Virus record (IMG/VR): IMGVR_UViG_3300030380_004975
Coordinates: 1-30,996 of that record
DNA from: a virus
Length of the DNA: 30,996 bases
Strand: one strand, 5' to 3'
Shown: positions 1-30,996 of the stretch, piece after piece
Layout: each line of letters begins with the position of its first letter
How positions within the stretch are numbered: position 1 is the stretch's first letter
Translations under genes and position numbers: made by a program
Notes under the pieces: generated by a model
The model's input: only the letters and a program-made list of their open reading frames with translations
What the model was told of the DNA's origin: nothing
Databases searched by the model: none

Positions 1-284
1 TTGTTTTTGATATATGCGAAGTTACCACTCCGTCCATCGCGGAGTTTTGCATACAGATGCAGAGTGCCAACTTTCATATTTACGTCTCGTAAAAGACCAT
101 ATTTGAAACCATAACGAGTACAGAACTGTTGCTTAGTCAGATTGTCGGACAAGGCTTTCTCGTACCATTCATTAAGATAAGTTTTGAGCAACCTTCGCCT
201 GTCAGACATTGCAGGTTTTGGGTTTAACTCTTTGAAATGATTACGTATTTCTTGATATGTTTTAAACAAAGGGAGTCTCCACAT
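1..284 (-). CDS. Hypothetical protein, 3' end cut by window edge
   Basis: An open frame runs from the left edge of the window up to an ATG at 282-284; the stop codon lies outside. I do not recognise the family. The visible 94 residues are basic and hydrophilic, with an Arg-rich stretch (SDRRRLLKTY) followed by TKQQFCTRYGF, which could be a small helix-turn-helix-like segment, but this is weak. It overlaps the upstream gene by 23 nt. The start is uncertain. The ATG at 284 has no clear Shine-Dalgarno. A TTG five codons further in (269) follows GGAG at a good distance and would reduce the overlap to 8 nt. Another ATG lies at 209. Confidence 0.55.
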   Translation of the reverse strand, partial: MWRLPLFKTYQEIRNHFKELNPKPAMSDRRRLLKTYLNEWYEKALSDNLTKQQFCTRYGFKYGLLRDVNMKVGTLHLYAKLRDGRSGNFAYIKN

Positions 285-510
285 GTATGGTTATATCAAC
301 AGCACGGTCAGGTGGACGGCAGATGGCGTACACAAGTAACCTGCGTTTGGGGTCTTCTGTTTTGGCTTTGACAAAAGCATCAATCGCCTGCTGTTTGGTT
401 TTGAATGTTGGTTTGTCCTTGGTGTATTTTGCCCTACCGAAGAACTCGGTCAGGGTGTAATACTGCACATGCTCAAGCACGCTAGCTTCATACTCTTCCC
501 AGTTTTGCAT
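262..510 (-). CDS. Small hypothetical protein (82 aa)
   Basis: I place the start at the ATG at 508-510 (protein MQNWEEYEAS...), because a strong ribosome-binding box TAGAAAGG (517-524) lies 6 nt upstream. A further in-frame ATG 13 codons upstream (549) would put that box inside the gene. The product is soluble and mixed-charge, with no signal peptide or membrane segment. A central stretch (TKQQAIDAFVKAKTEDPKR) looks like a helix, and the end is beta-like (LLVYAICRPP, DITIHV). I do not recognise a family. It is the penultimate visible gene of the leftward transcript, separated from the nucleotidase gene by 60 nt containing a possible regulatory motif. Confidence 0.65.
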   Translation of the reverse strand: MQNWEEYEASVLEHVQYYTLTEFFGRAKYTKDKPTFKTKQQAIDAFVKAKTEDPKRRLLVYAICRPPDRAVDITIHVETPFV

Positions 511-570
511 TACAATCCTTTCTACGTTGTTATATTTATATAATAGCACACTTAGGGGTTTACAGGGTTC
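511..570 (-). promoter_or_regulatory. Leader with ribosome-binding box and CCCTGTA element
   Basis: A short gap upstream of the 82-aa gene. On the minus strand it holds CCCTGTA (561-567), an A/T stretch (TATTATATAAATATAACAAC), then TAGAAAGG (517-524) and 6 nt to the ATG. The AACAAC-n3-TAGAAAGG layout also occurs before the gene starting at 8902. It may contain a promoter; there is no firm -35. Confidence 0.3.
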
Positions 571-1131
571 TTATTTATTCGCATCCGACATCAAACTATA
601 TAGCAGATGTTTATACCCTAATACTTTCCGCACTGGTTCAAAGTCTGGGTGTGTTGAATATGTATCATAAAGATGATGAGCACCATATTTACAGATGTCT
701 GCCATTTCTTTATTTGCTTGTGATTCTAGATGCGTGTATAATACGAGATCCAACATATCAGCCATTTTCAACCGTGCTTCGTCTTTCATGGAAAGATTGG
801 CGTATAGCCACTTAATTTCATATCTTTTTACGATAGCTAACTCTGCTAGTTCAAAAGCATTACCTATTTCTGGGTGATTACGTTTAGCTGTGAAAGGTAT
901 GTCCCCTAGAAAAATTTCAGGTACATCATGATACAATGCTTTTTGTAAGAGTTCCTTACTGGCATCTGCCCATAATTCATTCACCAATATCGCCACTCCG
1001 TATGAATGTGACCCTACTGTTTGTTTCGGGTGAAGTGAAGCAACTGTGTGAAACCGTGAAACGAACTGTGCATTCCAGCTTGTTTCTAACCTTTCAATGT
1101 TCAGTGTTGTCTTGCATTCTTGTTTGTCCAT
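571..1131 (-). CDS. YfbR-like HD-domain 5'-deoxynucleotidase
   Basis: HD-superfamily phosphohydrolase of 186 aa, close to the usual size of YfbR-type 5'-nucleotidases, which dephosphorylate deoxynucleoside monophosphates with a divalent metal. Visible signatures are an early Arg (R26), the metal-binding His in SHSYGVA (H42), the HD pair in LYHDVPE (H68/D69), the following GDIPF (D77) and a late Asp in KMADMLD (D125). The start ATG follows GAGAGG and lies inside the 3' end of the polymerase gene (38-nt overlap), implying translational coupling. In a phage such an enzyme could remove competing host dNMPs or tune pyrimidine pools, which fits the neighbouring thymidylate synthase homologue. The family call is good; the substrate is inferred. 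Confidence 0.85.
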   Translation of the reverse strand: MDKQECKTTLNIERLETSWNAQFVSRFHTVASLHPKQTVGSHSYGVAILVNELWADASKELLQKALYHDVPEIFLGDIPFTAKRNHPEIGNAFELAELAIVKRYEIKWLYANLSMKDEARLKMADMLDLVLYTHLESQANKEMADICKYGAHHLYDTYSTHPDFEPVRKVLGYKHLLYSLMSDANK

Positions 1132-3016
1132 CGTTTATCCCTCTCATCCATGGTTTATCGCTAAAGTTTTTCTTGGCTTCGCCCCAACTTGGACCGAACT
1201 CCGCATCAACAAGTGAGGGTATCTGCATCTGCACACAGGTTTCCATCACCTCTTTTATTCGCTGTGCTGTTTTTTCATCAGCCACAGAAATATCTAATTC
1301 ATCATGCACCTGTATTAAAGGTATAATACCTTCCTTGTGCAGTTCAACCATCGCCGCTTTTGTTTGATCAGCGGCACTCCCTTGTATTAATCTGTTAAGA
1401 GCTTTGTAAGTAAAGGCTCTTTTGATTGCAGGACCGTGTTCAGCATACGCATCTTTATAGTTCAACGGTTTGTAGACACCGTAAATGTTTGGCTCCCATT
1501 TATCAAACCGACACTTACGTCCAAGCAGGGTGCGTATACTACCTTTTTTGGATGCTCGCTGTGTAGCATATTCTGCGAGCTGTTGCACAAAAGGAACTTT
1601 GCTGTGGTATTCTGCAAACAATTCTTTAGCATCATCAAATTCTAGCCCAAGCTGTTCAGCTAATTTGTTCTTGCCCATGCCATAGAACAATCCGAGGTTT
1701 ATATCTTTTGCCTGTTTGCGAGGCACACCAACGATATCAGCCGCCATCTGGTGAAAGTCCGTACGCACATCAGTATTGTATTGTTCAGCAAACTGTTCTG
1801 CCCCTGTAAGTTTTAACAGACTAGCATAGTGGACAACTAGGCGTGGTTCCTGACTGCTATAATCAAACGCCCCCCATACCTCACCTTCTTCTGGTAAAAA
1901 CAAACCACGTATCATAGGACCTATCTCAGCATTACGTGCAGGGACTTGCTGAAGGTTAGGGTTACTGTAACTAAATCTACCTGTGACTGTGCCACCTTCA
2001 TCTGATCGGAGGCTATGGGCTTCTGCATGTATGCGACCCTTGTGTTGGTGCTTGAGTATAGTATCAATAAATGTGGTTCTAGCCTTGTTGAGTTCCCTTG
2101 CTCGCACTACAGCTTTTGGTAATGGGTCTTCGTGATTAGCTAAAAAGTTTTTGGTAAATGACGGTGCTCCGCTTTTTGGTGTTTTAGGATACCGTAACCC
2201 TTTGGTATCAAAGGCTTTTGCAATACTGTTCGCCGCCCAGATATCAATGTCTTCACCTTTTACCGATTGTAGTATTTCCTTTTCTTGCTTTTCTAAATAC
2301 AACTTGAGCTTTTCGGCACGCTCTAAATCCACACGCACACCTCGCTTACGCATCTCAAATACCGAACGTAAGACATTTGTTTCAAGGTCAAACAAATCAC
2401 CTACATCTTCTTTTACAATAAGATGTTTAAAATGTTGCCATAATCGTAATGTTAAGTCAGCATCTTGTTCAGCATATGTGCCTACGAAGTGAGCAGGAAG
2501 TTTATACATTTCATTCTTTGGGTTTACTCCAAACTCCTTCGCGGCTTCTTTTAGTAATACTTCGCTTTTACGTTCACCTAAGTAATCTTTACCTACATTG
2601 TTAAGTGAGTAACTGAACCTGTTTTCATCAAGACAAGCGGCGACAATCATAGTATCAATAATCCTGCCCTGCACCGTGATCCCTTCAGCCCATAACCACC
2701 CCAAGTCATACATCGCATTGTGCATAATGTAATCGCGTGGAACTGAACAAATGTTTTTTAGCCATTTAAGAGTTTGCTTGGCGTCAAGGTTGCTACCATT
2801 CTGGTGTCGTATAGGAAAGTACCATGCCTTTCCCTCTACTGCCACAGCGATACCTATTATATACCCATCATTTCTAGCCCACCCACTACCATGTGATAAT
2901 AAGTGTGGATCATAGGTTTCTAAATCTATAGAAACTTCTTTAGCTTCACTCAGGTTAGGGTAGCCATCAGGCATCACCCATTCTGTCTGAGGTGTGAACA
3001 GTGGAAACTGCACCAT
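1094..3016 (-). CDS. polA: Family A DNA polymerase with 3'-5' exonuclease
   Basis: Replicative phage DNA polymerase of the Pol I/T7 type, 640 aa, without a 5' nuclease domain. The N-terminal DnaQ-like proofreading domain shows Exo I in SIDLETY (D31/E33), Exo II in HNAMYDLGW (D104) and Exo III in YAEQD (Y181/D185). The polymerase domain follows, with TGRFSYSNPNLQQVP at 345-359, motif A FDYSSQE (D385, E390), motif B RKQAKDINLGLFYGMG (R433, K437, Y445) and motif C QVHDEL (H571-D572-E573). All catalytic residues appear intact. The residue matching E. coli Phe762 is Leu441. The start ATG has AAGG upstream. The gene overlaps the small zinc-ribbon gene by 50 nt and the nucleotidase gene by 38 nt. 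Confidence 0.95.
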   Translation of the reverse strand: MVQFPLFTPQTEWVMPDGYPNLSEAKEVSIDLETYDPHLLSHGSGWARNDGYIIGIAVAVEGKAWYFPIRHQNGSNLDAKQTLKWLKNICSVPRDYIMHNAMYDLGWLWAEGITVQGRIIDTMIVAACLDENRFSYSLNNVGKDYLGERKSEVLLKEAAKEFGVNPKNEMYKLPAHFVGTYAEQDADLTLRLWQHFKHLIVKEDVGDLFDLETNVLRSVFEMRKRGVRVDLERAEKLKLYLEKQEKEILQSVKGEDIDIWAANSIAKAFDTKGLRYPKTPKSGAPSFTKNFLANHEDPLPKAVVRARELNKARTTFIDTILKHQHKGRIHAEAHSLRSDEGGTVTGRFSYSNPNLQQVPARNAEIGPMIRGLFLPEEGEVWGAFDYSSQEPRLVVHYASLLKLTGAEQFAEQYNTDVRTDFHQMAADIVGVPRKQAKDINLGLFYGMGKNKLAEQLGLEFDDAKELFAEYHSKVPFVQQLAEYATQRASKKGSIRTLLGRKCRFDKWEPNIYGVYKPLNYKDAYAEHGPAIKRAFTYKALNRLIQGSAADQTKAAMVELHKEGIIPLIQVHDELDISVADEKTAQRIKEVMETCVQMQIPSLVDAEFGPSWGEAKKNFSDKPWMRGINDGQTRMQDNTEH

Positions 3017-3170
3017 TTTTTACCTTCACTTTCATTGAGCTCCCACATATGCAGACAGCCCATTTGTTTTTTAGTTTACGAAAGGTTGTTACTTTATCCC
3101 TTCCGCACCGTGTGCAAAAAGCTACGACCTCTTGGTCAAGCTCAGGTTTGCTACTTAGGTTTGTCTTCAA
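2967..3170 (-). CDS. Small zinc-ribbon-like protein (67 aa)
   Basis: A 67-residue basic protein whose cysteines resemble a zinc knuckle: CTRC at 19-22 and CIC at 40-42, with the second pair closer than the usual CxxC. The start is a TTG (3168-3170) preceded by GAGG about 6-7 nt away, inside the end of the upstream gene (20-nt overlap). The 3' end overlaps the polymerase start by 50 nt. The compact overlaps on both sides and the cysteine pairs support a real gene. It may bind DNA or act as a polymerase accessory protein; that is a guess from position only. Confidence 0.6.
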   Translation of the reverse strand: MKTNLSSKPELDQEVVAFCTRCGRDKVTTFRKLKNKWAVCICGSSMKVKVKNGAVSTVHTSDRMGDA

Positions 3171-3525
3171 AGCGTAACCTCATCTCTGCTTCCACTAAAA
3201 ATAAATAACGCCTCAAATCTTTTATATCATCAAGTATGCCTTCTTCACGAGCATCATCTTGTACTGCTTCAAATACGTCCCACTTAAAATCTTTTACTTG
3301 GTTTTCTATTCTATCCCACTTACGTGCTAGCATCATAAATGCCCCAACACCACCACGCTGTTTCCAGCTGTCACCATAGGATTGTTCTGACTTATGTAAA
3401 CCTTGAGCATCTGCACCTGAAAGCATATGCACCTTTCTGATTATAGAACTATAGTTCCCTGCTAGTTTGTCTAGCTGTTCCTCTTTGCTTTGGGCTATGA
3501 CCACCTTACCACTTTTATCACGCAT
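3151..3525 (-). CDS. DUF1599-like (nucleotide modification associated domain 1) protein
   Basis: A 124-aa all-helical-looking protein. The core has YGDSWKQRGG (about 50-59), GAFMMLARKWDRIENQV and, further on, EEGILDDIKDLRRYLFLVEAE, a pattern I associate with phage proteins of the DUF1599/Nmad1 group, found beside thymidylate synthase and DNA-modification genes. No catalytic residues can be assigned with confidence; the conserved acidic residues recall helical MazG-like nucleotide hydrolases. Its ATG overlaps the stop codon of the thymidylate synthase homologue (TAATG), with AGGAG upstream, so the two are translationally coupled. A role in handling or making modified pyrimidine nucleotides is inferred from context. 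Assignment to the family is by motif memory, not by search. Confidence 0.65.
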   Translation of the reverse strand: MRDKSGKVVIAQSKEEQLDKLAGNYSSIIRKVHMLSGADAQGLHKSEQSYGDSWKQRGGVGAFMMLARKWDRIENQVKDFKWDVFEAVQDDAREEGILDDIKDLRRYLFLVEAEMRLRFEDKPK

Positions 3526-4541
3526 TATATTCTCCTTTCAAGCCATTCTGTACAGGCAATACGCCAGTCTTCATCTACTATTCTTTTGCAATTATTAAGT
3601 GCTTCATCAACACGTTGATTATAGCTATCCTCTTGGTACTCAGAATACCCTGTTTTAGCATCTTGCCAACAAACCCACGCATCATACATAGGTATTACCA
3701 ACTCTTCAAACACACCGTTTTGGTAATCAGTGTGACCATATGGGTAGTTTATAAACTGTTGTAGTTCTTTATCAAATGATTCTATAAACGAAAAAGTTAC
3801 TGTCGGCATTATATTGTTTTGTCTATACAAGTTACGCTCAGTAAGACCTTCTAGCTTATCCAATATTTCTTTGTAAGCGTGTAAGTTGTTAGTGAACTGG
3901 GTATATGTTCCTACTTCTGCTTCAACATGACGTGCAATATATTCCTGTAGAAAGGACATATGCACTACGTTTGCTCCCAATGCTCCCCATATTAAATCAT
4001 TACTACGATTACATACCGTCATATCTAGAACACCCTCACGTAATTTAAAATAAACATGAGTATTGCAGGGTAGATCAGCATGACCATTGTGAGGTGTTAA
4101 GTCACTCCTGGGATCCCACATAGTAAGAACTGTTCTACGGTCGTTTGGATACTTACGTAATCTATCAATAACTATTTTTAATTGGTCAAAATCAAAATGG
4201 TGACGCCAACGGTGACCATATGAACCATGAAAGGTTTGCCCATCATCGCTGTATTCTTTCATACGCTTATTAAACTTACTTATCCAGCTCACATCTTTGC
4301 GACCTGCCAGTAACCACATAGATTCCATAAAGTGAAAGAAAGGGTTGGCGTCTCTGACTGGACAAAACAACACACGCTGACGTGGTTTTCTATATGTAAT
4401 AAGTATTGGGAATGGAAACTCATACGCAGGACCGTTGCGAGTATCAATTAAGTTACCATTAAGTTTTATATCTTCTGCAATAAGTGGGAGAGCTTCTGTT
4501 ACGTTATCTACTAAGTATGTATTAAGGGTACGTGCTACCAT
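3525..4541 (-). CDS. Thymidylate synthase / pyrimidine hydroxymethylase homologue
   Basis: 338 aa, longer than E. coli ThyA (264 aa). Recognisable elements are the folate/substrate-side Glu in FMESMWLLAG (E73), YGHRW (108-112), the phosphate-binding Arg pair in NDRRTVL (R135/R136), the catalytic Cys in DLPCNTH (C159), the RSND motif (179-182), an Asn at N191 in GANVVH, and NNLHAY (H221/Y223). N191 matches the Asn that selects dUMP in thymidylate synthases (Asp in dCMP hydroxymethylase), although one extra residue lies between RSND and it. The enzyme would transfer a one-carbon unit from methylene-tetrahydrofolate to C5 of a pyrimidine monophosphate, giving dTMP or a 5-hydroxymethyl nucleotide. 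The modification genes upstream make the second product attractive. The start has TAGAAAGG 8 nt upstream. Confidence 0.88.
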   Translation of the reverse strand: MVARTLNTYLVDNVTEALPLIAEDIKLNGNLIDTRNGPAYEFPFPILITYRKPRQRVLFCPVRDANPFFHFMESMWLLAGRKDVSWISKFNKRMKEYSDDGQTFHGSYGHRWRHHFDFDQLKIVIDRLRKYPNDRRTVLTMWDPRSDLTPHNGHADLPCNTHVYFKLREGVLDMTVCNRSNDLIWGALGANVVHMSFLQEYIARHVEAEVGTYTQFTNNLHAYKEILDKLEGLTERNLYRQNNIMPTVTFSFIESFDKELQQFINYPYGHTDYQNGVFEELVIPMYDAWVCWQDAKTGYSEYQEDSYNQRVDEALNNCKRIVDEDWRIACTEWLERRI

Positions 4542-4621
4542 AATGAATGCCTTTCTATGCCTATTTTAAGCCCCATACAGGGCGGTGAATTTAGCTTGCC
4601 TTAGTTGCATACCAAAAACAA
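4542..4621 (-). promoter_or_regulatory. Leader of thymidylate synthase homologue
   Basis: An 80-nt gap separates the radical SAM stop from the thymidylate synthase-like start. It contains CCCTGTATGGGGC (minus strand, about 4570-4582) and TAGAAAGG at 4550-4557, 8 nt before the ATG. This is the only long break inside the modification cluster and could hold a second promoter. No terminator hairpin of useful strength is seen. Confidence 0.3.
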
Positions 4622-5638
4622 CTAAGAACTGGTCTCCGAGCTATTTTTAAAGTCGTAATGTTTCTTGACTAACTGTGTATATGGTTCTCCTTGCACTGCT
4701 TCTTTAACTAAATGATCTATAAACATATCTGGCTCCATAAGCACGGCTCTACCCATACGGTCAGGTAACAACCCATTACGGAGAGTTACATTATCACAGC
4801 CATTACACACACCAAAATCACGCTGTCCGTGATACAGTTTTGTACGAGCGGCGTAGAAAGCATTATTTTGCCAAAGATCTGTGATGTTTTCTTTTAAGAT
4901 ATTCCCACACTTATATACTCCTGCCCAATCATTACAGCACAAAGCAACATTACCGTCCCACCGTAAACTAAGTTCCCTGAAAGGTTTGGCACATCGTTTG
5001 CCCTGCTGTGTGTGATTTAATGGAAAAGCAGACCCTGCATGATTACTAACAAGCGAATGCGTACCATCAGTAGCCAAAGTCAAATCCATTCCAACGACAA
5101 TATCTTTTTCTTTTGCTTTCCTACGTCTATGAGGATTACCCCTTTTGTCTTGTGGATATTGGTAGACGGGATACGGACCTTCATAACGTTCCTGAATCTT
5201 ATCTACTATTTTAATACGGTCATAGTTGTCTAGAAACAATACGTTCACACCTGCTTCCATAAGTTTATTAACTTTTGCTGTAATATCTCCAAGTAGACCG
5301 CCACCATTACTTGTCATCATTATAGATGTTTTTGGCAATGTTTTACGGAAAATAGATATGATGCCACAATAATCAGGGTGCATGGTTGGTTCACCGTGCA
5401 TGGCAAACTCTAAACGTGGGTTCCAATGTTCGTTTACCATAGCCTGCTTTATTTGATCAGCTATAGTTTGTGCCAGTTCTGCTGTTAATATTTTATAAGG
5501 AGACGATGCTCTACCGTGAATGTTTTTTGGACCGTCAGCTTTGTTATCACGTATAGCTTGTATACCACAAAACGAACAGGCGAGGTTGCACCCCTCTACT
5601 AATTCAATTTGTATGGCGTTCGGTGCATCCTGCTTCAT
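4622..5638 (-). CDS. Radical SAM/SPASM-domain enzyme
   Basis: 338 aa. The N-terminus carries the radical SAM cluster motif CNLACSFC (C17, C21, C24: Cx3Cx2C) directly after a beta strand (IQIELVEG), and FAMHGEPTMHP matches the glycine/Glu SAM-binding strand. The C-terminal part has SPASM-like cysteines: GKRCAKPF, then VALCCND after RWDGN, KCGNI and finally VCNGCDN, preceding a short helical tail. It should bind at least one auxiliary Fe-S cluster. Such enzymes use a 5'-deoxyadenosyl radical to modify peptides, sugars or other substrates. The start is an ATG with GGAGA upstream, and it overlaps the glycosyltransferase gene by 35 nt. Its place between a glycosyltransferase and a pyrimidine C1-transferase suggests a role in DNA base modification (inference). 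Confidence 0.88.
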   Translation of the reverse strand: MKQDAPNAIQIELVEGCNLACSFCGIQAIRDNKADGPKNIHGRASSPYKILTAELAQTIADQIKQAMVNEHWNPRLEFAMHGEPTMHPDYCGIISIFRKTLPKTSIMMTSNGGGLLGDITAKVNKLMEAGVNVLFLDNYDRIKIVDKIQERYEGPYPVYQYPQDKRGNPHRRRKAKEKDIVVGMDLTLATDGTHSLVSNHAGSAFPLNHTQQGKRCAKPFRELSLRWDGNVALCCNDWAGVYKCGNILKENITDLWQNNAFYAARTKLYHGQRDFGVCNGCDNVTLRNGLLPDRMGRAVLMEPDMFIDHLVKEAVQGEPYTQLVKKHYDFKNSSETSS

Positions 5639-6392
5639 AAGCTTTTCTCCATTGTACTCTTACATCGTAGCGTTTTTTCATACCTTCCCAACCTGTTTTA
5701 GTTTCTTTTTCTACAACCTTTACAAAGTCAGGGTAATAAAAAGCTAATTGTTTAGAGGCATGTTCTTGTAACTCCAGAGTGCGATACGTGCTACACCCTC
5801 CTTTTGCTCCTGAACCACCACGTTGATCCCATGTCCAGTCTACTATTACAGCATTAGGCATTCCTTTTGCAAATAAGCCGAGTGTCATAAAGTAATCTTC
5901 CATGAGCTCCACAGCATTATACTTTAACCCTGTGTTATAAATATCAAAAGGTCGTATGCCATGCACAGCATTCATACGCATACCATGCTTGACTTTATAT
6001 GGGAAATGTTTATCGTTCATTTGGCGTGGGCTAACGCCGACATGCACGTACTCATCAAGTAACTTATCCATTCTATCAAAAAGCTCCGCTGTTTCTTGGA
6101 TTGTTACTTTTCTTAAGTTGGGTGCATCATCAGATGCCCGAGTATTAAAAATAAGATCATCGTCCAAAATAAGAATTTTATCATAGTGTGCCTCCATAGC
6201 ATATTCTAATATAAACTGCCGAACATTATTTATGCCTGTCACTTCTCCACGATCTATAACTTTACGCCCCATAAGTTCGTGTTGTTTGACTTCATGCTTG
6301 GGGCAGACAACAAAAGAATTCTCCTTACCAATGCTGTCTAGCGTGACTTGTTTATATACTCTGCCTTTTGTGGGAATAAATATTGGTATCAT
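5604..6392 (-). CDS. TET-associated-type glycosyltransferase (GT-A fold)
   Basis: 262 aa. The N-terminus IPIFIPTKGRVYKQVTLDS is the opening strand and nucleotide-binding loop of a GT-A glycosyltransferase, and KILILDDDLIF (D77-D79) provides the DxD-type metal/sugar-nucleotide motif. The overall look, including NNVRQFIL before the DxD and a later WDQRGGSGAKGG segment, matches my memory of phage TAGT proteins, predicted to glycosylate hydroxymethylated pyrimidines in DNA. The start ATG has AGGA upstream and is one base from the stop of the hypermodification gene. The downstream radical SAM gene overlaps its end by 35 nt. A sugar donor cannot be read from the sequence. No TET/JBP dioxygenase gene is visible, so the acceptor hydroxyl may come from the thymidylate synthase homologue. 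Confidence 0.82.
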   Translation of the reverse strand: MIPIFIPTKGRVYKQVTLDSIGKENSFVVCPKHEVKQHELMGRKVIDRGEVTGINNVRQFILEYAMEAHYDKILILDDDLIFNTRASDDAPNLRKVTIQETAELFDRMDKLLDEYVHVGVSPRQMNDKHFPYKVKHGMRMNAVHGIRPFDIYNTGLKYNAVELMEDYFMTLGLFAKGMPNAVIVDWTWDQRGGSGAKGGCSTYRTLELQEHASKQLAFYYPDFVKVVEKETKTGWEGMKKRYDVRVQWRKAYEAGCTERHTN

Positions 6393-6393
6393 T

Positions 6394-7398
6394 TTAAAAT
6401 CCTAACTCTAAACGCTCAGGGTGTAACATACGTTCTGCCCCCTGCTTTTCAACTGTTGGTTTATAAAGACTACGTGGTTTACCCTGCCCCCATAAAACTC
6501 TTTCATACTTGTCCCACTCGCATAAGCTGTGTTCAATACAACGCATATCTACCATATTTTGTAGCTCGTCGCTCGCAAGCACCCACCCATACGGAACTAA
6601 TAAACCTTGTTCAGGGTCACGCATTTTTTGTAATAATTCAAACATTTTTTGGTTAGCCTCAGGCTGTGGCATAGATTTATTTAAAATTGATGCAGGGATA
6701 CGGCTATTTTTAAGCCTGTTCAAACCACGTATTGCTCCAGGACCTGCGTTTGCCCACGTATATCTGTCCCTAGCAAATCGTAACACAGGCGTGTAGTTAA
6801 GGTCTGTGACTACCTCATATGCCATAAATCCTCCGCCACCAAACCCTTGATACTTTTTAAGTTCCTTATGTACTTCATACAAACTAAGGCTGTCGTGTGC
6901 GACTTTTCCTAAGTACAGCCTAGCTGAATAAAGGGGTCGCAGGAAGTGGTCTACTACAACTTCACCCTTTGGGAGTTTTAAGCCTTGATTTGTAATTACA
7001 TATGCTCCTGTGAAACACCTTTGTTTATCACGTAAGCGTTGGTCTATCAAGTCTTTTGTGTATTGTGGCGACCAGTCTTTGCCTACCCACCCATGAGCAT
7101 CAAAAAACTCTGACGTGCCAATCATGCGGAACAAACACGTATTAAATATAATATCGCCATATGGGCTATTATCGTGTGCTTTTGTCCACTTTCTAAACGC
7201 TACTGTTGTACGGTCATGCTCCCTAAAAGGATTAGTGAACTTGTATGTTTCAAGGATAGGGTCATCAGTAAGTTTTTTACGACCCTGTTGTTTCTTTTTA
7301 TAAATATTGTGACGCTCAGCAATCCAGTAGGCAAACCTTTTGATGGGTTCTTCTGGAACACGCTCACGCCAGTTTCTAATACGATCATATAATATCAT
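6394..7398 (-). CDS. Putative DNA base hypermodification protein (HMUDK_hel-type)
   Basis: 334 aa, resembling the helical domain of 5-hydroxymethyl-dU DNA kinases and stand-alone 'DNA base hypermodification' proteins. Hallmarks are FAYWIAERHNIYKKK (22-36), TDDPILETYKF then TNPFREHDRT (44-64), a central GGGGFMAYEVVTDL (187-200), WANAGPGAIRGLNRL (215-229) and the terminal CEWDKYERV (293-301) before GKPRSLYKP. No Walker A motif is present, so it lacks the P-loop kinase half that some relatives carry. It should act on or bind a modified thymine-type base in DNA, but the reaction is unknown. TAGAAAGG lies 7 nt before the ATG. It is the first gene of the modification operon, downstream of a terminator-like hairpin. 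Confidence 0.82.
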   Translation of the reverse strand: MILYDRIRNWRERVPEEPIKRFAYWIAERHNIYKKKQQGRKKLTDDPILETYKFTNPFREHDRTTVAFRKWTKAHDNSPYGDIIFNTCLFRMIGTSEFFDAHGWVGKDWSPQYTKDLIDQRLRDKQRCFTGAYVITNQGLKLPKGEVVVDHFLRPLYSARLYLGKVAHDSLSLYEVHKELKKYQGFGGGGFMAYEVVTDLNYTPVLRFARDRYTWANAGPGAIRGLNRLKNSRIPASILNKSMPQPEANQKMFELLQKMRDPEQGLLVPYGWVLASDELQNMVDMRCIEHSLCEWDKYERVLWGQGKPRSLYKPTVEKQGAERMLHPERLELGF

Positions 7399-7489
7399 AG
7401 TACCACCTTTCTATATGGTTGGTGGGGTGAAGCACTTGCACTACAAGCAGAGCTAACGCACATTGACTTACCACCCCAAAAATACTATA

Positions 7490-7517
7490 GCCCCTTGCCT
7501 TTTCACAGGCAAGGGGC
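7490..7517 (-). terminator. Hairpin terminator after the DUF932 gene
   Basis: A perfect 11-bp stem (7490-7500 with 7507-7517, arms GCCCCTTGCCT/AGGCAAGGGGC) encloses a 6-nt loop. It begins only a few bases after the DUF932 stop codon. On the minus strand it is followed by a short gap and then TATTTTTGG, a modest T-run, so factor-independent termination is plausible but imperfect. No T-run follows on the plus strand. It would separate the DUF932 unit from the modification operon, which starts about 90 nt further on. Confidence 0.65.
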
Positions 7518-7523
7518 AAAAGC

Positions 7524-8555
7524 TCAAGATGCCTCAGCATACTCCATAACTTTGTCAAGTGCCTTACGCTTGGTATTTGCACCCGAACCAAACCACGCAG
7601 AGGTTAGCCGTAAGTCATTAGTCTTAGACTTTTTCTGGTGATCCATAACATAGGTAACACCATTGAGAACACCCCACCACGAACCTTTAGCTGAAGCTAG
7701 GTCAGCTCCTGGTGATTCTTCAATAGCCTCACGCACAGCCATACTGGTTTTAGTAAACTCCTCGTGTAACGGAGGTAACACCTGTTCCATAACTTTGCCA
7801 CGCTCCTTGAGCACATTAGGCTGGAACATCTCTGCTATGAAGTTGTCTACTTGGTCTTGCTTGGCACGCTTTTTTGCCAAGAACTCTGACTTTTGCTGGA
7901 ACAACTCCATTTGTGTACCGCTAATACCAAGTGCTTCCTCAGCGGCAGTCATAATGTCATCATCAAACATTTGTAAGTGTAACATACGGAACTTACCAGT
8001 GATGCCGTCTTGGTTGAGGGCAAGGGTAATTGTATTGTTACAGACAACACGGATAGGCGTAAACATAATAGTCATAGCCGTACCTACCTTGTGACTGTTA
8101 GCCATAAGCAAGTAACCCTCAATTTCGTCGCCACCTGCTAACTTGAAGCCCTTTTTAATTTTAGCCAGACCCCATACACGCTCACCGTCACTAAGACTAC
8201 CTGCCGTATCCATAGCCATTTGACCTGCGTCAGTAAACTTTTTAAAGAACGACATAGTCTCATGGTTTTGGAATGGCGTAAAAGCCTCACCACAATGCGA
8301 TAACACTTTGTTATCTGTATCACGTACAACCATATATTGACCGTCGGCTGTAAGTAATTTAGCTTCACCACGTGGATCGTTGAGATCCCATACGTCTGGC
8401 TTACTAGCATAATAGACAGGACGTTTGCTAACTGTCCAATCGAGTCCTGCGGCTTTTAACATTTCCTCAGGAGTGAGGTTGCCCTCAACTTTATTACCTA
8501 GCCCATGCCAAGGGACTTCCCCTGCATAAGCCATAGTTTCTACCATATGTGCCAT
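7524..8555 (-). CDS. DUF932 phage/plasmid-like protein
   Basis: 343 aa, matching the DUF932/TIGR03299 family of proteins of unknown function found in phages and plasmids. Diagnostic pieces are the N-terminal GEVPWHGLG (12-20), YMVVRDTDNKVLS, GERVWGLAKI, and IRVVCNNTITLAL. It looks soluble, mixed alpha/beta, with a charged helical C-terminal third. The start ATG is preceded by TAGAAAGAGAGG. It is one of the few genes here not overlapping its neighbours: a 20-nt gap precedes it and a hairpin follows it, so it may be strongly and separately expressed. DUF932 genes are often near replication or recombination genes. No reaction is known to me. Confidence 0.88.
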   Translation of the reverse strand: MAHMVETMAYAGEVPWHGLGNKVEGNLTPEEMLKAAGLDWTVSKRPVYYASKPDVWDLNDPRGEAKLLTADGQYMVVRDTDNKVLSHCGEAFTPFQNHETMSFFKKFTDAGQMAMDTAGSLSDGERVWGLAKIKKGFKLAGGDEIEGYLLMANSHKVGTAMTIMFTPIRVVCNNTITLALNQDGITGKFRMLHLQMFDDDIMTAAEEALGISGTQMELFQQKSEFLAKKRAKQDQVDNFIAEMFQPNVLKERGKVMEQVLPPLHEEFTKTSMAVREAIEESPGADLASAKGSWWGVLNGVTYVMDHQKKSKTNDLRLTSAWFGSGANTKRKALDKVMEYAEAS

Positions 8556-8575
8556 ATTAACCTCTCTTTCTATAG

Positions 8576-8902
8576 TTAAGCACTTTCAAGATCCTCTACC
8601 GTAAGGGTAGGTATCTTTTTGTAATCTGCTACGCTAACCGTTAGCATAACAGGACTAAGGTCGTGGGTAATATTACCCTCTGGGTCCACATATACTGCAC
8701 CTGCTACGACCTGTATTCTTACTAAGTTACCCTGCACCAATCCAGACGTTACAGGGTACTGTGTAACTGTGCCGTCATTGTTGTGTTCAGGTAACTGTTC
8801 AACAAACTTACGTTGTAGAGTATGTGGGTACTCGTTACTGATTGCCTCATTATTAAGCTTTTTTAACAAGCTCTTTGTTAAACACTGCATTTGCTCTGAC
8901 AT
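8576..8902 (-). CDS. Hypothetical protein (108 aa)
   Basis: A 108-residue soluble protein of unrecognised family. The first 35 residues are helical and polar (MSEQMQCLTKSLLKKLNNEA), and the rest looks beta-rich (NLVRIQVVAGAVYVDPEG, VMLTVSVADYKKIP). The start ATG has TAGAAAGG 6 nt upstream (8909-8916), and a 100-nt AT-rich leader separates it from the helicase gene, suggesting a new transcript start. It ends 20 nt before the DUF932 gene, so the two are probably cotranscribed. No motifs of enzymatic or DNA-binding function are visible. Confidence 0.72.
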   Translation of the reverse strand: MSEQMQCLTKSLLKKLNNEAISNEYPHTLQRKFVEQLPEHNNDGTVTQYPVTSGLVQGNLVRIQVVAGAVYVDPEGNITHDLSPVMLTVSVADYKKIPTLTVEDLESA

Positions 8903-9002
8903 AACTTACCTTTCTATGTAGTTGTTTAATTAATATACTATATATACAGGGGCTACGTTTGGATTAGTACCCTTTTTTACTCTCACGATGCGTTTTGATG
9001 TT
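8903..9002 (-). promoter_or_regulatory. AT-rich leader, candidate promoter
   Basis: A 100-nt gap between the UvrD-like helicase stop and the next leftward gene. On the minus strand it reads CCCCTGTATATATAGTATAT (ending about 8932), then AACAAC and TAGAAAGG before the ATG at 8902. TATAGT or TATATT could serve as a -10 box. I see no convincing -35. The gaps at 511-570, 4542-4621 and 13718-13934 carry a similar CCCTGTA or CCCTATA element 35-51 nt upstream of a minus-strand start. Low confidence as a promoter. Confidence 0.3.
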
Positions 9003-10520
9003 CTATGCTAGTTGATAGCCCCGACTGAACATTGGATGTATCAAGTGCAGGTTACGGAGTGCTCGTGTCAAACCCACATAAAACACACGAGCTTCATCAT
9101 AATGTTCGTTTTCAAACTTACGCCACATTGAATATGAGCGACGCATAGTATCTGTAAGCATCATAACATTGGTAGCCTGAGCTCCCTTTGCTGAGTGAAT
9201 CGTTGAGATTCTGATCCGTGGGTCATCAGTAAGTGATTCGCCTTTACGCAAACACGCTTTGATATATATTCTATCTCTATCAGCAATTTTACCAAGACCT
9301 TCGTCCCAAGGCAGGCTATGCAATAATCCATGGAAGTCTTGTAAATCTTGTAGGGTGTATGTTTGGTCAGGCTGACCTTTGGAAAATGTTTTGTGTCCAT
9401 ATTCAACCTGCGTGCCAAGAAGCATTTGTCCGTAGACTATCTTTACTTGTTCATATGTAAGGCGAGCTCCATTGCGTAAGTTTTCCCATAATCGCACAGC
9501 TTCTAATACTTTATGGTCAATTGACTTACTGCCATTATAGATATACAAGTGACCCCTACGCCTGACCTCTTCTTCTATTTGTTGAGCTCCACGAGTGGTT
9601 CTGCTGAGTAATAGCCAATCTCCATCTGATAAATCCACTTCAGCTGAGTGTCTATGCCAAAATACGCAACCTTGTTCTTCACGAGGTACAAACTCCTTTG
9701 GTCTTCTGCCCACCACCTTACGAATCACATTCTGGCTCAGCACATGGTGGCTAGAAGGTATCCTATAACTTCTATTAAGCACCGTGACTTCACCTTTTAA
9801 ACCTATAAAATGATCTACATCAGCCCCTGCATAACGGAATATAGCTTGGTCATCATCACCTGCTATGTATGTTTCTTTTGCATTCTGTTGTAACAGTTCT
9901 ACCATACGCCATTGGAGCGGTGATAAATCCTGTGCTTCATCTATAAACACCACCTCTAGTCTAGGTGCGAGTTGCCTATCACAAAACTGTTCAAGCATAT
10001 CGGTGTAATCAAATAGTTCGTGGTGGTCTTTCCATGCTCGTAACCCCCTGCTTACATAATCCACTCTTGCCCAATCTGTTTTAAGTGGCACAGTGGAAGC
10101 ATTATAAACAGAACGCAGTTCTTGTTTTTGTATTCGTGCGATATTTATTATTTCCAAAAACTTATCACCATAACCAAAGTCTTTATATGGACCTTGCTCC
10201 ATCACCTGTTGGCTACCAAAGAACTTACCTATCTTTAACCATTCACCTATTTCGGCATACTTTTCAGCCGACATAATCTGTGAGGTAGTAATACCAATCT
10301 GCATAAAGGCTAGGCTATGAAGTGTTCTAAAAAAGGGTAAATCACGTTTAGTCAACTTAAACTTTTTGTATGCTCTATCAACAGCTTCATGGGCGGCTCT
10401 TCGTGTAAAAGCAAAATACCCGATTCTATCTGGTGACACACCCTTTTCCAAGTATTGCTCAATCAAGTTAAGCAGGGTAGTGGTTTTGCCAGTTCCAGGA
10501 GGACCGAGTATTATCTTCAT
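9003..10520 (-). CDS. UvrD/Rep-like superfamily 1 helicase
   Basis: 505 aa, compact relative to UvrD (about 720 aa). Motif I (Walker A) is at the very N-terminus, GPPGTGKTT (6-14). Motif Ia is YFAFTRRAAHEA, motif II FIDEAQDLS (DEAQD 194-198), motif III GDDDQAIFRYAGA (221-233), motif IV LNRSYRIP, motif V ISTIHSAKGAQATNV and motif VI FYVGLTRAL. It would move along single-stranded DNA 3'-5' using ATP and unwind duplexes during phage replication or recombination. Its ATG overlaps the primase stop codon (TAATG), so it is translationally coupled to the primase. No DnaB-type helicase is visible in the window, so this or the SNF2-like protein may serve at the fork (inference). Confidence 0.93.
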   Translation of the reverse strand: MKIILGPPGTGKTTTLLNLIEQYLEKGVSPDRIGYFAFTRRAAHEAVDRAYKKFKLTKRDLPFFRTLHSLAFMQIGITTSQIMSAEKYAEIGEWLKIGKFFGSQQVMEQGPYKDFGYGDKFLEIINIARIQKQELRSVYNASTVPLKTDWARVDYVSRGLRAWKDHHELFDYTDMLEQFCDRQLAPRLEVVFIDEAQDLSPLQWRMVELLQQNAKETYIAGDDDQAIFRYAGADVDHFIGLKGEVTVLNRSYRIPSSHHVLSQNVIRKVVGRRPKEFVPREEQGCVFWHRHSAEVDLSDGDWLLLSRTTRGAQQIEEEVRRRGHLYIYNGSKSIDHKVLEAVRLWENLRNGARLTYEQVKIVYGQMLLGTQVEYGHKTFSKGQPDQTYTLQDLQDFHGLLHSLPWDEGLGKIADRDRIYIKACLRKGESLTDDPRIRISTIHSAKGAQATNVMMLTDTMRRSYSMWRKFENEHYDEARVFYVGLTRALRNLHLIHPMFSRGYQLA

Positions 10521-12028
10521 TATATTATATCACTATCCTTAGGTAACTCAGGTAAGTCCAGTGTTTCTTCGCTTATAAAAAAGTCTTGTGGTAATGACCA
10601 TACATGTATCCCTTTGCCCTTCACTCTCCAAAACATTTTTTCTGCCTCTATATTCTGTAACCTTAGAGTAATTTTATTAGACGAATAGTGGTTAAAGTCA
10701 TTTACAGATAAGTGTTTCTTTACATCTTTTATCTGAAAATAAACTCTACCATCTACCCATACTGCGACACCCTGCAGAATATCCTCCCTGTCTGCTCCTT
10801 TTGCACGTTCGCTACAAAAAGAGTGGAGTAAATCTACAAACTCACCTTTTATAGTAGCATCAGGTGGCACTTCTACAATCGTTAAATTATCTAACAGTAG
10901 CTGAATTTTAGTTTGCCATGCTCTTTGGTTAATGGTTACAGGGAGTTTATTGATTTGTGACACACAATCTTTTTGAAATCGTGTTTGGCTAATCAACCCA
11001 TCGGTGCTTACTTCAATGCGTTGCCCATCAACATCAAGTATCCATATAGGTGGGTCACCATCTATTTTAGTAAGACTAGACATTTGGTTTTGCACTCCTG
11101 CAGGACCAACACCATGCTTACGAGTAAGACACACGTCTTTATTACAAAAAGGTTTGATAGGTTGGTCATCACACTTATAATGGTATTCTTTACGTTGTAG
11201 CTGTTTAATCACAGCACCTACCTCGTTATGCCCTAATGGTGGCTGTAGATAATCCACATTGTACCTTTGCACTAGACCTTCCCAGTTATCAGGGTCAAAC
11301 AATCGAGCATACACACCCAGATTAAACAAAGCATTATTACGTGACCCTTCACTAAACCCTTGTTGGCACAGTTCGTTTAAACAAGGGGGACCGTCCTTGA
11401 GTGTAAGCTCTGGTTCTGATACACGATATTGCTCAAAGTCATTTGGTTTTATCCTCCACTTTTCTGCCTTAGTTACAAACTCTTCAGGTGACATAAGCTC
11501 ACCCTTAAAATCATAAACAGAGCGAGTGGTTAGCTCGCCCTTGAAATATGGCATATTCATAGCACTACCTGTATCACCCCTGTCCACTAATATAGTAGCC
11601 TGCTTTGGGAATATTTCACCATCAGCATGACCTAGTGAAGAAGCTAACTCAGCAAGTTTACTTTTTACAGTTGAGGCTTGTATACGCCCCTTAAAGAAAA
11701 AATAAACATGAGCTCCACCCGATTTACTGCGTGCCACCCACCCTAATACCTTTGCTTCTTTTAGCTTTTTTACTAAGGCTTGGTGGTCAACACTGTAATT
11801 ATCAATATCAATGGCTCCCCAAGAGGCTGTGTTATCATCGCATATAGGAATAATACGTATACCCTTTTCACCATCTAGGTGCTTTTGCCACAAGTCAGCA
11901 TTGGGTGGTGTTTTGATTACGGTATACACACCGTTTTTCTTGACACCACCGTTTGCATCATCAGGCAAAAACATACCGTGAGCTCGCTCGTTACCTGCGA
12001 ACAGTTTAAAAAACTTTTCCGCAAGCAT
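10520..12028 (-). CDS. AEP-superfamily DNA primase (primase-polymerase)
   Basis: 502 aa. The N-terminal archaeo-eukaryotic primase domain (about 1-200) has the metal-binding DxD in WGAIDIDNY (D74/D76), the sxH motif in SKSGGAHVYFF (H107), and GEIFPKQ (137-143) before the third acidic/basic cluster. This resembles the primase of TOTE-type elements and many marine phages. The middle (about 215-330) has cysteines in PPCLNELC and further on YKCDD, FCNKDVCLTR, which may form a zinc or Fe-S site, with GSRNNALFNLGVYAR between them, as in PriCT-like regions. The C-terminal third is unassigned. It makes primers for the family A polymerase. Stop/start overlaps (TAATG) couple it to both the SSB-like gene and the helicase gene. 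Confidence 0.88.
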   Translation of the reverse strand: MLAEKFFKLFAGNERAHGMFLPDDANGGVKKNGVYTVIKTPPNADLWQKHLDGEKGIRIIPICDDNTASWGAIDIDNYSVDHQALVKKLKEAKVLGWVARSKSGGAHVYFFFKGRIQASTVKSKLAELASSLGHADGEIFPKQATILVDRGDTGSAMNMPYFKGELTTRSVYDFKGELMSPEEFVTKAEKWRIKPNDFEQYRVSEPELTLKDGPPCLNELCQQGFSEGSRNNALFNLGVYARLFDPDNWEGLVQRYNVDYLQPPLGHNEVGAVIKQLQRKEYHYKCDDQPIKPFCNKDVCLTRKHGVGPAGVQNQMSSLTKIDGDPPIWILDVDGQRIEVSTDGLISQTRFQKDCVSQINKLPVTINQRAWQTKIQLLLDNLTIVEVPPDATIKGEFVDLLHSFCSERAKGADREDILQGVAVWVDGRVYFQIKDVKKHLSVNDFNHYSSNKITLRLQNIEAEKMFWRVKGKGIHVWSLPQDFFISEETLDLPELPKDSDII

Positions 12029-12825
12029 TAGAAGGGTGTTTCATCCTCTACATCATCAGCTTCTATTTGAGGTGCTTGTGATGGGTTGGGTGCTTCTTGC
12101 TCTAACGCTTGGTGCTGTATCTGTGCTTTACCTTCTAACACAGCACTTTGGAAGGTAAGGGCTTCTTGAAACATATCGTTATCGGTTAGTTTGTCTAACT
12201 CATCAACTGCACCAACCTTTTCAATATCCCAACCAAACCAACTACCTTTGTCATTACGCTCCTCTACGGTGGTTAACTTAAACTTTGTAGACATCATGGG
12301 TAGCCTTTTTGGTTTACCATCACCACCTTTAAAGGTTTGCTGACTTAGCAAAGAGTTCCACCTTTTAGCTTTACGCAACTGCGTGCTTGTCATGGGTATA
12401 AGTGCTTTTGATGCTTGATCGCCTTGCACTAACAACACAAAAAACTGTGACGTTTTGGTGAGTAAGTTGCCATTTGGCAACACATCTTCATTACGTTCGT
12501 TTGACGTTGTAGTTTTAACAATAGGGTCTTCAGGTAAATACGAACCCATATACCCACCACCTTGCTCACGAGGTGTCCACTCAACATACCGTGTATTATA
12601 GTGACAAGGTATTACTTCTATACCTTTTACACCATCGTATACTTCATGAGTCACACTATTATAAATCATGCCTGCTTCAGCCCCTTCAACATACGCACCA
12701 TCACGTTTGTTGGTTTGTGGACTTGTGTTTGCAAGTATCCGCAAAAACGGTATTGCCATATCATCAGTAGAAGTTTCTTCAAACCCCAAGCCTGATAGTT
12801 TTTCTAGTTCGCTTAATTTTGCCAT
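12028..12825 (-). CDS. Putative single-stranded DNA-binding protein
   Basis: 265 aa. The N-terminal half resembles a widespread phage protein annotated as ssDNA-binding: FLRILANTSPQ, then GMIYNSVTHEVYDG, IEVIPCHYNTRYVEW and PREQGGGYMGSY. The C-terminus is disordered and Gln/Pro-rich, ending in the acidic tip EADDVEDETPF with a terminal aromatic, like the protein-docking tails of T7 gp2.5 and bacterial SSB. The start has AGGAGGG, one of the strongest ribosome-binding sites in the window, consistent with a protein needed in many copies. It is coupled to the primase by TAATG. Its role is coating replication intermediates and recruiting partners. The fold is not provable by eye. Confidence 0.7.
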   Translation of the reverse strand: MAKLSELEKLSGLGFEETSTDDMAIPFLRILANTSPQTNKRDGAYVEGAEAGMIYNSVTHEVYDGVKGIEVIPCHYNTRYVEWTPREQGGGYMGSYLPEDPIVKTTTSNERNEDVLPNGNLLTKTSQFFVLLVQGDQASKALIPMTSTQLRKAKRWNSLLSQQTFKGGDGKPKRLPMMSTKFKLTTVEERNDKGSWFGWDIEKVGAVDELDKLTDNDMFQEALTFQSAVLEGKAQIQHQALEQEAPNPSQAPQIEADDVEDETPF

Positions 12826-12836
12826 ATTTTACCCTC

Positions 12837-13403
12837 CTATATTTTTTTAGTAACTTTGGCTCTACGTCCCTCGTAGATGTTTAACAAATCAAAAGGTAGC
12901 TTAACTTCACCCTTTTGTATTTGCTCCTTAACAAAAGCCTTGAGTGATTGATATTCCACCCATGTTTTTGTAGAAGACTTATCAGCTAGACCTCTTGTTT
13001 TTAGGTCTGCCACTAATGCTGTTGCTTTGTTGTGTTCTTTACGGTCAAATACTATTTCCACCTTATTTTTTATTAGGTGATCAAAGTTATTATCTACCAA
13101 CCAAGCAAATGCTTTTTCACGTTGCTCAAGATCGGTAGCTGATATACGTGCATCATAAAAATCAGTAATGGTAACAGAATACCCATCTTCAGTAGTAATT
13201 TCTTTTATTTGGTGTTCATCAGCTGATGTGGGTAACAACTCCTCAGATACTTCCCTGAGCCGTGCCTTTTTAACTTTTATTGCACCTTCAAGTTCACGTA
13301 TATCTTGTTCTAACTGCACTTGTTCCTTACACAGTTTGCTTATGGTGCTAACACCTTCCTCACTTACTGCCATAAGTTTATTTGCTATTTTTTCTAGTTC
13401 CAT
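12837..13403 (-). CDS. Conserved phage protein with N-terminal coiled coil
   Basis: 188 aa. Residues about 20-55 form a charged heptad-like helix (EQVQLEQDIRELEGAIKVKK) followed by a short beta-rich domain (EDGYSVTITDFYDARI), then AFAWLVDNNFDHLIKNKVEI, and a C-terminal helix ending in KGEVKLPFDLLNIYEGRRA. This arrangement is familiar from marine phage replication modules between the SSB-like gene and small unknown proteins, but no function is established that I know of. The C-terminal segment before GRRAKV resembles phage proteins tested only as hypothetical. The ATG overlaps the upstream stop (TAATG). A structural or scaffold role in replication is possible but unsupported. Confidence 0.78.
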   Translation of the reverse strand: MELEKIANKLMAVSEEGVSTISKLCKEQVQLEQDIRELEGAIKVKKARLREVSEELLPTSADEHQIKEITTEDGYSVTITDFYDARISATDLEQREKAFAWLVDNNFDHLIKNKVEIVFDRKEHNKATALVADLKTRGLADKSSTKTWVEYQSLKAFVKEQIQKGEVKLPFDLLNIYEGRRAKVTKKI

Positions 13404-13717
13404 TAATCTTCCTTTCCAAAATTTATATGTAATGGATAATACTTAGCTTCTAGCCTATCCCACTTCAATACCCTTACTTTGCCACGATTTACTATTGAGG
13501 CATACGCTAGTGCAATACCAATAATAACTGGGTCACCAGACAATAATAAATAATCATCGTCATCATACTTTTGCAAACCTTTAGCTATACGACGAACAGT
13601 GGGTTGTGTGCTATAAGCTATTTGTTCTTTTGCTGGAACTAATACTTGTAAGTCACCAAACTGTATAGCATCAGTAAGGTCACGACCACGTACTTCCTGT
13701 GTTATGTATACCGTCAA
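13403..13717 (-). CDS. Conserved small phage protein, TTG start
   Basis: 104 aa, first gene of the leftward replication transcript. Core features are DYLLLSGDPVIIGIALAYAS (55-74) and the following GKVRVLKWDR...YYPLHI, a pattern I recall from small hypothetical proteins of marine phages next to replication genes. There is no known activity. No ATG is available in frame near the start. The start is a TTG at 13715-13717 with GGGAG about 6 nt upstream, so its initiation may be deliberately weak. It is coupled through TAATG to the coiled-coil protein gene. Confidence 0.72.
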   Translation of the reverse strand: MTVYITQEVRGRDLTDAIQFGDLQVLVPAKEQIAYSTQPTVRRIAKGLQKYDDDDYLLLSGDPVIIGIALAYASIVNRGKVRVLKWDRLEAKYYPLHINFGKED

Positions 13718-13934
13718 CGCTTTCTCCCGTTACTACTTTCTACAGCTAGCCTACACTTTTATATATAGGGGTAAAAGTAAAATGTAATCATTGTGAGAAA
13801 AAAGATATTACAATATACAATATCTGACTATCTCAATATCTTCCCAAGTTTTCGCCCCCACGCGAGCGACAGTTATAGAATAAAAAACTATGTGCTGATT
13901 TATTTTGGTGTGCTATTTATAAAAGTAGAAAGTT
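13718..13934. promoter_or_regulatory. Divergent AT-rich control region with repeats
   Basis: This 217-nt region is the only divergent junction in the window, so it must hold promoters firing both ways. Features seen: CAATATCT occurs twice in direct orientation at 13818-13825 and 13834-13841 (16-bp spacing), and its inverted core AGATATT at 13803-13809 forms a 7-bp inverted repeat with AATATCT at 13819-13825. CTATATATAAAAG (minus strand, near 13756-13769) is a possible -10 region for the leftward genes. TATTTATAAAAG lies about 15 nt before the rightward ATG. The boxes could be operators or origin iterons. No -35 elements are convincing. Confidence 0.45.
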
Positions 13935-15371
13935 ATGCGTTATAAATTTAAATTACAGCCCTACGAGCATCAGCTTGATGCTTTGCGTGCCTCTTGGAAC
14001 AAGCAAGAATATGCTTGGTTCATGGATATGGGTACAGGCAAATCAAAAGTATTGATAGATAATTTCTGTGTTCTGTATGACAGAGGCAAAATATCTGGTG
14101 TTTTAATTATCGCACCAAAAGGTGTGTATAGAAACTGGGAACAAGGCGAGTTGCCCACACACATACCTGAACATGTTGATCATGAAACAGTATTGTGGCG
14201 ACCCAACCAAACTCAAGCACAAATACAAAAGCAAGATGCTTTGTTTGTACCTACCGAAACACTTAAAATATTTATTATGAACGTAGAAGCGTTTAGCACA
14301 CGTAAAGGTTTAGATATAGCTACACGTTTTGTAAATGCCCATACCTGTATGATGGCTATAGACGAAAGCACCACTATTAAATCTAAAGATGCTAAACGTA
14401 CAAAGAATATTGTAAAGCTCGGTAAGCAGGCACGTTACAAAAGAATATTAACTGGTTCACCTGTAACTAAATCACCTATGGATTTGTATACACAATGTGA
14501 GTTTCTTGATCCTTGGTTATTGGGTCATGGTAGTTACTACACGTACCAAAATGAATATGCAATCATACAACGCAGAAATATGGGAGCACATTCGTTTAAC
14601 CACATTGTTGGGTATAGAAACTTAGATAAATTAAACACACAGCTAGAAAAGTTTAGTTTCCGTGTACGTAAAGAAGATTGTTTAGATTTGCCTGACAAAG
14701 TATATATAAAACGTTCTGTAGAGTTGTATCCAGAACAACGCAAAATGTATGAAGAACTAAAGCAGTATGCTCTTGCTGTGCTAGAAGATGATAGTGTTAC
14801 GGCAACAACTGTTTTGACACAACTCTTACGATTACAGCAAGTTTGTTCTGGACACGTAAAAACAGATGAAGGTGAACTGCACACATTCAAATCAGCTAAA
14901 TTACCAGAGTTGCTTGATGTATTAGCTGAAACCAACAGTAAGGTAATTATCTGGGCTAACTTTACACACGATATAGTAACTATACGGTCAGCATTACAAG
15001 AAGTGTATGGTGAAGGTTCGGTGGTAACGTATTATGGTGAAACACCAAGCGAACAACGGCAAGAGGTAGTGCGTCAGTTTCAAGACCCTAAATCATCTGT
15101 AAAATATTTTGTGGGACAGCCACGTACAGGTGGGTATGGTCTTACTCTTACAGAAGCAAAAACCGTTATTTATTACAGTAATAACTTTGATTTAGCCATA
15201 CGCCTGCAAAGTGAAGACAGAGCACATCGTATAGGACAAACCAGTAAAGTAACGTATGTAGACATTGTTGCTGAAAACACAGTAGATGATAGAATACTAA
15301 AAGCACTGCGTAGTAAGATAGATATTGCTAGTCAAATACTGGCTGAAGATTATAAGAGCTGGATTATTTAA
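13935..15371 (+). CDS. SNF2-family DEAD-like helicase/ATPase
   Basis: 478 aa, the only substantial gene on the plus strand. N-terminal motor lobe: Q-motif-like LQPYEHQLDAL, Walker A MDMGTGKSKV (G33-K36-S37), motif Ia IIAPKGVYRNW, DEAH-equivalent AIDESTTIKS (D143/E144), motif III LTGSPVTKSP. C-terminal lobe: VIIWANFTHDI, motif V GYGLTLTEAKTVIYY, and motif VI SEDRAHRIGQT with the arginine finger, diagnostic of the SNF2 branch. It should translocate on duplex DNA using ATP, to remodel or clear proteins. The ribosome-binding box TAGAAAG ends only 2 nt before the ATG. Its 3' end overlaps the cysteine-rich lysis-region gene by 8 nt on the opposite strand, so the two transcripts collide tail to tail. 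Confidence 0.93.
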   Translation: MRYKFKLQPYEHQLDALRASWNKQEYAWFMDMGTGKSKVLIDNFCVLYDRGKISGVLIIAPKGVYRNWEQGELPTHIPEHVDHETVLWRPNQTQAQIQKQDALFVPTETLKIFIMNVEAFSTRKGLDIATRFVNAHTCMMAIDESTTIKSKDAKRTKNIVKLGKQARYKRILTGSPVTKSPMDLYTQCEFLDPWLLGHGSYYTYQNEYAIIQRRNMGAHSFNHIVGYRNLDKLNTQLEKFSFRVRKEDCLDLPDKVYIKRSVELYPEQRKMYEELKQYALAVLEDDSVTATTVLTQLLRLQQVCSGHVKTDEGELHTFKSAKLPELLDVLAETNSKVIIWANFTHDIVTIRSALQEVYGEGSVVTYYGETPSEQRQEVVRQFQDPKSSVKYFVGQPRTGGYGLTLTEAKTVIYYSNNFDLAIRLQSEDRAHRIGQTSKVTYVDIVAENTVDDRILKALRSKIDIASQILAEDYKSWII

Positions 15372-15906
15372 ACTTTTTGTTTAAGGAATCTACCACACTA
15401 TCAATGTTTGGTTCTGTTCCTCCTGGTTCATATTTACAGCGATATTCCATAGGACAATGCCCCTCAACAACGAGAGAGTAGGTATCATTAGCTCCTTTGT
15501 ACAAACATACCTCTTGCCCATTTTTTGCTTTCTTACGTTTATATCTTCGGCAGGTAATATATTTAGGGTCTTCACGCATACCTTTACGTATTTCTTGTTC
15601 CCATGTCCAATCACTAAATTTTTTGAAAAAGCAAGTAAAACATTGTTTTATATTGTCTGATTGTGCAATGAGTATAACACGATCTTCTTTATCTTTATGC
15701 ACACATACCCATTCGTATGTTTCTTGACCGCCCTCTTTACGTAAGGGTTCAGTTTGATAACATTCGGGTTCTTGTTCGTTACCAGTTGCCTCTGTCGAAT
15801 TGGACAAGACCGTAAACGAAAGCCAAGAGAACACCACTACCAATGATAAGAACACCGATAAGAGCGATGACACCGATAATTTTTTCTTTAAGTTTTTGCC
15901 TGTCAT
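15364..15906 (-). CDS. Secreted or membrane-anchored cysteine-rich protein in lysis cassette
   Basis: 180 aa. A basic start (MTGKNLKKK) precedes a hydrophobic helix at about 11-34 (LLSVFLSLVVVFSWL), acting as signal peptide or membrane anchor. The rest is hydrophilic and contains eight cysteines (49, 68, 89, 92, 119, 134, 151, 157), suggesting disulfides in the periplasm. There is no lipobox cysteine near the helix, so it is not an Rz1-type lipoprotein. The gene starts inside the preceding membrane-protein gene (128-nt overlap, different frame), recalling Rz/Rz1-type nesting. The ribosome-binding site is weak. Position after the lysozyme suggests a lysis or envelope role, such as a spanin-like or superinfection protein, but I cannot name a family. 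Confidence 0.72.
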   Translation of the reverse strand: MTGKNLKKKLSVSSLLSVFLSLVVVFSWLSFTVLSNSTEATGNEQEPECYQTEPLRKEGGQETYEWVCVHKDKEDRVILIAQSDNIKQCFTCFFKKFSDWTWEQEIRKGMREDPKYITCRRYKRKKAKNGQEVCLYKGANDTYSLVVEGHCPMEYRCKYEPGGTEPNIDSVVDSLNKKFK

Positions 15907-16273
15907 ATATTTCTTTTTGTCTTTGTTTTCTTATTTGCCCTTCCATACGTAATAACTCATCCCATGATGCAGTACCATATTTAAATTTTATGAACTGTTG
16001 TAATTCATAGCGTTGTTCTTCCAATTTTTTCTTAGCTGTAAACGCTTGGATAGCATCTTGTTCTATATTGCTCGTACCTTTCATAAACTTACGCACAAAC
16101 GACGGATTTTTAGCCGACTTCGCGGCATTATCAATATCACTAGCCGCTCCCATCCAACGAGATATATCGTTAGCCATCGACTCTAAATCACGTCCTGTGG
16201 CAAAAGCCTGTTTGAGAGTGTTGAAAGCCGCCGTCGCCGTACTGACAGCGGCTGATATTGTTAGTGGATCCAT
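15779..16273 (-). CDS. C-tail-anchored membrane protein, putative lysis accessory
   Basis: 164 aa. The first 130 residues are Ala/Lys-rich and helical, with a coiled-coil-like basic stretch (KKKLEEQRYELQQFIKFKYG, then QIRKQRQKEIYDRQKLKEK). A single strong transmembrane segment follows at about 132-155 (IIGVIALIGVLIIGSGVLLA). It has no signal peptide. The order lysozyme then this gene is common in marine phages, and a holin-like or spanin-like function is possible, but a classical holin would have its helix nearer the N-terminus. The ATG lies one base past the lysozyme stop. Its last 42 codons overlap the next gene, so both frames encode hydrophobic helices in the same DNA. Confidence 0.72.
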   Translation of the reverse strand: MDPLTISAAVSTATAAFNTLKQAFATGRDLESMANDISRWMGAASDIDNAAKSAKNPSFVRKFMKGTSNIEQDAIQAFTAKKKLEEQRYELQQFIKFKYGTASWDELLRMEGQIRKQRQKEIYDRQKLKEKIIGVIALIGVLIIGSGVLLAFVYGLVQFDRGNW

Positions 16274-16274
16274 C

Positions 16275-16715
16275 TCATAGAGCTTTCATTCTTTCTATAA
16301 GTCTGTTGGCTCTATTTGGTACTTGCCTTGCCCAGAGGCTATCTTTCATTTGGACAGCGGCTTCATTCCAATCTCTGTTTGTAATAGCAGATCGCATTTT
16401 ACGAAACTTTTTTAATCGGCTGTAGCCCATGTTAAACATCATATTGGCAAGTATTCTCTGACAATCCTCAGGTAAATCATCAAGATCTTTAAACAACCTT
16501 TTGCAGTCATCAATCACATCTTCAATATCTTCCCTAAATATAGCAGACACTCGTTCTGCACTGATTGCTGTGCCGACTGGCTTGCCATGTTCTTCATCAT
16601 CAGGTGTAATTAAGTGACCAATACCAAAGGTAGGATACCCCAAGTGGTCTTTGTATATTTTGTTTACACAGCCTTCATCGGCTTCTACTTCTTTTCTTAA
16701 TAATTCCATATCCAT
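16275..16715 (-). CDS. T4-type lysozyme (endolysin)
   Basis: 146 aa, the usual size for a single-domain phage lysozyme (GH24). The catalytic triad is intact and correctly spaced: Glu14 in ADEGC, Asp23 in YKDHLG and Thr29 in YPTFGIGH, the same 9 and 6 residue spacing as E11/D20/T26 of T4 lysozyme. The C-terminal lobe shows RILANMMFNMGYSRLKKF and DSLWARQVPNRANRL. It hydrolyses the MurNAc-GlcNAc bond of peptidoglycan at the end of infection. No signal or SAR segment is present, so it needs a holin to reach the wall. The ATG overlaps the preceding structural gene's stop (TAATG), with GGGAG upstream; a second Met at codon 3 is the alternative start. Confidence 0.94.
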   Translation of the reverse strand: MDMELLRKEVEADEGCVNKIYKDHLGYPTFGIGHLITPDDEEHGKPVGTAISAERVSAIFREDIEDVIDDCKRLFKDLDDLPEDCQRILANMMFNMGYSRLKKFRKMRSAITNRDWNEAAVQMKDSLWARQVPNRANRLIERMKAL

Positions 16716-18913
16716 TATCCAATACTCCCTATGCCTTGTGTTAATCGTCGGTTCGCTATGGCTTCCCCAATCGGATCGTTGGCAAACAAAGATGCAAAAT
16801 TTGTAATTCCTTTTCCCGTTTGCTGTGCAGGAGGGGGTACTGTTGTTCTTCTATCAAAAGGCAATGTTGCCTGTGAAACTTGGTTGATCGGCGGTTGTTG
16901 TGTTGTGACTGTTTGAGCAGGTTGGTCATCTACATCTAATGCTGATTGATCACCTGGAGTGGTTGCGTCGATAAGTTCATAAACACCATCTTCTTTACGC
17001 ACATCTACTAAACTGTTCAGAATATTATCTAACAATAATGTAGCACGAGTAATACGTGCGGATTCTTTTAAAGTATACATACCTTTTAACTGTGCTACTG
17101 AAGGTGCGGAAGCTAGTATTCTTGACAAATATTCATTGGTAAAAAGTGTTTGTAGAGCACCTATTGTTCTTTCAGCACCTTTTGCGGTAAGAGGAATACC
17201 AACAATAGCCGCTCTTACTTCACCTGCTTGAAATGCACCCCCCACATCACCAGACTTTACTAAGGCGTTGGTATAATAACTCATATTTTGTAAAACTTTT
17301 AGAAGGTTGGGGTCTGCTTTTACTTTACCATTTTTATCTACCTTGCCGAACAATGGCTTAAGAGCTTCGTATTTTCCACCACCTTTGTTATTTAGTGCTC
17401 GTAAAAGATCTGACATTTCAGTTGCCATAACAGAAGGATTAACACCTACTTCCCCTACAATTATGTCATCGACTTTTGTAGAGCTTTGTAGAATATTTCT
17501 AAACAATGCCGCTCTTAATTGCTCTGCCCTTTTACCATCAACACCACCATTTTCATCAATAAACTTTTGAACGGCTAAATCACCATCTGGACCTTGTGAT
17601 TTATTTATTATATAAGATAAGCCTTTTGCCGAGTTAGATGATTCTTGCTCTAAAACTTTAGTTACTGCATCACTACGTAATTGTTTATGCGTGTTTAAAA
17701 AGTTATTTGTTGCTGACCTAAAAGCAGGGTTTGGAAAAAGTTGTTTAAAGACTTTACCGCCATCTCGTTTTAATAAACCTTCAATCATTTCAACGGGATT
17801 ATCAGTGGATATAATTTCATTAATTGCAAAGGTTCTAATATCTTCATCTATCTGCTGTTTTTTCTTTGTGCCTAATTTTCCCCCAGAAAGTTTTGCCATC
17901 GTTTGTTTAAAAAACTCAAACTCTTCAGCACCAAACTCACCATTTAACACTTTTGAGGCAAGCGTTTGTGGTAATAAAGTTTTATCAGATTCTAACTCTG
18001 TGAGTAATCTGCCCAACCCATTTATACTTTCAGCTTTTTTCTTTGCCCCAAATAATTTCCCTGCTTTTTGATATTCTGTTAGGAACTTTTTACCCCCAGT
18101 CACTAACCCTTTTTTGTACCCATTTATGATTAAATCATCAAAACCCTCTAACAAATCTTTCGCCGCATCGCGACTGAATTGATCTAATCTATCATCATAA
18201 GCTAAGTTAGCCACTTGATCACGTAATGTTTTTATTTGCAAAAAAGAACTTTGTACATTCTGTAAAGATGCTTTAGTGCTAGCAGAAATATTAATTGCGG
18301 ATACTTCATCAGCAAGGTTAGGTATACGATCAAGTAAGTCCTCTAACCTTGAATCTAATTTTGTTATCGGTCCAGGAGTTCCTTTAACATCTCGTGCTAC
18401 AATAGGTTTTTTCAGCTTAGTTGCTAGTGCTTTTATTTCGCTAATATTAAAAACAACGCTCTCAGCATCAGACATAGAAAAGGCTTTTTTATACGCTTTA
18501 TCTATAGTCGCATTCAAACCATTTTTCATTTTTGTTGTGTTTTTAATTAATCGCTCTGCAGATTGTAAAACATCTTTGTTTACTGTACCATCGCCTGCAA
18601 AAAATGCTTTGCCATAACTTTCGAATAAATCATCTTTTAAAGAATCACCACGGAGGGCTAAATAAGTAAACAACTCTTGTTCACTTAAAGTATTGTAATC
18701 ACCACCCTTTGATGCCACATGTTTATCTAACCCCTCTAAAAATTTTGATTTTTGTTTCGAAACAATTTTTGGAATAACACCTGAAGTACTAGAAATTTGG
18801 TTAGCAATACCACGAACAATTAGCCTACCGTCAACTTGAGCGGCATTCAGTAAGGGCAGATAATTCTTGTGCCGATGCTTGTAGTTTCCAAGCATTTTCA
18901 GCAGGTTTACCAA
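16715..18913 (-). CDS. Large internal virion/ejection protein, likely 3' part of a frame-shifted gene
   Basis: 732 codons from a TTG at 18911-18913, though a true start there is doubtful. The first 23 residues (rich in Lys, His, Asn) look out of frame, and good coding begins near NAAQVDGRLIVRG. The body is helical and polar with Lys/Asp/Leu repeats and no enzymatic motif, typical of podovirus internal virion proteins. The C-terminal 75 residues are Gln/Pro/Thr-rich and disordered (QTVTTQQPPINQ), ending ANRRLTQGIGSIG. The 335-aa frame upstream reads smoothly into it if one base is skipped, so the two probably make one protein of about 1,040 aa. The lysozyme start overlaps its stop. Confidence 0.75.
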   Translation of the reverse strand: MVNLLKMLGNYKHRHKNYLPLLNAAQVDGRLIVRGIANQISSTSGVIPKIVSKQKSKFLEGLDKHVASKGGDYNTLSEQELFTYLALRGDSLKDDLFESYGKAFFAGDGTVNKDVLQSAERLIKNTTKMKNGLNATIDKAYKKAFSMSDAESVVFNISEIKALATKLKKPIVARDVKGTPGPITKLDSRLEDLLDRIPNLADEVSAINISASTKASLQNVQSSFLQIKTLRDQVANLAYDDRLDQFSRDAAKDLLEGFDDLIINGYKKGLVTGGKKFLTEYQKAGKLFGAKKKAESINGLGRLLTELESDKTLLPQTLASKVLNGEFGAEEFEFFKQTMAKLSGGKLGTKKKQQIDEDIRTFAINEIISTDNPVEMIEGLLKRDGGKVFKQLFPNPAFRSATNNFLNTHKQLRSDAVTKVLEQESSNSAKGLSYIINKSQGPDGDLAVQKFIDENGGVDGKRAEQLRAALFRNILQSSTKVDDIIVGEVGVNPSVMATEMSDLLRALNNKGGGKYEALKPLFGKVDKNGKVKADPNLLKVLQNMSYYTNALVKSGDVGGAFQAGEVRAAIVGIPLTAKGAERTIGALQTLFTNEYLSRILASAPSVAQLKGMYTLKESARITRATLLLDNILNSLVDVRKEDGVYELIDATTPGDQSALDVDDQPAQTVTTQQPPINQVSQATLPFDRRTTVPPPAQQTGKGITNFASLFANDPIGEAIANRRLTQGIGSIG

Positions 18914-19829
18914 ATCCTAAAGTTTGCCACCAACTTCCCCCTGCCTGTTTCAATCCTGTGACAGGATCTATGTTTGCTCCTGATATATTTCCAGCAGTAC
19001 GCTTCAAAGTTTGTATTGCTCCAGGAGCTACTTTTGCAACAAGTGCTTCAATACCAGACCATAATGCTCTATCCCCAGATAAAACTTTTGCTTTAAATTC
19101 TTCTTTGCCTAATGCTGATTGGTCTGCTAAATCATCTAAATAATCACCAACATAAGCTCCAAGGTAAGTACCTATAAAAGGACTAAAAAAACTTCCCACT
19201 ATTGCCCCTGCCGTTTGAGCAGTAGCAAAGGTTCCAGTAAATTTTCCAATATCTCCTAAAGAAAATATGTCATTATTTAAACGGTAAACACGACCATTAG
19301 GACTGGTTTGATACAAGTCGACCATCGTTTTGTCACCCACTTTGGCACTAAACAGTTTGCCCTCTGGAAACAATTTCTTAAACATGGTTTCTCTTTGTTT
19401 ACCTGCATCACGACGCATTAAACCATCGACTTGTGAAAGAGTGAGTGGTCCCTCAACTTTTGTACCTACGTAGTTAGGAACAGTTTCAAATAATACGTCT
19501 TCTACACGTTTTTTCTCTATATTGTTGCGTGTTTTGACAGCTTCAATAAGTTCTAAATCTAAGCTACCTGCCACACCATCGGCTCCTGCTATAGGTATAT
19601 CTTTATCAACAAACCCTGTGCCATCTAGATTTAAACTATCATCTATTTTTTGTTGAAAAATATCTTTGCCAATAACCTTTTCTAACTCAGGATCTTTAGG
19701 CTCTGTTTTTATTGTTGTTTCTTTAAGAGAGACCCCTCCAGGAGTTTGTAGATAGGGCATCGAAGGTAGTACGTTCAACTCTCCTTCTTTAGGTTTAATT
19801 ACAGGCATTTCTGGCAAAACGCTAGTCAT
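18831..19829 (-). CDS. Virion protein, likely 5' part of the frame-shifted ejection protein
   Basis: 332 aa from the ATG at 19827-19829 (MTSVLPEMPVIKP). This ATG overlaps the preceding stop (ATGACTAG), with GGAAAG about 11 nt upstream. A TTG three codons earlier is less likely because the ribosome-binding site would be too close. The N-terminus is Pro-rich. A Gly/Ala-rich hydrophobic stretch, GAIVGSFFSPFIGTYLGAYV, sits around 211-230 and may insert in membranes, as ejection proteins do. The ending AQELSALTECRSS appears truncated. In the +1 frame the chain would read on as ELSALLNAAQVDGRL. This suggests a +1 frameshift or an extra base between 18831 and 18919. No function is assigned beyond structural. 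Confidence 0.72.
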   Translation of the reverse strand: MTSVLPEMPVIKPKEGELNVLPSMPYLQTPGGVSLKETTIKTEPKDPELEKVIGKDIFQQKIDDSLNLDGTGFVDKDIPIAGADGVAGSLDLELIEAVKTRNNIEKKRVEDVLFETVPNYVGTKVEGPLTLSQVDGLMRRDAGKQRETMFKKLFPEGKLFSAKVGDKTMVDLYQTSPNGRVYRLNNDIFSLGDIGKFTGTFATAQTAGAIVGSFFSPFIGTYLGAYVGDYLDDLADQSALGKEEFKAKVLSGDRALWSGIEALVAKVAPGAIQTLKRTAGNISGANIDPVTGLKQAGGSWWQTLGFGKPAENAWKLQASAQELSALTECRSS

Positions 19830-20994
19830 CTTGACCAAATCTTTCCATTACATCTGCATTTTTCATTCCTTCGAATAATAATCTCATAGTGCTTATTTGC
19901 TTTGAATAATCAGGGCTACCACGACTGACCGGAGTATATCGTGTTGCGTCAACAGTAATAAATTCGCCGTTAGTAAAAGCATCTATAAACTGTTGAGCCG
20001 TATCATAATTTTGTACTAATGGGAATATTTTGCTTTGCGACACGCTTAAAGCCATTGGAGCATTATCACCAGTTTTTATACGTATAGTGCCTTCAGCTAA
20101 AGGCGTAAGACCGCCTGCCTCAGTTACTCGCCCTGCTATTTTGTCTGCCTCTTTTTTAAGTTCTTCAAGGTTTTCTGTTTCAAGTTGTGTTTTTCTGTCG
20201 TCCATAAACCGCACAACTTCTTCCCGTATATCCACCACGCTTTTATTTTCTTTGTACATACCTTGTACTTTGTTAGAAACTTCCTTGAGTATAATTTGAT
20301 TACGTTTTGCCGCTCCTGCATATATTTGATTAATAAGTTTGATTGCTTCAGGTGATTTTAGTAAGCTCGGACCGACTGTTGTAATGATTTGTATTTCTTC
20401 TCTGTTTAAGTTTCCTGGAAAGTTTTCAGCCAAACTAATTGCTATTGACTTACCTACCGAATCTAATACTTCAGCATTTATAACACTCCCACCTAAATAA
20501 TTTTCTAAAGAACCTTCAAAGGTTATATTTAAGTCCGCTAGGCGATTTTTAATGGCAGTATCCAACCCAAATTCACGAGCAAACCGTGCAACATTTGCTC
20601 TGAATTCACCAAGTTTACCTGTTCTGAAATTTTCTGAAAGAATTTGAGCTCTAGCTGAATCTGTTGCCACAGCAAAAAGACTATTTGTTTTGGTTCTAAG
20701 TTCGTCTGTAATTTTATACAGGCTTTCTGCGGCTTGTTTCTTTGCCGCTCCCATTTCATCATAAGTGCTAGATTTGGTTGTTTTTGCAGTTAAATAATCC
20801 TCTGAAGTTTTTGCTAAGAATTTTTGTTTTTCTATTTCCGCAATCTCAGGACCTGATATAGCGTTTATAGTATCAAATACTCTATCTGCTTGTTCATTCA
20901 TTATTCTTTCAAACTCAGTGTACCCACTCAATTTTCTGCCAAAAATATTAATTGTTTCTAGTCTATTTTTGTATTCTGCTGATCCAGGAGACAA
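19822..20994 (-). CDS. Internal virion protein, start unclear (probable +1 continuation of the upstream gene)
   Basis: 390 codons from a TTG at 20992-20994. This frame stays open upstream to a TAA at 21112-21114 and reads like protein (AVPTAIGLSDFEKEIASYER), yet it has no ATG, GTG or TTG there. So either the TTG is used with weak ribosome-binding sequence, or the frame is entered by +1 shift from the 480-aa gene, whose TGA is at 21089-21091. The product is helical and charged, with coiled-coil-like parts (QLETENLEELKKEADKIAGR) and no enzyme motif. It sits among putative ejection proteins. The next gene's ATG overlaps its TAG. Confidence 0.7.
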   Translation of the reverse strand: MSPGSAEYKNRLETINIFGRKLSGYTEFERIMNEQADRVFDTINAISGPEIAEIEKQKFLAKTSEDYLTAKTTKSSTYDEMGAAKKQAAESLYKITDELRTKTNSLFAVATDSARAQILSENFRTGKLGEFRANVARFAREFGLDTAIKNRLADLNITFEGSLENYLGGSVINAEVLDSVGKSIAISLAENFPGNLNREEIQIITTVGPSLLKSPEAIKLINQIYAGAAKRNQIILKEVSNKVQGMYKENKSVVDIREEVVRFMDDRKTQLETENLEELKKEADKIAGRVTEAGGLTPLAEGTIRIKTGDNAPMALSVSQSKIFPLVQNYDTAQQFIDAFTNGEFITVDATRYTPVSRGSPDYSKQISTMRLLFEGMKNADVMERFGQDD

Positions 20995-21088
20995 TAGTGC
21001 AAGTTCTTTCTTTGCTCTTTCGTAAGACGCGATTTCTTTTTCAAAATCCGATAAACCAATAGCTGTAGGTACAGCGAGACCTAAATCT

Positions 21089-22531
21089 TCATTTATAATT
21101 TCTGTAGCGTATTATCGCACCATCAAAATTGTACAGTTTAGTATCATCTTGACCTACTCTTTCTAAGGATATAGCATCAGGTAATTTTTTGTCTATTTTT
21201 TCATAATCAATTTTGAAAATATCACCATTAGGTGTTTGCATAATTTTGAATTTACTTTCAAAATTTTTGTTGCCTATATAGCTTACAATTTTTTGTGTAT
21301 TTGGGTTATATACCGCATGTTGACCATTATTCAAGTTAATGTATTCGTTTTGGAGTGATTTTTCTACTCCAGGAGCATCTTCTATTTTGTAGTTTTTGTC
21401 ACCTAACCTGCTTTTATCTACAAATACTGATCTATCGCCCACATCAATTGTTTCGTAATCAGCAGTTGGGGTATAGTCATATTCATTAACTTTTTCCCCA
21501 GTGTCTTTACTTAATACTATGACTTTTTTTATGGGTACACCATCTTGAACAACCTCTTCTGTTTTAAACTCAAAACCCTTACTGGTTGTGGAGGTTGGGT
21601 CTTTTATAATGTCATCAAGAACAGAAGCTAAAATAGAGGCTTTTGTAGTGTCGCCTTTGGCAGATGCTTGAGCCGCTCCTAATCTAGCCGCTGATTCGGC
21701 TTCAGCCGCTTTGAGTTTTGCTTGAGCTTCAGCTTGTGCTGTACCTTGTGCCATTTGCAACAAGGGGTCTGTAATCCCTTTTATGTTTTGCGGAGCTAAA
21801 ACATTGGATATTAGTTGTCCTTTTGGAGCACTCGCCACAGCTCCTGCAAGATTTAATGCGGCGATTAAAGGATTATACTTAAAACCTTTTTGAGCTGATT
21901 GAGCATATTCTCTATACGCATCTACCATTGGTTGCTGTGCAGAAGTATATCTTTGTAACAAAGTATCATATCCTGGAGCACCGCCAATATCAAACTCACT
22001 CATTACTTTTTTTACTAAGTCTAATTTTTTGTTGTATCTATCCATGGTAGGATCGGTTGAAGCCACGTTAGTAGATTGGTTATTTGTACTTGTGGTGGGC
22101 ATTTGATAATTAAAAGGGTCAGGACGACCAAACTCACCAAACATGTTTGTACCTTGTGACCGTTTTACAGGTGTTTCACCCATCGCTATACGCATGGTTG
22201 CTTCTTCTGTGCGAGGAGCCTGAGTCGTTTCTGCCATGTCCAATATAGCAAAGGTGGGTTGTAGGAGTGTAAGCACCGACTCAGGCGTTTGTTTAGCGTC
22301 GGGTTTACCTACATAACTAGCTAGCTCTGTACGACGCTCCTCCACAGACTGATTATCACCACGTAATACATTCATAATACCTTCAGGTGATTCAGCACTG
22401 TCTATACCTTTGTTTACAGCATCCATTTGACCTGCAACTTCACCAAGTCCTGATGTTATACCAACACCTTCAGCATCAGCCTGTGGCATTGCTCCTTGAA
22501 ACATTTGTCTTTGTAGAGTTGGGTCTATCAA
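21089..22531 (-). CDS. Conserved marine-phage virion protein (480 aa)
   Basis: The N-terminal 100 residues carry a pattern common in marine phage structural proteins: EGIMNVLRGDNQSVEERR, ELASYVGKPDA, then TPESVLTLLQPTF. A long Ala/Gln/Lys helix region follows (MAQGTAQAEAQAKLKAAEAE, about 245-275), typical of internal or tail-associated virion proteins. The C-terminal 170 residues are beta-rich with short repeats (VVQDGVPIKKVIVLSKDTGE, INLNNGQHAVYNPNTQK). Translation ends with AIIRYRNYK at a TGA whose context, AAA TGA A, would allow +1 reading into the following frame. The ATG overlaps the upstream stop by 4 nt (ATGA). Function is structural by neighbourhood. Confidence 0.8.
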   Translation of the reverse strand: MIDPTLQRQMFQGAMPQADAEGVGITSGLGEVAGQMDAVNKGIDSAESPEGIMNVLRGDNQSVEERRTELASYVGKPDAKQTPESVLTLLQPTFAILDMAETTQAPRTEEATMRIAMGETPVKRSQGTNMFGEFGRPDPFNYQMPTTSTNNQSTNVASTDPTMDRYNKKLDLVKKVMSEFDIGGAPGYDTLLQRYTSAQQPMVDAYREYAQSAQKGFKYNPLIAALNLAGAVASAPKGQLISNVLAPQNIKGITDPLLQMAQGTAQAEAQAKLKAAEAESAARLGAAQASAKGDTTKASILASVLDDIIKDPTSTTSKGFEFKTEEVVQDGVPIKKVIVLSKDTGEKVNEYDYTPTADYETIDVGDRSVFVDKSRLGDKNYKIEDAPGVEKSLQNEYINLNNGQHAVYNPNTQKIVSYIGNKNFESKFKIMQTPNGDIFKIDYEKIDKKLPDAISLERVGQDDTKLYNFDGAIIRYRNYK

Positions 22532-23481
22532 CTAAGTGCTCCGTATATGCCTGCTCCAGCGATACCACCACCTAATAATTGATTAAACACTGATGGATTA
22601 GGGGTTGATTGCATACTAATCGTAGTTTGTGAACTAGGCACTCCCTGTAATATATCGCTGTAGAATCCTAGTCGTTTGTAAGGTTCATAAATGTTTGCCA
22701 TTTGTGTTTGATAATCGGCTTCAAGTCCTGCTTGGTCTGTTTTTTGTTGTATACCACCAAGACCTGCAATTTGTCCTATTTCGCCCCCTTGTAGTTTTGC
22801 TAGTAAACCACCGAGACCTGCTTGCTGAGCTCCAAGACCACCTATCCCTTGTGCTAATGCCCCTTGTGTAGCACCGAGCTTGCCTAGTCCTTGAGCCGCC
22901 ATCAATGATCGTGTGAGTTCGTTTTGAGCGGCTTTTTGAGCTTGCATAAAGTTTTGTGCTTCACTTTTTGCTAACGCAGAGGCACGATTACGATCTATTT
23001 CTGATTCCATTACTGCCGCTCTACTACCACCAAAAGCCGACGGACCACCTGCCTGTCCTGCTGATCGGCTCCTTGCCTGTGCTACTTGTTGGTCATATGC
23101 TCTATTTATTTCTGCGGATACAGCATCTTGGTAAGGGTTCATATACCCTTCCATCATTTCTTGTGTGGGTGCTCCAGTGCCTAATCCATACTGTGCCGAT
23201 CCTTGACCTATAAGATTCAATCCACCTTGAAAGGCAGGTATGGCTGAACCCATAGTAGTAGATCCTGCTTGCAGATAGGGTGAATAACTACCAATACCTG
23301 CTTTTGCTAAATCAAAAGCTGTTGTTTGTAAATCACTTGGTCCTGCCGCTTTGACATCAGGTAATCCACCTGTTGGTGGTTGACTCGTCAGGGCTTTTGC
23401 CTGATCAAGGATACCTAAATAATATGCCTGTTTCTCGGGATCAGGGAGTATTTGCTGTATTGTTTTTGAAACTTCTGCCAT
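22528..23481 (-). CDS. Conserved virion protein with NPYQ motif (317 aa)
   Basis: A Gly/Ala/Gln-rich protein typical of internal virion or tail proteins in marine phages. The marker segment is EGYMNPYQDAVSAEINRAYD (about 110-129), followed by SAFGGSRAAVMESEIDRNRA and a long Ala-rich helix. Further on come Gly-rich tandem-like stretches (GALAQGIGGLGAQQAGLGGL) and YEPYKRLGFYSDILQGVPS. The C-terminus ends in a short hydrophobic Gly-rich segment (LLGGGIAGAGIYGALS) that could insert in a membrane. No catalytic motif is seen. It is coupled to neighbours on both sides: its ATG overlaps the previous stop, and its TGA overlaps the next ATG. A role in DNA ejection is inferred. Confidence 0.8.
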   Translation of the reverse strand: MAEVSKTIQQILPDPEKQAYYLGILDQAKALTSQPPTGGLPDVKAAGPSDLQTTAFDLAKAGIGSYSPYLQAGSTTMGSAIPAFQGGLNLIGQGSAQYGLGTGAPTQEMMEGYMNPYQDAVSAEINRAYDQQVAQARSRSAGQAGGPSAFGGSRAAVMESEIDRNRASALAKSEAQNFMQAQKAAQNELTRSLMAAQGLGKLGATQGALAQGIGGLGAQQAGLGGLLAKLQGGEIGQIAGLGGIQQKTDQAGLEADYQTQMANIYEPYKRLGFYSDILQGVPSSQTTISMQSTPNPSVFNQLLGGGIAGAGIYGALS

Positions 23482-24659
23482 TATGCCATCGCTGTTTTTT
23501 CAAATTTTTTCATCATATCATACATACGTTTTGCTCCTGCCTTACGATCACCATTACCTGCCCCTCGTACCGATTTTGCATTCATCACAAATTCACCATC
23601 ACTTAACATTGCAGGTATAGAATCACTGGTCGGTGTTCCAGGACCAATTATTTCTCCACCATCGTTAGCTCTTACTGGTTGAAAAGCAGAATCTTGGTAG
23701 TAAGGATTAGAGCCAAAGAAGTTATCACCTAAACCATATCTACTCAGATTAGCTAAATACATTTTTCTAGGGTCTTGTAGCTCAAAACCTTCTTCTTCTG
23801 GAGCTGATAAAGCATCAGCTACCCCTGCTACACCTAATGTCGTGCCTGCTATGGGAGCATATTTTTCTAACATTGTTGGTTGTTTCGCCGCTTCTAGTAA
23901 TAAGTTTTGAGCGGCAGGAGAACTTTCAGCGATGCCTGTTTTTGCTATTGTATCATATGCTTGTGCTATTTTTGCATCAGGCATGATACTTGGTCGGTTC
24001 GGACCTAATAAATCAGCTACCCCTTTACCTGCTGATTTTGTAGTTTCTGCTATATTTGCACCTACTTCTTTTGTTGCTCCTCCGAGACCTTTTTCTTTCA
24101 GAGCTGATATACCCTGTTGTGCTTGTTGTCCTGTACCAAAGAAGCCTTTATTACTTAAATAACTTCCAGCTCCTGCTGTTGCACCAGTCAATAATGCACT
24201 CTTTAGTGCATCTTCTGGTGACGCACCACCAATCAAGTTTCCTGCAAAACTACCTATACCACTTGACAAGGCTAGTGGCATCGCAGGCAACAGATAAGGA
24301 GCGGCGATCGCCAATGCTATAGGGGCTACCTTTTTAACAACATCTTTCAACCCATCAAATATTTTACCTAAGAAAAACTCAGGCTGTCCTGTTTCAGGGT
24401 TGATACTGTTTAACTCATTGCCTACTATATACCGCTCAGGTTCTAATCCCATCTCACGCATTTGCTTAAACAACATTTGTTTCATACGTGGGTTAGCATC
24501 TAGCACCTCCATAGGCACTACTGTTTCACCTTCAGCGGCATGAACAATGTATGTATCGCCCTCTCTACCGTAGGTAGAAACTATATCAGCGGCTTCTTTT
24601 ACTGAAAAAATGCCACTTGTATCGAATGTTTTGGGTTCTATTTGCGTAATACCAGTCAT
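23481..24659 (-). CDS. Structural protein with SDSIPAMLSDGEFV domain (392 aa)
   Basis: The N-terminus includes EGDTYIVHAAEGETVVPMEV (33-52) and NELNSINPETGQPEFFLG. A hydrophobic region follows at about 108-145 (IALAIAAPYLLPAMPLALSS), then Gly/Ala-rich helices. The C-terminal 60 residues hold GGEIIGPGTPTSDSIPAMLS, DGEFVMNAKSVRGAG and GDRKAGAKRMYDMMKKFEK, a module I recall from many marine phage virion proteins. It probably belongs to the internal or ejection complex. AAAGGTGG precedes the ATG after an 88-nt gap, so this gene starts a coupled block running to the lysozyme. No enzyme motif is visible. Confidence 0.8.
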   Translation of the reverse strand: MTGITQIEPKTFDTSGIFSVKEAADIVSTYGREGDTYIVHAAEGETVVPMEVLDANPRMKQMLFKQMREMGLEPERYIVGNELNSINPETGQPEFFLGKIFDGLKDVVKKVAPIALAIAAPYLLPAMPLALSSGIGSFAGNLIGGASPEDALKSALLTGATAGAGSYLSNKGFFGTGQQAQQGISALKEKGLGGATKEVGANIAETTKSAGKGVADLLGPNRPSIMPDAKIAQAYDTIAKTGIAESSPAAQNLLLEAAKQPTMLEKYAPIAGTTLGVAGVADALSAPEEEGFELQDPRKMYLANLSRYGLGDNFFGSNPYYQDSAFQPVRANDGGEIIGPGTPTSDSIPAMLSDGEFVMNAKSVRGAGNGDRKAGAKRMYDMMKKFEKTAMA

Positions 24660-24747
24660 TATTCCACCTTTGTATTGATGCAGGAGTAGCTAAATCCTGA
24701 TATTCGCTTAACTGAACATTTTAATATGTAATTTTTCATATTGCAAC
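24660..24747. other. Intergenic gap within structural operon
   Basis: The 88 nt between the small virion gene and the next structural gene contain a weak hairpin on the minus strand (AATATG and CATATT around an 8-nt A/T-rich loop, about 24722-24741) and the ribosome-binding site AAAGGTGG just before the ATG at 24659. This could be an mRNA stability element or a weak internal promoter. I see no reading frame or RNA gene in it. Confidence 0.3.
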
Positions 24748-25050
24748 CTAAGATATTGTAACAGAAACAGAACCTAATGTGGTCGTGCTTCCATTACCCT
24801 GTGGGTGAGGGGCATTGAGTTTACTAATTTTGACAAAACCGTCTACTTCAAACAACGCTCCTGTTTCTAAATTTATATCAAAATCACTAGGTAACGCAGT
24901 CATAGTCATTTTTGTAGCTCGTGCCTCTCCTGGATTACGCTGTTGTTCAACAAACACACCAAAAGCACGCACTACATCAGCGAAATATTGTTGTTGGTAC
25001 TCAGTTGGTGGATAAGCAAATAAAGGGGCTGGAACTTGACGTGTGGACAT
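24748..25050 (-). CDS. Small virion-associated protein (100 aa)
   Basis: A 100-residue protein directly downstream of the large tail protein, its ATG overlapping that gene's stop. The N-terminal part is helical (PTEYQQQYFADVVRAFGVFV), and the C-terminal half looks like beta strands (ALFEVDGFVKISKL, GSVSVTIS). Small proteins of this kind regularly follow the stabilisation/tail gene in marine phage contigs. The function is unknown, perhaps a tail assembly or connector component. Confidence 0.72.
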   Translation of the reverse strand: MSTRQVPAPLFAYPPTEYQQQYFADVVRAFGVFVEQQRNPGEARATKMTMTALPSDFDINLETGALFEVDGFVKISKLNAPHPQGNGSTTTLGSVSVTIS

Positions 25051-27152
25051 TAACGCCTCCCATCAGGGCGTACATCTATACGTGGTACTCCCAATCGCCA
25101 TTGTGTACCTGTAGCTGTACTTTCTATGCGGAATACAAACTGCCTACCTCGTAACCGTACACGTAATTGGTCAGTGTATTGTTCTATCGGTGTTGTAGCC
25201 GAACGAGTAATATTTGTTTGACCTGAGGAAGTTTCATTAAAGTTGACTCCTGGAAAGTTTGTTGTTTTCACAGTCAAACTTGCTACAGGTTCGCTATTTG
25301 TACTATCTCTAAAAGTTAAATCAGGTATAATTTTTTGCACCAAAGCAAATTTATCACCCTGATCTAAATCTATTTGTGCTGATTCTATGTTCGCACTAAT
25401 AGCTGATACAGGGTTTGTGCTACCATCATCTTGCCCAAACTCATGATAATATAATTTTTTGTCTGTGCTTGCGGCGATAGGGTATTGGTTAATTCCTCTA
25501 TCAACCCATGCTGTACGAGCTAACGTGCCGTAATACCACACTTTTTCTTGATAGTTATATATCACATATCTATCATTTGTTGTACTACTGCTACTCGGAT
25601 AGAACCACCACACTTCACCGTATGAACTATTATGTCCCCCAGTAACCTTACCAATTTGGTCTCTGTTAAAATCACTAAACACATAATCTAAAACAGTACA
25701 GGGTAGTCGTTGTACCGTACCACCATATGCGTAAAACTCTTTTGAACCCATCCAGAATACAAAATCATTTACTGCGACGGCGGCATCAGGGCTAGCTATT
25801 GTAATATTGCGTGATATTTCAGATAAACCGAAAGTAAACGGTGGTCCTAAAAACTGTAACCCATGTAAAGAAACATCGGTAAATACGAGTATCTGCTGTT
25901 TTGTTTGTATGGCTACAACAATCTCACTGCCTGTTGATATACGTAATTCACCTGCTGTATTCGTTGTAAGTGTTTGCCATGCTGTAAGACTTTCTTGGTC
26001 ACTAAAGCGAATGAGCAGTGGGTCTTGTGTACCGATGCTACCTTCGCCGTCACACCCAAAAGCAATAATATGGCGTGCTTGATCGCTCACCATAATTTGT
26101 TTTGCTATCGTTGGAGCTAGATTACTACCACTTAAACTACTCAAAGCAACAGCTCGTGTAGAAGTTCCTCCCGTGCGATCCCAGTAAAATATACCACCAT
26201 TACGAGAGTTCATTAACAAGTCTTCACCAAAATTATCATGCGTCCAGTTAGATATGTTTGCCCCTGCTACCGTCGTTGTTGCAGGCATACCCCAACCAAA
26301 GGTCGCTTCAATAACAGTATTATTGTCACTATGACTCGCGGCTGTTGTATTATAACGAGCACGAATTAGTCCTGTAAAAGTAGTTGATGTTTTACCTGTA
26401 TACTCTATAATTTCATCATTTATTTTTATAAGTCCCGCATCAGAAAAGTTTGTGGTCGCATCCACCGTAACTGTTGTTGCAACGGCTGTTAAACCACTGC
26501 CATCATTTATAGCTGTAGAAGGTAATGAATCAGTTGTACCGCTGAATACTCCTGCTCCCCAACCTGTTCCAAAAAAGTTTGTATCTAAACCTGTGTTTAT
26601 TTGGTATTGAGCTACAGTGCTACCCCCACCATTTTGGTTATCACTACCAGAAGCTGTTGCTGATACAGTAATTTTGTAAGAGTTATTGTTGACTTTTTCA
26701 ATAATCTGGTGTTCACCATCTAATACTGTAGCTGTAATCTGGTCTCCTAACGAAGCTGTGCTAGAAAAAGTTACAAAATCATTAAGGTTAGCCCCATGAG
26801 CCGCATCTGTTACTGTGATAGTTGTACTACCATTTGTCGCCGCAAACGTCGCCGCTCCTGTTGTAGTTTTACGTATTGGAGTAACATCATAATATTGCCC
26901 ACCATCAGCAATGTAATATTTAAGATTTGTACCAATTCCTAAAAATTTTGTACCATCTAATGCCACCCAACTAAACAAGGCTCTACATGTTCCTAGAAAT
27001 GTATTATCACTATAGGCAGACCACCCACCTATTTTTTCAGGGTAGCCTAACCTGAACCGTATTTTATCGCCATCAAACCACCCACCTTCGTTAGAATACG
27101 AAGTGCCTTCGCGATTAATCCCAGGTTTGAATTTAAGTGCAGTTAAAGGCAT
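25050..27152 (-). CDS. Phage stabilisation / tail tubular-like protein
   Basis: 700 aa. The N-terminus LTALKFKPGINREGTSY followed by GGWFDGDKIRFRLGYPEKIG is the hallmark of a large tail protein common in marine podovirus contigs, often annotated as stabilisation (P22 gp10-like) or tail tubular B-like. Beta-propeller-like repeats fill the body, and an immunoglobulin-like or linker insert at about 95-265 is Thr/Ala/Gly-rich. Typical pieces follow: FGWGMPATTTV, HIIAFGCDGEGS, DPLLIRFSDQESLTAWQ, FVFWMGSKEFYAYGG and GEVWWFYPSSSS. The end is ERRLRGRQF-like (RVRLRGRQFVFRIES, GVPRIDVRPDGRR). It probably builds the tail nozzle between the portal and the fibres. It is coupled by TAATG to the fibre gene upstream. 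Confidence 0.85.
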   Translation of the reverse strand: MPLTALKFKPGINREGTSYSNEGGWFDGDKIRFRLGYPEKIGGWSAYSDNTFLGTCRALFSWVALDGTKFLGIGTNLKYYIADGGQYYDVTPIRKTTTGAATFAATNGSTTITVTDAAHGANLNDFVTFSSTASLGDQITATVLDGEHQIIEKVNNNSYKITVSATASGSDNQNGGGSTVAQYQINTGLDTNFFGTGWGAGVFSGTTDSLPSTAINDGSGLTAVATTVTVDATTNFSDAGLIKINDEIIEYTGKTSTTFTGLIRARYNTTAASHSDNNTVIEATFGWGMPATTTVAGANISNWTHDNFGEDLLMNSRNGGIFYWDRTGGTSTRAVALSSLSGSNLAPTIAKQIMVSDQARHIIAFGCDGEGSIGTQDPLLIRFSDQESLTAWQTLTTNTAGELRISTGSEIVVAIQTKQQILVFTDVSLHGLQFLGPPFTFGLSEISRNITIASPDAAVAVNDFVFWMGSKEFYAYGGTVQRLPCTVLDYVFSDFNRDQIGKVTGGHNSSYGEVWWFYPSSSSTTNDRYVIYNYQEKVWYYGTLARTAWVDRGINQYPIAASTDKKLYYHEFGQDDGSTNPVSAISANIESAQIDLDQGDKFALVQKIIPDLTFRDSTNSEPVASLTVKTTNFPGVNFNETSSGQTNITRSATTPIEQYTDQLRVRLRGRQFVFRIESTATGTQWRLGVPRIDVRPDGRR

Positions 27153-28408
27153 TATCCAGGTCTCAATTGAATAGCCACATAAGTGAAAGAGTTTCCAGAA
27201 ATAGTCGCACCTGCCGGAAGCAATGTAGCAAATACATCAAATGTGCCACCATCTCCATCTCTCATACTTAAAGTGTGTGATGAGCCACCGACCGTAACAG
27301 TAAAATCGCCACCACCAGTGCTAACGGTTCTACCAGAAATAAACGTAGGATAGGTGCTTGCCGTAAAACTTGTTGCAGTGCTTGAAGATATTGCTGAAGA
27401 AGTATTGTTTAAAAAACTATTTTTCATCGCAACGGTAGTCGCACTGTCCTCTTGTAAACCATTACCCACAGCACTGTGTTTATCGTCTAATTGCGTTTGT
27501 ATATTACTTGTTACGCCATCAGTATGATTTAACTCAGCAGTCGTTGCTGTAACACCGTCCATAATATTTAATTCATCTTTTGTTGCTGTAACACCGTCCA
27601 TAATATTGAGTTCATTGGCTGTTGCTGTAACTAACGTGCCACCTAGTTTAAGACCATTTGATGTATCATGTGAAGCAATATCTACATCTGTTGAGCCATC
27701 AGCAAAAGTAACATTGCCTGTAACTACGAGTTTATCTGTGCCATCTTCATCATATTCTATTGTTGCGTCTTGGTCATTACCGAAATGTATTTTTTTATCA
27801 TCAGCAATGTATATATCACCCCACTCAAGTGAAGTAGAACCTATATCAGCACCACCTGACGCATCAGGAACAATAGCAGTGCTTGCTGTGATAGTTGTGC
27901 CTGTAATAGTTGTGCCTGTAATCGCCGCTGGAGTAGAACCCCCTATTACAGAGTTATCTACCGTAACACCATCTAAGGCTTGGCTGTTTATAAAAAGAGC
28001 GGTAAGATCCGTGACTGCGGCTCCTGAACCTGCACCATCGGCAAATATTATAGCACCTTTACCTGCTGTAATCGTAGCATTAGCACCCGAACCCTGTGAA
28101 AAAATTACAGACTGCGATGTGCCATTTTTCACAAGATACACTTTATCCGCATCATTAGGAGCTATTGTTATAGTGTGAGTACCAGAAGGTGATCCCCCTA
28201 ACACTAACACTTTAAACATACCATTAGATAAACTACCGTCACTTGTTGTAAGAGTGCTAGAAGTACCAGATAAAGTTAAATCGCCTACCCCATTTATTAA
28301 TCTATCAATAATATCAAAGTTTGTGTTTGTTGTAGTACCCCATGAACCTGCTTGTTCACCGAGCCCTATTTTTTCTATACCACCGTTTAATGTAAATGTT
28401 GATCCCAT
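27152..28408 (-). CDS. Tail fibre protein with 13-residue repeats
   Basis: 418 aa. The N-terminal attachment region reads FTLNGGIEKIGLGEQAGSWG and TNFDIIDRLINGV, a common start of marine phage fibres. The middle is low-complexity Thr/Gly/Ser (TGTTITGTTITASTA), with a SLEWGDIYIADDKKIHFGND segment typical of fibre shafts. Three 13-residue repeats (ELNIMDGVTATKD type) lie near residues 265-304, likely forming a trimeric beta or coiled shaft. The C-terminal 110 residues may form the tip (FISGRTVSTGGGDFTVTVGG). It would contact the host surface. The ATG is 7 nt downstream of the preceding small gene's stop, and its own stop overlaps the next start. Confidence 0.82.
   Translation of the reverse strand: MGSTFTLNGGIEKIGLGEQAGSWGTTTNTNFDIIDRLINGVGDLTLSGTSSTLTTSDGSLSNGMFKVLVLGGSPSGTHTITIAPNDADKVYLVKNGTSQSVIFSQGSGANATITAGKGAIIFADGAGSGAAVTDLTALFINSQALDGVTVDNSVIGGSTPAAITGTTITGTTITASTAIVPDASGGADIGSTSLEWGDIYIADDKKIHFGNDQDATIEYDEDGTDKLVVTGNVTFADGSTDVDIASHDTSNGLKLGGTLVTATANELNIMDGVTATKDELNIMDGVTATTAELNHTDGVTSNIQTQLDDKHSAVGNGLQEDSATTVAMKNSFLNNTSSAISSSTATSFTASTYPTFISGRTVSTGGGDFTVTVGGSSHTLSMRDGDGGTFDVFATLLPAGATISGNSFTYVAIQLRPG
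27497..27613 (-). repeat. Three 39-nt tandem repeats inside tail fibre gene
   Basis: Three consecutive 39-nt units encode ELNIMDGVTATK(D), ELNIMDGVTATT(A) and ELNHTDGVTSNI(Q). The first two are nearly identical in DNA: a 26-nt identity starts at 27543 and again at 27582. The third has diverged. Such repeats in fibre shafts can expand or contract by recombination and change fibre length. Confidence 0.85.
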
Positions 28409-28415
28409 GTTAACC

Positions 28416-28778
28416 TCATAAGTCTATATTCGTCCATGTTGGCGTGGATCCTGTTGTAATACCGCTCCACGTTGGACTGCTCGAAGGAGTTATTGTTGTA
28501 TACGATGTTCCTGGAGCAGGAATTATGTTGCCCCATACTAATATACTTCCTAGAGAAAGTGTAGCTGAAAATCCTTCTATTGTAATATTAGCTTCACCAA
28601 CTACTGTAACATCCTCTAAAGTTAATGTAGCTGTGACAGCTGTAGCATCTGCGGCTCCTTCAGCTTCAATACCTACACTACCTTGTGCAAGTGTAGCGAA
28701 AAGCCCTGTGTTTATTGGGACAAAAGTTCCTGGAAGTTCAGCAATCGCTGTTTCTGATATGGCATTAAAGCCAAGCAT
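28416..28778 (-). CDS. Small structural/tail-associated protein (120 aa)
   Basis: Starts MLGFNAISETAIAELPG, a pattern found in small proteins near fibre genes of marine phages. The rest is Thr/Val/Ala-rich beta (ATAVTATLTLEDVTVVGEAN, IEGFSATLSLGSILVWG), ending Pro/Ser/Thr-rich with repeated tryptophans (PTWSGI, PTWTNI). There are no charged helices or catalytic motifs. It is probably a virion decoration or a fibre-assembly protein. Its ATG overlaps the stop of the 60-aa gene upstream. Confidence 0.7.
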   Translation of the reverse strand: MLGFNAISETAIAELPGTFVPINTGLFATLAQGSVGIEAEGAADATAVTATLTLEDVTVVGEANITIEGFSATLSLGSILVWGNIIPAPGTSYTTITPSSSPTWSGITTGSTPTWTNIDL

Positions 28779-28960
28779 TAGTCAGCGTCCTTAATTGTCA
28801 GTGTGCCTTCCTTTACTTGTTTTAGTATCTCTGTGTAGTGTCTATTGTCTTTATTTTTAGGTACAATACAAACAGCATCATCTTCCATTGTAACCATTAA
28901 AACATCATGTTCAGTTTTACCATCTTCACTCATTTGTTTTTTTACTTGTTTAAACAACAT
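28778..28960 (-). CDS. Small hypothetical protein (60 aa)
   Basis: I start this gene at the ATG at 28958-28960 (MLFKQVKKQMSED...), because ATAGGA lies a suitable distance upstream. A longer frame reaching 29056 would run well into the fibre gene and add a low-quality hydrophobic stretch. The 60 residues are charged and include LMVTMEDDAVCIVPKNKDNR and a helical end (YTEILKQVKEGTLTIKDAD). A similar small protein is common between fibre genes in marine phages. The function is unknown. Confidence 0.68.
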   Translation of the reverse strand: MLFKQVKKQMSEDGKTEHDVLMVTMEDDAVCIVPKNKDNRHYTEILKQVKEGTLTIKDAD

Positions 28961-28970
28961 AATAATATTC

Positions 28971-30089
28971 CTATAATTCTGCGTCTGCTGTAAATTGAAA
29001 AGCCATAAAATGACCAAGAGTTTGACTATTAGCATAAGTAGTGTACCCATCTTCACCGATTCTACTTACATAATTACCAGCGTTATCACCTGCCGTTGCG
29101 TCATAGTTACTTATTTCATTTATTCCGCCATCATATGAATTATAGTTAGTAACAGTTGGAGCTGTTCTCAGCTTCCCACCAGAAAACAGGTTATAATAAT
29201 GAGGTGTGCTTGAGTTTCTATTTGCTAACCACATTCTTGTGTGACTACCAGTGCTTGATTCTGAGTATCCAGGTGATCTTGCATAATCATAAGATTTTTG
29301 AAAATACCTATAGCATTTTCTTAATGTTACATCAAAAGGCTCATGCTCAAACTCTGTTGGGTTCTGCCCTACTTCTAGTTGTAAGCCAGTAAGAAATAAC
29401 TCTCTGTTTGTACTGTCAAATATGGATGTTCGACTTCCTGCATACCTGTTTGCTTGCGTAACACTTTGCCAAGTATTATCAGAAAATGTGCCACCAGAAT
29501 ATGTTGACCCTGCGTGAAGCCATATTTGGAATGTTAAACTTGCTGCATTATCATCGTCTAATGTTCCTGAAGTGTCTGGAATAAAGGTTAATTCTACTCT
29601 TGCCCAATCTGTACCTACAGTAAATGCTCGTGTATTATTCCTTGTATTATCATGGTCAAATAATTCAGCAACATAAGTTGCACTTGCGTTAGCCTTTGCA
29701 TAGAAGCTTACTGTTATTGGCACAGCACTAGATGTTCCTTTTTGAATTGTCTGCAAGTTTTGTCCCTCAATAGACTGCCCTATAATTGTAAGCTCATCTG
29801 CGGCTATTGATGTGTCAGCAGTTGTGCAGTCTAACTTTATACTATTGGCAAGACCTGTCCCACTAGGAGCAGAACTGTCCTGTGTCATGGTTAAACGTCC
29901 TGCTGTATTACCTGTTGTTATCTTCCATCTGTCACAAGTAAAGTATCCACTAGATGCACCAATTCCTGTGCTTGATGTTCCTCTCTGTGCCACATTCATT
30001 GCCCCATTAATGATGACATTCCTGTTTACTCCACCACCACCTGCGTTGATGTTGCCTATAAGGTTTGCTAATTCTGCCGCTTTGCTCAT
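28971..30089 (-). CDS. Tail fibre / receptor-binding protein (NVIINGAMNVAQRGTS type)
   Basis: 372 aa. The N-terminus MSKAAELANLIGN and NRNVIINGAMNVAQRGTS form a widely shared marine phage fibre module. A carbohydrate-binding-like beta sandwich follows (FTCDRWKITTGNTAGRLTMT, VPITVSFYAKANASATYV, ELFLTGLQLEVGQNPTEFE), ending with EHEPFDVTLRKCYRYFQKSY. The C-terminal 100 residues, Tyr/Asn/Gly-rich, end in FTADAEL and probably make the host-binding tip. It starts 4 nt after the next upstream gene's stop. Its role is host recognition. The tip is expected to vary between relatives. Confidence 0.85.
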   Translation of the reverse strand: MSKAAELANLIGNINAGGGGVNRNVIINGAMNVAQRGTSSTGIGASSGYFTCDRWKITTGNTAGRLTMTQDSSAPSGTGLANSIKLDCTTADTSIAADELTIIGQSIEGQNLQTIQKGTSSAVPITVSFYAKANASATYVAELFDHDNTRNNTRAFTVGTDWARVELTFIPDTSGTLDDDNAASLTFQIWLHAGSTYSGGTFSDNTWQSVTQANRYAGSRTSIFDSTNRELFLTGLQLEVGQNPTEFEHEPFDVTLRKCYRYFQKSYDYARSPGYSESSTGSHTRMWLANRNSSTPHYYNLFSGGKLRTAPTVTNYNSYDGGINEISNYDATAGDNAGNYVSRIGEDGYTTYANSQTLGHFMAFQFTADAEL

Positions 30090-30093
30090 TGTG

Positions 30094-30594
30094 TTATCCT
30101 ATTAAAGTTGCAAAAAAGTAACTAGAACTTGTGTTTAAATGGTATTTTTGATTATTAGAAAAACAGTCTAAAGTATCTCCAACAGAACATTTTACTATTG
30201 TGGTAGCAGTACAAGTTTCATAATTACTTTCATCATTTTGCCCATTTTGTTGTGACCCTCCTATATTATTACCATTTAGTCTTAAAAGACCTTCAACAAC
30301 AGTTTCTCCATTTGAAAACATATTAAATCCGACCATATAAATTCCTGCTACTGGTACAGTATAAACACAGGTAGAGGTATTATAAGAACCATCATTAAAG
30401 TCACCATGACTTGTCCTAAGATTGTTAAATTGAGTAATTATTCCATTCACTACACTTGATGCACTGTGTGATGAAGCACCAATTTTAAAACCTACTGCAA
30501 CTGGCTTTGCTACTCTACCACTGCTATCAATAGACAAAGCCGTATTAGAGTTTGTTGCGTCTTGTATGGTATTTACTTTAAGTATTGATGCCAT
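30094..30594 (-). CDS. C1q/TNF-like jelly-roll fibre protein
   Basis: 166 aa. MASILKVNTIQDATNSNTAL is the standard N-terminal attachment motif of phage fibre proteins. The remaining 120 residues look like a C1q-type jelly roll: FNNLRTSHGDFNDGSYNT, then the marker YTVPVAGIYMVGFNMFS (close to the C1q F-x-vP-x-x-G-x-Y pattern), VVEGLLRLNGNNI and TATTIVKCSVGDTLDCF, ending SSYFFATLIG with the aromatic/hydrophobic last strand. It would form trimeric tips. The ATG overlaps the stop codon of the preceding partial gene. Confidence 0.85.
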   Translation of the reverse strand: MASILKVNTIQDATNSNTALSIDSSGRVAKPVAVGFKIGASSHSASSVVNGIITQFNNLRTSHGDFNDGSYNTSTCVYTVPVAGIYMVGFNMFSNGETVVEGLLRLNGNNIGGSQQNGQNDESNYETCTATTIVKCSVGDTLDCFSNNQKYHLNTSSSYFFATLIG

Positions 30595-30996
30595 TACTGA
30601 GCTATCTCCATGAGTGTCATTGTTGATAATTCTCCGTCATGTTGAGCAGATACAAAACCATCTCCATATTTTGACGCTTGTACTTTATAAGTTATAGAAC
30701 TTGTGGTTGAAGGACTATCTAACAATACTATTGTATTATAACCTCTTAAGTCATTTTCATTTCCGTCAGCATCATAGTGGTAGAAAGCGGCATGAGTAGC
30801 TGATGTATAAATTGCTGTAGTATCTCTAAAAAACTTAAACCCAGCACCTACATCTGGATTTCCACTGCTATCATTTAACCTTATATACTGTGTCGTTAAA
30901 ATATAAATTTTACTTGTACTAAATTTTGGAGTTATGGAACAAGTTAATCCAGTGTCAGTAAAAGTGTTTGCTCCTACTGGAGAATTTCCAGAATTA
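30594..30996 (-). CDS. Tail fibre-like protein, 5' end cut by window edge
   Basis: An open frame entering from the right edge and ending with TAA at 30594-30596, overlapping the next ATG. The visible 133 residues are beta-rich and Thr/Ser/Asn-rich: VGANTFTDTGLTCSITPKFS, YILTTQYIRLND, NPDVGAGFKFFRDTTAIYT, AAFYHYDADGNEND, YNTIVLLDSPSTTSSITYKV, ending MEIAQ. This resembles the C-terminal beta-sandwich tips of marine phage fibres next to MASILKVNTIQ-type proteins. With the two neighbours it makes a run of at least three related host-contact proteins. Confidence 0.72.
   Translation of the reverse strand, partial: NSGNSPVGANTFTDTGLTCSITPKFSTSKIYILTTQYIRLNDSSGNPDVGAGFKFFRDTTAIYTSATHAAFYHYDADGNENDLRGYNTIVLLDSPSTTSSITYKVQASKYGDGFVSAQHDGELSTMTLMEIAQ

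Follow-up and report, generated by a model that had tools for sequence, protein, structure and literature searches.

The marine viral DNA analysed here, a 31-kb IMG/VR record without end repeats taken at its full length of 30,996 nucleotides (the window), may carry a kinase-free cluster for the hypermodification of 5-hydroxymethyl-dU (5-hmdU), in which a helical-domain protein, HMUDK_hel, would present the base to a TAGT-family glycosyltransferase; we hold this reading with about even confidence. Somewhat more tentatively, we propose that HMUDK_hel is a general 5-hmdU adaptor, base-presenting or base-priming, which would serve the kinase, TAGT and at least two GT-B glycosyltransferases at thymidine positions of viral DNA. 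The features concerned are:

571-1131, minus strand: HD-domain 5'-nucleotidase (YfbR-like), probable dTMP/dNMP phosphatase; PF12917 E 8.5e-10; 28% identity to M6 gp59.
1094-3016, minus strand: family A DNA polymerase, a landmark beside the cluster that is kept apart from the modification role; tblastn 51-55% to HTVC023P/HTVC027P/023Pt_psg01 and 38% to M6 gp62.
3525-4541, minus strand: thymidylate-synthase-family (TS) protein, predicted dUMP hydroxymethylase; PF00303 E 4e-24; 42% identity to M6 gp58.
4622-5638, minus strand: radical SAM/SPASM enzyme, CxxxCxxC at residue 17; PF13186 and PF04055; 35-nt overlap with the TAGT gene.
5604-6392, minus strand: TAGT-family glycosyltransferase, GT-A type, DDD at residue 77; PF20691 E 8e-11, 42.7 bits against 27.5; PHROG 842.
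6394-7398, minus strand: HMUDK_hel (PF18723, aGPT-Pplase1), 334 aa, no P-loop; Pfam E 1.5e-43; PHROG 2396; AlphaFold2 pLDDT 87.6, predicted HhH/DNA-glycosylase-like.
7524-8555, minus strand: DUF932 protein, kept as the upstream neighbour in 78 loci and outside the assigned pathway; PF06067 E 1e-44.

The E-value of the PF18723 match identifies HMUDK_hel as a genuine family member rather than a chance hit; the match scores 149.6 bits against a cut-off of 25 and aligns residues 19-303 to profile positions 4-276 of 281. The open reading frame starts with ATG, with a good ribosome-binding site (AAAGGTGG) directly upstream, and a 1-nt gap separates its end from the TAGT start. The first-pass annotation had described a protein with the helical-domain motifs and no GxxxxGK[ST], and this description holds: TDDPILE lies at residue 44, WANAGPG at 215 and CEWDKYER at 293, and a motif scan found no Walker A in the 334 residues. 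Other viruses supplied near-identical copies (94-96%) as well as about 80 homologs, and identity to M6 gp55 is 32.5%. Between DUF932 and HMUDK_hel (7399-7523), an inverted repeat (CCCCTTGCCT..AGGCAAGGGG) and, after it, a run rich in T resemble a terminator, so HMUDK_hel may open a new transcription unit. Further along the cluster, the TS protein retains the pyrimidine-recognition Asn that is typical of uracil-using members of its family, and the family A polymerase adjoins the cluster in M6 and the pelagiphages too. A TOTE-type archaeo-eukaryotic primase domain protein and Pam3 gp34/gp33-like proteins (10520-12028, 12028-12825 and 12837-13403, all minus strand) are conserved beside the cluster in about 70 loci. 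A small NrdR-like zinc-ribbon protein (cluster 21; L012:10861-11217 and relatives) sits beside HMUDK_hel in 27 loci and is not in the window.

The lack of a P-loop half, which had been taken as unusual, turns out to be the ordinary condition. The P-loop kinase forms a Pfam family of its own, PF18748, and stand-alone PF18723 proteins are found in the kinase-bearing phages M6 (gp55), ViI (Vi01_130c) and Sonora (Sonora_042). In M6 the kinase gp54 (PF18748) adjoins gp55, in Salmonella phage ViI Vi01_130c and the kinase Vi01_061c (PF18748) lie about 50 kb apart, and in Stenotrophomonas phage Sonora HMUDK_hel and kinase are two genes. Both parts share one chain in the 636-aa Goe26_01450 of an SP10-like Bacillus phage (kinase 35-193, HMUDK_hel 312-597), and the SP10 protein, named 5-hmdU DNA kinase, is similar in length (637 aa). 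Surprise at the missing P-loop is partly a naming artefact, as PF18723 is titled '5-hmdU DNA kinase, helical domain'; aGPT-Pplase1 is the annotators' name for the stand-alone form (PMC9476957). 'Terminase small subunit', the label of PHROG 800, is a widespread misannotation of the 5-hmdU DNA kinase that also appears in GenBank records (e.g. M6 gp054, L002:6411-6974). The 795-aa ORF233c of Aeromonas phage 31 (L296:37184-39571, minus strand) shows a weak C-terminal match to PF18723 (E 0.0036) and is structurally similar to the HMUDK_hel model. HMUDK_hel ORFs of 425-501 aa on cellular contigs were considered as kinase fusions and set aside, those examined being extended open frames with no P-loop.

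A P-loop kinase encoded nearby had been raised as something that could complete the known enzyme, and none was found there or in related genomes. A whole-record search with PF18748 returned no match in the window, in 22 relatives of 50-69 kb or in one relative of 28 kb, and detected all three positive controls (M6, ViI and Sonora); the same search of 26 further records, whose type was glycosyltransferase or unassigned, was likewise negative, with eight of eight kinase-type control contigs detected. In total, 49 related records that do not belong to the kinase group (26 of them over 50 kb) yielded no PF18748 kinase, and 11 kinase-bearing controls were detected; most of the genomes searched are of unproven completeness, as IMG/VR records may be fragments. 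Since the window record is itself a 31-kb fragment, we infer the absence of the kinase from its own virus from these relatives. A Walker A scan of six near-complete genomes of 52-63 kb, one of which (G009) has a 95-bp terminal repeat, found UvrD helicase as the only clear Walker A protein. A kinase hidden elsewhere in the genomes was rejected on these negative whole-record searches and the scan. The ~205-aa protein encoded between DUF932 and HMUDK_hel at 63 loci (cluster 11; L011:9214-9840 and relatives) was also dismissed as the missing kinase: it has no Walker A and no Pfam match above cut-off, and neither the window nor its nearest relatives have it. As for other transferases, neither the window nor 23 relatives gave a match to AADT (PF18724) above cut-off, and T4-type alpha- and beta-GT (PF11440/PF09198) gave none in 11 records, in a search without a responding positive control.

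The distribution of partners is mutually exclusive. At 165 viral HMUDK_hel loci, drawn from viral-contig searches and phage records with neighbours called by six-frame HMM searches, HMUDK_hel is accompanied by a glycosyltransferase in 97 cases and by a kinase in 51 (40 of which also have AADT), and by both in none. The 97 glycosyltransferase loci divide into TAGT (52), the GT4-like GTB_A (31) and another GT-B protein, GTB_B (14), and never contain two kinds. Restricting the count to loci flanked on both sides by at least 4.5 kb gives 70 with a glycosyltransferase, 21 with a kinase, none with both and six with neither (Fisher p ~3e-16 for the 70/21/0 split, uncorrected for relatedness), and a TS homolog is present in 95 of these 97 well-flanked loci. 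The corresponding figures are 36, 21, 0 and 5 in a non-redundant viral set, and a largely independent sample of 75 loci on cellular genome contigs contains eight with a glycosyltransferase, 12 with a kinase and none with both. Position is nearly fixed, with the kinase upstream of HMUDK_hel in 50 of 51 loci, the glycosyltransferase downstream in 93 of 97 and the same strand used throughout. The counts are not phylogenetically independent: only about three switches between kinase and glycosyltransferase are seen on the HMUDK_hel tree, which leaves the exclusivity with little independent replication. Within the glycosyltransferase loci the type switches 12 times by parsimony while HMUDK_hel is kept, some of these switches falling between sisters with starred support; the well-supported branches alone force fewer.

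Three unrelated glycosyltransferases fill the slot behind HMUDK_hel. GTB_B has no Pfam match, and its predicted structure (pLDDT 75) is that of a GT-B glycosyltransferase (Foldseek E 4e-9, Z 22), with Z 20 against T4 alpha-GT with HMU DNA. In two further loci (L086, 10893-11954, and L087) a 353-aa protein without a Pfam match occupies the glycosyltransferase slot after HMUDK_hel and is possibly a fourth exchangeable partner. No fusion of HMUDK_hel with a glycosyltransferase was found among 240 loci. The radical SAM/SPASM gene accompanies TAGT in 32 of 52 viral TAGT loci and occurs in no other viral locus examined, so the likely target of the enzyme is the TAGT product or the sugar; in the archaeal contig L227 a radical SAM homolog lies beside a GTB_A-like protein. 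The first-pass proposal that HMUDK_hel works with the adjacent glycosyltransferase is thus upheld as a proposal, on better grounds than the one offered: no kinase is encoded nearby or in the related genomes searched, the predicted fold is DNA-glycosylase-like, and the gene is tied to a glycosyltransferase neighbour. On cellular contigs (L221-L295), 55 of 75 HMUDK_hel genes have no modelled kinase, AADT or glycosyltransferase within 8 kb, mostly have no TS homolog and in some cases lie in neighbourhoods that look chromosomal (for example L258, Haloferax elongans; L254, Halomarina; L265, Woesearchaeota; L285, Alphaproteobacteria). These partnerless genes may relate to the aGPT-Pplase domain predicted as a defence domain (PMC13092281).

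HMUDK_hel itself differs little between the two settings. At least 95% conservation is seen at 34 positions in kinase-type and glycosyltransferase-type proteins alike, and two positions are class-specific. This equal conservation suggests that HMUDK_hel does the same job with either partner, which would then not be phosphorylation. Many of the conserved residues are polar (D46, N56, R59, E60, D62, R91, K144, D199, D211, R224, N227, R228, C293, E294, K297 and R300), a pattern that would suit an active site no less than a binding surface.

The AlphaFold2 model of HMUDK_hel is all-helical (pLDDT 87.6, pTM 0.86). Its top match in VIA-align is AADT (8z2m), a 5-phosphomethyl-dU glycinyltransferase (Z 10.2, 230 residues, rmsd 4.6 Å), and the list includes the HhH DNA glycosylases MjOgg (Z 9.6, 183 residues, 4.5 Å), Mag1 (Z 9.1) and EndoIII (Z 7.8) and a DUF2419 queuosine-salvage enzyme (Z 9.4). 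Helical models can reach such Z values through a common arrangement, but the first 43 rows are homogeneous, which argues against such an origin here, and unrelated folds begin at Z 3.8. A plain Foldseek search of the model against the PDB gave no significant match, and the fold call is based on VIA-align and its AADT and glycosylase rows. A DNA-glycosylase-like fold, on which the first-pass annotation had staked its interpretation, is accordingly what the model predicts, with Z 7.8-9.6 against 3.8 for the first unrelated folds. HMUDK_hel and AADT have collinear motifs (an N-terminal TxDP, GxFMAYEVxTD / GPWIxFKxADM, and a C-terminal E...LC). The AADT profile PF18724 has no match in the HMUDK_hel of the window at E<=1, and hhalign aligns the two families over a short stretch (26-37 columns in the better alignments). 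From the model and these motifs we read them as distant relatives. No homology of HMUDK_hel to the kinase or to TAGT was found by hhalign.

Built on gene content, the absence of the kinase family in the relatives, partner exclusivity and the predicted fold, the route that we favour is a proposal as to substrate, base presentation, sugar transfer and order of steps. By analogy with M6, the TS-family enzyme would make 5-hmdUMP and the HD nucleotidase would lower dTMP, such that 5-hmdU enters DNA at T positions. HMUDK_hel, as an HhH DNA-glycosylase-like protein, would bind the DNA and present 5-hmdU, probably by flipping it out, to a separate partner, which in M6, ViI and SP10 is the P-loop kinase and here would be TAGT. 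TAGT would add a sugar to the hydroxymethyl group of 5-hmdU, and the radical SAM/SPASM enzyme might then edit the adduct or the sugar. Joint action of kinase and HMUDK_hel is suggested by their fusion in an SP10-like phage, and it is this fusion, together with the fixed neighbour position and the glycosylase-like fold, that points to a presenting role. Counting against the proposal are the many polar conserved residues, the lack of any HMUDK_hel-glycosyltransferase fusion, the 55 of 75 cellular genes with neither partner nearby and the small number of kinase/glycosyltransferase switches on the tree.

As the acceptor of the known TAGT is a base that already bears glucose (PMC13216743), the TAGT of the window may not be the first transferase. 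Together with the best structural relative of HMUDK_hel being a transferase, this makes our main rival reading, which we consider rather unlikely, one in which HMUDK_hel itself puts a small group on 5-hmdU in DNA and TAGT or a GT-B enzyme adds the sugar to that group. AADT, its best structural match (Z 10.2), attaches amino acids to 5-phosphomethyl-dU and has the collinear motifs in common with it; the conservation of HMUDK_hel is enzyme-like, novel transferases are anticipated in phages whose TAGT stands alone (PMC13216743), and no T4-type alpha- or beta-GT rose above cut-off in the 11 records of the search without a responding control. However, AADT works on a phosphorylated base, for which a kinase is missing from the records searched here, a profile alignment of just 26-37 columns leaves shared chemistry conjectural, and three unrelated glycosyltransferases would all need to extend one primer.

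That 5-hmdU phosphorylation has been retained, through a kinase from the host or an unrecognised non-P-loop phage protein within an M6-like pathway supplemented by glycosylation, seems improbable given that glycosyltransferases replace the kinase with zero overlap, that AADT is likewise absent above cut-off and that the six genomes have no second P-loop protein of the usual pattern, although the unproven completeness of most searched genomes, with IMG/VR records possibly fragments, leaves it some room. We give slightly less credence to HMUDK_hel as a DNA glycosylase-like surveillance enzyme, removing for example host thymine or under-modified phage 5-hmdU. Its predicted fold and an invariant D211, some 18 residues past an HhH-like motif at what we take to be the position of the GPD aspartate in EndoIII, would suit excision, but the SP10-like kinase fusion and the TS homolog in 95 of 97 well-flanked loci fit modification better. 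Least probable, and to our minds very much so, is an ordinary aGPT-Pplase1 gene of a pelagiphage-like virus with its kinase merely beyond the 31-kb fragment: the stand-alone protein is the usual PF18723 form, and PMC9599517 already lists pelagiphages with TS, aG/PT-PPlase1, 5'-deoxynucleotidase and glucosyltransferase, yet no kinase turned up in the 49 related records that fall outside the kinase group, one of which has terminal repeats.

We therefore retain base presentation to a glycosyltransferase as the preferred reading. The Pfam name of PF18723 points at kinase activity, but in at least 97 viral loci the protein stands with a glycosyltransferase and without a kinase, which sets the role of HMUDK_hel apart from phosphorylation and makes it directly testable with two purified proteins. 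This finding also bears on a question raised in PMC13216743, namely what transferase makes the acceptor ready where a phage has TAGT alone, and suggests a second, predicted route for decorating thymine positions in viral DNA. If HMUDK_hel is indeed an adaptor, it would constitute a plug-in system that lets viruses change their DNA decoration, and kinase-free, sugar-based hypermodification of thymidine would be common in marine phages. HTVC023P-type pelagiphages rank, according to PMC9599517, with the most abundant viruses of the sea, and the predicted modified base may accordingly occur widely. The co-occurrence of TS, HMUDK_hel and glucosyltransferase in pelagiphages is already known from the same source; the systematic absence of the kinase, the exclusivity of partners and the structural link to the AADT transferase provisionally appear new, with no statement of systematic kinase absence or of kinase/glycosyltransferase exclusion found in the papers covered.

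Phage M6, whose DNA carries 5-hmdU-derived bases (PMC6449724), has a cluster comprising gp51 (AADT), gp52 (PLP), gp53 (rSAM), gp54 (kinase), gp55 (aGPT-Pplase1), gp58 (TS) and gp59 (HD). The window has in common with it the PF18723 protein, the TS-family enzyme, the HD nucleotidase and the family A polymerase next door, but lacks the kinase, AADT, PLP enzyme and Nmad5 and has TAGT and a SPASM-type radical SAM enzyme instead. With HTVC023P-type pelagiphages it shares a related polymerase and, near polA, TS, aG/PT-PPlase1, 5'-deoxynucleotidase and beta-glucosyl-HMC-alpha-glucosyltransferase, as given in PMC9599517, whose sections covered here are silent on a missing kinase, on kinase/glycosyltransferase exclusivity and on a radical SAM partner. 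The SP10-like fused kinases (Goe26_01450; SP10 F8WQ30) have a C-terminal PF18723 domain as in the window protein, and Goe26 differs in carrying the N-terminal PF18748 P-loop kinase in the same chain. AADT (8z2m, PF18724) has the same predicted fold and three short collinear motifs, whereas HMUDK_hel has no PF18724 match and is not expected to use a phosphorylated substrate. Finally, T6 TAGT (beta-glucosyl-HMC-alpha-glucosyltransferase) and the TAGT of the window both belong to PF20691, but the T6 enzyme works on glucosylated hmC after alpha-GT, whereas the base expected in the window is 5-hmdU.
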